Part shown: positions 1 through 64,000 of the stretch, in pieces
Numbering within the stretch: position 1 is the first letter of the stretch
How the letters are laid out: every line of letters starts with the position of its first letter
Assembly (NCBI GenBank): GCA_958450365.1
Contig: CAUEEP010000890.1
Span: 700,501 to 764,500 of the forward strand
DNA length: 64,000 nt
Direction: 5' to 3'
Origin: Mesorhabditis belari
Lineage: Eukaryota > Nematoda > Chromadorea > Rhabditida > Rhabditidae
Notes under the pieces: model-generated
What the model was told of the DNA's origin: nothing
What the model saw: the letters and a program-made list of their open reading frames with translations, nothing else
Databases searched by the model: none
Program-made: the position numbers and the translations under genes

Positions 1-360
1 TCATTAGAAATCGTTAGAAATCGTTAGAAATCCTTAGAAATTGTTAGAAACTGTTAGAAATTGTTATAAATCTTTACAAATCGTTAGAAATCGTTAGAAA
101 TCGTTAGAAATCATTAGAAATCATTGATAAATCGTTAGAAATCGTTAGAAATCCTTAGAAATTGTTAGAAATTGTTAGAAATTGTTAGAAATTGTTATAA
201 ATCTTTACAAATCGTTAGAAATCGTTAGAAATCGTTAGAAATCGTTAGAAGTCGTTAGAAGTCGTTATAAATCATTATAAATCGTTAGAAATCGTTAGAA
301 ATCGTTAGAAATCATTATAACTCGTTAGAAATCGTTATAAATCATTAGAAATCGTTAGAA
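1..360. repeat. 10-bp tandem repeat (ATCGTTAGAA)n
   Basis: The first 360 bases are a nearly pure array of a 10-bp unit, ATCGTTAGAA, with scattered substitutions (CCTTAGAA, CATTAGAA, GTTATAAA). It lies upstream of the first visible Piezo exon and so is probably inside a Piezo intron. It runs off the left edge. Confidence 0.9.
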
Positions 361-464
361 ATCGATTCTATCGACAATTAGATGAGATTGAAATCGATTT
401 TATACTTAATTAGATGCTTTGAATTGATGATAAACTAAAATTGATGATAATTTGATTGATTAGA

Positions 465-3400
465 ATGATCGATCGACACTTTGATCCGGTGAAAATCACT
501 GAAGAGGAGGTGCTGAATGGGATCATTGTTTATGGATTTGTTGACAAGGTAAAGCGATTGAAAACTCGAAAACGAGTACACTAGATAGCGTGTGTTTGCC
601 GTGTGTTTCGAAGTAGCCTTTTAGTAGCTCTAGCCTCTTTTCTAGGTTTTCTCTACGTCATTCCTTGTGCAATTTTTGACTGGTGGCGGGATTTTGGGCC
701 TCTACTTGTCCCTCGTTTTGTTGGTAGGGAAATTCATGCGCGACATGGCCACGGGTTCGATGCCGGTAAGCTTTATTGTTTATTTGTTTGTTTATTTATG
801 TAATAGAGTTGAAATTTGAAGTTGTTTATCGAAATTTGAAGTTGTTTATTTATAATTAATGCTAGCAAGAAGAATTTGAAAGATATTCAGTCAGCCAAAG
901 CGTTTGGCTTACTGGACTGAGAATACGGTAGCTTCACTGACGGGATTTCGCTCACTGATGGGCTTAACGGTTACTATAAGGATATTAGAAGCTACAGTAT
1001 AGATCTTATGCTATTAAATTACAAGTTACAGTATCCTATTACTACAGTAATCAAGCTAGACTTGTAGGTAAAGATTTTGAAAGATATTCAGTCATGTCGC
1101 CTCTTGCATACTGTGAAAGTGATGCAAACGCATCTAATTAGCACTGTAACACTGTAACTTGCAGTTTACTGTAAGAATACGTATGGGGATACCGTAATTT
1201 ACAGTTTCCTTTCAATAACTTACGAATTAAATGCTGTTAATGTTCCTTTAAAGTTCCTTTATAGTTCTTTGATAGTTCCTTCATAGTTCCTTTATAGTTC
1301 CTATTTGGTTCCTTTAAAGTTCATTTATGGTTCCTTGATAGTTCCTTTATAGTTCCTTTATAGTTCCTTTATAGTTCCTATTTGGTTCCTTTAAAGTTCC
1401 TTTATGGTTCCTTGATAGTTCCTTTATAGTTCCTATTCTGTTCCTTCAAAGTTCCTTTATAGTTCCTTTATAGTTCCTATTTGGTTCCTTTAAAGTTCCT
1501 TTAAGGTTCCTTTATAGTTCCTATTTGGTTCCTTTAAAGTTCCTTTATAGTTCCTTTATAGTTCCTATTCTGTTCCTTCATAGTTCCTTTATAGTTCCTT
1601 CATAGTTCCATTATAGTTCCTTTATGGTTCCTTTTCTTTATAGTTCCTTTATAGTAATCAAGCTAGACTTGTAGGTAAAGATTTTGAAAGATATTCAGCC
1701 ATATCGCCTCTTGCATACTGTGAAAGTGATGCAAACGCATCTAATTAGCACTGTAACTTGCGGTTTACTGTAGAATGCTGTAGAATATGTATGGGATACC
1801 GTAATTTACAGTTTCCTTTCAATAACTTGCTGTCAATGTAAGTAAAAGTCTCCTAAACATTAAAGATTGAAATTTTTAGAAAATCATGTTCGATCAACTG
1901 CCGAATGTGGACGATATTCTCCAAATGTGCTTAGATATCATGCTGGTAGGTTTTTTAAAACAAAAATCATAACAAAACACCCTATTTCCCATTAAACTAT
2001 AATATTAAAACAAAAATTTTCAAGAAAAACAAAAACATTTGCGTTCGGGGGGAATCGAACCCCCGTCGAATGCTTGGAAGGCATCCATGCTGACCATTAC
2101 ACCACGAACGCACATTGGAGAGGAGGGGAAAAAGGGGATATGAAGGGATGAGGGGGAAAAGGCGCTTCTAAACTCTTTTCTGTCAGAAAAATTTCTGTTT
2201 GCTTTCATTTAATGAAAATTCGTTAAATAACTAGTTTTGAAAATAAAATAGCAAATAAACAGCAAATGGAATCTAGAATTTTATCAAGAAAAATGTTCAA
2301 ACTTTGATAAAATTTAGGACTTTTATGGAAATGAGGGGCAAAAGGCGCTTCTAAATGACTCTTTTCTGCAGAAACATTTGCTTTGCTTGCGTTTTCTTTC
2401 AATTTAATGGAATTTCCTTTTGAAAACTAGTTTTGAAAATAAAATATCAAATAAATAGCAAATGGAATCTAGAATTTTATCAAGAAAAATGTTTAAACTT
2501 TGATAAAATTTAGGACTTTTATGCGTTAGAGAAAAAGTTATTATTAAAAAAAAAATACCGACTGGGGCTACCAGTGGTGAATTTATCGCATACACGAAAT
2601 ATATGAATCACAATACAACGACACACACAATACTAGGCTATATCTTAACTTAACCCACGTCATGACAGACGGCTCCCTAACCCTAAGCTCAATGGGGAAC
2701 TAAATAGCTTTTTTGGTGGTGAAGGGAAGATGACGATGAAGGAGTGGCTTGTCACTTTAAAGAACTGGGGCCACAACCACCAGACGGCCCTCCAGAAAAC
2801 CTCTCAACCCGAAGGGAAAGGAAATCCGAAGGGGGTGACCATGTCGCATGTGGGGTTCGAACCCTCGACCTTCCGATTAAGATAAAAGACACTTAACCAG
2901 TCAGCCACACGTGCTCACGCCACACGTGCTTATTGAAGATTTTTGTTTGGGTGAATCGATAGTGGGCAATCAAAAGAATTCCCCAAAGTAAAAATGGATC
3001 GAATTTCATTCAAATCGCATTCAACTTATCCAGTTTTTGATATTCACTTCAATTTAAATCGATTTCAGTTCAAATTTCATTCAATTTAAATCGATTTCAG
3101 TTTAAATGGAATTCAACTTATCTAGTTTTTGATATTCAATCCAATTTAAACCTAATTCAATTTAAAACGAATTCAATTTAAATCGAATTCAATTTAAAAC
3201 GAATTCGCTTTAAATTTCGTTCAATTTAAATCGAATTCAATTTAAATCGAATTCATTTTAAATCGAATTCAGTTTAAAACCAATTCAGTTTAAATCCAAT
3301 TCAACTTATCCAGTTTTCAGTAATATTCAATTCAATTTAAATCCAATCTATATTTAATTCTGAAACATTCAGGTCCGAGAAGCGGGTGAAATGGAATTAG

Positions 3401-3489
3401 AGGAGGAGCTCTTCGGGCGTTTAATTTTCCTCTTCCGCTCACCAGCTCTTCTCATCAAAATGACAAGGGATAAAGGAAGAGAAACATAA
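465..3489 (+). CDS. pezo-1: Piezo mechanosensitive channel, C-terminal exons (5' part outside window)
   Basis: These are the last four exons of a Piezo-type mechanically gated cation channel of the plasma membrane. Exons read 465-548 (5' limit uncertain; weak acceptor at 462-463), 646-765, 1880-1945 and 3373-3489, and all junctions stay in frame. Exon 2 encodes the inner pore helix ([18 protein letters not shown]). Exon 3 gives [19 protein letters not shown], the conserved intracellular C-terminal segment (IMFEELPNVDRIL in vertebrates). The last exon gives the acidic [17 protein letters not shown] tail and ends [12 protein letters not shown], close to the family's usual end. Introns hold a minisatellite with flanking duplication, a tRNA-Gly, a SINE and an AT-rich tandem repeat. 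The rest of this very large protein lies left of the window. Family identity is clear from the motifs; the ortholog name is inferred. Confidence 0.9.
1053..1828. repeat. Direct duplication (~170 bp) flanking a TTCCTTTATAG minisatellite
   Basis: A block of about 170 bp (starting AAGCTAGACTTGTAGGTAAA and ending near TTTCCTTTCAATAACTT) occurs at about 1053-1220 and again at about 1659-1828. Between them is an array of about 10 bp units of the type TATAGTTCCT / AAAGTTCCT (about 1240-1650). All of it is within one Piezo intron. Confidence 0.8.
2040..2111 (-). tRNA. tRNA-Gly (anticodon TCC)
   Basis: On the minus strand the 72 bases fold as a standard tRNA. The acceptor halves GCGTTCG and CGAACGC pair, the A-box-like D arm is TGGTGTAATGGTCAGC, and the T arm is GGGTTCGATTCCC. 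The anticodon loop reads CTTCCAA, with TCC at plus positions 2076-2078, so it decodes GGA. The discriminator base is A. It lies antisense inside a Piezo intron. No intron or stem mismatch was noticed, so it is likely functional. Confidence 0.95.
2555..2918 (-). mobile_element. tRNA-derived SINE, copy 1
   Basis: A 364-bp block here matches 18018-18382 almost base for base; I see about three substitutions. Read on the minus strand, it starts with a tRNA-like head. An A-box TGGCTGACTGG lies at 2897-2907 and a B-box GGTTCGAACCC at about 2853-2863, which are pol III internal promoter elements. A tRNA-unrelated body follows, ending in a T-rich run. The structure is that of a tRNA-derived SINE. It is inserted in the Piezo intron. 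Confidence 0.85.
3001..3350. repeat. AT-rich tandem repeat (AATTTAAATCGAATTC-like)
   Basis: Imperfect copies of AATTCAATTTAAATCG in the last Piezo intron, with a higher-order unit containing CAACTTATCCAGTTTTTGAT. No coding potential. Confidence 0.85.
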
Positions 3490-3519
3490 AAATCGATAAC
3501 TGAATTTGATGTGATATTT

Positions 3520-3640
3520 TTGATTTCATCTTTGATTTCATCTTTGATTTCATCTTTGATTTGCTCTTTGGTTTGATCTTTGATTTGCTCTTTGGTTTGC
3601 TCTTTGATTTCATCTTTAATTTGATATTTGATTATTTTGA
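3520..3640. repeat. Minisatellite (GATTTCATCTTT)n
   Basis: About ten 12-bp units GATTTCATCTTT / GGTTTGCTCTTT directly downstream of the Piezo stop codon. The following 3640-4300 is AT-rich intergenic sequence in which I see no gene. Confidence 0.85.
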
Positions 3641-4309
3641 ATACTTTAATTTGATCTCATGATATTTCCCCGAAGCTTTAATCGACTAGTCTTTCCCAAA
3701 TCTTTTTCAAATGTTTTGAAAGGATAAATCTTTATATAAATATTTATAAAAGTGCTTTAAAAACTTCAAAATCGATCTCGAAATTCGAGTTTTGTAATTC
3801 ATAAAACAATTCTCGAATTCTCGAATCAATTCTCGAACTTAGAGAGATCAAGATTCAATTAGAGATTAAAATTTTCATTTGGAGTGCTTTCAAAATGTAA
3901 AATTTCATCTCTTAAACTTGATTCTTTAGAAATTACAGTTACCATTTATGTTTAAATCAATTCGGCTTGATTTCGATTGAGTAAGTTCGGGTTTAATTTA
4001 CGTTCCCGCCACGTTGAAACAAGTTGAAACAAGTTGAAACAGGTTGAAACAAGTTAAGCAAAGTTGGGCTCGGTTAGTCGCAGGTTCGAAGTTATCCCAA
4101 GCGTCGAGCAATGTAACGCACCGTGCTCGTTGAAATTAAACTACGGGTTGACTTGCACATAAACAGCCATTAAAATCTGCAGCCATTAAAATCGGTTATT
4201 TTCTTTCATTGACCAGCATCTCCACAAAATAATGATCATTGATCAAATAATGATCTTTCAAGAGCTATGCTTAAATTAAGAATTTGAAGTCCTGTTTTGG
4301 CATTAGGTA

Positions 4310-4315
4310 GTTTAG

Positions 4316-4346
<31 letters not shown>

Positions 4347-4812
4347 AGGATATTCAGCCTAGATTAGGATATTCAGTCCAGATTAGTTTAAAGCCTAAAC
4401 CCGAACTTACTGGTTTATTCAACCAATCCAAGCAATCAATCCAAGCAATCGATCACAATACAGAAACAAATCCTATTGAAACCCTAACCGAAACTAAACG
4501 GTTAGGGTTTCAATAGGTTTAGCTTCGGTTAGGGTTTCAATAGGATTTGTTTCTGTATTGTGATCGATTGCTTGGATTGGTTGCTTGGATTGGTTGCTTG
4601 GATTGATTGCTTGGATTGGTTGCTTGGATTGGTTGCTTGGATTGGTTGCTTGGATTGGTTGAATAAACCAGTATATACTTAAGTTCGGGTTTAGGTTTTA
4701 AACTAATCTAGACTGAATATCCTAATCTAGACTGAATATCCTAATCTAGACTGAATACCGTAATCCAGCCAATCCGGACTGAATACCTTAATCTAGACTG
4801 AATATCCTGATC
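4310..4812. repeat. Large imperfect inverted repeat (foldback)
   Basis: After a (TAGTT)n run, the left arm reads GATATTCAG..TTTAAAGCCTAAACCCGAACTT, CTGGTTTATTCAACC, CCAAGCAATCGATCACAATA and CAATAGGATTTG complement. The same blocks return in reverse-complement order to about 4812. The axis is near 4500, at a short CCTAACCGAAACTAAACGGTTAGG hairpin. The right arm is expanded by a 12-bp TTGGATTGGTTGC array and by repeats of TAATCTAGACTGAATATCC. It could be a foldback transposon or an inverted duplication. Confidence 0.8.
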
Positions 4813-4909
4813 TAGACTTCTTAGTTCATAGTTGTCGTTCTTAGTTCTTAGATTAGTTTATTAAGGCTTTTCATATAGCTAATATTTAGCTACACTTACT
4901 AGATCTTCT

Positions 4910-5173
4910 TACCGTAAATACTGTAATAGTACCCCACCCCCCTCGTACAGTCGCGTAGTCGTAGTCGTAAGTTTTCTCGTATTTCATTTTTTTTCAAAGC
5001 GCTCGTACTTTCAAAAAAATGTGTCTTTCGTATGAAAAAATAGCCCAGAATCTCAGCTTTTTTTTTGATACCTAAGCGCGCATTGTAGCATAAACCAGTG
5101 TCAAGAAAAACTTGTTCAAAGCTAGACCGCACCATGATTATTGGGCAGGGGTACTATTACAGGATTTACGGTA
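4910..5173. mobile_element. MITE family A, copy 1
   Basis: This 264-bp element has terminal inverted repeats TACCGTAAATACTGTAATAG..CTATTACAGGATTTACGGTA, and TA is the likely target. Internal blocks (TAGCATAAACCAGTGTC, GATACCTAAGCGCGCATTG, GCGTAGTCG) recur at 26128-26399, 35230-35481, 51485-52061 and 61930-62510. It has no coding capacity. This copy is in the opposite orientation to most of the others. Confidence 0.85.
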
Positions 5174-6037
5174 ACTTCTTATTCGAATTCTTATTGAACT
5201 ATAAAAATGACATCATCTGTTAAAGATCTTTAAATATCAAAGATCAAAAATTAAAGGATCTCTTAAAAGGAAAAAGATCGATCTCTTTCTTTTCAAAGAT
5301 CACCATTTGACCGTTATCGTGTAGAACTATTTATTTAGAACATTCAAAAACATATAAATCTTCCCGTTTATTGAGGAAGTTTTTAGAAAAGCACTTAAGA
5401 ATGGCCAAAAAAGGACTGTTTTTTGAGTTTTCGAGTTTTCGAGAGGTTAAAGAGGGGGAAGTTCTTCAATCAAATAGAGATCAAAAAAAGAATGAAAGGG
5501 ATTGGAAAAAAAAAAGAGCAATAAAGGGTATTGTCTGATGGGAAAGGACCCGCGAATACCCTTCAATAATCGGGTAAATAAACCGCGGAGAAGACCGGCC
5601 CACCAAGAGTATTCTATAAAGGGGATGGACTCAAAGAATCATTGCTTTGACTATCGTAAGGCTTTGGCTTTGGCTTTGGCTTTGGCTTTAGCTATTGTGT
5701 TACCGTAACCTTTACTTTTCATTAGACAAATCCACAGATTGTATCGACTTTTTTAGTTCAAATTCGAGCCAAAGCAGCTACCGTAATCTACCGTAGTCTC
5801 TAATACCGTAACCCGATGCTAGTTTTTGTCTGGGAAACAAGATACTGTTTGAAAAAGCTGTAGATACTGATGTAGATACTGCTGTAGATACTATATTCTT
5901 AAATTTAGTATATTTACCGTAACCTAGTCTTAGAATTACCGTTTAAAATCTTTATTAGACTGCTATATTGATTGAATTGTTATAGTTGCTTAGGTTATCG
6001 TAATCTTTAGCCTAGCTTCACTTTTGTTTATTTCAGA
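5174..6037. other. Intergenic, no gene seen
   Basis: AT-rich spacer between MITE A and the secreted-protein gene. It holds a short (GGCTTT)n run at about 5660-5695 and several isolated TACCGTAA motifs, which resemble family A termini. The last bases (TTTCAG at 6031-6036) form an acceptor one base before the next ATG, consistent with a trans-splice site. Confidence 0.6.
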
Positions 6038-8955
6038 ATGCTCTTCTTGTTAGCATTGTTACCGATTGTGTCTGCTTATCCTCAATATCCAAGATTTCCG
6101 CCGTCAAATGGAGGATTTCAGGTATGAAAAGTCATAATAGACTTTAAACTGAATAGACTTTAAACTGAATAGACTTTAAGCTGAATAGACTTTAAACTGA
6201 ATAAACTTTAAACTGAATAAACTTTAAATTGAATAGACTTTAAACTGAATAGACTTTAAACTGAATAGACTTTAAATTCATTGTGAAAACTTTTGAAAGA
6301 GCTTAGGAATTTAGTTTCGTACTTTTCAAGTAGTTTTACAAGATTCTGCACACCGTATTCTACTAGCAGACTTGGATCCAAGTGTTGAGAACTGTGTTTT
6401 GCATTGGGTCGAAGTGAAATGTTCTGAGTCAACTGTAGTTTCTGAACGTTGATCTGACTTTGATCTGACTTTAGCTCTCTCTTTGAGTCCAAGTTAACGA
6501 GCTAGATCAAATTTACTCTAACCTTTGTGCTGATTCTTAGATTTGACAAAACATTACGTAGTTTCCAGGGTGGTTTCCCGGCGCCAAGTGGTTTCGGTGG
6601 ACCAATGGGTCAAGGTGGACCAATGGGCCAGGGCGGGCCGATGGGAATGGGAGGAATGGGTGGAGTACCACCTGTGCCAAAGGTATTGTCTTCCTTTCCA
6701 AAACTCTCATTTAATACTTTAGTGATAAAATACTGTAATCCTAGTATTGTCCTTTAAAGCCAATGCACCGTAATCCTCATGCGTTCAGGAGCTTCCACCC
6801 GGTTTCGAGAGCGTTCTCCCAACCGACAAATTGGAGGAGCTGAGGTCGATCCACGAAAGCACAACACTGTCAAATGAGGTTATTAAGAATAAGAAGCTGA
6901 TTCAAATTGAATTCGACTTCAATTCCAATTCAATTCCAATTCAATTCCAATCCAATTCGAATCCAATTCGAATCCAATTCCAATTCAATCCCAATTCAAT
7001 TCCAATCCAATTCCAATTCAATTCCAATCAATTTCCAATCCATTTCCAATCCATTTCCAATCCATTTCCAATCCAATTCCAATCCAATTCTAATCCAATT
7101 CCAATTCAATCCCAATTCAATCCCAATTCAATCCCAATTCAATCCCAATTCAATCCCAATTCAATCCCAATTCAATCCCAATTCAATCCCAATCCATTTC
7201 CAATCCATTTCCACTCCAATTCCACTCCAATTCCAATCCATTTCCACTCCAATTCCAATCCAATTCCAGGATAAACATGATCGTATCGATAAATTGTTGA
7301 CCGCTTTACCAATCGAGATTCTTGATCGATTGCCGATAAATCCGGCTTTGGATAAATTGCCAGATGATGTAAAGCAACAGATTAAAACGATCACGAGAGA
7401 TCGAGTGAGTTATTTAGAAGCATTATTCGACTCTAGAACTCTAGAACTCTAGACTAGACAATACTTTATGCCTTAAAACACAAATTCCAGCACAAATTCC
7501 AGCAAAAAGTTCACCTTAAAGCCTAAAATTTTCGTTAAATGCCAATTTTCAGCTAAATGCCAATTTTCAAGTTCAAACTTTATCCCTTTTCAGTCAATCG
7601 ATTGGCGCTCAAAGATGCAAAGAGTGCAACAATACATTCAATCTTTACCTGAGTCGATCAAGGTGTGGATGAAGAGATTGAGAGATGGATTATTTAATGA
7701 TTTAGTGATGATTGTTGAAGGAAAGAGATAGGAGAATAAAAATTATTGAAAATTATTGAATTCTTGAAACTTCTTGAGAACTTTAAGTGATTTTAACGCT
7801 TTTTGTTTTGAGTGAGCTACCCTTTCCCCCAAAGCTTTTTGACTAACAAATGAAATTTTCAGCGTCTTCTTCCACCACCGCCACCACCTGGATTTGAATA
7901 TTTGCCTGAAGATGCTAAGGTGGGGATTTTTTAAATATTTTTGAAGATAACAGAAGATAACAGAAGCTCAATGGTGCGCCAGATGGCGTGGGTTTAAGCC
8001 TTTCATTCACGTCTCCTGAAGGCCTTGAAAATAGGCCTTCAGTTCAGTTACAGAAAGTTTAAACGCAATCTTTCTGGCGCACTAGACTAAGAATTTATCT
8101 ATCTACCGTATTTTCTCTAATAGTAGTGCACCCCAGCGAGCCGAGTTGATGACTATTTTACGGTTTCCAAGCTTTTGCAGAAGCTCAAAGAAAATGCGAT
8201 TAAAAAGTGACAAATTATGTTAATATTCTTGTGCTCAAATACCGTATTTTCTCTAATAGTAGTGCACCGAAGCGAGCCGAGTTGGTGACGATTTTACGGT
8301 TTCCAAAGCTTTCCCAGAAGCCCCAATCCTCTAATCCCCCACTAGATCTCATCGTCAGCTACCTTTTCCGACCCCACATCAATAGGTTCTGATAAGCGGT
8401 TCTCGAGATTTCAAGGAATTTAAGCGACGCTCAAGGTGCACTAGTATTAGAGAGAATACGGTATCTATCTATTTATCTATCTATCTACCTAAAATATTAT
8501 AAATTCGATCTCTAGGCGGCTTTGAAAGCGATCCAGGAGAACGCGGCACTTGGTTTTCGCGAACGATACTACAAGATCAAGGTTTAACATAGAAATTTGA
8601 AAAGAATACAATCTCTTTAAAGAATCAAATAAAGCTTCAATATTTTAGGCCTTATTTATCTTCATATTTTCCATGATATGAATATTTTTGATTCATTTGA
8701 CAAGCAAGAACCCAATAAATCTCTAGAAAAATTCCTCCAGTAACAGGAAAATCTTTGTGAATTGTAATTGTTTAGAAAATAAGAGGCTGATTGATTTTCG
8801 TTAAAAATACTGTAATGAGGCTTTAAAACATTAAAATTTACTTCAATAATGAATTGATCTAAATCCTCAATCACTTTCAGGAAGTGATGGACCGTCTGCC
8901 AGCCGACATTCGAGCCAAACTCCCACCACCTCCACCCCCACCACCAATGTTTTAA
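6038..8955 (+). CDS. Secreted proline-rich protein with three repeated modules
   Basis: Eight in-frame exons give 229 residues: 6038-6121, 6569-6682, 6789-6878, 7270-7404, 7594-7662, 7863-7919, 8516-8581 and 8881-8955. Residues 1-13 (MLFLLALLPIVSA) form a signal peptide. A Gly/Met/Pro-rich segment follows (repeated GPMGQG). Three modules of about 45-55 residues then share the pattern LP..(L/V)..I......R..KI/M....LP..I...LP, each ending in a Pro-rich stretch (twice a poly-Pro). The ATG sits one base after TTTCAG, so a trans-spliced start is likely. Reading through the exon 5 donor would give an alternative C-terminus ending at the TAG near 7731. The layout loosely recalls nematode secreted DUF148/SXP-RAL2 proteins, but I do not recognise the gene and assign no function. 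Confidence 0.75.
6130..6275. repeat. Minisatellite (GAATAGACTTTAAACT)n
   Basis: About nine 16-bp units in the first intron of the secreted-protein gene. Confidence 0.9.
6905..7268. repeat. Minisatellite (CAATTCCAATTC / CAATCCCAATT)n
   Basis: About 360 bp of 11-12 bp units fill the third intron of the secreted-protein gene and run right up to the CCAG acceptor. They produce spurious open frames on both strands (Asn/Ser/Ile/Pro/Gln-rich). Confidence 0.9.
8104..8463. mobile_element. MITE family B: truncated copy plus full 224-bp copy in tandem
   Basis: 8104 to about 8200 carries the left end TACCGTATTTTCTCTAATAG and inner sequence GAGCCGAGTTGATGAC. A full copy follows at 8240-8463, bounded by TACCGTATTTTCTCTAATAG and ATTAGAGAGAATACGGTA. 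Internal blocks (GGTTTCCAAGCTTTTGC, CCCCACATC.ATAGGTTC) recur at 48981-50822 and 59071-59279. It lies in an intron of the secreted-protein gene and has no coding capacity. Confidence 0.85.
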
Positions 8956-9259
8956 ACATAAAAAAATATTCAATTACAATCGTCTTCTTTGGTTTATCTT
9001 TATCTCTGTGATATCATTTTTTAAGTTTTAAAAAATGTTCAACTTACGGGCGGTTATGGAAGCTTTTCTCGTGGAAACGATTTATTTAAAATATTAATTT
9101 TAATCAATTTCTTCGAAACACTCCTTACATTCAAAACGACAAAAAATGGCAGATCGCCGTGGGGCGCTTGCGGCGAGTTCATTCCAAAGTCCAGGAAAGA
9201 TTAAAAATTAGCTTTGGCTGAAAAAACTTTAATAAATGAATGGTGCTGAGAATTAGAGC

Positions 9260-9605
9260 TTTCAAATGATATATAATGCTTACAAATGGTATATAATGCT
9301 TACAAAAGGTAGATAATGCTTTCAAATGATATATAATGCTTTCTAATGGTATATAATGCTTTTAAAAGGTATATAATGCTTACAAATGGTATATAATGCT
9401 TTTAAAAGGTATATAATGCTTACAAATGGTATATAATGCTTTTAAAAGGTATATAATGCTTACAAATGGTATATAATGCTTTCAAATGGTATATAATGGT
9501 TTCTAATGGTATATAATGCTTTCTAATGGTATATAATGGTTTCTAATGGTATATAATGCTTTCAAATGGTATATAATGCTTACAAATGGTATATAATGCT
9601 TTCAA
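9260..9605. repeat. Minisatellite, 20-bp unit
   Basis: About seventeen units of TACAAATGGTATATAATGCT with variants (TTTAAAAGG, TTCTAATGG) lie in the intergenic stretch downstream of the secreted-protein gene. The flanking 8956-9259 shows nothing recognisable. Confidence 0.9.
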
Positions 9606-10668
9606 ATATAATCAAATATCTCTTGCATTTTGGCATTTCGAATTTCATCTCAAATTTCAAAATTCTATTTCTATTTATTGAAATTGAAATTGAAATTGAA
9701 TTTGAAATTTGCAAATTTCAGCTTACCCAGCTTTGAACCAAGTACTGAATTAAGAAATTAGAAAAATAGAGAGAGAACTTTGGTGCTTTTTAATGCATCC
9801 TCTAGAATCTGAAATATGAAAGAAATAAGAAGTTATGGGCAGACAAAGCCAATCTAAATCATGTCAACTCTGACACGGGAATGACCAGAGCTGGCCGTAA
9901 AATCTCGACCTGAAAATCTCGACTCAAGTTCATTCGGCGCGTTCATTCCAAGGTCCAGAAACTGAAACAAACATATTGGAGATGACTGGAATTTCTAAAA
10001 CGAAAGAACCTCTCCTTGAACTAACCATGGGATTAACTTTGAATAAATCTCGAAAAAGAGGGATAGCTTGCCTGCTCTTTACAATTTTAAAACATTCAAC
10101 TAATTTATTTATCTTTAAACATTCAATTAATTTATTTCTAATTAAACATTCTATTTAAAACATTCTAAACAGCAGTAGCAATTTTTAGGGAAAAAAAAAT
10201 AGCGCAAAGTATTAGATTCGAAATTCTAAAACCTTTTTTTGAGTCTTAATTTCAGTGAAGATCAAATTTTAAAGAGGAAACTAAGAGTATCTGAAGATCT
10301 TTTAACGGGGATCATTTTTGATCCTTTATGATAACTCTAGATCATCCAGATTTAAGAGAATGCAATGAATATGCGATGAAATAAATGTAATATGTTTACA
10401 TTTATCTGGTACTTTCAGCTACAGATAGCTGAGCTTTACCCAGATCTACAGTTATCAAAAGAGCCGGAGCTTCAATTCACAGTAATTCCTGATAGCCAAG
10501 AATTGAAAGTCTTGTTCTTAAATCAATCTCGGAAAAGAAAGAATTCGATGTGTGTCGTTTTTGAGAGACGAAAAAAGTATGTCCTTGAAATCGTGATCCA
10601 CTGGGAACTGGGAAAACCATTTCAATGAACAGACTTTTCACTATAACCATTTTTCTAGATTTTTTTAA
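9606..10668 (+). other. Intergenic with one possible orphan exon
   Basis: No gene is recognised. At about 10419-10578, a TTTCAG acceptor, 53 open codons starting LQIAELYPDLQLSKEP and a GTATGT donor look like an internal exon on the plus strand. I find no partner exons and no family. Splicing it to the Mpl start exon would put an in-frame TAA just before the ATG, so it is not an N-terminal extension of Mpl. A similar short motif (NxSRKR) occurs near 10045. It may be a decayed gene. Confidence 0.3.
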
Positions 10669-13600
10669 ATGCATGTTCACATTTTGGGCATTTGTGGGAC
10701 ATTTATGGGCTCAATTGCCTTATTGGCCAGGTAAAATCGCTAAGAGCAGTCGTTTAAATGTTCAAAAAAGCTTATAAACTTAAAAAACAACTTCAATTAC
10801 AATTTTTATCTAAAATTCGATACTGAAATCTTGTCTATGAATCATAAAACATTCAGAGAACTTGGCCACAAGGTGACCGGTGCTGATGAAAACTCTCATC
10901 CACCAATGAGCACAATGCTTGAAGCACATGGCATTGAGATCATATCTGTAGGTTTCTTTTTAAACATTGAAACTTGAAAAGCTTTACTTTAGACAAGTTT
11001 AGACAAGTTTAGACAAGTTTAGACAAGTTTAGACAAGTTTAGTCAACTTTAGACAACTTTAGTCAACTTTAGACAAGTTTAGACAACTTTAGACAACTTT
11101 AGTCAACTTTAGTCAACTTTAGTCAACTTTTTACAGAAACTATTCCCTATTTCAGAACTATTCCGTATCTCAACTAACTCCAAGACCCGATTTGGTGATC
11201 GTGGGCAAAACGAGAGCTCTAGCTAGAGGCAATCCGATCATTGAATACATAATGAATGAGAAGATTTCATTTGTTTCTGGACCGCAATGGATATATGAAA
11301 GTATTTTGAAAGATCGTTGGGTGATCGCTGTTTCGGGAACTCATGGGAAAACATCAACCACATCGATGATCGTGTGGATCATGGAGAAAGCCGGCTTAAA
11401 CCCCGGGTATTTGATAGGTGAGTCGAAAGACTTATGTTGATTTTTGATAGTCGAATATTGATTATGAGATTTTTACTTTAACCTCCAGCATTGACTCGAT
11501 CTCTCCCATAAGTTTTAGCAAAACAAAAAGCAAAAATGTCTACAGCGGGCGGCTCTGGAGACAGACACTCTAACGATTGTGCCAAAAAGCTGAAAAGCAA
11601 TTAAAGTTGAAGAGATTTAAAGCAAAAACAAGTTCGGAAAGGACGAGAATCGTACCTGACAGCCTGCTTAAAGTGAGGGTAATAAATGGAGGGTAAAAAT
11701 CGAGCCCGATTCCAAGTGGGAAAATATTTCACTTGGAATCGGCCTCGATTTTTACCCTCCCTTTAAGGCAATCGTTTTGTAGACGGACAAAAACCACTTC
11801 GATCACTCCCGCCGAAGACAAAAACCGGCGTGGCTAAGTGGTTTTTCTGATTTTTACGGGGTTTGGCTGGGTCCTTGAAAAACCGAGGGAACCAATTTGA
11901 ATCTCGTACCGGATCGTACCCATATCCGCAGCAGGTCTCCAAGGTGAACAGCCTCTAGTCGATCGAATAATGTAGGTAAGGGAAGTCGGCAAATTAGATC
12001 CCGGATACGGAGATTTGTACTCTTCTGAGTGCATCGGGCGGTAACGCAAATGAACTCGGTGACACCTAGCTAGGCCCGAGCCAGAGTTCTCTTCTCTGGT
12101 TAAGGAACGGACTCGCTGGAAACGGTTCAGCCGAAGATAGCGACGTTGTTTCCGTAAAGCGTCACGGTTTCTGTGGCGTCTCGTGCGCCTGGCTGGGTCC
12201 TTGAAAAACCGAGGGAACCAATTTGAATCTCGTACCAGATCGTACCCATATCCGCAGCAGATCTCCAAGGTGAACAGCCTCTAGTCGATAGAATAATGTA
12301 GGTAAGGGAAGTCGGCAAATTAGATCCGTAACTTCGGGAAAAGGATTGGCTCTAAGGACTGGCCTGGTCGGGCCGTGGCATGAAGTGGGTACGGCTTGAT
12401 CGGGGCTGGGTGACGCTTTTGTGGAGCTTGGCCTCGTGTCGGGACTGTCCCGTGGACTGCCGTGGACTGCCGCGGCTGCGTGCATGGTCTTTGGGCTGTG
12501 TGCTTCGGCCGGCGTGAAACAGTCGACTTAGAACTGGTACGGACACGGGGAATCCGTGGCTAAGTGGTTTTTCTGATTTTTTTACGGGTTTTTGATGAAA
12601 AACCTATTTTGCCCAAAAGTATTTGTCTTTTTATTTTTAATTTCCTATCGATTAAAAAAAAGTTTGTTAAAATCGGTTCATGGGGAGCCGAAATCCCAGA
12701 GTGTGACGAACAGACGGACGGACGAACACTTCTCTTTTATATATAGTAGATAGAATAGATTACCGTTTGACTTTTCGTTCGATTACCGTCGATTTTTCGT
12801 TTGGATTCCAGGCGGTGTCCCTGTGGGCCTTCCTGGTTCAAGTCGTCTCAGCCAAGAATCACCATATTTTGTGATCGAAGCCGACGAGTATGGGACGGCT
12901 TTTTTCGATGAACGCCCAAAGATGTTGCTTTATTACCCGAAAACGCTGATCATTAACAATCTTGAGATGGATCACGGGGATTTCTATGAAACATTAAAGG
13001 AGATCGAGATCCAGTTTGATAATCTCGTCAAGTAAGTTTGATAATGATTAAGCTATGATTAAGAACATTCTGAGCTATGATTTGTCTCGTCGAGCACGTC
13101 GAGCTATGAATAAGAACATTCTGAGCTATGATTCGTCTCGTCGAGCTCGTCGAGCTATGAATAAGAACATTCTGAGCTATGATTCGTCTCGTCGAGCTCG
13201 GCGAGCTATGAATAAGAACATTCTGTGAATCTCTTATTTTATTGAATCTCTATTAGAATGATCCCAAGCAATGGATTGATTGTGCATCCAACTGGAAGTG
13301 CTGCAATTGATAGAGTGATTAGTGATGGATGCTGGACGAGAAGGGAGACAACTGGAGGAAATGGAAAGTTGGAAAATGAAAATGGAAATAGAAATAGAAA
13401 TAGAAATAGAAATAGAGCTCTTATTTGATCATTTCCTTATTTTGTTTTTAGTTGGACAACAAAGCTTCTCTTGTCTGATGGTTCTTCTTTTGAAGTCTTT
13501 CAAAATGGGAAACTTCAAGGAAAAATTGAATGGGATTTGATTGGAGATCATTTTGTTTCAAATTCTCTCTCTGCTATTGCCGCTGTCAATCATATTGGTG

Positions 13601-15193
13601 TAAGGTAAGTGATTTAAATGACTATTACTATTTAAATGACTAATAGAGAATAAAATTTAAGCTCTACTATCTCAATTTAGCTCTGCTATCTCAATCAACG
13701 CTCTACATTCTTTTAAGCTTCCTAAAAGAAGATTAGAAAAGGTAAAACAAAGCTAGAAGTTTAATAACTAACAAAGCAACAAAGCAACAAAGTAACAAAG
13801 CTAAAAAACAATAAAACAATAAAACAACAAAGCAACAAAGTAAAAAAGCTAAAAACAACAAAACAATAAAGCAACAAAGCTAAAAAACAACAAAACAACA
13901 AAACAACAAAGTAACAAAGCTAAAAACAACAAAACAACAAAGCCACAAAGCTAAAAAACAACAAAACAACAAAGCAACAAAGCTAAAAAACAATAAAACA
14001 ATAAAACAACAAAGTAACAAAGCTAAAAAAACAACAAAACAACAAAGCCACAAAGCTAAAAACAACAAAACAACAAAGCAACGAAGCTAAAAAGCATCAA
14101 AACAATAAAACAACAAAGTAACAAAGCTAAATGTTTAATAAACAACTAAAAAAACCGATTTAGTTTGGTCAAATCGGAAATATCGAAATTATTATTGATT
14201 ATGGTCATCATCCAACCGCATTTCAAGCTAATTTAAAAGCATTACGAAATAAATATGGAAAAGATACAAAAATCTTTACGGCTATTGATCCATCAACTGG
14301 TTCACTCAAGTAAATTATACTATTTTCTTTTTAGATTTAAAAGATTAGGCTTGGAATTCACCAAGACACAATGCTAGAAAGCACAAAAGAAGCCGATTTT
14401 GCATATTTTTGGAAAACGGAAAAACTTCATTGGGATATTGAGAGAATTAGGAGACAATGTGAAGAAGATTGTCGATTTGAGGTCAGTCGAGAATCGTCAG
14501 TCAAGAATAGTTTAAGCTGCTTAGTTTAATTTGTGTTTATCTTTTAGATCTATTCATCAGTTGAGGAAATTATTGATCATTTCCTGAAATCAATCAACAA
14601 CAATGTGACTGAAAGAGTGATTTTCATTGCTTTCACGTGAGTAAACTGAGAAATCAGCTTTAGCTTAGGCTTAGGCTTAGGCTTAGGCTTAGGCTTAGGC
14701 TTAGGCTTAGGCTTAGGCTTAGGCTTAGGCTTAGGTGCAGGCTCAGGCTTAGGCGCAGGCTCAGGCCCAGGCTCAGGCTCAAGTTCAGCTTAGCTTTAGC
14801 TTTTAGCTTTAGCTCTTAGCTTTAGCTTTAGCTTTCAGCTTTAGCTTTTAGCTTTCGGCTTTAGCTTTAGCCTTTAGCTTTAGCTTTCAGCTCTTAGCTT
14901 TAGCCTTTAGCCTTTAGCTTTAGCTTTTAGCTTTAGCTTTAGCCTTTAGATTTTAGCTTTAGTTTTAGCTTTAGCTTTAGCTTTCAGCTTTCAGCTTTAG
15001 CTTTTAGCTCTTAGCTTTAGCTTTCAGCTTTAGCTTTAGCTCTTAGCTTTAGCTTTAGCTTTTAGCTTTAGCTCATTTTTTAACTTATTTTCATCAATCA
15101 TCATTTAGATCTTTTGCTTTTGACAATCTACCACAAAAACTCTTTAAAAACTTACAAGATGGAGTCACAGGAAATGAGAAAAAAGAGCTTTAA
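10669..15193 (+). CDS. mpl-like: Murein peptide ligase (Mpl)-like protein, intron-split; horizontally acquired bacterial gene
   Basis: Eleven exons join in frame to 470 codons: 10669-10730, 10857-10947, 11156-11417, 12812-13031, 13257-13367, 13452-13604, 13681-13741, 14164-14309, 14349-14481, 14548-14636 and 15109-15193. Bacterial Mpl (about 450-460 residues) joins L-Ala-D-Glu-meso-DAP tripeptide to UDP-MurNAc with ATP during peptidoglycan recycling. Residues 1-20 start MHVHILGICGTFMG, the Mpl hallmark (MurC has GIGGAGM). The ATP loop GTHGKTSTT is at 112-120, EADEYGTAFFD at 161-171, NNLEMDH at 187-193, a basic KRRLE at 315-319 and DYGHHPTA at 332-339, all in Mur-ligase order. The usual Gly-rich C-terminal motif is replaced by TSFAFDNLPQKL. 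Exon 5 uses a weak GTTGGA donor. The ATG lies 10 bases after TTTTCTAG, a likely trans-splice site, and AATAAA is at 15205. Introns carry four minisatellites and 28S rDNA. The animal substrate is unknown. Confidence 0.9.
10985..11135. repeat. Minisatellite (TAGACAAGTT / TAGTCAACTT)n
   Basis: About fifteen 10-bp units in intron 2 of the Mpl-like gene. Confidence 0.9.
11690..11762. repeat. Long hairpin
   Basis: GGAGGGTAAAAATCGAG..CCGATTCCAAGTG and its reverse complement (CACTTGGAATCGG..CTCGATTTTTACCCTCC) face each other across about 12 bases, just upstream of the rDNA insertion in intron 3 of the Mpl-like gene. Confidence 0.85.
11829..12588 (+). pseudogene. Rearranged 28S rDNA fragment inserted in an intron, flanked by 33-bp direct repeats
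   Basis: Sense-strand large-subunit rRNA sequence fills about 11863-12555, with blocks such as GGGTCCTTGAAAAACCGAGG, AGGTGAACAGCCTCTAGTCG, GGAAGTCGGCAAATTAGATC and GTCGACTTAGAACTGGTACG. The order is scrambled. A copy of the GGCTGGGTCC..TTAGATCC block (11863-11999) precedes an upstream segment (12000-12186, CGGTGACACCTAGCTAG..GTAAAGCGTCACGG), which then continues colinearly into a second copy of the same block (12187-12330) and on to 12555. The whole is bracketed by a 33-bp direct repeat (starting CGTGGCTAAGTGGTTTTTCT) at 11829 and 12555. It lies in intron 3 of the Mpl-like gene. It is too short and rearranged to be a functional rRNA gene. Confidence 0.85.
13050..13230. repeat. Tandem repeat, about 52-bp unit x3
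   Basis: Three units of GAGCTATGAATAAGAACATT..TCTGAGCTATGATTCGTCTCGTC lie in intron 4 of the Mpl-like gene. Confidence 0.85.
13742..14135. repeat. Minisatellite (AACAAAGC / AACAAAAC)n
   Basis: About 390 bp of A-rich units (AAAACAACAAAGCAACAAAGCT) in intron 7 of the Mpl-like gene, between the short exon 7 and exon 8. Confidence 0.9.
14655..15075. repeat. Minisatellites (AGGCTT)n and (TTTAGC)n
   Basis: A 6-bp array GGCTTA grades into TTTAGCTTTAGCTC units in the last intron of the Mpl-like gene. Confidence 0.9.
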
Positions 15194-15965
15194 TTGTTAG
15201 GGAAAATAAAGCAAATTGTAATTGAATTTATACTTTACATAAAATAAACTTTTTATTCATTAGTGGCTCTTTCAATCTTCACTCAAGAAGATTTAAAATT
15301 CAATCTTCACGTTTCGATATTCAGTATTGTTAGGTGTTTCTTTATCGAATTTCATGATGATTGTTTCTGCTACTTTGCTCGGCCTTTGCTTACCGTATTC
15401 TCTCTAATAGTAGTGCGCACTACTATTTTTTCAACTCCCTCCTGGACCGCAATACTATTAGAGAGTACACTACTATTAGTGAGAATACGGTATATGTCCA
15501 TTAAACTTTCCGAACATTAAACTTTTAATGCTTGTACTTATTTATGATTTTTTTCTGAGAAAATAAATATCATTGACAAGTGAATGACACAGGAAAATCA
15601 TGAAATTACTTTTCTAAAAGAAACACTCGAAAAAATGCTGATAACAAGCGCTCTTTCTTTTGCGAATTCAAGAGAATACTTCAAGAGAATTCAAGAGAAT
15701 TCGATCAATACTCTCTCAGAGGAAATTTTTGGATTTTATGCCTTGTCTTATCTTTTTTATATTACCAAAAGAACTGTAAAGTTTCTTGAATTGTTTTGAA
15801 CAACTATTAGCTTTCTTAGATTTCTGGGAACAGCTGAGGACAGCCTTTTTTCACCTTCCATCTCCTTCCTTCTCTTATTAACTTATTTCTCTGAAATTTT
15901 CCCTTTTAGCTCTAAGATTTTCACTTCAAATATCTTCAATCATTTCTTAAAAGAATTTTAGTCCA
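15194..15965. other. Intergenic between the Mpl-like gene and PEBP
   Basis: It contains the Mpl-like polyadenylation signal AATAAA (15205-15210), a second AATAAA near 15242, a short MITE B derivative (15391-15492) and AT-rich sequence. A short open frame at 15584-15799 has no recognisable features. Confidence 0.6.
15391..15492. mobile_element. MITE family B, 102-bp derivative
   Basis: Ends TACCGTATTCTCTCTAATAG and CTATTAGTGAGAATACGGTA with only about 60 bases between. It appears to be an internally deleted family B copy. Confidence 0.8.
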
Positions 15966-17985
15966 ATGCCGGCTGGTTTAAAAGCTTTTACAAGTGAGGG
16001 AGTGGTTGCCGATGTGATCCCCGTTCCACCAAAATGTGTCCTTGATGTCTCCTACAATAGTGGGGCAAAGGTTTGCGAAATATTCTTATAATTGTTTCCT
16101 TTGCTCAAGTTTTGTTTTCTTAAATTATAGACCGATTTTGGAAATGAATTGACGCCGACCCAAGTCAAGGACAAGCCAACAGTCACCTGGGAAAGCGAGG
16201 CCAACGCTTTGTACACCTTGATTTTGACGGGTAATCGACTTTGGATTTAACGATTCTTATATACAGTCGACTCTCGATTTAACGATTTGCTCGGGAGCAA
16301 AAATTTAGATTTAACGATTCTAAAACGTGCCCTGAACGGCCAGCGCTGAGCACCTACGCAGAGACGCAATCTTCGCTATTCAGGGCACGCAGAACCGCCC
16401 GTTGGTTGTTCAGGGCAGCTACGCAGAAGCGTTCGTTGGCCGTTCAGGACAGCTACACAAAACCGAATTGTTGGTCGATCAGGGCAGCTACGTAGAGACA
16501 CAATCTTCGCTATTCAGGGCACGCAGAAACACCCGTTGGTTGTTCAGGGCAGCTACGCAGAGAGGCAATCTTCGCTATTCAGGGCACGCAGGAACACCCG
16601 TTGGTCGTTTAGGGCAGCTACGCAGAAGCGCTCGTTGGCCGTTCAGAACAGCTACACAAAACCGAATTGTTGGTCGTTCAGGGCAGCTACGCAGAGAGGC
16701 AATCTTCGCTATTCAGGGCACGCAGGAACACCCGTTGGCCGTTTAGGGCAGCTACGCCGAGACGCAAGCTTGGCCATTCAGGGCAGCTACGCAAAAGCAA
16801 GGGCGTGGTTTAGAATTTAAAAATCGTTGTATCGACTGTATGTCGAATAAAAATAAAGAAAACCAAAGCCCTAGAAAGGCCCGATTTCAGATCCGGATGC
16901 GCCATCTCGAGCGAATCCAGCTATTCGTGAGTGCATGCATTGGGTTGTTGTAAACATTCCCGGCAGTCACGTGGATCAAGGTGACGAGGCGGCCGAATAT
17001 ATTGGATCTGGAGCTCCAGAGGGCACCGGTTTGGAAAATCGGAAATCCGAATATGCAAATTGGGAAGAGCTTTAGGCCTTCACCGTTACGTTTTCCTTCT
17101 ATACAAACAAAACGGAAAAGTCGATGCTGGTTTTAAGGTGAAATTTTTGAAAACATTTATTTGAGAATATACAGGGTGACCAGAAATAACGTTGCGGCCT
17201 AATTTAGCCTATTTTTTTAAAAATCCAAAAAGACTTTGTGACAGAAACAATTTTTTATTAACAACATGACATAAAGAGAGCATAAAATCGACTTTTCTTC
17301 AAAGTGGCCACCTTTGGCTCCGATGCAGAGCCTCAAACGCTTGATGAAATTTTCGGCGATGGGCCGCTGCTCGGCCGGAGTGATTCGATCCCATTCCCTG
17401 GTCAACGATCGCTTAAGAGCCTCCAAACTTTTGTGGGGTTTTGCACAAACCCTTGCCTTCAAAATTAACCAAAGGCTGTAGTCCAACGGATTGAGATCGC
17501 ACGAATACGGAGGCCATTCCAGGTCGAGATGAAATCCGGAAAGTTTGTCCTACACCAGTCCTGTGTGGATTTGGCTCGATGGAAGGAGCGGAGTCTTGTT
17601 GGAAGTTCCAAAATCCGTTACCAAAATGCTGTAGCCCATGGAAGATCTGCCGAAAATCCCGCAACGTTATTTCTGGTCACCCTGTAGAACTGAAAGTTAG
17701 AGTGTAGAAAATTTATTTTTTAACTTTACTTATTCATGCCATTCTTACAATTTGTTGAAACGAAATAGCGTTGTTTCTAAGTAAACTTTTTTAGATTCGA
17801 AAAAACTCCGCTGAGGGCCGAAAAAATTGGAGTGCTGCCGCTTTTGCTGAAAAACATCATTTAAGCTTAGTGGCCGGGAATTTCTATCAAGTAATCAAAG
17901 ATATAAATCAACAAAACTTTCAATTTTTCAGGCTCAATACGATGATTATGTGCCCATTTTGCACAAGCAACTTTCTGGACAGTAA
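15966..17985 (+). CDS. Phosphatidylethanolamine-binding protein (PEBP/RKIP family)
   Basis: Six exons give 184 residues: 15966-16070, 16131-16230, 16891-17028, 17076-17137, 17795-17890 and 17932-17985. PEBPs are small cytosolic proteins that bind anionic phospholipid headgroups and modulate kinase signalling. The N-terminus [14 protein letters not shown], the pocket motif DPDAPSR (residues 69-75), HWVVVNIPG and the second motif GTGLHRYVF (about 113-121) are diagnostic, and length fits the family. Exon 3 to 4 is a 47-bp intron. Acceptor TTTTAG lies 5 bases before the ATG, so a trans-spliced start is likely. Intron 2 holds a transposon carrying a GC-rich minisatellite, intron 4 a mariner relic, and a SINE lies about 32 bp after the stop. 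The match to C. elegans PEBP proteins such as F40A3.3 is from memory. Confidence 0.92.
16261..16845. mobile_element. Non-autonomous pogo/Tigger-like element enclosing a GC-rich minisatellite
   Basis: The ends are ATACAGTCGA..CGATTTAACGATT and AATCGTTGTATCGACTGTAT, which are inverted and flanked by TA. Between about 16330 and 16800 is a minisatellite of 45-60 bp units around GTTCAGGGCAGCTACGCAGA, much GC-richer than its surroundings. It lies in intron 2 of the PEBP gene. The superfamily is inferred from terminal sequence type only. The open frames inside are repeat artefacts. Confidence 0.65.
17172..17684 (-). mobile_element. Internally deleted mariner element
   Basis: A 513-bp element with near-perfect inverted ends CAGGGTGACCAGAAATAACG at TA sites. 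The minus strand encodes only the C-terminal third of a mariner transposase: [37 protein letters not shown] and a final AKGGHFE. At least two frameshifts separate these blocks. It sits in intron 4 of the PEBP gene. Confidence 0.85.
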
Positions 17986-18017
17986 ACTGCGTTTGTATTT
18001 TTTTTTTTTTTTAAATA

Positions 18018-18382
18018 ATACCGACTGGGGCTACCAGTGGTGAATTTATCGCATACACGAAATATATCAATCACAATACAACGGCACACACAATACTAGG
18101 CTATATCTTAACTTAACCCACGTCATGACAGACGGCTCCCTAACCCTAAGCTCAATGGGGAACTAAATAGCTTTTTTGGTGGTGAAGGGAAGATGACGAT
18201 GAAGGAGTGGCTTGTCACTTTAAAGAACTGGGGCCACAACCACCAGACTGCCCTCCAGAAAACCTCTCAACCCGAAGGGAAAGGAAATCCGAAGGGGGTG
18301 ACCATGTCGCATGTGGGGTTCGAACCCTCGACCTTCCGATTAAGATAAAAGACACTTAACCAGTCAGCCACACGTGCTCACG
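18018..18382 (-). mobile_element. tRNA-derived SINE, copy 2
   Basis: Nearly identical to 2555-2918 and in the same orientation, with the same A-box and B-box. Here a T run (an A tail on the minus strand) is present, and TGTATTTT occurs on both sides as a possible 8-bp target duplication. It lies about 32 bp after the PEBP stop codon, so the PEBP 3' UTR is very short or includes SINE sequence. Confidence 0.85.
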
Positions 18383-18429
18383 TGTATTTTGTTCTTTTCT
18401 TGTGAAAAACGATAAATGAGATCAATATA

Positions 18430-18690
18430 CAGTTGACGATAGTAAATGACGATAGTAAATGACGATAGTGAATGACGATAGTAAATGACGATAGTGAATG
18501 ACGCTCGATAGTGAATGACGCTCGATATTGAATGACGCTCGATAGTAAGCCATGCTCAATTCTAAGCCATGCGCAATTGTAAGTCATGCTCAATTGGAAG
18601 TCATGCTCAATTGTAAGCCACGCTCAATTGTAAGCCACGCTCAATTCTAAGTCATGCTCAATTGTAAGCCACGCTCGATAGTAAATCACT
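18430..18690. repeat. Minisatellites (GATAGTAAATGAC)n and (AATTGTAAGCCACGCTC)n
   Basis: Two related short-unit arrays merge, 12-13 bp then 17 bp, in the intergenic space between PEBP and the CRAL-TRIO gene. Confidence 0.85.
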
Positions 18691-18822
18691 TTTGGAGAAT
18701 CCCTCCAATGGTAAACACGTGTATTTAACGCTAATTGATGTGCTGGTGTGTCTGGTGTGTCTATTGGTGACGTCATACTTTCAATGGTTTTCGATGGGCC
18801 AAAAGCCGCCCCACCTTTCCCA

Positions 18823-19101
18823 TATCACAGAGATAACTTGATCAATTATCAATAGCATTTCAAAGAAACGATGATCTTTATGCGTTCGATGTGCGCGGAA
18901 AATGATAACATTCAGCATTTGGCTGAATGTTATCATTTGGGTTTTCAGTTTGATTCTCTTTGAATTTTGTTGTCTTTCTCAATTGTCTTTCTCAATGATG
19001 CCAAATGCTGAATGTTCTCATTTTCCGCGCACATCGAACGCATAAAGATCATCGTTTCTTTGAAATGCTATTGATGATTGATCAAGTTATCTCTGTGATA
19101 T
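18823..19101. mobile_element. MITE with about 95-bp terminal inverted repeats
   Basis: The left arm ATATCACAGAGATAACTTGA..GATCTTTATGCGTTCGATGT..CATTTGGC returns inverted as GCCAAATGCTGAATG..CTCTGTGATAT with few mismatches. The left arm also carries an inner GAATGTTATCATT repeat. A partial terminal match (TATCTCTGTGATATCATTTT) occurs at about 9000. No coding capacity. Confidence 0.8.
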
Positions 19102-19257
19102 CTTTTGGCGAGAGGCTACATACGGTTACGGTAACTTTTCTCGTGTAAACTATTTATTTAAAATCAAAATTTGTAAGAATACCTTTTGTAGCAATATGTA
19201 CATACCATCGGGATTTAGAATATCAAAATGAAAAATGAAAAAAAAAGAAAGCAATTT

Positions 19258-22200
19258 CTATTTCTTGAACTTTTGTCCAGCTTTAAACCACTTCTCGGCT
19301 CCTTGATTTTCAGCGAAAATCTAGAAATTTGATTGAATTTGATTGAATTTGGTTGAATTTGGTTGAGTTTTATTGAATTTGATTGAATTTGATTGAATTT
19401 GGTTGAATTTGATTGAATTTGATTGAATTTGATTGAATTTGATTGAATTTGATTGAATTTGGTTGAGTTTTATTGAATTTGATTGAATTTGGTTGAGTTT
19501 TATTGAATTTGATTGAATTTGGTTGAGTTTTATTGAATTTGATTGAATTTGGTTGAATTTGATTTGATTTGGTTGAATTTGATTGAATTTGGTTGAGTTT
19601 TATTGAATTTGATTGAATTTGATTGAATTTGATTGAATTTGATTGAATTTGGTTGAGTTTTATTGAATTTGATTGAATTTGATTGAGTTTGATTGAATTT
19701 GATTGAATTTGGTTGAGTTTTATTGAATTTGATTGAATTTGATTGAATTTGGTTGAATTTGATTTGATTTGATTGAATTTGATTGAATGACATCTAATGT
19801 AAATCTAATTTTAAAATTTATATAAAACTTGTAATTGGAGTCTTTTTTTTGGAGTGATTGAAGTCTTTACCTCTTTTCCTGATTCACTTAATGCTAAAAT
19901 TTTGAAGGTTGACGGGAAGAGCCAAGCCGCTTGGTTCTGGATTCGAAGCTGGTAGTAGCTAGAAAATCCACAATAAAACATTGATTTATTTAGAATATAT
20001 AGAATAGAGTATTTAGAATCCATGAATCTTCAAGAATCCTTGAATCTTCAAAAATCCATTATCCATTAATCCATTCTATCTCGAAAAACTTTACCCATTG
20101 TCCATTGGCTCAAAATGACCGGCATCAATGGCGGGTAGGCCGGCACGGGGACACGGTGGGACAAGGATATCCCAATCTTCTTCGGGTAAATCCTGAAACA
20201 AATCCTGAATTATGAATTTGTAAAATAGTAGATAATATTTAAATGCTGAAATATTGCTTATAAGAGATGCTATAAGAGATGCTTATAGATTCCTTTTACA
20301 AGTTAAACTTTTTCCTATTCATTCCTATTCCTATTCCTATTCATTACAAGTTAATTCCTATTCATTTCAAACCTTATTCGTGGTGAAAGCGATCCCGTAC
20401 ATCAATTCGGAATCATTTTGTGTGTAGAAGATCAATTTCTCACCGGCTTTCACTGGATAAAGCAATTGACGTTCTTTTGCTGAATCAATTTGATAAAAAA
20501 ATTCGATTTTAGTTAGAAACTCACAGGCTGGTATGCTGATTTTATGCAAATTCGTGTGATTTGGCTCTCCGACTTTTGGAGACCAATACTTTTCCTTTGG
20601 AACTGGTTCGGGCGCTGTTAATACCTCGGAGTCTTTTAGAGTACCACCGTATCTAAATCGAGTATTGTACAGAGTCAGGAAAAGTCGGATCTTTGTCTTA
20701 GTTCTCCTGGCTTGCTAGGCTAGGACCTGGCTTCTGGAAATTATCTTGCTTTTCTGACCTATTCTTTCTTTCTTTCCCCTTGGTTTTCCTTCTTTCTCTT
20801 GGTAGTTAAGGTAATGGATAGCTTAAGGTAATGATAATGAATTGGTTAGAGCAATTGCTCGGAAAGCAAAAGGCAAAAGGCGGATAAGCAAAAGCCCAGG
20901 TCGAGGGTTCAATCCTTTCTCTGGAAATCGACTTTTTCTTGCTAAACCCTTCACTTCTTTACTACATGAAGTGAACAAGAACATTACTTGAATGAATTAG
21001 ATTAGATTAGATTAGATCTTAACTTGAATGAATCGAAAAGTAAACTGACTTTTCGGGTAGAGACTCCTTTCCGAGTAGCTCTTGCAAGTCATCACGCCAA
21101 CTTTTCCCTGGAAAGTTTTTGTTTTTGCTACAATTGCTCAGCTCAGAATCTCTTTACCTGGGAAAACGATTTTCCCTCTACCATCCTCTGGGATAAAAGG
21201 TGAAATGGCTGACCAGAGAATGTTCATGAAACCAGGAGCATTGATCACAATGAACTTGAAAATTGAAGGATAAAGTTGAGTTAAAAGATTCAAAATTTGA
21301 TACTGATTGAGATTTCTATTAGCGAATAACTATTTCACCTTATCAATCCATTCTCGATAGTGCATCGCCATGAGTTCCCATGAGATTCGGAAAGGGCCTA
21401 AAGCACAAAAGTATGGTAACTCACAAATCAGCATTAGTTTGAAAGCTTAAAATTATTAAATACAATAGCAATAGTTAGTTAAACAACTAAATACTTAAAT
21501 TTTAAGTACTTAAATCGCATTCTTAACTACTAATCGCATTCAAGTCATTAAAAAAGTCTATAAAGTCGAAATTCGATCTAAAGAACCCTAAATTTGGTCC
21601 CTAAACGCTTAATAAAATGTTAAGAAACAATGTTCGATATAAAAAACTTCGATACAACGAATACTTCGATCAAAAGAACACTTTTTGAATACGTTAACGC
21701 CTATTTCATTTCCTTACAACGAATTATTTACTAAGATTAGGGCAAAACATTTCTGCGATTTCTGCTTTTTGACTGAATATCTCATTTTTTTTTCTACTGA
21801 ATTTGAAATGTTTTAAAATGAGTTTGCTTACTTCTTGCTTCAAGCTTGTTTACAATTAGCTTGCTTGCTTACAATTAGCTTGCTTACTTACAATTAGCTT
21901 GCTTGCTTACAGCTAGTTTGCTTCTTGCTTGCTTACAATTAGCTTGCTTGTTTACAACTAGCTTGCTTGCTTGCTTACAATTAGCTTGCTTCCTTGCTTA
22001 CAATTAGCTTGCTTGCTTGCTTACAATTAGCTTGCTTCCTTGCTTACAACTAGCTTGCTTGCTTGCTTACAATCAGCTTCCTTACTGCTTTACGCAATCT
22101 TTTTTTTATCTTAAGTGTGCTTAATGTAAAGTTTTCTTTTTTATTCTTGAATTTTTGAGAACATTTTTATATTTTAGGTGATGGAGCGAGACGATCAATC

Positions 22201-25200
22201 GATCAATTTGGCTTTGAAGAAGCGAATACTTGATCAATCAACTTCGAAAGGAACGACTGAATTGGCGAAGGATTTCGAATTGACGCGATGAAGAATATCA
22301 ACAAAGGAATAGGTCGGTCATTTTAGAAGCGAAGAAGGAGCTACAAAAAGCGCACGATTGAAGACGAGTAAATACGAAGCAATTGAAGAATTTGTGCTTA
22401 TTTCTTTGAAGCAAATCCGAAGCCAAAACGAAGCCAAAACGAATGTGTTGACAGAAATGTGCTTCGAGAGAAGCGAGAGAAAGCGATGGAGTTGGCAAGC
22501 TTGGAAGGAAGTAGCGAGTGGCGGTTGGCTGGATAAATTGAAGGTTGGAGGCGGTTGGCCGTCACGGAGACTTCAAGAAGGCTTCAAGAAGTGTCCAAGA
22601 AGCGTCCCAGAAGCGTCCAAGAAGCGTCCAACTTCTTGTTCCTAACTTCTTTTCAAAGTAAATTCGTTATAAAAACTATCGCGAAGTCAAAAAGCCAATG
22701 GTGATTTATTTCTATACAACGAATTTCGATATTCTATAGGATATACGTATTCTTCGATACAACGAACGCTTCGACCAATCGCTTGCAATTCCTTGTATCA
22801 AAATTCACCTGTACTTCTAAAAGACAAACCTGTCACAGTTCCAACCATTGTCGGATCGAAGCTCAACCCATCGAGGTCAAAGATGTAATACGCGTAGCAC
22901 TGACGTCCCAATCGGGCTTCCATCTAGGAAATTGATTCATGGTACGCTCAACAATCATACCTCCATCAAAATCGATAAAATCTTCTCGATATTTCGATAT
23001 TTTTGATGAATATAGTCGGTCGGTTGGACACTTTTCAACACACCGCCAACATCTAGAAACGAAATTGAATTACGCTTTTCGCGGGAGTGGGACAAATGCG
23101 ACCTTTTTTTTGCGCACACGGACATTTGCGCACCTTTTTTTCTTCACCTTGCCCATTAGCGCACCTTTTTTCGCGTTTTAAAAAAGCTAATATTAACCTC
23201 AAGCTGTAAAAAGCTAGTATTAACCAATTTCTATTCCAAAATTTGTTTTTCTAGGTAATTTTAAGGCGTAGAATCGAAATTTTGGCATATCAGAGCTTGT
23301 GGAAACAAACGGACGGAGTTATACAAAGAGAAAAATCGACAATTTTCTGTAATTTGATCTAGCCGTTTTGTTTTGATCTAGCGTCTTTCAAATTGATTCC
23401 ACACGCTCTGTTATGTCAAAACTTGAATTCGACACCCTCAAAAACCTAGAAGTTTTTCTCTTACTTAGAAAAACAACATTTGGAATAGAAATTGGTTAAT
23501 ATTAGCTTTTTAGAGCTTTTTTAAAACGCGAAAGAAGGTGCGCTAATGGGCAAGGTGCGCAAATGTCCGGGTGCGCAAAAAAGGTCGCATCTGTCCCATT
23601 CCCCTTTTCGCACAATTTGGAATTTCAAAAATCATAATACAATTGATTGGTACAATTGATATACAATTTATACTCAACTTTTAAATTTTCCTATCTTATT
23701 TTTACTATCGAACTTTTACTTTTAAACTCATTTTTTGACTTATTGAACAAAATTTTTAACTCAATTAGTTTCAGAGAGCTTCCGGAGAGCAATTTTTCTT
23801 GAGAGAGCTTTATGTTCGCTTGTTTGCTTCTTTTAAAAATAAATTAACTTCTGAAAATTTTCTGGCAACTAAAGGAATCTTTCTTTCACATATCTTTGCT
23901 CATTTTTGGTGAAGATTTTCATCTTTATCAATCAGTTTTCATCAAATCAGCTAAATTTGCTATCATTTTGATTTAGGCTTGTAATTTCTGTGCCCAAAAT
24001 TAGGCTAATTAAATGAAAAACTTTCCCAAAAATGAATAGCGCTTTGAGTAGGATAGTTTGTCTAAGGCTTAGGCTTAGGCTGATGTCTTTTAGTAAATGA
24101 ACTGGTACTTGTGGAGTATCCGGGGGGGGGGTCTTTCAATATCCGGGGGGTAAAATTTTATATACCAATGAACTCAATGAAGTAATTATTGAATTAACAC
24201 TAATAAGAACTTTATTGGTTAGTACCGATTTTTCCGGCTTGATCAACGACTAAAATGTGATCCGCGTCGGGATTCGTTGGCTTAATGATACACAATGGAG
24301 CGTGATCGGAAGCTATCTGGAATTTCAAAAATCAAGATGAATCATTGAGTCATTGAATCAAGATGAATCATTGAGGTAGAAACCTCAATGAGGCAAGCTT
24401 GAACTGAAGATTTTGCTCTTTTCCCCAAGCCAAACCTTGCACGATTGCAGCGTTGACGAGTCAGTGTCCAATCGCTTCTCTTTTCTCCATTTCAAATGCT
24501 TTCTCAACATGTGAATCGCTTTTGGTACATTGTGATTGGTACCCTGAATCATGGAATATTGCACGTTTCGCGAAATTTTTTGATATTGGGTTGATGGAAA
24601 AGTCCTTTGCGATTTTTTGGGAGAGTACCTTAAATTTGTCGAATTTTGACGTTTTATAGCTCATCCTAAAGCTGAATTCAAGACGGATCGATTGGTAAAA
24701 ACCGTTTTTTCAGGAATGTCGTGTCAAGTTGAATCGGAGGAGCACCAGCGGCACCTGTTTTTGTATGCATTCAACCGAAAACTCAATGCCGCACAGGCTC
24801 ATCGAGAGATTACTGACGTTTATGGACCCGATTTCGTGACCGAACGAACTATCCGGAATTGGTTTCAACGATTTCGTGAAAAATTCCTGAAAAAACCCTT
24901 CTAACAACATCAAAAAAATGATAAAACAAAAAAAACGAGAAAAACGAAGGAAAATCGCGAAAAGCGGCGGAAAGGCTATTGATCTGAGGGTCGCTGGTTC
25001 GACTTCCACCGGTGACAATATTTTTCAAAAATTTTTTGCTAAGATTCTGAAAATGCGTGTCTCGGGGTTATTTTTGACGCTGATCACGAAACACATGTTT
25101 TTAGCCTAGGTTTCTGCACGGAAAACTAACGAAACGTGAAAACAGCCGTTTTTTGGCTCTCCCGCCCTTTACTAAAATAGCTGTAAAGGCTTTTAGAAAA

Positions 25201-25649
25201 GAGATATCTCAAAACGGTTTTTACCAATCGATCCGTCTTGAATTCAGCTTTAGGATGAGCTATAAAACGTCAAAATTCGACAAATTTAAGGTACTCTCCC
25301 AAAAAATCGGAAAGGACTTTTCCACCAACCCAATATTATGACAATATTATGACAATATTAATGACAAACTTGAATCCACCGAAGAATGTTGAAATATGTG
25401 TCATACTTTGGGTGAATCAAATCTTTCACGGCTTCACGGACCTAAAAAATGATAGATAATCGAGTTTTTTTTTGCAAGAAATACCAGTAACTAGTAAAAA
25501 TTTTATCCAAAATATTAGTGAATAATTTTAAAAGCGTTTTTAAAAGCTTGTCAATAGATTTTTGCCATTGTCAATAGATTGTCAATCTGTTATTTGTCAA
25601 TTACCTGTGCCACCTCAATGTCGGCCGCGGTGCTCGGCTCTTCAGGCAT
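19258..25649 (-). CDS. ctg-like: CRAL-TRIO (SEC14) / GOLD domain lipid-transfer protein
   Basis: Thirteen exons (transcription order) give 414 residues: 25605-25649, 25370-25441, 24436-24543, 24226-24316, 22961-23052, 22830-22923, 21339-21397, 21158-21254, 21050-21107, 20373-20652, 20095-20192, 19871-19958 and 19258-19320, with every junction in frame. Such proteins bind phosphoinositides or other hydrophobic ligands in the SEC14 pocket and act in membrane trafficking or signalling. The CRAL-TRIO N-domain shows NILRWIQG and HLKWRKEKRLD (about 30-70). The lipid pocket shows GRQCYAYYIFDLDGLSFDP and INAPGFMNILWSAISPFIP, followed by LPEKYGGTL at the domain end. The C-terminal GOLD domain (about 260-390) includes VKAGEKLIFYTQ and NGYYQLRIQN. 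Intron 2 is almost entirely a mariner element, intron 4 holds a foldback MITE and intron 6 pogo remnants. It resembles C. elegans ctg-1/ctg-2 type genes; exact orthology is not established. Confidence 0.9.
19330..19790. repeat. Minisatellite (GATTGAATTT)n
   Basis: About forty-five 10-bp units (GATTGAATTT, GGTTGAGTTT, TATTGAATTT) in the last intron of the CRAL-TRIO/GOLD gene. The minus-strand open frame inside (Gln/Ser/Asn/Ile/Lys) is an artefact. Confidence 0.95.
20840..20935 (+). other. tRNA-like sequence
   Basis: GGTTAGAGCAATTGCTCGG resembles a D arm and anticodon arm, and CGAGGGTTCAATCC a T arm. The acceptor stem does not form and the middle is expanded, so this is a tRNA pseudogene or SINE head. 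It lies in an intron of the CRAL-TRIO gene, antisense to it. A related D-arm fragment lies antisense at about 47975-48012. Confidence 0.45.
21620..22815 (+). mobile_element. Decayed pogo/Tigger-like transposon
   Basis: From 22181 the plus strand reads a broken helix-turn-helix transposase start: ERDDQSINLALKKRILDQ, then TTELAKDFELTR and a stop. In another frame, KYEAIEEFVLISLKQI and later GGWLDKLK match the CENP-B/pogo DNA-binding pattern. Terminal-type sequences CGATACAACGAA occur at about 21640 and 22755. No catalytic domain is present. It occupies an intron of the minus-strand CRAL-TRIO gene. Confidence 0.55.
21840..22080. repeat. Minisatellite (TTGCTTACAATTAGC)n
   Basis: About twelve units of TTACAATTAGCTTGCTTGC with variable CTTGC number, inside the pogo-like remnant region in an intron. 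Confidence 0.9.
23093..23603. mobile_element. 511-bp foldback MITE with 8-bp target duplication (hAT-like), copy 1
   Basis: Inverted ends GGGAGTGGGACAAATGCGAC with arms of about 200 bases that include GCGCACCTTTTTT, CATTAGCGCACC, GCTAATATTAACCAATTTCT and AATTTTAGG(C/G)CGTAGAATCGA. The flanks repeat CTTTTCGC exactly (23085-23092 and 23604-23611). It is in intron 4 of the CRAL-TRIO gene. The 8-bp duplication points to the hAT superfamily. Same family as 29827-30398 and 40776-41286. Confidence 0.85.
24586..25333 (+). mobile_element. Mariner-type element with about 125-bp inverted ends
   Basis: Ends TTGGGTTGATGGAAAAGTCC and its complement, with inverted arms reaching GGTAAAAACCGTTTT, at TA sites. 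Inside, 24721-24890 reads a mariner N-terminal helix-turn-helix: HQRHLFLYAFNRKLNAAQAH and FVTERTIRNWFQRFREKF. The rest of the transposase is missing and replaced by a piece resembling a tRNA 3' half (GTCGCTGGTTCGACTTCC, about 24985-25010). The element makes up nearly all of intron 2 of the CRAL-TRIO gene. A truncated relative is at 57290-57702. Confidence 0.8.
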
Positions 25650-26127
25650 TTTTCAGTAGAAAAATCCTGAATTTTAAAGGAAAAGTTTAAAATGTCAAGT
25701 TATTATTGAAATATTATTGAAATTCAAGCATTTCAAGCAAAAAAACAAAAAGAAATAGGAAAATTGTAGGGAAAAACCATAGAAACGCCTCTCGAAGCAG
25801 TTGTTTACTGACCATTTACAGAAAAACTTCAAAATTAGAACAAGATTATAACAAAATGAAGATAGAAATTGTAAAATCTAGTAAAATGAAACTAATACTA
25901 ATCCTAAAATGAAACTAATACTACCTTTTAATCAATGTTTTATTCATTGAAAAGCTCTAGAGAGCAATAACCTTCAATGTTTTCAGTGAAAGACTGACCC
26001 TTGATGAGAAAAGAACAAAAGAAACACTCTTTTTTCTTGGTTTTTGAGCTTTTGACTCATCAAATAAAGAGAAAATTAGTGAAAATGAATCAAAAGCAAA
26101 GAAAAATGAGTTACAAAGAAATCACGA
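25650..26127. other. Putative promoter side of the CRAL-TRIO gene
   Basis: AT-rich sequence upstream of the minus-strand start codon at 25649. TTTCAG-type acceptor sequence (minus strand) lies close to the ATG. I see no other gene. Confidence 0.5.
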
Positions 26128-26399
26128 TACCGTCATACTCCTAATAGTAGCGCCCCCCTATAATGACGGTGGAGCCTCGCGTACTCTAACTTTAAACGCA
26201 TTTTTCTCGCCATCCGTTTATGCTACAGTATGCGCTTAAGTATCAAATGAAAGCTGAAATTCAGGGCTATTTTTTGATACTAAAGATGTACTTTTAGAAA
26301 TTATGGGCGTTTAGAAAAAAATGATTTAGTAAAAAATTTTTTGCGACTGCGCGACGATACGGGGAGGAGGGTGGCGCTACTATTAGAGGTATTACGGTA
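26128..26399. mobile_element. MITE family A, copy 2 (divergent)
   Basis: Ends TACCGTCATACTCCTAATAG and CTATTAGAGGTATTACGGTA, with inner family A blocks (TTTATGCTACAGTATGCGCT, GGGCTATTTTTTGATACTAA). It is the most diverged copy here. Confidence 0.8.
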
Positions 26400-26649
26400 G
26401 ATAATTTTGTAAACAATAGTTACAGTAGGCCTAGGAAAGGAATTTCTTATGCTTTGTCGACTGTAGGGTAAGTTCTGTAGACTAAAAGACGCTAAGGTAA
26501 AATTTCTAAAAGGTATTTACTACCGTAATCCTGTCAGTTTCTATACCGTAATTCTACCGTAATCCAGCCGTATCTAGCTACTGTAATCCTGTCAGTTTCT
26601 CTTGGATCAGCTCAATTTTTGTATCATTTACTGAGTCTTGTGATCTTTT

Positions 26650-26830
26650 ATCGAATTTGATTGACTGGCTTAACTGAAAGGTAACTGGCTTAACTGAAAG
26701 TCTGGCTTAACTGAAAGTTAACTGGCTTAACTGAAAGGTAACTGGCTTAACTGAAAGTTAACTGGCTTAACTGAAAGTCTGGCTTAACTGAAAGTTAACT
26801 GGCTTAACTGAAAGCTCTATACGATTACGA
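26650..26830. repeat. Minisatellite (CTGGCTTAACTGAAAGGTAA)n
   Basis: About nine 15-20 bp units in intergenic DNA. They are followed by a short GATTACGAAA array to about 26890. Confidence 0.9.
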
Positions 26831-26890
26831 AAGGTTACGAAAGATTACGACTACGAAAGATTATGATTACGAAAGATTATGATTACGAAA

Positions 26891-27359
26891 GATTACGGTA
26901 GTTTTAGATACCTTTTAGAAAGCTAATTTTATCGATAATTGAGCGATAATTTGAAATTCAAATAGAAAAATGACTTTTAAAAACTAAGAGACAAAGAGAT
27001 TGAGGAAAAAATCTCCTAAATTTCCTAAAATTTCCTAAAAAAGAAATGGAAACCCCATTGTTGAGCTAGAAAGAAGAAAATTTAGAAAAATTTCTTCTTT
27101 GAGTGAGAGTGATTGTGAAATTTGTGGAAAAAGAATTGAGAATTACTGAGAAAATGAAGTGAGCATTTAAAAAGAGAAAATTTTGAAGAGATTTTGAAGA
27201 GATTCTCTTTTCTCTTTTCTCTTTTACATCAAGGTCGACATCATTTTGTGGTAACCGGCCATTCTTGAAAAGAAAAAGAAAAGGAAAACTCAGTAAAAAA
27301 AGAAAGTAACTAGTTTGATTGAGAAAAAAAAAACAATACTGACACTAGAGTTTATGCTT
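26891..27359. other. Intergenic, no gene seen
   Basis: AT-rich. On the minus strand near 27225-27265, a TTTTCAAG-like acceptor precedes a 12-codon frame starting MAGYHKMMS. It is too short to call. Confidence 0.4.
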
Positions 27360-27590
27360 GTGGTTTGAAGTGGCTTGAAGTGCTTTGAAGTGCTTTGAAG
27401 CGCTTTGAAGTGGCTTGAAGCGCTTTGAAGTGGCTTGAAGTGGCTTGAAGTGCTTTGAAGTGCTTTGAAGTGCTTTGAAGTGGCTTGAAGTGCTTTGAAG
27501 TGCTTTAAAGTGCTTTGAAGTGGCTTGAAGTGCTTTGAAGTGTTTTAAAGTGCTTTGAAGTGTTTTAAAGTGCTTTGAAGTCGTTTCAAC
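27360..27590. repeat. Minisatellite (GAAGTGCTTT)n
   Basis: About twenty-three 10-bp units GAAGTGCTTT / GAAGTGGCTT in intergenic DNA. Confidence 0.95.
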
Positions 27591-28002
27591 ACTTCAAATT
27601 ATCTTTCCAATTCATTGGGAATTGCTTTTGACTTGAGAAATACAAAATTTGAAGTAATTTTGATGAAAAAACCAAACGAGTAAGTGTTTAATGGACTTTT
27701 AAAACAAAATCAAAGCTCAAATCAAAGCCAACTAAACGAGTAAACGAAAATATCGATGAGAAGTCACAAATAAACAAACCCAATCACGATGAAAATGTTT
27801 CACCACTAAAGAAATCTCTGATATCATTAATTCTATCACTTTTCCTCTCAAAATGATCATTGTGAGAGTATTTCTTTTTTTCTTTTTGCCAAATTGGGAA
27901 ATGAAAACAGGGAAAGATTGAGAGAAATCACGAGATTCGCCCATCGGCAAACTGATTGAGAAAAAGAAGAATGGGGAAAGATTTGTTAACAAGATCACAT
28001 GT
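27591..28002. other. Intergenic, no gene seen
   Basis: AT-rich sequence without a recognisable exon. The minus-strand open frame at 27732-28040 shows no domain or splice context. Confidence 0.5.
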
Positions 28003-28668
28003 TTGGAGAACAACTTTAAACTAGGCTCTTTGGAGAACAACTTTAATCTTTGATGACTTTAAAGTCTCAAAGAAAACACTAGGAAGAATCAAAGAAGTCA
28101 CAAAGATACTCAAGAATCACCAGAGGACTCGGGCACACCTTTTCGACAGCACTGTCCTCCCGGCACTCTGCTACGGGGCAGAGACCTGGGCCACGACACA
28201 GACCACCGAACGAGCCCTGAGAACGACGAATTGAGTCCTTGAAAGGAACCTCCTCGGGCACAATAGGAAGACGCAGCTCGACCAAGACCTAAGAAGTGTG
28301 GATATGCGTCGGCTCTCGGAACTCAGAGATCCAGTGGAAGTGATCGAGAGAAAAGACTCGGCTGGCCACGTAGCCAGAAGAATGGACGACAGAACAGACG
28401 ACAGTCCTCGCATGGACAATATGGATCACAGAGTGGCAACCACGAGACCAGAAGAGGCCCATCGGAAGACCAACAACAAGGTGGAGCAAAAGAGTGGCAG
28501 AGACGGTCAGAGAAAGGAGTGCTAGAGGCTAGAGTGCAACCAGCACAAGTAAGTCGAAGACTTCGAACCAGGAAGAACCAAGATAGGAACAAACTCCAAG
28601 ATGTTTGGAGAACAACTTTAAACTAGGCTCTTTGGAGAACAACTTTAATCTTTGATGACTTTAAACTT
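28003..28668 (+). mobile_element. LINE 3' fragment (RTE-like) bounded by about 62-bp direct repeats
   Basis: About 28068-28605 encodes the C-terminal tail of a LINE reverse transcriptase on the plus strand: STVLPALCYGAETWA, then after a stop SVDMRRLSELRDP and SAGHVARRMDD, a pattern of endonuclease/RT-type (RTE) elements. The same sequence, starting TGTTTGGAGAACAACTTTAA and ending GATGACTTTAAA, stands on each side (about 28003-28066 and 28604-28668). This is as expected for a long target-site duplication. It is 5'-truncated and non-functional. Confidence 0.75.
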
Positions 28669-28910
28669 TAAAATTCGTCTCGTTGAAAGTTTACAAATGA
28701 ATTTCAATATCTGAAGTGAGCGCTATCATTTTTGAGACTCAGGAAATTGTTTAGATAGCTGAATATCTTTTAGCTTATCTAGCTATCTAGCTGAATAACT
28801 TTTAAATTTTTTAGACCAATTTTTAAAGTGCCGGATTCAAATCTGCAAATCCAAGGATTTCCAAATATTGTCAATCAATTCGACTCGCCTCGCTCGGCAG
28901 TATTTTATCA

Positions 28911-29750
28911 ATGTCGACAAATCGTCTCTACGCTGATACCATAAATTATCCGGTAAGTAAATGGTAAATGGTAAATGAAAGGGGTTAAGACTATCACCAA
29001 TGTTAAGAATCGTACATTCAAATAGTCAATGATCAATGATATCAATGATCAATGATATCAATGATCAATGATATCAATGATCAATGACATCAATAACAAA
29101 ATGACAGTCTCACCACTGTTCTTAGATTTTCAAGATATCAACTCAAAAGTATAGTTTGAATCTATTCGAATCAGATAAACTACTATGAAAAGCTCGATCA
29201 ACAAGTGTAAGTCAGCAGTGTAATCAGCAAGTGTAGTCAGCAGTGTAGTCAGCAGTGTAGTCAGTAGTGTAGTCAGTAGTGTAGTCAGCAGTGTAGTCAG
29301 CAGTGTAGTCAGCAGTGTAGTCAGTAGTGTAGTCAGTAGTGTAGTCAGCAGTGTAGTCAGCAGTGTAGTCAGCAAGTGTAAGTGATCTCCAACTTTCTTT
29401 GTTACAGTGTCCTTCTCACAGTGTACTTTACATCTTTTAGAAGACAGCCTAATTTGGTCAATCTCTATTCCCTCGATCAATACTTTTTTGATCACCCCGA
29501 TTTTCGAGAGACTAAAAGAGGCGTTCCGGGAGGTTTTGCATATTTTGTGCGGAAATTCATTTTTCATCGTTTCATTCATTTTCCCTGGAATTCCCATCGA
29601 ATTCCCGGTTAAATTCGCGTCGTTTTTTGCAAATTTCTTTGCAAATTCAGCCATCGTTCAAATCGTCTCTACGCGGATGCCATAAATTATCCGGTGAGTA
29701 AATGGTAAATGGTAAATGGTAAATGAAAGGGGTTAAGACCATCACCAATG
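28911..29750. repeat. About 90-bp duplicated segment with tandem repeats between
   Basis: CAAATCGTCTCTACGC..ATAAATTATCCGGT(A/G)AGTAAATGG..GGGGTTAAGAC occurs at about 28915-29002 and 29658-29750. Each ends an open stretch at a GTAAGT/GTGAGT donor-like site, so they may be copies of an exon and its donor. Between them are a (TGATATCAATGATCAA)n run (29030-29095), a GTAGTCAGCAGT minisatellite (29200-29385), and an open region (29390-29680) with no recognised product. The Leu/Thr-rich minus-strand frame over the minisatellite is an artefact. Confidence 0.6.
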
Positions 29751-29826
29751 CAACATCTCTAAAAAATGACAGCATTGAGAGCTTAACAACTAATCTTAAT
29801 ACTTATTTAAGCTCATATCTAACGTT

Positions 29827-30398
29827 GGGAGTGGGATAAATGCGACCTTTTTCTTTGCGCACCCAGTCATTTGCCCACGTTTTTTTGGCATTTTTTGGCG
29901 TTTTTTTCCGTCCCATTAGCGCACTTTTTTTCACATTTTAAAAAACCTCTAAAAAGCTAATATTAACCAATTTTTCTTTTAAAAGTTGCTTTTTCTGGGT
30001 AATTTTAGAGCATAGAATTTAAATTTTAACATATTAAAGCTTGTGAAAACAATTGGAAAGATAAAAAACGGATAGGTCAAATTGCAGAAAATTGTCGATT
30101 TTTCCCGATGGATAACTCCGTTCGTTTGCTTAGGGCTTAGGTATGATAGGTATGATAGGTATGATAGGTATGATAGCTCTGATATGTCTGATATGGCTCT
30201 GATATGGCTTAGGTATGATAGCTCTGATATGTCAACATTCGTGTTTGTCAACAGTAATCAAGTTTAGTTTTCTATGCCCTAAAATTACCCAGGAAAAAAA
30301 ACAACTCTTTGGAATAGAAATTGGCTAATATTAGCTTTTTAGCGCTTTTCTAAAAAGCGAAAAAAAGTGCGCAAAAAAATCGCATTTATCCCACTCCC
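29827..30398. mobile_element. Foldback MITE (hAT-like), copy 2
   Basis: Same family as 23093-23603. The ends are GGGAGTGGGATAAATGCGAC and TTTATCCCACTCCC. Flanks CTAACGTT and CTAGCGTT give an 8-bp duplication with one mismatch. It is longer (572 bp) because of an internal GATAGGTATGATAG / CTCTGATATG tandem expansion at 30135-30235. Confidence 0.85.
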
Positions 30399-30639
30399 CT
30401 AGCGTTTGCTTTAACTAAGCGTCGGTACGCTTTGGCTTTGGCTTTGCATATTGTTTAGCATGAGTTCTGAGTTCAGTTTGATTGTTTAGAAATTCAAGTT
30501 TCTTAGTGATTTGTATTTCCCAACAAGAGCAAGAGAAACTCTTTCCAAACGTTGTGTTGTGCAATCGAATTTTTGAATGATGAAATCGTTCTCTTTTATA
30601 ATCAAGTGACCAAGTCTCTGACTTATTGTTAGCTTCTTT

Positions 30640-30735
30640 AGAATTCAGGAACGATTACTGTACTCTTACAGTACTCCTACAGTACTCTTACAGTACTCCT
30701 CCAGTACTCCTACAATACTTCTACAGTACTCAAAC
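30640..30735. repeat. Short tandem repeat (CAGTACTCCTA)n
   Basis: About eight units of TACAGTACTCC/TACAGTACTCT. No gene around it. Confidence 0.85.
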
Positions 30736-30805
30736 TTTAAGTATAAAGTTTCTCATTTCATTAAAAAATGCTACTTTGCCCTTTCCCCTATTGAAAGCTC
30801 TGATG

Positions 30806-31075
30806 TTTGAGGGCTTAACTAAGCAGTTGCATTGTTTGAGGGCTTAACTAAGCAGTAACTAAGCAGTTGCACTGTTTGAGGGCTTAACTAGGCAGTAACT
30901 AAGCAGTTGCATTGTTTGAGGGCTTAACTAGGCAGTAACTAAGCAGTTGCATTGTTTGAGGGCTTAACTAGGCAGTAACTAAGCAGTTGCATTGTTTGAG
31001 GGCTTAACTAGGCAGTAACTAAGCAGTTGCATTGTTTGAGGGCTTAACTAAGCAGTAACTAAGCAGTTGCATTGT
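30806..31075. repeat. Tandem repeat, about 48-bp unit
   Basis: Five to six units of TTTGAGGGCTTAACTAGGCA..GTAACTAAGCAGTTGCATTG, with very high identity between units. Confidence 0.92.
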
Positions 31076-33265
31076 TTGTTGTTTTGTTGTTGTTCAATTG
31101 TTTTATTGTTCAATTCAATTCAATTTTGTGAAAATTTAAAGAGACACAAATATTTTGATGATCAATGTTTGTAAAAAGTCCCTTTTGCAAACAAATTAGT
31201 CACAAATTTGAGAAAAAAAGATGCTTTTTGAGTCAGAAATCTTTCGAAATAGTCTGAAAAAAAATCGTTTGCTTTTTTTTAAAGCTTTAGAATGGAATTT
31301 GAGCTTTCTCTTTACTTATTTTGAATTATTTTATTTATTTTAAGCTTTTCAAAGTCTTTGGTGATGTCAACGATGATTTTTACCTTGAAAACTTTTTATT
31401 GAGGTTTAAAAGTTATTGAGGGTTGGTTTGTAAGAAATCAAAAAGCTGATCATGCTTTCTGGCAGTGATTTCATGATTTCAAAAAAAAAAACACTACCTT
31501 TCAAACAATTTTCAAATCAATACCTCAAATTTTCAGCTAAAATCACAAAGTGATGTGCTCAAATAAAAGTCTGATACTTGTTTTCATTGTTTTCAAATAT
31601 CTGCTTGAGAATTGAAGCGTTTTAATAGCTTAACAACTTCAAGAACTTCCTAAATCAACTTCCTAAATTAATTTCTATCAATATTTTCCCCCAAACCCAA
31701 TCTAAACACACCAATGAAAAGCGGTCGACCCAGATAGACTCCACGATTTTTCCCGAGGAAACGAAAAAAGCAAAAAAAAAAGGCTTTTCTTTTAAGAACG
31801 AGATGTAGCACTCTTTTTCTCGTTTTTCACAAAATTTTCCCAATCTCTCTTTGATTTTTCTCTTTGTGATAAGAAGAAAACGCTGGCTGAACTCTCCCGT
31901 TCATTTTGTGGCTGTTTAAGCTCTTTGGGTGTTTCGAAATACGTTTTACTGATCGATTTGGTAAGTTTTTTTTTAAAGTTACAGCTAGATATTGCTAGAT
32001 CTAATGATCTAGATATCGCTAGATCTAACCTAGATATCGCTAGATCTAATCTAGATATTTCAGTTTTGTTTCTGTTATAGTTAAGCTAAATTGGTAGTGA
32101 ATCAATGGTCTATTGGATCTCCAGACTCCAGATCTTCAGACTTTCAGAGTTTTTTGAATGGTCAAATGATCAAATTTTGTGCTTCAAGGAAACTTTGGCT
32201 TTAGATTTTTAATCGGGAGGAGTTTTTGATTAAATATGGATCCAATACGGTTCCTATTTTGATTAAATATGGTTCCAATACGGTTCCAAAATGGTTCCTA
32301 TTTCGATTAAATATGGTTCCAATACGGTTCCAATACGGTTCCTATTTCGATTAAATATGGTTCCAATACGGTTCCAAAACAAAGTTGATCTTTGACTTGC
32401 TCTACCTTTCAAATAAATTAGCTGATATTTTTTCGTTTTAATTAATTTTAATTCTGGATATCTAGAATATCTTTTTATCTTATTCATTCTAGATATCTTT
32501 TTTTGAATACTCTTGTGTTGACATGCTTTTTAAATTGACATGTTCATTGACATGATAACTTTCGGCTCAACTAAAGCTCAACTCAACTTCTAGACTTCAA
32601 AACTTACCCAATTTTAGGATAGCTCTTTTTTTCGCGCTTTGGACTTTAGATTCCTGAATCTTTGAAAGAATTTTTTGCTGCATGATTCTTCTCTTTTCTT
32701 CTCAAATCAAATTACTTTTCAATTTGTGTGACTTCCAATTAGGAGATGGGAATTTCCATAATTATCTGAAAAAAATGGGGTGAGAAATTCTCTGACAGGA
32801 AACGAATGAACTGAACGAATGAACTGAACGAATGAACTGAACGAATGAACTGAACGAATGGATTGAACGAATGGATTGAACGAATGGATTGAACGAATGA
32901 ACTCTTCGAAACGAGTTATTGAGCTGTTGTGAAATGGTTGAGCTTGGTTGAGCTTGGTTGAAGAGAAGAGCTTCGTTTTGTTTTTTGTTTTTATTCTTTT
33001 ATTGTCTTTATTGGATTATTGAGCTGGGAAAGCTTAAAATAGTCACTATTTGCGTTTTTGGACTTTGAATTCTAGTGTTGAATTCAAAAATAGACTAGTG
33101 GAATAGTTTTTGTTATTTAGGTACTTTGCCCTTTCAACTAAAATATGATAAATGGAAATTCCCTCAGCGTATCTTTAGTTAGATATAAACAAAAAGGAAA
33201 ATAGTATAGATGGCTTTATATTTATTACCTTATTAGGTTTATATTTATTCATTCTAGCTCAAAAC
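31076..33265. other. Repeat-bearing intergenic region
   Basis: About 2.2 kb of AT-rich DNA with no recognisable exon. It contains tandem repeats at 31985-32060 (CTAGATATCGCTAGATCTAA), 32230-32380 (GGTTCCAATACGGTTCC with ATTTCGATTAAATATG) and 32805-32905 (GAACTGAACGAAT). Confidence 0.6.
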
Positions 33266-33267
33266 TA

Positions 33268-34553
33268 CAGGGTGGCTGATAATTACGTGCGCCAAAGAAA
33301 ACGCCATAATTTAATTTTCTTTCAAAGAAAATGTAAAAATCTTTATTTATATAATAGTTGTAACAAAAGCATTTAATAATCACAAGAAATTTTTGAAGTG
33401 GCCTCCATCCGCTTTGATACAGGCTTCAATTTGCTTCTTTACAGAATCGACGGTGCGGCGGAGATAATTTGCATCTAAGTCGTTCCAGATTTTGATCAAT
33501 TCTCGACGTAAATCATTCAAATTGGTGATTTTTCTATTTCTCAATTGTTCTTCCATAAAACCCCAAACCGAAAAGTCCAACGGATTGAGATCCGGGCTGT
33601 TTGCAGGCCATTGATCCTTCGTCAAAAAAGAGCCAATTTTGGTTTCGAGAAAGCGAATTGTTGTTTTGGCTCCGTGGGCCGGCGCCCAATCTTGTTGAAG
33701 GGTCAAATTGGGATGGCTCCTCTTCCATGGCACCACAGCTTTCTCGAGAATCTCTTTTTGATAGACTTTTGCGTTAATCTTCACATTTTTATCGATAAAA
33801 ACCAACGGGGTCTTGCCCGAAGCACTGATGCCACCCCAAACCATCAAACTTTTTGGAAACAGACCTTTTGTAGCGACTTTTCGTTTACGAGTGCTCTTGA
33901 GAGCTGGACTGAGAAGTTGACGGTGATTTTGTGAGTTTTTAGCCACTTCCAAGGTGAAAATCTTCTCATCTGACCAAAGAACATCGTCAATGCGCCGCAC
34001 CTTGAAAAAAGCTCGCAATTTCTTGCATTTCTCCTTCCGGTTTTCCTTGGCTTGATCGGTGAGCACTTGCCCGTTTAACAGTCGATAACTTCGAAGTCCG
34101 AGCTCATTTTTTACTATCGATTGAACCGAGAAACGCGAAATTTGAAGCTGTTTTGCCATCTTGTTCAAACTACGATCGTCTTTTCGCTCGATCCTCCTCT
34201 TGATGATCCCACGCATCTTTCGGGTGTTAACGGTCCTCTTTGGTCCTCTTCCGGGCTTGGACTGAACATGCCCCTCATCTTTCCATTGCTTTACGATCTT
34301 CTGGACGGTCCTCAGAGCCACCCCAAGCCTCGATGCGATCGACGAGTTCTTCATGCCACTCGTCGCCAGCTGTGCGATTGCGTCCCGACTAGCGCACGTC
34401 TTTGTCATGACCTAGAAAACAACTTTTTTAACAAAAAATTATTAGACCACGATAAAAAGAATATTAAAACACAAAAAGATGAGTAGTAATGCTTTATACA
34501 TTGTTTAAAACTATGATGCTGATGCTGCGCGCACGTAATTGTCAGCCACCCTG
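33268..34553 (-). mobile_element. Complete mariner-family transposon (DD37D)
   Basis: A 1286-bp element flanked by TA (33266-33267 and 34554-34555). Its inverted ends CAGGGTGGCTGATAATTACG and CAGGGTGGCTGACAATTACG differ by one base. It encodes one uninterrupted transposase on the minus strand. It looks recently active. The outermost bases CAGGGTG match the deleted mariner at 17172-17684. Confidence 0.93.
33380..34408 (-). CDS. Intact mariner transposase, DD37D catalytic triad
   Basis: This single-exon frame of 342 residues fits full-length mariner transposases. The N-terminal half holds two helix-turn-helix segments (SSIASRLGVALRTVQKIV; SRFSVQSIVKNELGLRSY) separated by a GRGPKR hook. The catalytic Asp residues are in WSDEKIF, LQQDWAPAHG and NSPDLNPLDFSVWG. 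Thirty-seven residues separate the second and third Asp, which defines the DD37D (maT-like) group. The C-terminus AKADGGHF-like motif reads IKADGGHFKNFL. It catalyses cut-and-paste transposition into TA. No stop or frameshift is present. Confidence 0.95.
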   Translation of the reverse strand: MTKTCASRDAIAQLATSGMKNSSIASRLGVALRTVQKIVKQWKDEGHVQSKPGRGPKRTVNTRKMRGIIKRRIERKDDRSLNKMAKQLQISRFSVQSIVKNELGLRSYRLLNGQVLTDQAKENRKEKCKKLRAFFKVRRIDDVLWSDEKIFTLEVAKNSQNHRQLLSPALKSTRKRKVATKGLFPKSLMVWGGISASGKTPLVFIDKNVKINAKVYQKEILEKAVVPWKRSHPNLTLQQDWAPAHGAKTTIRFLETKIGSFLTKDQWPANSPDLNPLDFSVWGFMEEQLRNRKITNLNDLRRELIKIWNDLDANYLRRTVDSVKKQIEACIKADGGHFKNFL

Positions 34554-35229
34554 TATATCAAATTTGGGACAAATTTGGGAAAATCTACTGAAATTCACTG
34601 ATAAAGTAAGAAATCAAAGATCAAATTTGTATATTAACGAGCAAGCTGCACAAATTCTGTTATTCAATTTGAAACCATTAGTTAAACTTGTTATGAATCC
34701 AAACCGTTAAACAGAAACTGCAATTATAAACAAAAAAAACACTAAAGTTTCTTCTTTGATCTAAACGAGCTCAGTATACAGCTTTATACTTTATATTTTG
34801 GTGATCAATAGTCCATTCTTTATCCCCAAACAATTAAAACCCTTCCAGAACTCAATCTATCTATCATTCCTATTCCTGACATCGCTTCATCGCTCGATGG
34901 AGAAATATGAATGGCTTGGATGCGGGGGTTGACGAGTGCCTCACTTTTTTAGACGATAGGAAAAAAGACAGAGAAGAGCTGTGTCCGGTGTGCATCCAAT
35001 TATGGGAGAAGCTGATGGGTGTGAGAGGAGAAATGGAGGGAGGGGTAGGGATGTGATGGGATGGAAGAGATGGAAGGGTTCTTTCATTGGGGTAAAGGGA
35101 TGTGCTCAGTCACCCACATTCATTCTGGGGAATCCTTTTTCGATAAAGTTTTGATATTCAATCTAAGAGCTCTAGATCTTGTCATTTTTAGATCCGAAGT
35201 TCTTTTTGATCTAGCAGAAGTGTTGCTTT
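34554..35229. other. Intergenic, no gene seen
   Basis: AT-rich, then a purine-rich GGAGAAATGGAGGGAGGGG stretch at about 35020-35090. No exon recognised. Confidence 0.5.
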
Positions 35230-35481
35230 AATGACGCCCCCCCATAATGACGGTGCGGAGCGTTGCGTAGTCTAGCTTTGGACGCATTTTTCTCGACACT
35301 GGTTTATGCTACAATGCGCGCTTAGGTATCAAAAAATAGCTGAAACTCAGGGCTATTTTTTGATACTAAAGACGTATTTTTTGGAAGTACGAGTGCTTTG
35401 AAAAACAATGAAATACCAAAAAACTTTTGCGACTACGCGACTGTACGAAGGGGGTGGGATACTATTACAGTATTTACGGTA
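35230..35481. mobile_element. MITE family A, copy 3 (left end decayed)
   Basis: The right end TACTATTACAGTATTTACGG and inner blocks (GCGGAGCGTTGCGTAGTCTA, GCTACAATGCGCGCTTAGGT) are intact. The left TIR is lost. Confidence 0.8.
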
Positions 35482-37642
35482 TGTTGTTTACGTTACAGAA
35501 GTGTTGCTTCTTGTACTGAACCATCTTATGCTTTAGGGTGAGAGCTTCTCCAAAAAACTTTGCTAAGACATTCAATTTGATGAGCAAGTTGTTATGTTTA
35601 CGGCTAGGCTAACCGTTATGTACCTAGGCTGGTCATTGGTGCCAATTTCGTCGCTGTTTTTTTGTTGGTGAATCAAAATGAGATAAGGATTTAAACGAGG
35701 AATACGGTACAGATCCGTTCAGACTTTTAAAGATTACCTCAGAATTTACAATCATTAAATTGACATCATTTCATTACAGTAAATGTTAGAACTTTTAGAA
35801 ATAGTGTTGAAAGAAGAAACTGGACCTTATTGAGGAAGAAGGTAAAGTAAAGTTCCTTCTTCCTTTCTTCTAAAGGAAGAAGAAACTGTACTGTATTGAG
35901 TACTATACTGATATCTCTATTAATTGACTTTCAACCCTTTCAAGTATCAAAACGAAGATTATGACACCAAACTTCCCCAATGTTTTCCCCTTTAGCAGTC
36001 CACTTCTTCTCACCGCCCCCTTTCCCCTTCAAAAACGGCTCTTTCAATCCACTCGACACCATTCTCCATTCTCGTCTATTCTCATTTTCTTCTCCCTTCT
36101 TGTCATCGTCGTCGTTTTTCCGTCCTTTTTCATTCCCCGCACCGATCCCTTTTTCTCCTTTTTCTCCTTTTTTTCATCCCACTCACTGCTCTGAACGGAA
36201 AACCGGCTCCCCCCCTTCCCACGACGATAGTTTTCTCCACCCAACCCCCGTTTCCCTTTTCGTGAATCAATATTGAAATACGGTGTGAAACTTTTATAGA
36301 AACTCTCTTTTGCTAAATCCTTATATGTAGCTTTTTGTGAAACTAGAAATTTCTCATCCTTGTTCGCTGCTTTGTGGTCTGATTGGCTTTCTAAAAGGCT
36401 GATGGCTGATCTACTTTAGAGACTGCCGTTTTTGTTTTTATTATCCATTGATATTGTTAGTAAATCTATAAAATGAGAACAAAGTTTTCAGTTCAGTTCA
36501 AAAACTCTTATTTAAGTTTTTTATTTACTAAAAATTTTTGTAAAATCTTTCATTCAATTGTTTAGCAGAACATCTTTAAATGAGAAAAAAATTGCATAAA
36601 TAGAAGCGCCGCGAGGGAAATTTTCAGTTGACAAAAATCAATTTGTCTTTCTTCGCATTTTATAGGTTTCTTTTTGAATCCCCTTTTGCCCCTTTTGCCC
36701 GTTTTTTGAAATTTTTGATGCTCTTGCACAAATCGGACCCAGAAATGCCAACGGCTATCGTTATCGTTTTTCTCCTGACAATTTCACGCCATATTTTGCC
36801 ACCCTTCACTCAATTTCTTTCATTTCTTTCTGGTTTTGCTTTGTGGCTTTCTAGTTTTGCGTGGTCCCGCGTGGAATTGCTGTGCTATGGTGGCGATCGA
36901 TTGCAACGGGCGGCTCATTTCCGATTGGTCGTCCATCCCGACCCCTATTTCTTTCACTTTTCCCCACTTAACGAAATGACGTTGCTTCTGGCCAACAATT
37001 TCCACACGTTTCCTTCGATTTTTCGCGTGGCAATAGCTTTCCCCATTTTTCGTTTCAAATTCTCTGGATTTGATTAAGATTTCATTTTCAGGTTAACTCT
37101 ACATTGAGAAAACCGGAGTGCACCGACTGTGCATGTTCATCAGCCCAAAAGAAAGGATCACCGTCCTCAGGAATTTTATGATTGACAACCCTCAAGAAGG
37201 TCATTTTATGCTTTTTGATTTAAATTGGGCAGTTTGTAAGTTTAAGATTTTTAGTGTAAGATTTTTTAAATCTAAAAACGTTGAAAAGTAAAGTTAAAAA
37301 GATTAGAATACAACAATTATCATTTTATTTTGACAGCCTTTGACTGAGAAAAAGTTGGACCTTTCATTTTCAACGTTTCGTTGCATGCATAGTCGCTTTT
37401 CTGATCAGGGTTCGTTTCATTATAACTGACGTTAAACCTTTAAGATTTTACATTCTGTATAAATTTTTTTCTCTCTTCAGGGCGGTTGTCGAGAAAAAGG
37501 AAGAAACTGAAGGCTACAAGCTTTTTATTTCCCTGCATCAACAATTCCAGTTGCGCATGCACTGTGAATTCTACAAAAACCTACAATTTTTTTGACAAAG
37601 GTTGGCGGTCTCTTATGCTCACTTTTAATCATTTGCCTTTAG
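35482..37642. other. Upstream region of eIF5
   Basis: 2.2 kb without a recognised gene. It has strongly pyrimidine-rich plus-strand stretches (35980-36240) that give spurious Ser/Pro/Phe frames, and an open frame of 149 codons at 36628-37077 (hydrophobic, Phe-rich) without family features. A CCGATTGGTCG (inverted CCAAT) lies at about 36921. Possible acceptors TTTTCAG at about 37091 and CTTCAG at about 37481 could belong to 5' UTR exons. Confidence 0.4.
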
Positions 37643-37666
37643 AAGAATTTATACCTATCCTAAAAG

Positions 37667-39509
37667 ATGGCTCTCAACGTGAACCGCTCCATCACCGATC
37701 CATTCTACCGTTACAAGATGCCGCGTATCCAAGGTTTCAAATTTTGTGTCTGTATTTCGTATTAAAATTTGTTTTGGCTTGTTCCCAAAAATTGACTACT
37801 TACCTATGTTTTGTTTTTTGTTCTCTTTCTAATAGAATAAATTTCAGCCAAGGTCGAGGGGAAGGGAAATGGCATTAAAACCGTCATTTCTAATATGGTC
37901 GAGATCGCCAAGGCTCTCGAGCGTCCTCCTACTTGTGAGTTTAACTTTTTTGTTTAAACCTTGGTTAAACAAGACCCGGTTAAAAGGATATTATTTCATT
38001 AGTTAAAAGATATCATTATTTGATTTTAGATCCAACAAAATACTTCGGTTGTGAGCTCGGAGCGCAGACGCAAGTCGACCAGAAGAATGAACGCTACATC
38101 GTCAACGGAGAACACGATGCGGCCAAGCTTCAAGACATCTTAGACGGCTTTATCAAGAAATTCGTGCTTTGTCCGGCTTGCGAAAATCCTGAGACTTTAC
38201 TTGTAAGTTTGTGTTTTATATTCTGAAATATTTTTAAATTTAGACTGTACGCAAGCAGCAAATCAACTCGAAATGCAAGGCTTGTGGTCACATGTACATC
38301 ATTGATCAACGTCATCGTCTCGCTACGTTCATTGTCAAGAATCCGCCCAAGATTGAGGTGGACTTTTCAGTGGTCAAGGAGAAGAAGCCAAGCAAGACAA
38401 ACGGCACCAATGGAACAGATGCTCAGGACGAGAACAATGAAAATAAGGTAACACTTTATTTAGTTACCGAGAGAAATAGCTTTTAAACTTTAAATCGCAA
38501 ACGCTCAAATTTTTATGTCCTACTAATGCAAAGTTTTAGCAAGACTCTTCGTCTGGAGATGAGGTTCAAATCGCTGATGAGGAGGACGAAGATTGGGCTC
38601 CAGAGGTCGAGTCGGAGAAACTTACATCCGGCATCAACAAACTTGTCATTTCGGCCGATCTGGACAAATCGATTGAGGAACGTCTCGAGATGCTGTACAC
38701 CTACTTCCAGGACATGAAGAAGAAAAACGAGATCGGCGATGGAAAGGTACCCAATTACTTAGCTATTAATTTAAAATTGGTAAATGTGCATTTTAAACTT
38801 TTATATTTAGGCACTTCGCAATGAAGCCGGAGACTCGAGCTGAAGCAGAAGGCGACTCTACTCTTGGCTAACGTGCTATTCAATGAACAAATTGTTGCCG
38901 AAAAGCAAATCGAGAAGTACAAGAAATGTCTCTTGCAATTTACGGCCAATGATGAGAAGGTATGGATTGATTTAAATTGTCTAAAAAATCTATTTTCTTT
39001 AGGCTCAGCGTTACTTGCTTGGAGGAATCGAACAGGTGGTCACCAAGTTCAAGGACGTTCTTCTTGTCCGTGCACCGCACATCATCAAGGGACTCTACGA
39101 TACTGACATTTGTGATGAGGACTCAATCCTGAAATGGGCTGAAAGGTACAAGTCGGCTTTTTTCTATTCTTAAATAAAAGCCTGATTTAGCCAACTTCAA
39201 AGTTTGTCTCGAAAACCGAGTCAAAGGCGATCATTGCCGCTTGTGAGAAAGTGATCAATTGGTTGAAGGAGGCCGAAGAAGAGACTGAAGATGACGACGA
39301 CGATGACGACGACGACGATGAGATCAAGGTTTGTACTTCTAACTAGTTGCGTTGCTTACTTTCGGAACTTGCTAGACAATTTATCATTTTTTTAGTTTGA
39401 TGGAGCAAAGACCTCTCAGATGGCACAGCAAAACGCGGAGCGCCTCAACAAGCAAATCACGGCTGTCAACGACGAGAATGGAGAAGAAATCGACATCGAG
39501 AACATCTAA
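37667..39509 (+). CDS. eif-5: Translation initiation factor eIF5 (two frame breaks in this sequence)
   Basis: eIF5 is the GTPase-activating protein for eIF2 in the 43S/48S complex. Nine exons: 37667-37733, 37848-37934, 38030-38202, 38244-38447, 38540-38746, 38811-38959, 39003-39145, 39191-39328 and 39396-39509, for about 427 residues. [20 protein letters not shown] holds the catalytic Arg15. A C4 zinc finger is CPAC..CKACG. The C-terminal W2/HEAT region ends [14 protein letters not shown], followed by an extra acidic and Gln-rich tail. Exon 6 loses frame near 38831-38841 (NEAG.. then [11 protein letters not shown] one base out). The exon 7 donor (GCTGAAAG/GT) is one base short of matching exon 8 (expected E-K-P). 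Everything else is conserved, so a one-base sequence error at each site is more likely than decay. TTTAG at 37638-37642 is a likely trans-splice acceptor; AATAAA is at 39624. Confidence 0.93.
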
Positions 39510-40767
39510 TAGTTTTTGTGCCGCTGCCCAAATTTTGTTGGGCTCAATAATTTATTGTTCTTTTTTATTTTCACCTATCTACCTATATTTTTATCTAGCT
39601 TTCATGTGTTGTCACCTTTTTTAAATAAAGTGATTGATAAAGAACTTGACTAAAAATGGGAGTACACTTAAAAAATTGTCGTGAAATACAAAAAAAGCGT
39701 TAGGTTCAAATTAGACTCTAATAGTGACTACTCCACTACAGTAGCAGGTCGATTACTTTACCCAGAACCACGTAGTACAGAGCCAGTAAAGCGCATACCT
39801 AGTACAGTAATATTAGGTTGGTAAATAAGTCTACAATATTTTCAAAATTTTATATTCATAGAAAAGTATTCTTTACCAAATTTGTTGCGGCCTAAACTAT
39901 TCCCCTTTACGCAAATCTTACCGCTTTTCGCATCCAAAGTTTCTTTTATGCAGATCTCTTTTCATTATACTTTCTTGAAGAATGTGACGCTCAACGTCAA
40001 GAACATCTAAATAGAAAAGGGGTTTGCATATTATATCAGCAACACATTTAATCAAATCCACGCTTTTCACCAGAATGATTCGCTTGTGTAACACGTTTTC
40101 TAAAACGTTTCAACCTTCAAGAGCTACCGTGATCATCTTGTCTCTAGTTTTCATCAAATCAATTTCCTTTTTGGATCTTCGATATCCTTTGTTAACCCTC
40201 ACGGAATCAGACTAAATGTAGAAAGATTGGATGAAAGCTAGAGACAGGATTACGGTAGTCGAGAAAGTTGGCAAGTTTTCGAAAAACGAATGATTTTAGA
40301 GGAACAGAGAAAGCTCTTTTTACAAAAATTCCCTGTAACTATTTCCCATTTCGACTGCAATCACTAGTTCATTTGTCTGTTGTAAAGAAAGCTTCACAAC
40401 AGAAAAATCTCTGATGAGACAAACTGATTTGCCCAGGCAAATCAGTGAAATGAATTGTTTCCTCCAGCTAAATGCACCTGATGCATTTGATGCACTAATT
40501 TTCAATGTATTCGTGTTTTCTATCAACTTTAAAACCATATCATCCAAACAATCCTCCATTTTTCGAAAAATTTCGGATATTCGTCATCTTCTAGAATTCC
40601 AAAATTCAGTTAGATGAACGCCGGCTTTTTGACATCAGGATCATCCGGTACCACACAATTATGGAGCATTCAGCGTCAGCTTTGATCCATAAACAAATAA
40701 GAAATACAAATGGATGGGAACTGATGTAATGGCTAAAAAAACGAGGCTTGAACAGGGAAGAAATTGT
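39510..40767. other. Intergenic, no gene seen
   Basis: The eIF5 3' end, then AT-rich DNA with a short hairpin CTGATTTGCCC..GGCAAATCAG at about 40424-40447. Short open frames show no family features. Confidence 0.5.
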
Positions 40768-40775
40768 GCGAATGA

Positions 40776-41286
40776 GGGAGTGGGACAAATGCGACCTTTT
40801 TTTTGCGCACCCGGACATTTGCGCACCTTTTTTCCGCACCTTGCCCATTAGCGCACCTTTTTTTGCGTTTTAAAAAAGCTAATATTAACCAATTTCTATG
40901 CCAAAAGTTGTTTTTCTAGGTAATTTTAGGGCGTAGAATCGAAATTTTGACATATCAGAGCGTGTGGAACCAATTTGAAAGACGCTAGATCAAAACAAAA
41001 CGGCTAGATCAAATTACAGAAAATTGTCGATTTTTCTCTTTGTATAACTCCGTCCGTTTGTTTCCACAAGCTCTGATATGTCAAAATTTCGATTCTACGC
41101 CCTAAAATTACCTAGAAAAACAACTTTTGGCATAGAAATTGGTTAATATTAGCTTTTTAGAGCTTTAGGTTAATATGTATTAGCTTTTTAAAACCCGAAA
41201 AAAGGTGCGCTAATGGGCAAGGTGCGGAAAAAAAGGTGCGCAAATGTCCGGGTGCGCAAAACAAAGGCTGCATTTGTCCCACTCCC
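40776..41286. mobile_element. Foldback MITE (hAT-like), copy 3
   Basis: Exactly 511 bp, like copy 1. The ends are GGGAGTGGGACAAATGCGAC and TTTGTCCCACTCCC, with perfect 8-bp flanking duplication GCGAATGA (40768-40775 and 41287-41294). It lies 175 bp upstream of the SPCH-like start codon, so inside its promoter region. Confidence 0.9.
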
Positions 41287-41461
41287 GCGAATGAAAAGAA
41301 CGCAATAAGCAAAAGGGCGCACTTTAGCAAGCGCAGAACGTGGGGTACGGTGATTTTGCATACTCTCAAATTTGAATTTAACGATCAAATAAAAGGAAGC
41401 GCAAAGTTGGGGAAAAATCATCTTGATCTTCTCGCCCGATCAACTCAATTCGACTTCTGGA

Positions 41462-43189
41462 ATGGCTTCAACCAAGAGTGGGTTTTTTTTTGTTCTTTCT
41501 TTCTTCGTTTACTTTATTATTACACTTTATTAGCTTGAGTACTATGTGTTGATATCCCTTGCTCATTTTCTTTTATTAGCGAGTTTCCTCCAAAGAAACT
41601 TTGCATCGCTAAAAATAAAAAGTGTTAAGTGTTTTAATTGTTTTAATTGTTGGTATTTTAAAACAAATTTTGATCTGATATGCAAATTCGCAAGTAAATT
41701 CTTAAAAGAGAAAGATAGAGCAAAACGATGCGACGATTTTTTTTTCTGCTACTTCTAGCGTTTTGTGTTCTAGCTTTTTTCTATTTACAGGTTTCTGTAA
41801 CTGTAACTCTTTAACCTGTAACTGTACAGGTTAAAGAGGTTTCTGTAGAAGAAAGGGGTCAAATCGAATAATTTTTACAACTCGCCTTCTCACCTCTTGA
41901 AATTTCTCAAAACAAGCGCTTTTTGTCAAAGACTTTAGAAGCATTTTGTAGAAAAAAAGATAGGGCTTTTTAATAAAACAAACCGTTTGTGTTTTAGTCG
42001 ATTCACCGCTTCTAAAAACAGTTAATGAAAATAGCATACCGACACATAGTAGTACTCAAACGAATATTTTAATTCGAGTTGTTATGCTTCTAGTACCTTC
42101 GCTGTTATGTTGTTATACTTCTAGCTTCGAAGTTACTTTTCCTAAGGTCTCTAAATTACTTTTTTAAGTATCGAATATAGTCTATGAATCTAATCTACCT
42201 ATAAGCTTTTACTTTATTCAATCTTTCATTTTTCAGAGGTGGCTCGTGTTCGCTCAGGCTCTGGTCGTATTGCTCGCTCAGGCTCTGGTCGTATTGCTCG
42301 CTCAAAGCCTTCTTCAAGTGCTGGCTCTATTCGTTCTCGTGCGGGTCGTTCGCGCACTCGAGCCTCGATCTTCAACTACCTTGGCAAATCTCATCATCAA
42401 GCCCTTCGCGAAGCCTTTCGAGCTCGCCGTCTTGATCAAGAGCTTTTGGTTTGCCGTTTTTTTGGTTTATAAATTGTTTCTTTAGAAACCCCTTCCATCT
42501 AGTACGATCAAACAAATGCACTCGAGCCCTTCGGGACCCCAGGTACGCGTTGCGCTTTTTTCTTTATTTAATCTTGTAATTTAGAATTCTGGAAGTTTCT
42601 CGGGATCTTCTGCATCCTCTCCATCTTCTGCCGGTGGTCAAAGCTCTCGTTCGGCTTCGGTGATGGCGGCTCCCGTCAAGCGTAAACGTTCCACTGCCAA
42701 GCGTGCCGGTTCTGCATCACGTTCACGTTCTCGTTCTCGTTCAACCCGTCGTCGCTCCGCATCACGTTCTCGTTCTCGTTCAACTCGCCGTCGCTCCGCA
42801 TCGGGCACCCCTCGTTCCAACAAGAAGCGTGCGGCAAAGAGCGGACGCTCGGTGAGTTACTTAATTTTCATTCGCATAACTTTTTTTGCTAAGGCCTCGG
42901 GTAAACGAGCTGGTCGTGTCTTGAAGAGCGCTGGTTCCGGTCGTGGACGCTCCAAATCGGTGCGTTGACACTTTCAACTGATTCTTTTTAAAAGCCAACT
43001 TCACTTTTTTGTTTTAGGCATCAACTCGCCGTGCCGCTGGTGTTGTGAAGAGCACTCGTTCGCGCAAGGACGACAAAGCCAAGTCATCGAAATCCGCAAA
43101 GTCCGAGGTTTGTTTCACATTTGTTTGTATCTTTGTTATGTTATCAAGCTTTTTAGAAGAAGGGTCGCTCGGCCGCTTCCAAGCAATGA
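41462..43189 (+). CDS. spch-like: Ser/Arg/Lys-rich sperm-chromatin-type basic protein (SPCH/protamine-like)
   Basis: Seven exons give 246 residues: 41462-41477, 42237-42448, 42486-42542, 42585-42851, 42894-42959, 43018-43107 and 43157-43189. The protein is almost entirely S, R, K, A and G, with direct repeats (GSGRIARS twice; SRSRSRSTRRRSAS twice) and no hydrophobic core. It fits nematode sperm nuclear basic proteins that compact chromatin (C. elegans SPCH family), inferred from composition. The first exon is only 16 nt (MASTK plus one base); its junction A/AG restores frame and no upstream ATG fits better. The one ordered-looking segment is SIFNYLGKSHHQALREAFRA. AATAAA is at 43264. An SR-rich splicing protein is excluded only by lack of an RNA-recognition domain. 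Confidence 0.75.
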
Positions 43190-44317
43190 TTGCCAACAAG
43201 GATTGCCAACTTCTGCGCCTCGTAAAGCTTCTCCACATGCCAAAATTTTTTTACCGGGAGCTGAATAAATATTTTTGGGGTTTAGCATACTTAAACGAAC
43301 AATTGGAGTGCTTTACTTATAAATTTTGTGCTAGTGACTTGGATAATTCAAAAAATAATATGGAGTTTAGAATGAAATGCAATCATTTTTCAATGTTTAT
43401 CTCAATTTTGGTCTTTTGGCTTTCCGTAGAATTTCAGTGATCTATCATTGATCTCACAGCTGAAAAAAGGTTGCATTTGAAAAGTTTTGTCTATTTATGA
43501 AAGCAAAGTGATTGGCCACAGCCATTCATCAAAACGACGGTCAATTTCGAGTTCAACTTGACCCAAATTTTCATTTCATCGACGTCACTTTCATTTTAGA
43601 AGAAGCTTTTTTGTTTTATTTGAAGTGCTTTCTTGTTGAATCAATTTCTCGCCTGAAATCCATTGAATCTCAAAGTCTTTTCTGTCTTTCGTCTACTGAA
43701 TTTGGGTTTTCCGCCCTTAGAATCCGTGCAATCAGCATTCCAATGCCATTTAAAGTATCGTAAATACTCTAATAGAACGTTATCCTCATAATGACGGGCG
43801 TAAAGTCGCTTAGTTAAACTTCCCGTTCTCCGAGCTGCAGTTTTCAGCTGCACTAGAAGCTGAAAACTGCATAGCCTGAGCTGCAGTTTTCAGCTGAAAA
43901 TTGCTGGTTTTAAAAGTTGGTTTTAAACTGCTGGTTTTAAAATAATTTGATAAGTTAGTTTATTCCAATAGTATCAATGAATCAATCACAGAAAATTTCC
44001 TTGCAACATATGAAAATTCAGCCGTTTTTCTTTGCCGAGTCTTGAAAAGGGATATGAAGATAGACTAGAATGTCAAAAATGAATAGAGAGAGAGAGAGAG
44101 AGACTAGGATTTGAGCAATAAACAGAAGCCTAACCTTTTACAATTCAAATAATTCAAATGAGATCAAAAACACGGGAATAACTCGTTCAAATGGAGTGAC
44201 CAAAGAAAAGCAAAGACAAAAGAGATAAAACGATTTGAGAATAAAAACGATAAAATGAATGTAAAAAGGTAAGAATGAAGGGAAAAATCAAAAAATGATC
44301 AATAAAAAAGAAAACGA
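43190..44317. other. Intergenic with inverted repeats, no gene seen
   Basis: A decayed MITE A-like piece lies at about 43756-43800 (TATCGTAAATACTCTAATAG..CATAATGACGG). A cluster of AGCTGCAGTTTTCAGCT palindromes is at 43835-43905, and a (GA)n run at 44090-44103. The rest is AT-rich. Confidence 0.5.
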
Positions 44318-47300
44318 TCAATACAAGCCACAACCTTGTAGATTCGCTTGAATGATCATGTCGATAACGGAATCCAGAATCATTTGCACTTGATTTGTGT
44401 CGGTGGCACAAGTCTGGAAGAGAGTATTTTAAAGCTGGATCTGTATTTTATATATTTTAGCTTTTGTTTTTCTTTCATAAAAAAGCAATCTAGCTCAAAG
44501 ATTAATCAAATTTTTACTCACGATTCATCACTATTCTTTTTTTCCCTTTCGACTCTTTGGTTCAAAGTTTGAACTCTTTATCTCTTACCAGGGAACCTTC
44601 CCAAGTTACCCGCGAGTTACAATATGAGGTAGGTGCAAAAAAGAAAGGCCTGAAAATGTACGTTCAGAAACTGTTTTCAAAAACCGCAAAATGCACAAAG
44701 TTACAGCCATTTGAATTTCGTAAAAAATCAAGGCTTTTCTCGAATTTCTGGCACACTGATTTTTGCCGGCGGAAAGGCCTTTTTTACGCCATCCCAGCTC
44801 GTAGCCTTCTTTATGATTCCATTCCAGGCCTTTCTTTTTGCACATACCTCATATTGTAACCCGCGGGTAACTTGGGAAAGTTCCCGGGTTGGTTTTCTCT
44901 GTCTTTATCTCTCTTAGTTTATCCTCTCCTTTCCCTTTCCCCACTTTAGTTCTTGGTTTTTCATTCTAAAAATTTTACATTGATTTTACAAAGAAAGAAA
45001 CTGTGAAAACCCCGGGAATCGAACCAGGACCTCGCTTACAGCCCGGTCGACCCTACAGCCAGACGCTCTACCCACTGAGCTACAGGCACTCTATTTCTCA
45101 GGCAAGAAAAAGGACACAAGAAGAGAAAAAGCGAAAGACCATAAGCTGTCTCTCGAAGAAGAAAGATCAAATTAAACTGTTTTCTAATAGAAGCCTTTCG
45201 TGTACCGTAATCTGTCTTGTCTACCGTAATCTTGTCTGTAGACCGTCATTTTGTCTCCAGTTTATCTAATTCTTTAAAAACAAATCCCTACTTTTCAGTT
45301 AAACTTGAATCTACCTGATGCATGTAGATCGTCTTCTCTGGATTCGCGTTCAACGCCTCGAATTTCTCCTCAATGTAAGCGACAGCTTCGTCGTAATTTT
45401 GAGCGCCTGAAGCGGGTTTTTTTTGTTTGTTATCTTTATTGGTAGAACTTTTTGAAGTGTTTTATGCAATGTGATTTACACAATGATATCTAGAAATTAG
45501 CATATGCTAATTTCTAGATTAGCATAAGACTAATCCATTCTAGAACTATTTATTTTAAAAAGTTCGTACCTTTATATTCGGGAAAAGCGACATTGATGGA
45601 CGACCGTGGGATCTTTTCGGCAAAGAGATCTTTTTTATTTAAAAAGAGAATCATTGAGGTGTTGATGAACCATCGTGAATTGCAAATTGACTCAAATAAA
45701 CGCATTGATTCGATCATTCGGTTCTGGAAAGGAAAGCATTCGTGACTTACCTTTTTGCGTACTTTGTACTTAAAAATGTAAACACACTTTCCTAGTGCAC
45801 TAAAAGCACAACTTTCTTGTAGTAATTGATGCAAAAGATGAAGGATTGAGTGCACCAGGAAAGGTGCGTTTTCAGCTGTGAGTACAAGATATTCTATAAG
45901 TACAAAATACTTATAACAAGTTATAAGCAGATGGTGGCGTCTGCTTCAGTCAGTGTGGCTGTCTCTAGAAGAAAAGATCTGGGTTCGATCCCGTTTCCCG
46001 GTGAACTGGTTTATGGTCCAGGAGAAGGCGAAGGCTGGATAGGCTTCTCGCATTACCCCAAAGGCCTTCTTCGCTTTCTCTTCGCCGCCAGAACAAACTA
46101 TCGTTCGATAAGAGTAAGGATTAGAGAGCTAAGAGTGTAGGAGTGGATTAAGTTAATAGACTAGTATTTTGTGTCGAATTGTGATGCCGAATAAACCAAA
46201 TCCGGCGTCACCGATGGATCTCTTTTTATATTTGTCTCACTCACCGTTGTCTCATCTTCAAATAAAACTTGATCGTATTCAGAAATGGCCGCAATGAAAA
46301 TGATTGCATTCACATCTTCAAAGCAATGAATCCATTTTTTACGCTCCGATCTTTGACCACCCACGTCGAAGACTCTAAAGTGATGCTTTAGGAAGATTTA
46401 GGAAGCTTTAGGAAGCTTTAGGAGGATTTAAGAGGCTTTAGGAGGCTTTAGGAGGCTTTAGGAAGCTTTAGGAGGCTTTAGGAGGCTTTAGGAAGCTTTA
46501 GGAGGCTTTAAGAGGCTTTAGGAGGCTTTAGGAAGCTTTAGGAGGCTTTAGGAAGCTTTAGGAGGCTTTAAGTGGCTTTAGGAGGCTTTAGGAGGCTTTA
46601 GGAAGCTTTAGGAGGCTTTAGGAAGCTTTAGGAGGCTTTAGGAAGCTTTAGGAGGCTTTAGGAGGCTTTAGAAGTCTTTAGGAAGCTGTGAAGTGAAGTC
46701 GATTCTCTATTCGACCTACTCAAGCTTTCTGCTTATTCTTTTGCTTATTGCTTAATTTATAGACATTTTCTTTTGAAAATAGACACTAAAATTGCCATTG
46801 TCTCACCTGAAGTCGACATTTTTCATTTGAAATTTCACTTCCACAATCCCAGTGGTCTTTATCCGACTCAACAAGATATCCTGCTCGGTGGGCTTGTAAT
46901 CGGGCAACGAAATTCGCTCCAATTGATCGAGGAAACTGAAATCGGTGGAGTTAGCGTTGAAAATAGATTTGCGCTTATAGATTGCTTACTATGGAGCGCT
47001 TTCCGTGAGCTGAAACTCGTTTCCTCGATGGCACGCATCGCGAACCGTTTTGTCGCCCCAAAGTGCTTTTAAAGCTTTCGCCAATTCAGGAGAGAATGGC
47101 TCAGACTCTTGACCGGCTTTCAGCACATCTAACACAGTTCGCGCGTCTGCCTGGAAATGAGAATTTTTGAAATTTTGAAATTTTAAAATTTTGAAATAGT
47201 AATGAAGATTAGTCATCAAATTGTTAAAAAACTTTCAAAGCCAATAATTTTTTTTTCCTTGATTTTCGTGCATTTTAAGCAGTTTTTAAGCAGTTTACAA

Positions 47301-48678
47301 TACCAGCTCAAAAAAAAAATTCAATTCCCAATTCCCCACTTCTCTGGCTGGATCGGTGAACTGAAGATTGAGTTGTGGGAGAGCGCGCAAAACGGTGGCC
47401 ATCGCTTGAACGGTGTTGTTGTAGACGACTCCTTTCTGTTGAAGTGCTTCCTCCTCTGTGAAACCGTGATCGTGAAGGATTCTGAAAAGAAAGAGATTAG
47501 AATGTCACTTTTTAAAAGCCAAGCTTTAAACTCTATAAGCCATATAAAGCTTATAGAGCTTCTCAAAGCTTCTAGAGCTTCTAGAGCAGCTTCTAGAGCA
47601 GCTTCTAGAGCTTCTAGAGCTTCTAGAGCAGCTTCTAGGGCTTCTAGAGCTTCTAGAGCAGCTTCTAGAGCTTCTAGAGCAGCTTCTAGAGCTTCTAGAG
47701 CAGCTTCTAGAGCTTTCCCCAAAGGTTATAGAGCTTCTCAAAGCTTATAGAGCATCTCAAAGCCTATAGAGCTTTCCCCAAAGCTTATAGAGCTCTGTTA
47801 TCTGTTCTGTTATTGTTTTTGTTTTTCAAATTTCTCACCTCATCTGCTTGAGCACTGTACTCTTGCCACATTCACCAGCGCCTAAAAGTTATTGAATTGA
47901 ATTGAGAAGTAATCAAATAAAGTAAAGAAAAGAAGAAAGATTCCTAGAGAGGAGATTGAAGCAGAACTTTTTGGTTTTCGAGCAATTGCTCTAACCCACT
48001 GAGCTATTCGGGATCTTCGAGAGAAGTAAAAGGAAATCCAAGGGGAAAGATAAAGGAAGAAAGAGAAGGGAATAAGGAATTTTTTATTGTAGATATTCAG
48101 TTAAAGGTCTAGCCTAATTGAGCTCAATTGATGTGAATAATTAGGGTTTTTTCCAAAACCAAAAACCCTAGTTAACCAGGTGAAGTCAGACCTAGAATCT
48201 AGTTAATTTTTTTGCTCTAGAAACCGATTCTAAATTTGTTCCAAACGATTTTCTATAGTCAAAAACCTATTCTAAAACTATTACAACTCAAAAAACGAAA
48301 AAAAATGATCTTTAGGTTAAAAGAGTTGAAAGCTAAGTGGAAAAACTTGACTTTAACTTGACTTTAACCTGATTTGACTTGTCTAGACTGTCTAGATTGT
48401 CTAGGCTAGACTGTCTAGACTGTCTAGATTGTCTAGACTGTCTAGACTGTCTAGTCTAGACTGTCTAGACTGTCTAGACTGTCTAGACTGAAATTTCAAG
48501 TTCTAATCAAAAATCTTAGTTAAAACTAGACTTTTTCTAATCCAAAATTTCATTTCTTACCTAACAACAACAATTTGACGACTTTCTGTTGTGATAGATG
48601 TGATTGCATCATTTCTTTGTCGATCGCTTTGCTGTGCAGCGTCAATTGTTTCTCTTCGGCGCTCTGACATGCGCCCAT
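44318..48678 (-). CDS. gpa-like: Heterotrimeric G protein alpha subunit, Gi/o class
   Basis: Nine exons give 354 residues, the typical length: 48561-48678, 47839-47881, 47340-47481, 46990-47150, 46807-46935, 46245-46374, 45570-45723, 45315-45406 and 44318-44413. It is a membrane-attached GTPase switch for receptors. MGAC gives a myristoylated Gly2 and palmitoylatable Cys4. The P-loop is GAGECGKST (40-48), with Cys where most have Ser. Switch I Arg179 and Thr182 (RIKTTGI), switch [15 protein letters not shown] (about 200-212), NKKD (270-273) and TCATD (324-328) are all present. The C-terminal CGLY (351-354) carries the pertussis-toxin-sensitive Cys of Gi/o. The helical domain differs from GOA-1, so it is more likely one of the nematode GPA paralogs. 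Introns carry three minisatellites, a 295-bp MITE and a tRNA-like piece. Confidence 0.93.
44591..44885. mobile_element. MITE with about 60-bp inverted ends
   Basis: CTTCCCAAGTTACCCGCGAG..TTACAATATGAGGTAGGTGC..AAAGAAAGGCCTG returns inverted at the right end (CAGGCCTTTCTTTTTGCACA..TAACTTGGGAAAG) with few mismatches. It lies in the last intron of the G-alpha gene. The open frames on both strands are inside the element. Confidence 0.85.
45004..45090 (-). other. tRNA-like pseudogene (Tyr-like)
   Basis: The minus strand reads TAGCTCAGTGGGTAGAGC (D arm, A-box) and TGGTTCGATTCC (B-box), with CTGTAG as in intron-bearing tRNA-Tyr(GTA). The acceptor stem and one T-stem pair do not match, so this is probably a tRNA pseudogene or SINE head. 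It lies in the G-alpha last intron, on the same strand as the gene. Confidence 0.5.
46375..46690. repeat. Minisatellite (GGAGGCTTTA)n
   Basis: About thirty 10-bp units GGAGGCTTTA / GGAAGCTTTA in a G-alpha intron. It adjoins the exon acceptor directly: the exon begins right after the CTTTAG formed by the repeat's own complement. Confidence 0.95.
47540..47770. repeat. Minisatellite (AGCTTCTAGAGC)n
   Basis: 9-mer and 12-mer units AGCTTCTAG / AGCAGCTTCTAG in a G-alpha intron. The arrays are open in several frames on both strands (Ser/Arg/Ala and Leu/Glu/Ala), which are artefacts. Confidence 0.95.
48350..48490. repeat. Minisatellite (TGTCTAGAC)n
   Basis: Units of CTGTCTAGA in the first intron of the G-alpha gene. 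The unit contains the palindrome TCTAGA. Confidence 0.9.
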
Positions 48679-48999
48679 TCCGAAAATGTGAATGAAGAGG
48701 TGAGAGAAAAGACGAAATTCTGAATTAACTGTATTTTTTTTGTTTGGCAAATTCACACCAAATTTCATCTCAAATTCAAAAAATTTTGATTAGATTAAAG
48801 AAGCATAAATTCAAATTTCAACTAGACTTCAAAATTTCGGCTATTCTTGACAACGATCAAAATGTTTCCGGGATTTTCTCGGCGATCTCACGAAAGACAA
48901 TTTTTCAAAAGACGAATAAAAGGAGAACATGGGAAATTTGACTTTTTTTTCTTATATGGAAATGATCTTTTTCTATGTAATACCGTATTTTCTCCAATA

Positions 49000-50606
49000 C
49001 AGTGCGTTGCAAAATGATAGCGCCACCCTCGATTTTTGCAAAATGGCCACCCTCGATTTTTGCAAAATGGCCACCCTCGATTTTTGCAAAATGGCCACCC
49101 TCGATTTTTGCGATTTTTGATTTTAAATAACCAAAAATGCCAAACGATGTTTAAATTCGAATTTTATATACAAAAATACGCACAAATACCGTTTGCCAAA
49201 TAATTTACTTTAAAAGGTCAAATTTTTTACGCATTTCTTTATTTTACACCTGTTGCAAAATGATAGGACCGTTTCTTTTTGATTTTCTACCTGTAATAAC
49301 CATGTTTTTTTTGCTTATTTTTTGGCTAATTTTTATTTTTTAGGAAGATGGGGCGTGGAAAATCGCTTTCGCGGATCGAACAGATGAAAATCTTGATTTT
49401 GAAAAGAAGAAAGTTGTCGAATCGGAAGATCGCAAAAAACTGAAGCGCTCGCACCAAGTTGTCTCAAATTCCTTGATGGATCCTTTCAAGTATGCCAAGA
49501 AAGTCTACGGGACGTCATCGAAAGCTCACGGTCCACGCTGAACGGCATATGGGACGTCGAATTCGGTGATGTCGCTACAGGACGTCAAGGTACAAATTGG
49601 AGCTCCCGTCCACAAAAGCACTCTTTCTCGAGCCATCAAGTGTTACATCCGTTACATCAAAAGAGCAATCATGAAGAAAGCACCAAAACTGAAGCCGGCA
49701 CACAAAGAGAAAAGGATGTCTTGGGCTGGGGATCACATCACCATCGATTGGAAAAAAGTAAACTTTTTGCCTTGAGTTGTTAACTATTTTTTCTTTGTAG
49801 TTCATCTTCAGCGATGAGAAAAAATTTAATTTGGATGGTCTCGACGGCAACAAGTACTATTGGCACGATTTGAGAAAAGATCCAATGCTTTGTGGGCGTC
49901 GAAACTTCGGAGGAGGATCACTGATAATATGGGGCGCTTTCAAGGTGGATGACGTTCTTGAGTTAGAATTTGTGAATTGCCGCATGAACTCGAACGATTA
50001 CCAGAACGTCCTTACGGATCGACTGCTTCCTTTCCTAGCACAAAATCGAGGGAAACTATATTTTTCAACCGGATAATGCTTCAATTCATGTCAGCCAATA
50101 CACTAAAGCTTTTCTGGAACGTCACAACATCGATTTTCTCGAATAGCCTGCCTGTTCACCGAACTTAAACCCAATGGAAAACTTATGGGGCATCCTCGTG
50201 AGGAATATTTATGCTAATGGAGAGACTTATGACACGATTTCGCAACTCAAAAAAAGCAATTTTGCAAGCTTGGACGTCAATTCCATCACAAACGCTTCAA
50301 AACATAGTGAACTCGATGAAAAGTCGACTACTAGACATCATCGAGCGAGGAAGCGAGAAAAAGCGAGCATCTATTGATTATTAATGAACTTTTCATTCGT
50401 TTTTCTTTTGTTTATTTTTTATGTGGTCCTATCATTTTGCAACAGGTGTTAAACAAAGAAATTATTATAATTTTGTTGCAATTTGTTCAGATAACGTTAA
50501 AAATGCCTATTTTTGTATAGATTTCTAGGATCTAAAAGCGTTATTAAATTTCATAGCCAAAAATATGTAAAACTTTGGGATGGTCCTATCATTTTGCAAC
50601 GCACCT
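49000..50606 (+). mobile_element. Tc3-like transposon nested in MITE B
   Basis: It is flanked by TA on both sides (48998-48999, 50607-50608). The outer ends are GTGCGTTGCAAAATGATAG and its complement. A second inverted pair, CACCTGTTGCAAAATGATAG, lies inside at about 49248 and 50430, as in the two transposase-binding sites of long Tc3 ends. Near the left end is a four-fold 26-bp repeat (GCCACCCTCGATTTTTGCAA). It carries the broken transposase gene 49348-50377. Confidence 0.9.
49348..50377 (+). pseudogene. Tc3-type transposase, disrupted
   Basis: It starts MGRGKSLSRIEQMKILIL (helix-turn-helix). Later come IFSDEKKFNLDG (first catalytic Asp), RRNFGGGSLIIWGAF and MNSNDYQNVL, then after a one-base shift near 50060 FQPDNASIHV (second Asp) and PNLNPMENLWG (catalytic Glu), ending SEKASIY. 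Breaks: a stop after about 64 codons (near 49540), that frameshift, and a Trp-to-TAG stop just before PACSPNLNP. A 51-bp intron (GTAAAC..TTTGTAG, about 49758-49800) splits the domain as in nematode Tc elements. Inactive. Confidence 0.9.
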
Positions 50607-50822
50607 TAGTAGTGCACCCCGGCGAGCCGAGTTGGTGACTATTTTACGGTTTCCAAGCTTTTGCAGAAGCTCAACACTCAAATCCCCCCTAGATCTCGTC
50701 GTCAGCTACATTTTCCGACCCCACATCGATAGGTTCTGATAAGCGGTTCTCGAGATTTCGAGGAATCTAGGCGACGCTCAAACTCAGCTCAGACGCTCAC
50801 TACTATTAGAGAAAATTCGGTA

Positions 50823-51484
50823 TTATCTATGACCCCTTTCAATGCCCGTCAAAAGCCCGGATAACGGAAAAGAGCAATTTTTTAAAACAATAAGTAAATA
50901 AACCAGTGTATTAACTTATACAGGAATTGAAAGATAGGCTATTATGTTTAGATTTAATTCTATAAATCTTCAATCAACTTCGTTTACTGTAATTGCCTCA
51001 TCAGTCTCAAAATCGATTCAGAAAATGATTAGAGAGAAATTTTTCAGAAACTCCAAAAGCTCACCTTTTACAAAAATCAAATAATTAGAGATTTTTAGAA
51101 AAGAATCCTTTTTCTTTTCTTCTTTTATGCAATTCCCAGTAGAGTTTTAGTGGAAATGAATATTTGAAGAAAAAAAATAGAATCGAATTTCAATGAATAG
51201 ACTTCAAAAGAACATTCAAAAATAAAATAATCAATGGATAGCTTGACGAAGACAAAACCACCCTAAAAAATTCATTTTCAATTAATTTCTTTCGTTTTTC
51301 GGGACACATTTTTGATATCTCGAGAATTCGGCGAGCAATTCGAAAGCAAGAAAAAGTTGATGAGAAGAGAAATCGACGAAAAGTGAAAGGGAAAATTTTG
51401 AGTCAAAAAAGGAAATCGGAATTTGAAATTATGAAAAACGATGGCTTTTGGCTTTATCTAATGATCGTTTGAGCCATATTTAGC
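50823..51484. other. Intergenic, no gene seen
   Basis: AT-rich. The stretch ATGATCGTTTGAGCCATATTTAGC just left of 51485 reappears inverted at about 62510-62535, so it belongs to the composite MITE A unit. Confidence 0.5.
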
Positions 51485-52061
51485 TACCGTAAATACTGTA
51501 ATAGTACCCCATCCCCATAATGACGATGCGGAGCGTTGCGTAGTCTAGCTTTGAAGAGTTTTTTTCGACACTGGTTTATGCTACAATGCGCGCTTAGGTA
51601 TCAAAAAATACCTGAAATTCTTTGTGCTCTTTGTGCGGCCGCGTAATCGCTCGTCGTCTGGCGCAAGGCTTTTACAAAACCCCCTTCCCTCTCCCTTCAC
51701 CAAAACTAATCTGTCCGCCTCCGAATCCTCAAATTGGACATTGATGATTGGACGCTCCTAGATCCACTCATTCATAATCGGCTGCGACGTATATGCCGTA
51801 AATACTGTAATAGTACCCCATCCCCATAATGACGTTGCGGAGCGTTGCGTAGTCTAGCTTTGAACGAGTGTTTCTCGACACTGGTTTATGCTACAATGCG
51901 CGCTTAGGTGTCAAAAAATAGCTGAAATTCAGGGCTATTTTTTGATACCAAAGACGCATTTTTTGAAAGTACGGGCGCTTTGAAAAAAATGAAATACTAA
52001 AAAACTTTTGCGACTACGCGACTGTACGAAGGGGGTGGGTAATATTACAGTATTTACGGTA
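51485..52061. mobile_element. Composite MITE A (partial plus full copy), version 1
   Basis: A family A left half (TACCGTAAATACTGTAATAG to about 51620) leads into unrelated sequence (TTTGTGCTCTTTGTGCGGCC..CTCATTCATAATCGGCTGCG). A full family A copy then begins at about 51794 and ends TATTACAGTATTTACGGTA. The same composite is at 61930-62510. Confidence 0.85.
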
Positions 52062-52489
52062 TGTAAGTACACGAAAATGAATAGATTGGAACCGCTTAAA
52101 GTTTTTCGTTCAATAGGAACTACCAAAGGGATCAAAGGTTCAACTAGAGCTCGACTTTGGTAACTAAACCTTATCTATTACTGTTCTATTGGTTGAAAAC
52201 TCAATTTCTAACTAATAATCTACTGAGAAGACAAAACTGAACATTCCAAATCAATAGAAAACTTTGCTGCCAAGAGAAAAACGAAAAAACCAGGTTTAAC
52301 CGGGTAATTATTCCGAAAATTCTAGATTCATCAAAAATTCGCAAAATTTTTGTTACAATTTGATCAAAAAAAAACTTATTTCCTCTTTACAAGACAAAAT
52401 TTTTCATAAATTATTCTAAGAAATTGAAAGAATTTTTTAAAATCTCTGGAGATTCAAATAGAAAGAGCAATAGAAAGTGAAAATTAGAA

Positions 52490-52650
52490 TAGAAAGAGAT
52501 TCAGAAAGAGATTCAAAAAGAGATTCATAAAGAGATTCAGAAAGAGATTTAAAAAGAGATTCAGAAAGAGATTCAAAAAGAGATTTAGAAAGAGATTTAA
52601 AAAGAGATTCAAAAAGAGATTCAAAAAGAGATTCAAAAAGAGTTTCAGAT
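52490..52650. repeat. Minisatellite (AGAGATTCAGAA)n
   Basis: About thirteen 12-bp units AAAGAGATTCAG / AAAGAGATTTAA. It is followed at 52760-52830 by purine-only DNA. Confidence 0.92.
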
Positions 52651-53139
52651 TCAGAAACAGTTTCAAAATTTTGCCTATAACTTTAAGAGTTTTCTAAAAA
52701 TAATCGAAGCTTTAGTTTGTTAAGAAAGAAAAAATGGGAAAATTATTTGATTACGTGAAAGTGAGAAAACAGGTGAAAAGTTGGAAAAAGAAAAAAAAGA
52801 AAGAAAAGAAAAAAAAGAGAGAAAAGAAAACTCAATTTTTGTGAGAGTTTTGCCTTTTCCAGCCGCCAATCAGCGTTTCTTTGAGAAAAAAAAATGAGGA
52901 AATGTGAATTCAGAATGGGTAAAGGATGAAATTTGAGATGAATTTTGAAGTTCTACTGATTCGAGAATAGTCGAAAATGATCGTGGAATGGGAAATGGAT
53001 CACGGTAGAAGGTTTAGCTTTTCATTGTCTTCTCATTGTCTAATTTTAGCCTTATTTTCTTTTGAATTGCTCTATTTTTTTGTACTTTTGTTTTGGGAAT
53101 AGTTATTGTTTGCTAGTTCGTTTGAATAGTTATAATAAT

Positions 53140-53470
53140 AATAATAATACTTTATTCAAACGATAAAGTGAAAGAAATCATAGAGAAATGCGCAGTGATA
53201 CTTAATCATACAATACATACTGAAATCAATAAGCCAATTACTTACGGCAAAGAGCCACTAGATCTAAAGCATCGATACGTTTCTTGAATATGAAAAGCGA
53301 CTGAATTTCTCGTATGTCGTTTGGGAGCAAGTTCCATAATCTAGCGGCTCTAACGGGAAATGAATTTGATAAAGAGGCATTGGAAGCAAAGGGAATTTGC
53401 AAAAGGAATGAGCCACTTCTGGGCCCTGACCGCGGTTTAAATTTGAAAAAGTTAGATTCTAAAAAGGAAT
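53140..53470 (-). mobile_element. LINE 3' end (Jockey/CR1-like reverse transcriptase tail)
   Basis: The minus strand encodes about 70 residues of the conserved C-terminal tail found after non-LTR reverse transcriptases: NSFPVRAARLWNLLP, NDIREIQSLFIFKKRIDAL, then a stop. AATAAAG follows, then an (ATT)n tail (53138-53156), a typical LINE 3' end. It is 5'-truncated. It is a different family from 28003-28668. Confidence 0.8.
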
Positions 53471-54039
53471 ATTCTCTAGTTCTTTTCTAAATAGCACTAG
53501 TTCCCCTAGTTCTTTTCTTTTGCCTTAATATCTTGTGTTTAAGCTAACGTCAATCGTAGCGTAGTGTAGTCGTTCTTTTTTTCGATAATTCACTTCGCGA
53601 TTCATTTTTTTATGGCTCTCGTTTCGTGGTTTGATAAATAACTAAAACAATAGTTTTTAAAACATATCTTTCAAGACTACAACAGTTTAAATTGGTATTC
53701 AATAGGTTTCTTTGTACAATAGTTATTCTACAATAGTTACAATTGATCTACGGTTTTGCTTTATTATAAAAACTTTATTATAAAATCTTTATTATAAAAT
53801 CAATTCTTTTTCTATAAAAGATTGTTAAAATATTATGAAAAACTTCTTTCTTTGGCTTTTTTTATCATTGAGTGCTCAAAAAACCGACTTGCAAATTCGA
53901 TTGAAAAGAAATTGAAAAGAAAAGGAAACCTATCTTTAGGAAAATTGATACAGATTGAGCATAAAAAGTTAGGAATATAGCCAAATTTTCAGAACAATCT
54001 GTTCAGCTAGTTTCTTTATAGGCTTTGGCTTAGATTCGG

Positions 54040-54160
54040 TTCCGATTTGGTTCGGTTCCGGTCTGATTCGGTTCTGGTTTGGTTCCGGTTCGGTTCCGGT
54101 TCTGGTTTGGTTCCGGTTCGGTTCCGGTTCTGGTTTGGTTCCGGTTTGATTCGGTTTCGT
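54040..54160. repeat. Minisatellite (GGTTCCGGTTCGGTTCCG)n
   Basis: Units of GGTTCGGTTCCGGTTCTGGTT in intergenic DNA. 53471-54039 shows no gene. Confidence 0.9.
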
Positions 54161-54741
54161 TTTTTATTGAGTCTTTGTAGTTAAATTTACTTGAAAACAG
54201 ATGAAAATCGGCTTTAAATTATAGAAAAATGAATGATGAACATCTTCTATTTAGCAGACTTTAGGTCAATTGATGACTCAGTCATTTCTAAGCATATTTA
54301 AAAAAAGAATGGCTAATTTTATTCATGAAGCTATTTGATCAGCTTGGGTTTGGTTCTTTGGGTTTCCAGGATTTATTGCTTAGAAAAGAGAAAAGATCTA
54401 TGGTTTATTGTTTGTTGTAGATTTAGAGATGAGGCTAAGCTTTAGATTGATAATTGTAAAAGAAAACGAAAAAAAAAACAAACTAAAAGAATTAGGCAAA
54501 CTTTTGATCTATCAGATTTCTATTTGACCTAACTTTAATGCAAGTAAAGGTAACATAAAAACTCATATCAACTTATCTAAATCTATCAAAAGTTATCTAG
54601 GATATAAGCAATTTTAATATCCTAGATAACTTTTAACTAGATAACTAGATAATATTATATACTAAATTAATAATATTCTAGAATTGTATAGCAACTTTAA
54701 TATTCTAAATAAATAGCTTAAGAATAAGAAATTTTCTTTTA

Positions 54742-54832
54742 TTAGGTTGATGCATAAGTGTTTTTGTTCCTTTTCGTCTGCCGTTTCAAGCCAACAAATG
54801 CGAAAAACGAAAAGACTTATGCATCAACCTAT
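54742..54832. mobile_element. Short mariner MITE (about 90 bp)
   Basis: TTAGGTTGATGCATAAGTGT..CTTATGCATCAACCTA: two mariner ends almost back to back, at a TA site. It directly abuts the next element. Confidence 0.85.
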
Positions 54833-54834
54833 TA

Positions 54835-55344
54835 TTGGGTTGATGCATAATTATCCGGACTTCTTTTTGCGTGCTTGTATCTTTTTTGTTTTGAAAGCTT
54901 TTTGTCTATTTCTTTTTTTTAAATATTCGTTATTCTTTAGTGAACAAAATGCGTGTCGACAATCATATCCATCTTCGCCATATCATGCTCTACCACTTCG
55001 AAAAGGGATGGTCTGCCGCAGAGTCGTTTCGCGATCTCAAAGAACTGGAGAAGCCCCAACGGACTACCACGTCAATCGATCGCTCAAAAATTGGCAAACA
55101 AATAAGATCTACAACGATTTGGATGACTTGATAGACGATGTTAAAGCGTGGATTGCCTCCAAAGATCGTTTATTCTTCGCTCGTGGAATCGATCGTCTTC
55201 CAAGCAAATGGCAATCAGTTATTGATGTAGGCGGTGAATATGCTCCAGAATAATCAATTAAACATATTTTTCTAACTATTTATGTTATTTTTGTTAAATA
55301 AAATCATTTATAAAAGAAGTCCGGATAATTATGCATCAACCCAA
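54835..55344 (+). mobile_element. Internally deleted mariner element
   Basis: 510 bp, with perfect ends TTGGGTTGATGCATAATTAT / complement, at TA sites. From 54949 it reads the first residues of a mariner transposase (MRVDNHIHLRHIMLYHFEKG, WSAAESFRDL), then across an internal deletion in another frame the C-terminus (SLKNWQTNKIYNDLDDLI, LPSKWQSVIDVGGEY). The catalytic core is missing. The good ends suggest it was mobilised by a full-length relative. Confidence 0.88.
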
Positions 55345-55446
55345 TAGATAACTAGATAATATTATATAATAAATTAATAATATTCTAGAATTGTATAGCA
55401 ACTTTAATATTCTAAATAAATAGCTTAAGAATAAGAGATTTTATTT

Positions 55447-56519
55447 TAGATTTTCTTTAGATTTTGTTTTGGATTTTGTTTTAGATTTCAAATAGCTTTC
55501 ACGCTAAACTTTGTGCAGAAAAGTAGCTCTGTGAAAGCTTATTTGATGCTTTGATTTTGAATATCTCTCATTCTCTTGTATCATGTATGTATGTATCTCT
55601 TGTATTCTCTTCTATCTAATATCAATCGTTGGTTTGTGTGATAAAGGAGCCGAGAGGCGGATCTTACTTTGTATTTCTTTCATTTCGCTTTGAAACACTG
55701 AACGAACGACTCTATTTATTGTATTTATTGTATCACTGATTCTATTTATTTTATTCTATTATTATATTCTATTATTGTATTTTCTCGCTAGATTATTGAT
55801 TGTGCTAGATTCGGAATAAAATTTCTAAATAATCATTGCCCCATTGGTTTCCCTCTCACTGCAGAAATATAAAGAAATAAATTTGAAAATGATAATGACA
55901 ATGAGATTCTCGTTCAGTGAAAATCATCCTTCTTGGAATCGTAGTTGCAAAATGAATCAACAAAATAGAAAATTTAAAAGCTTAAAGTTTGAAGAAAATA
56001 GTTTGAAGTTGATTTGAAAGGCTTGAATTGAAAGAATGGTTCAAAACGAGATTTGGTGTTGATTTGCTGTTGGTCTCAAAAAAGCCAAGCCTTTCGTCTA
56101 GACTTCAATGAAGATATTGATGAAAAAGCCGAAGCAGAAGAAAAAAAAAAGTATTTCAACCCGTTTTCACATTTTAAGTAAATGAGAAAATCCGTCTTCA
56201 AGGAAAAAGGAAGAAAGGAAGAAAGGAAAAAAGAAAGAAAAGAAAAAGGGGAAACGTAGGCGATTGTTTCGAAGAGAAGAAAGATGAATAGGAAAAGGGG
56301 GAAGGTGGAAAAGATCCATGAATACTCTTTTATCCATCCATTTCCATCGGATTACCCTTCATTTGCTAATTTTTATAAGTTCTTAAGTATTTTGTCTAAT
56401 TTGCCGTTTTCCTTTTCCAATCCATTTCACAAGGTACATCACTAATGAGGCGTGGAGAGAAATCAATAGAGAATCCGGGAGGTAATTCGAAATTTTTCTA
56501 CTTGAAAATCTGATACTTG
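55447..56519. other. Intergenic, no gene seen
   Basis: AT-rich with an ATGTATGT run near 55585 and an A/G-rich stretch at 56200-56260. No exon recognised. Confidence 0.5.
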
Positions 56520-56900
56520 TCGATCGGATGAGGCTTTGATCGGATGAGGCTTTGATCGGATGAAGCTTTGATTGGATGAAGCTTTGGTTGGATGAAGCTT
56601 TGGTTGGATGAAGCTTTGGTTGGATGAAGCTTTGGTTGGATGAAGTTGGATTGGATGAAGCTTTGGTCGGATGAAGCTTTGATCGGATGAAGCTGTGATC
56701 GGATGAGGCTTTGATCGGATGAAGCTTTGATTGGATGAAGCTTTGGTTGGATGAAGCTTTGATCGGATGAAGCTTTGGTCGGATGAAGCTTTGGTTGGAT
56801 GAAGTTGGGTTGGATGAAGCTTTGGTCGGATGAAGCTTTGATCGGATGAAGCTGTGATCCGATGAAGCTGTGATCCGATGAAGCTTTGGTTGGATGAGCA
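56520..56900. repeat. Minisatellite (GGATGAAGCTTTGATC)n
   Basis: About twenty-four 15-bp units GATGAAGCTTTGGTC/G. All three minus-strand frames stay open (His/Pro/Ile/Lys/Ala/Ser), which is a property of the repeat and not a gene. Confidence 0.93.
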
Positions 56901-57289
56901 GACACTTAGAGCACACACTTATTGAAATTGAGCTCTGGATTAAGGGTTTCTAGTCTGAGTATGACTGATTGATTGATTGATTGATTTGATATAATTGAAT
57001 GACTCAATAAAATGAATATTTCCAAACGATTCCCTGACCAAAACCCAGTACAAATTTACAGCTGAATATCTTCTTTTTCTATCACCAACAAAGCAAAAGA
57101 GCTGTCAATCACTTTAAAGTGATTGGCGGGGAGTTCTAGGTGCGCGCGCGTAATCGCTCTTCATCTGGCAAACGCCCTTAGCATAAGGGGCTTCTTTTTT
57201 CAATGGGGACCGTTATTTTTTTTCTTGTTTTCTGAAATTTTTGTTTGTTATTTGTTTTCTCTTTTTTTTATTATGGTAAATTTTAGGGT

Positions 57290-57702
57290 ACGACAAAAAA
57301 AAAACGAGAAAAACGAAGGAAAATCGCGAAAAGCGGCGGAAAGGCTATTGATCTGAGGGTCGCTGGTTCGACTTCCACCGGTGACAATATCTTTCAAAAC
57401 TTTTTTGCTAAGATTGTGAAAATGCGTGTCTAGGGGTTATTTTTGACGCTGATCACGAAACACATGTTTTTAGCCTAGGTTTCCGCGCGGAAAACTAAGG
57501 AAACGTGAAAACAGCCATTTTTTGGCTCTGCCGCCCTTTACTAAAATAGCTGTAAAAACTTTTAGAAAAGAGATATCTCAAAACGGTTTTTACCAATCGA
57601 TCCGTCTTGAATTCAGCTTTAGGATGAGCTATAAAACGTCAAAATTCGACAAATTTAAGGTACTCTCCCAAAAAATCGGAAAGGACTTTTCCATCAACCC
57701 AA
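57290..57702. mobile_element. Truncated copy of the 24586-25333 mariner-type element
   Basis: From ACGAGAAAAACGAAGG onward it matches the right half of that element, including the tRNA-like piece GTCGCTGGTTCGACTTCC and the complete right end (..CTTTTCCATCAACCCAA). The left end and helix-turn-helix coding part are absent. Confidence 0.85.
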
Positions 57703-57769
57703 TGGATCTCTCTAACCGAATAGTGTAGGAATTTAGGACACAAAATTGGAGAGAGATTTCGGTTAAGCT

Positions 57770-57835
57770 TTATTAGCTTTATTAGCTTTATTAGCTTTAT
57801 TAGCTTTATTAGCTTTATTAGCTTTATTAGCTTAA
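57770..57835. repeat. Microsatellite (AGCTTTATT)n
   Basis: About seven perfect 9-bp units. Confidence 0.9.
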
Positions 57836-59070
57836 AACGGGCTCTAAACGGGAGAACGTTAGGTATTGAATGGAAAAGCTTTAATCTTGTAGCTTGTAGA
57901 TTTTGGATTAGGCTTGGGCTTTAATTTTTAAGGAGACATTTTAATGAATGGAATATAAACATTTTAAAGCATTTTCCAGTGTAATAATAACATTGTCTAG
58001 TATAATAATAGAACCCTAAATAATATTAAAACTCTTTTCTTAAAGATTGAGAAAAAGATAAAATTATTGAGAGCAAAACTCGAAAGCTTTGATCTCTGGA
58101 AGAAAAGAGAAATTATGACGTGAGAATTGAATTGAAATTACTAAAAGTACAAAAAACTATTGAAAAATTATAAAATTTTTTAAAAAAATTCATACAAATC
58201 AAAATTTTCTTTTCCCAAGAGAGTTTTCATTTCCATTTTCTTCAAGAATTCTTCGAAATTTTCGAAAATTACTCATTTTTTTGTAATCTTTTTTTGTAAG
58301 AACACTGTGCTTTCTATAGTATTAATAATTTAAAAAAACAGAAAAGCCTTTTCTTCTTTAAAATATTTGAAAACAGTTTTCATTTGAAATTTCTTGAAAT
58401 TTCTTGAAATTACTTCAAATCTCTTGAAATTATTTTTTTGAAAAGCGAAATTTCAGTCAACTAATTGCATAATAGTAATTAGTCTTTTTTTAAAATAAAA
58501 AAGTCTTTTTTAAATAAAAAAAAGACTAATTACTATTATGCTAAAAAGACTAATCACAAAATCTAAGTATTATTTGAAAAGTTTAAGTGATAAAGTTGAA
58601 AAAAACAACAAAAGAATCTCGTGTTTTAAGAAGAATTTTTGGCTTAACATTTGAATTTTCCCTTTTTTTAAGAGCTCACGCTTTGCGGTAGACTTTGCGA
58701 AGTGCCGAAATTAACCGAACTGATAAACACACCAATTTCTACACTTAATTCTTCATTTATTTCGAGAACTGCAAATTCGCATCCACTAGAAGAGATGTTT
58801 TAGGTTTTTTTGAGCACAAAAAGGACACAAACATTGGTCTTTACTCGGCTTTACTAGCTTTTATTGACCATCACTGAATGCTGACGAGTTTAGCCATTAA
58901 ACGCACGTAATCTGGCATACTATTAAGAAATATTAGGTAAAAAAGAACAATAAAAGATCTAAATCTACAATAAAAGAATACGGTATCTAGCCAAAGATAT
59001 TGCAATCAGACCTGTGAGCCAGGTTCTAGCAGGGACTTTATCCCAGCCAAGCTAGTAATAAGGCAAATAA
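57836..59070. other. Intergenic, no gene seen
   Basis: AT-rich, with a strong hairpin (GCATAATAGTAATTAGTC and complement around 58466-58548). No exon recognised. Confidence 0.5.
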
Positions 59071-59279
59071 TACCGTATTCTCTCTGATAGTGGTGCCGAG
59101 TTGGTGACTATTTTACGGTTTCCAAGCTTTTGCAGAAGCTCAACACTTTAAAAACCAACTAGATCTCATCGTCAGCTACATTTTCCGACCCCACATCGAT
59201 AGGTTCTGATAAGCGCTTCTCGAGATTTCGAGGAATTTAGGCAACGCTTAGAGTGCACTAGTATTAGAGAGAATTAGAT
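59071..59279. mobile_element. MITE family B, copy 4
   Basis: The left end is TACCGTATTCTCTCTGATAG, the inner blocks are as at 8240-8463 with a short deletion near the left end, and the right end is CACTAGTATTAGAGAGAATTA. Confidence 0.85.
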
Positions 59280-60234
59280 TATTTAGCTCAAAAATTTGTG
59301 GATTTTTGTAAAATTGAAAATTTTATTAGTGATTTTGTTATCGAAAACTAAATTATCAAAAAAAGAATGGATGAAAGAAGGATTTTCAGTGAATACTGAA
59401 TGAAAACAGGTATGAATAGGGATATCAAAAGGTTGGTGATATAGCCGTTTCATAGATCACTTCAATCTTTTTAATCTTTTTATAATTCATTAGTGATTTT
59501 GAGAAATAAAATCCAGATAAAATAGAGATAAAATTCGTGTTTTAAAAGAAAGACAAAGCAATTCTTTCATCAAAATTTAGAAATTCATTGTTTTTTCTCA
59601 TTTTTTCTCATTTTTTCGATTTCCCGCTTGAATGCAGCTTGAATTGAAGGCTTTTAAAGGAAAAGAAGAAAGAAAAAGACTATAAAATTGATTTCTAGAA
59701 TGAGATTAAGATTTTAAATTATCTAAACAAGATAAAGATTTCGTTTTTTTTGAAAAGAAATCGATTTTTTTTCGTTTTGAAAACTGGCTGATTTTATCGC
59801 ATTCATCCAGGAATTGGATTTCCTTTAAAAACGTAAAAATTTTCTAGAAATTAAGATCTTGATCGTCAAAAGCCTTTTCAAATCTTAATTTTGACATTTT
59901 GAGAAGAAATTCAGAATCTAGCCTATAAATTTAGTCATTAAAAATCAATGAAACTTCTGGTTGAAAAATTTCGGCAAACGATCGCCGCCCCGGCAACTCC
60001 CTCGGTAATTACCAATGGGAAAAGTGCAAAAATTTGATTAGATGTTAGAAAATTGTGGGCCATTTGAAGAAAAACTAGATTTAAAATAGTTTCTTAAAAG
60101 TTTAAGTAGGTTTTAGTTTGAGAGAAGGCTATAAGAAAGGCCAGAAGAATGAGTAAAGTTGACTCTCCGAGAATCTTCCTTTAACTCAACTCGTTAGCTA
60201 GAGTTGTGCAATGACAATGAAAACTGACAAAAGC
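59280..60234. other. Intergenic, no gene seen
   Basis: AT-rich DNA without recognisable exons. Confidence 0.5.
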
Positions 60235-60350
60235 CTCAAGACCAAGCTCAAGACCAAGCTCAAGACCAAGCTCAAGACCAAGCAGCCCTCATGGCTGAGT
60301 GGTTAGGAGTCTTGTATTCTAGTCGGTAAATCACGGGTTCCCAGCGATGG
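60235..60350 (+). other. Short tandem repeat followed by a tRNA-like sequence
   Basis: Four units of CAAGACCAAGCT precede GCAGCCCTCATGGCTGAGTG..GGTTAGGAG (A-box-like) and CACGGGTTCCCAGC (weak B-box). The stems are incomplete, so it is at most a tRNA-derived relic. Confidence 0.4.
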
Positions 60351-60492
60351 GAAAATTTGTTTCTTTAATACTCTTTGTCTCCTTTTCCTAGAGAGTTCCC
60401 GGTTTTTCTCTGTAAGATTTGGGTGTTAGGATTGTGTGTTAGGTTGTGTATTTGTTTTTATCATATTGAATAAATGTATACTTTAAGTTGAA

Positions 60493-60795
60493 TACCGTAT
60501 TTACTCGAATAGAAGACCGGCCTCGATTATAAGAACGTCTCGAATAGAAGAGGGGATCTAGGGAATGATCGAAAAAATCGAAGATTGTCTCGAATATAAG
60601 ACTGGTCTTAGATTCAAGGTATCCTGGCAATGACAACAAGGAGACTTACGACGAGATGCCAAAAACCTCAAGCAGACTACAAAAGCTAAGCCCTATGTTC
60701 TTTTACGGCGTCGATTTAAAGAAGACGGGATCTAGGGGATGATCGAAAAAATCGAAGGCCGTCTCGAATATAAAACCGTTCTTATATTCGAGGTA
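60493..60795. mobile_element. Inverted-repeat element with TACCGTATTTACTCGAAT ends
   Basis: TACCGTATTTACTCGAATAG opens the block and TATATTCGAGGTACC closes it. Inner motifs AGGGGATCTAGGG.ATGATCG, AAAAAATCGAAG and GTCTCGAATATAA.AC occur twice in direct order. It is probably a MITE with an internal duplication. Confidence 0.6.
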
Positions 60796-61189
60796 CCCTG
60801 TTTTCTATTCTGCGCGAAAGTGTAACTCAAATACGGGAAAAGAATAAAGCAATTTACCCAATAGGGTGAAAATATTATATTTTCATTCGTTTTTAAAAGT
60901 AAACTTCTTCTATAGATCTGTCTAAAGTTAGCCAAAAAGATAGAAGCTTATTTGTAGCATTGAGAATGCGTCTGAAGTCTTTCCTTAGGGTGAAAATATT
61001 ATATTTTCATTCAATAGCACTTTTTTTTTTGGTATTTCTCTACATCTTTTATTAATAAGGACTATTTGAAAAGGACGTTTTCATATTTTGTTTTCTCGAA
61101 AAGTCTTTTGGTTTAGGACTCTTTGCGAGCCCAGTTTTTCAAAACATTCCTTGTCGATTGACTCAATGAGTCGACAAGGAATGCTTTGA

Positions 61190-61285
61190 AAAAATTGAAG
61201 TTGGATACCGCCGTGGTGCCTGGAGGCTGTACAAAATTCATTCAGCCGCCAGACGTCTTTTGGAATCAGTCATTCAAGCAAAAGC
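61190..61285 (+). pseudogene. Pogo/Tigger-type transposase fragment
   Basis: The frame reads LKLDTAVVPGGCTKFIQPPD then VFWNQSFKQK, matching the end of the pogo-family DDE domain (IPGG.T...QP.D....FK). It is flanked by stops. An inverted TTGTCGA..TCGACAA hairpin lies just upstream (61150-61178). Isolated relic. Confidence 0.7.
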
Positions 61286-61929
61286 AAATTTGATGCACTC
61301 TACACCGATTGACTACACCGAACTAGGACTTTTACGAAAATCGGAAATCCTCGACCACCAGAGATAGATCAATTTCTATAAATGTAAATGTATACTAAGT
61401 TGTTCTTAAACCGTGAGTTTCCCGTGTCCACGATCAGGCTTGGATCCTAGGCTCAATTTTTTTGAATTTAAAGCCAAGCTTTTGAAGTTCATGAAAGAAT
61501 TGAACACTATTAACACCAGGACTTGGTCAAAAGCTAAACAAAATCAAAAGTAGGACTATCTAAGGTAAAGAAAGGTCTAGAAAGCAAGCAGTAAAGCAGT
61601 AAAGAAAGGTCTAGAAAGTATAGAAAGTATAGAAAGTCAATCTTAGGCTAAGAACTAGCTTTAGCTTTGTGCAAGCTAAGCCAGGAAAGAAGATTTTTGA
61701 TTATTAGAAAAAAAGCTGAAATTCTCAGCCAATCTTCAGCTAAATTTTGAGAAAATTGTTCTAACAGAATTGGAAAAAGAAAAAGTAATTCAAATTCAGC
61801 AAATTGAAACGTTTTCTAAACATTCGTACAAAACAAGGGAATTTCCCAAGCAATACACAGATTGACAGGTTTAATTTGAGCCAAAAAATCGACCCGATGA
61901 TGGGCTTTAAAGCAAAATGTTAATAACAT
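61286..61929. other. Intergenic, no gene seen
   Basis: AT-rich with a short AAGGTCTAGAAAG repeat at 61570-61640. Confidence 0.5.
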
Positions 61930-62561
61930 GCCGTAAATACTGTAATAGTACCCCAGCCCCATAATGACGGTGCGGAGTGTTGTGTAGTCTAGCTTTGAAC
62001 GAGTTTTTCTCGACACTGGTTTATGCTACAATGCGTGCTTAGGTATCAAAAAATAGCTGAAATTCTTTGTGCTCTTTGTGCGGTCGCGTAATAGCTCGTC
62101 GTCTGGCGCAGGGCTTTTACATAACCCTCTTCCCTCTCACTTCACCAAACCAAGCTGGCCGCCTCCGCATTCTCAAATTGGACATTGATGGTTGGACGCT
62201 CCTCTAGATCCACTCATTCATAATCGGCTACGACATGTATACCGTAAATACTGTAATAGTACCCCACTCCCATAATGACGGTGCGGAGCGTTGCGTAGTC
62301 TAGCTTTGGACGCATTTTTCTCGACACTGGCTTATGCTACAATGCGCGCTTAGGTATCAAAAAATAGCTGAAACTCAGGGCTATTTTTTCATACCAAAGA
62401 CGCATTTTTTTGAAAGTACGGGCGCTTTGAAAAAAAATGAAATACGAAAAAACTTTTGCGACTACGCGACTGTACGAGGAGGGTGGGGTACTATTACAGT
62501 AGTTACGGTAGCTAAATATGGCTCAAACGATCATTATTATACTATTACACTATTTACGGTA
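61930..62561. mobile_element. Composite MITE A, version 2
   Basis: The same partial-plus-full arrangement as 51485-52061, including the shared non-MITE middle (TCAAATTGGACATTGATG..CTCATTCATAATCGGCT). The full copy ends at 62510. GCTAAATATGGCTCAAACGA then follows (inverted match to the left flank at about 51465) and a further end-like ACTATTTACGGTA at 62549-62561. Confidence 0.85.
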
Positions 62562-63516
62562 GTAATTTCTCAAATTTCTAACGTAAAATCAGTTTGAAAG
62601 CGGTTTTTAAATTTTAAAAATGAGAAAATCTCACAGAAATCGAAATCGAATCGAAGTTCGAAGGTTCGAAACGATCAAAAACCCGAGAAATTGAATTTTC
62701 TTTCCCGGAAAGAGTAATTCATACGAGAGAAATGAGAAAATTTCGATTTTCGAACTTTCAAAGTCAAAATTGCAAAGTCAAAATCAAAAAAAAAAACAAT
62801 ATTAAATTCAATTTAGCTTTAACCTTTCATTGATCCAAATTGAAAAAAAAAAGAAATTAATCGTTATTTTCCTAGCTGAAAGCGAAAATTTTATGTTTTT
62901 TTGGGGGAAAAAGGCGAAACTTTTAGATGATTTTTTTTTTTTTGAGTCTTGACAAGAAATTTGCTTAAGTCACGAGGCGAAAAAGTTGTGGGAAAATTTG
63001 GGGTTTTTCAGAAATGACATCGTTTTGAAAAAAACATCAACGTTTTCTGGATCTGGATTCTAAACTGGCTATAACCGATAAAATGGCTAAAAAAAAAAAG
63101 GATATAAAGCAATCGGTACAGAAATCTTGAATAAATTTCCCTAATCGTCGAAGTGGAAAAAGGAAAAACTCGTGATTCTTCGAAATACTCTTTGAAATTT
63201 CGCCCGTTTGGTAATGAGGCGTGTTCCCCTTCAGGTTGAATGTCTCTTTTCCCATTCTTTTCATTCTCTTTTCACAAATAAAACTGTTTTCAGAATATTT
63301 CCCCCTTTCAGCTCTAACATCAGTGCCCATTTCCCTCTTTTCTCTTTTCTTTTTCCCTTGACATTTCACGAAGAGTCAGTCAGTTACTCAGGCAACCTCA
63401 GCTTTCTCCTTTCTCCTTTCTCTTTACAATTTTTCTCATTCTTTGGGGAAAGCGAAAATAAGCGAAAAAAAATTGACTGTATGGGTTAATCAGGGGGTTA
63501 ATCATTCACTGAATTC
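62562..63516. other. Intergenic, no gene seen
   Basis: AT-rich with A and T homopolymers, then pyrimidine-rich sequence (63240-63440). No exon recognised. Confidence 0.5.
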
Positions 63517-63529
63517 ATGAATTCGCATA

Positions 63530-63928
63530 AAAGAATATTTGAAATCTGCAGAAACTTCGGGTTTGCTTGTTGTATGATTTTAAACAAGGCAGAACGGCTG
63601 CGGAATCTCATCGCGCTCTGTGCAAAGCATTCGGCGATGACCTCAAAAAAGAGGTCATCGGTCTCCGAACCTCAATCCCGGACTTGGTTTCAGCGCTTCC
63701 GAGACGGTGATGAAAGTTTGGAAGACGAAAAACGCGGGGAATCCGCCTCAAATTGTCGACAACGATGAGTTGAAGAACGCTATCGAGTCGGATCCATGCC
63801 AAACAACTCGGGAGCTTGCAGAACCGTTTGACTGCGATCATACAACCATTCCCCGCCATTTTCTGCAAATTATCAACTATTATAAACATTTTGACGATCT
63901 TATAGACAGTAGTTGTGGATTGCTTTGA
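63530..63928 (+). pseudogene. Mariner transposase N-terminal relic
   Basis: Frames switch between blocks: RTAAESHRALCKAFGDD, SRTWFQRFRDGDESLEDEKR and NPPQIVDNDELKNAIESD, then TTRELAEPFDCDHTTIPRHF. Together these are the two helix-turn-helix parts of a mariner transposase with at least two frameshifts. No catalytic domain follows before the window end. Confidence 0.85.
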
Positions 63929-64000
63929 CGCTAAATAGACATGAGCACTTTAAACGCTTCTAACTCGCTTCTTTACTGACGGATTGACATGATAGCTTTA

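What the first reader, a model, noticed from the sequence alone, without database searches (positions are those of the whole stretch)
10669..15193. A bacterial peptidoglycan-recycling ligase (Mpl) as an intact intron-containing nematode gene
Seen: eleven exons with consistent phases encode 470 residues that follow bacterial Mpl from end to end (GICGTFMG start, GTHGKT ATP loop, EADEY, NNLE.DH, HHPTA). No stop or frameshift was found, and there are acceptor and polyadenylation signals at the ends. Known: Mpl belongs to the Mur ligase family, joins muropeptides to UDP-MurNAc, and animals have no peptidoglycan.

Inference: an old transfer from bacteria, domesticated and under selection. It might act on muropeptides from food or gut bacteria, or on another substrate. 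I recall no described nematode Mpl. Diverged spots (EADEYG for EADEYD, loss of the C-terminal GGFGG) hint at changed chemistry.
Basis: partly seen in the sequence, partly recalled or inferred. Interest (0 to 1): 0.95.

Follow-up and report, generated by a model that had tools for sequence, protein, structure and literature searches.

The report
Bacterial cell-wall recycling ligase in nematode
A small soil worm carries, as a normal intron-containing gene, an enzyme gene that came from bacteria, where it helps rebuild the cell wall; the worm has no such wall, and the part of the enzyme thought to grip the bacterial peptide has changed, so it may have been given a new job.

Summary
Confirmed. Window 10669-15193 (+) holds an 11-exon, 470-codon gene with ten GT-AG introns. 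It scores 514 bits against the curated Mpl model (cut-off 389), but 219 against MurC (cut-off 335). A public Mesorhabditis belari protein is identical to residues 13-470. A second M. belari protein, on another contig, is 69% identical. Both are already public under an automatic Mpl name; my paper searches listed nothing on them.

A neighbouring gene also has introns, so contamination is very unlikely. The gene groups with proteobacterial, mostly gammaproteobacterial, Mpl; the donor family is unresolved. The two copies differ less at conserved sites, consistent with purifying selection; dN/dS and expression were not measured.

Against 308 bacterial Mpls, ATP/metal/catalytic residues are kept (14/15, 15/15), but proposed peptide-binding residues mostly are not (5/15, 6/15; no bacterial sequence keeps fewer than 11). 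Best reading: a domesticated, Mpl-derived ATP-dependent ligase with an altered acceptor, probably not a working muropeptide ligase. Nematode HGT and insect peptidoglycan genes are known; an animal Mpl with a rewritten acceptor site appears new.

The parts
10669..10730 (+). Exon 1: MHVHILGICGTFMGS..., UDP-binding GICGTFM motif
   Evidence: near-identical to bacterial Mpl N-terminus; public model P0001 lacks the first 12 residues
10857..10947 (+). Exon 2: N-domain, Asp31 and PPMST
11156..11417 (+). Exon 3: SGP loop and GTHGKT P-loop
12812..13031 (+). Exon 4: EADEYG, TAFFDERPK loop, NNLE.DH metal/adenine site
13257..13367 (+). Exon 5: middle domain
13452..13604 (+). Exon 6: middle domain, His282 and Asn286 adenine site
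13681..13741 (+). Exon 7: KRRLE (Arg316, Arg317)
14164..14309 (+). Exon 8: DYGHHPTA and the changed peptide-site motif DPSTG (bacteria mostly EPRSN)
14349..14481 (+). Exon 9: C-terminal domain
14548..14636 (+). Exon 10: C-terminal domain
15109..15193 (+). Exon 11: changed SNGGFGG region (TSFAFDN) and stop codon
15205..15210 (+). AATAAA polyadenylation-type signal
11829..12592 (+). Inside intron 3: duplicated and rearranged 28S rRNA pieces with perfect 27-nt direct repeats at 11829-11855 and 12555-12581
   Evidence: Rfam RF02543 at 11928-12282 and 12292-12592 (the second match runs 11 nt past the repeat); repeats
14665..14730 (+). Inside intron 10: perfect TTAGGC array (nematode telomere unit)
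   Evidence: 9 overlapping matches of (TTAGGC)3; mean 0.00 in 100 shuffles
15966..17985 (+). Downstream neighbour: 6-exon PEBP-family gene, showing the eukaryotic setting
   Evidence: PF01161, 69.2 bits against cut-off 24

Best explanation
A gammaproteobacterial mpl gene (class likely, family open) entered the lineage of Mesorhabditis belari, gained spliceosomal introns, duplicated, and has been kept in two apparently intact copies. The protein is most likely a three-domain Mur-type ligase that still uses ATP and magnesium to activate a carboxylate held by the N-terminal domain (possibly on a UDP-linked sugar acid) and joins it to an amine. [quoted passage not shown] Shown here: gene structure, sequence family, second copy, retained ATP/metal residues, loss of proposed peptide-site residues. 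Inferred: expression, catalysis, the altered acceptor and its identity.
For: TIGR01081 514 bits, above its equivalog cut-off. Identical public M. belari protein, and a second copy at 69%. Structure model of P0001 has pLDDT 87; best PDB match by E-value is Psychrobacter Mpl 3hn7, 2.9e-43. Residues that the 3hn7 paper assigns to ATP, metal and catalysis are kept 14/15 (copy 1) and 15/15 (copy 2). The residues it proposes for the peptide are kept 5/15 and 6/15, two of the kept ones (R358, H376) being ATP contacts as well. Control: of 308 bacterial sequences none keeps fewer than 11 of those 15 (304 keep 14 or 15), and for the ATP set the range is 13-15. The motif begins EPRS in 301 of 308 bacterial sequences (EPRSN in 265), and EPRSN is also present in Magnetococcus, Neisseria and Acinetobacter Mpl. 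At 139 columns 97% conserved in bacteria, 20 identical substitutions are shared by both copies, so they most simply predate the duplication (9 are in copy 1 only, 4 in copy 2 only, and at 8 both differ from bacteria and from each other). The copies differ at 21/139 conserved against 113/298 variable columns (Fisher p = 8e-7). About 8 nonsense changes would be expected among 136 neutral replacements; none is seen in either predicted copy.
Against: No RNA-seq, no dN/dS and no enzyme assay. The roles of the peptide-site residues are the 3hn7 authors' proposals, not shown with bound peptide. The Mpl-specific loop (S/T)AFFDKRSK is TAFFDERPK / TAFFDQRPK, and Tyr35 (proposed UDP-MurNAc pocket) is His in both copies, so the sugar side may be changed as well. 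The model is least certain, apart from its C-terminal tail, in that loop (pLDDT 59 for P0001 residues 151-160). Seven of 308 bacterial sequences also depart from EPRS, four of them without the Arg, so single changes there occur in bacteria. The stem branch is long (about 2 changes per column), which a spell of relaxed constraint could also explain. Gene predictors favour intact models, which weakens the no-stop argument.
Confidence: 0.6

Rival explanations
1. A working canonical Mpl: the worm ligates muropeptide tripeptides from digested bacteria onto UDP-MurNAc, as bacteria do, to clear or signal with peptidoglycan fragments.
For: Scores above the Mpl equivalog cut-off. UDP-diphosphate motif GICGTFM and Asp31 kept, ATP site kept. 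C. elegans gut physiology responds to bacterial peptidoglycan (PMC11021419, abstract and outline seen).
Against: Proposed peptide-site residues Glu402, Arg404, Ser405, Asn406, Asn484 and Gly485 (3hn7 numbering) are replaced in both copies. Animals are not known to make UDP-MurNAc (recalled). MurA/MurB partners were not looked for genome-wide: the genome search did not complete.
Confidence: 0.15
2. Catalytically dead but useful protein: the fold binds muropeptides or nucleotide sugars as a sensor or scaffold.
For: Changes in peptide and ND-MD contact loops; domesticated enzymes can become binders (general knowledge).
Against: Residues of the ATP and metal site (Lys116, Glu161, Glu164, His193, Arg317, Asp332, His335) are all kept in both copies.
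Confidence: 0.15
3. A relic that is decaying, expressed or not, with no function.
For: Intron 3 has taken in 28S rRNA debris and introns carry satellites; long stem branch; expression untested.
Against: Two predicted copies about 30% apart, both open over 458 codons, with less change at conserved columns (p = 8e-7).
Confidence: 0.08
4. Bacterial contamination or misassembly.
For: Apart from the two M. belari proteins, the named relatives listed are bacterial.
Against: Ten GT-AG introns with stops inside; intron-bearing PEBP gene about 0.8 kb downstream; public contig of 849,731 bp; bacterial identity at most 48% over 97-98% of the protein, or 52% over 85%.
Confidence: 0.01

Closest known systems
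Bacterial Mpl (murein peptide ligase; TIGR01081; structures 3hn7, 3eag; PMC3060825, passages seen)
   Same: Full-length colinear homology, three Mur domains, ATP and metal residues, GICGTFM, Arg75/Gly76, Tyr165
   Different: Host is an animal; introns; EPRSN, SNGG and AFFDKRSK motifs changed; second copy
MurC (UDP-MurNAc:L-alanine ligase)
   Same: Fold and ATP site; some MurC structures even superpose with a higher TM-score (0.81) than 3hn7 (0.70), though with worse E-values
   Different: 219 bits, under the MurC cut-off of 335; Mpl-type motifs
Horizontally acquired peptidoglycan genes of mealybugs and aphids (ldcA, amiD and others; PMC9116674, passages; PMC8689515, abstract and outline)
   Same: Bacterial peptidoglycan genes kept and used in animal nuclear genomes
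   Different: There they are tied to intracellular symbionts; no symbiont is known to me for M. belari, and the passages I read name no mpl
MurD, MurE, MurF, FolC and cyanophycin synthetase models
   Same: Distant similarity in the Mur ligase superfamily
   Different: 70 bits or less, far under their cut-offs

Membership tests
Mpl (TIGR01081) | Score above the curated equivalog cut-off | tested here: met
   514.4 against 388.7 bits, profile 1-447/448
Mpl (TIGR01081) | Three Mur domains in order (PF01225, PF08245, PF02875) | tested here: met
Mpl (TIGR01081) | ATP, metal and catalytic residues (GKTT, Glu178, Glu181, Asn205, His210, Gln223, Phe224, His323, Asn327, Arg358, Asp373, His376 in 3hn7 numbering) | tested here: met
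   14/15 and 15/15 kept; the single change is Thr116 to Ser in copy 1, where bacteria have Thr in 86%; bacteria keep 13-15
Mpl (TIGR01081) | UDP-side motif GI(C/G)GTFM, Asp31, Tyr35, Asn69, Arg73, Gly74 | tested here: inconclusive
   10/12 kept in copy 1; Tyr35 is His in both copies, Asn69 is Lys in copy 1; copy 2 could be judged at 6 positions only, 5 kept
Mpl (TIGR01081) | Mpl-specific (S/T)AFFDKRSK loop packing on SGP | tested here: not met
   TAFFDERPK / TAFFDQRPK; copy 2 has SAP for SGP
Mpl (TIGR01081) | C-terminal peptide-site motifs EPRSN(T/S) and SNGG | tested here: not met
   DPSTGS / DLSTSS and TSFA / SSSS; 301 of 308 bacterial sequences begin EPRS, 265 EPRSN
[quoted passage not shown]
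   needs an assay; so I call it Mpl-derived, not a functional Mpl
MurC (TIGR01082) | Score above the MurC cut-off | tested here: not met
   218.8 against 335.1
Functional horizontally acquired animal gene | Introns and host neighbours | tested here: met
   one neighbour worked out in full
Functional horizontally acquired animal gene | Expression | not testable with these tools
   RNA-seq exists (PRJEB61636, named in PMC10456839) but cannot be mapped here
Functional horizontally acquired animal gene | Purifying selection | tested here: inconclusive
   Protein-level pattern between the copies supports it; dN/dS not possible without the DNA of copy 2

The most novel reading that the evidence does not exclude
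An animal has converted a bacterial peptidoglycan-recycling ligase into a new amide ligase: ATP chemistry and the nucleotide-binding domain largely kept, peptide acceptor site rewritten, then duplicated, giving a bacteria-eating worm a nucleotide-sugar or muropeptide conjugation reaction not known in animals.
Probability: 0.35. Interest if true: 0.85.

Novelty: new variant of a known kind. Interest (0 to 1): 0.62.

Why it matters
Peptidoglycan-making and recycling genes in animals are known to me mainly from insects that house bacteria in their cells (recalled; PMC9116674, passages). Here one is kept in a free-living nematode with no such partner known to me, and many of the sites that change are the ones proposed to choose the substrate. 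If it is an active ligase, it gives a two-copy natural experiment on how an animal turns a cell-wall enzyme to a new reaction, in a worm that is cultured on E. coli and for which RNA-seq already exists.

Tried and rejected
Rejected: contamination (introns, neighbour gene, public 849-kb contig); MurC or another Mur ligase; chance assembly of exons (public model P0001 is letter for letter the same from residue 13).

Led nowhere: the genome search on the window's own assembly, so the DNA of the second copy, dN/dS, intron positions of copy 2, and a search for MurA/MurB, AmpD or other peptidoglycan genes in the genome were not obtained. The donor could not be fixed: the quick 91-row tree leaves the pair in a polytomy; the careful 63-row tree puts it beside Pseudomonas at 89/83, not starred; an AU test of grouping it with 9 Vibrionaceae/Enterobacterales-type rows gives p = 0.098, not rejected, and a second AU test (with Methylococcaceae) did not finish. 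Two betaproteobacterial Mpls fall among the gammaproteobacterial ones in both trees. A search with only the diverged C-terminal part (3 hits among 146 candidates) found the two M. belari proteins and one unnamed bacterial-type Mpl (P0233, which has EPRSN). I have no positive control that other nematode proteomes are well held in that database, and searches list only 120 of about 8000 matches each, so 'absent from other nematodes' is not claimed. Sequence sets are biased: the 308 bacterial proteins are the listed best hits (230 proteins) plus 78 of 80 loci (L062 and L070 dropped because my motif did not find their start). Those loci were fetched by patterns that force the EAD/AFFD motifs. Ten Pseudomonas loci were thinned out before the tree; the tree used 61 bacterial rows that I chose. 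Of 8 window proteins scanned with Pfam, 2 matched.
Full report
What is there. Joining the eleven exons at 10669-15193 gives 470 codons and a stop with no frameshift. All ten introns begin GT and end AG, and each holds at least one in-frame stop, so the exons cannot simply be read through. The protein scores 514.4 bits against the NCBIfam equivalog model for Mpl (cut-off 388.7), end to end, and only 218.8 against MurC (cut-off 335.1). Pfam finds the three Mur ligase domains in order.

Whose it is. A protein database hit is letter for letter residues 13-470: 'unnamed protein product, partial [Mesorhabditis belari]', 458 aa, on an 849,731-bp contig. The window therefore is, or is very near, M. 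belari, a rhabditid nematode kept on E. coli OP50 (PMC10456839, passages seen). The public model starts at Met13; the twelve residues before it, MHVHILGICGTF, are nearly those of bacterial Mpl, so the longer reading is better. That model shares all ten junctions. A second M. belari protein, P0002, sits on a 3.4-Mb contig and is 69% identical. A search with only the diverged C-terminal part returned just these two and one bacterial-type Mpl.

Not contamination. A six-exon gene of the phosphatidylethanolamine-binding family starts about 0.8 kb downstream, and a Tc1/mariner-type transposase frame lies further along (2 of 8 window proteins scanned there had a Pfam match).

Origin. In a 91-row tree the two nematode proteins form one clade (100) among gammaproteobacterial Mpls, in a polytomy. 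In a 63-row careful tree rooted on Magnetococcus they join Pseudomonas at 89/83 (not starred), inside a wider group with Oceanospirillaceae, Marinobacter and Acinetobacter at 94/96 (also not starred). An alternative with Vibrionaceae/Enterobacterales is not rejected (p-AU 0.098). So the source is most likely a gammaproteobacterium; the family is open. The stem branch is long (about 2 changes per column); the two copies' own branches are 0.46 and 0.30.

What changed and what did not. The paper on Psychrobacter Mpl 3hn7 (PMC3060825, passages seen) names residues for ATP and metal, for the UDP side, and, as a proposal, for the tripeptide. Against 308 bacterial sequences, ATP/metal residues are kept 14/15 and 15/15. 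The proposed peptide residues are kept 5/15 and 6/15; two of the kept ones are ATP contacts. As a control, the same count in each of the 308 bacterial proteins gives 11 to 15 for the peptide set (304 of them 14 or 15) and 13 to 15 for the ATP set. The motif starts EPRS in 301 of 308 (EPRSN in 265); the other seven are single variants, four without the Arg. EPRSN is also present in Magnetococcus, Neisseria and Acinetobacter. The nematode copies read DPSTGSLK and DLSTSSMK. SNGGFGG reads TSFAFDN and SSSSFDN. The Mpl loop AFFDKRSK reads AFFDERPK and AFFDQRPK. By domain (N, middle, C), 97%-conserved columns are kept 29/37, 56/71 and 16/30 in copy 1 and 30/37, 58/71 and 18/30 in copy 2. Over the 138 such columns used, copy 1 keeps 101 and copy 2 keeps 106; the least faithful bacterial sequence keeps 120.

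Selection. The copies differ at 21 of 139 conserved columns against 113 of 298 variable ones (p = 8e-7). Twenty identical substitutions at conserved columns are shared by both, so those most simply came before the duplication; 9 are in copy 1 only, 4 in copy 2 only, and at 8 both differ in different ways. About 8 stops would be expected among 136 neutral replacements, and neither predicted copy has one, though gene predictors favour intact models. This is evidence for constraint, not a dN/dS.

Structure. AlphaFold on P0001 with 53 relatives gives pLDDT 87. The best solved match by E-value is 3hn7 (2.9e-43, TM 0.70), then Neisseria Mpl; several MurC structures have a higher TM-score (0.80-0.81) with worse E-values, so the fold supports a Mur ligase but does not by itself separate Mpl from MurC. 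Apart from the C-terminal tail, the least certain block is P0001 151-160, the changed loop.

Mechanism. Mur ligases make an acyl phosphate from a carboxylate with ATP and let an amine attack it. The kept residues are those for this step; the lost ones are those proposed to hold the peptide. I therefore favour an active ligase with another acceptor (0.6), over a canonical Mpl (0.15), a non-catalytic binder (0.15) or a relic (0.08). The substrate is a guess: the N-domain keeps its diphosphate-binding motif, but Tyr35 is His in both copies, so even the sugar may differ.

Novelty. Bacterial peptidoglycan genes in animals are known from mealybugs and aphids (PMC9116674, passages; PMC8689515, abstract). 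My paper searches listed none on an mpl in a nematode or other animal; I saw their listings, which are capped, and the library lacks most subscription papers. The sequences themselves are already public with an automatic name.

Noticed in passing
11829-12592 (intron 3): Two pieces of 28S rRNA (Rfam RF02543, 11928-12282 and 12292-12592), with a 138-nt block duplicated at 98% and perfect 27-nt direct repeats at 11829-11855 and 12555-12581; a 36-nt hairpin sits just upstream (11683-11765). Looks like inserted, rearranged rDNA.
   Followed up: partly
14665-14730 (intron 10): Perfect array of TTAGGC, the nematode telomere unit (recalled), inside an intron, with a degenerate TTAGCT array at 14790-15073. 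The genus undergoes programmed DNA elimination (PMC13370393, passages), so an old break-and-heal scar is one possibility.
   Followed up: partly
window, e.g. 4-364, 1242-1634, 9258-9607, 13770-14131, 19326-19788, 46385-46687: Very many unrelated minisatellites (TRF lists 141 rows, some overlapping), several inside the introns of this gene.
   Followed up: no
33380-34411 (-): 343-aa open frame of a Tc1/mariner-type transposase; DDE_3 and HTH_23 pass their Pfam cut-offs, HTH_SB (Sleeping Beauty) does not.
   Followed up: no
16350-16785: Tandem repeat of a GC-rich 65/199-nt unit inside intron 2 of the PEBP gene.
   Followed up: no
L081:179-2171: In Magnetococcus massalia, mpl lies directly after ampD on a 40,543-bp plasmid typed as non-mobilizable: two recycling genes side by side.
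   Followed up: no
L073: A locus titled Pseudomonas stutzeri groups with Enterobacterales, not with Pseudomonas, in both trees; the record may be misnamed.
   Followed up: no
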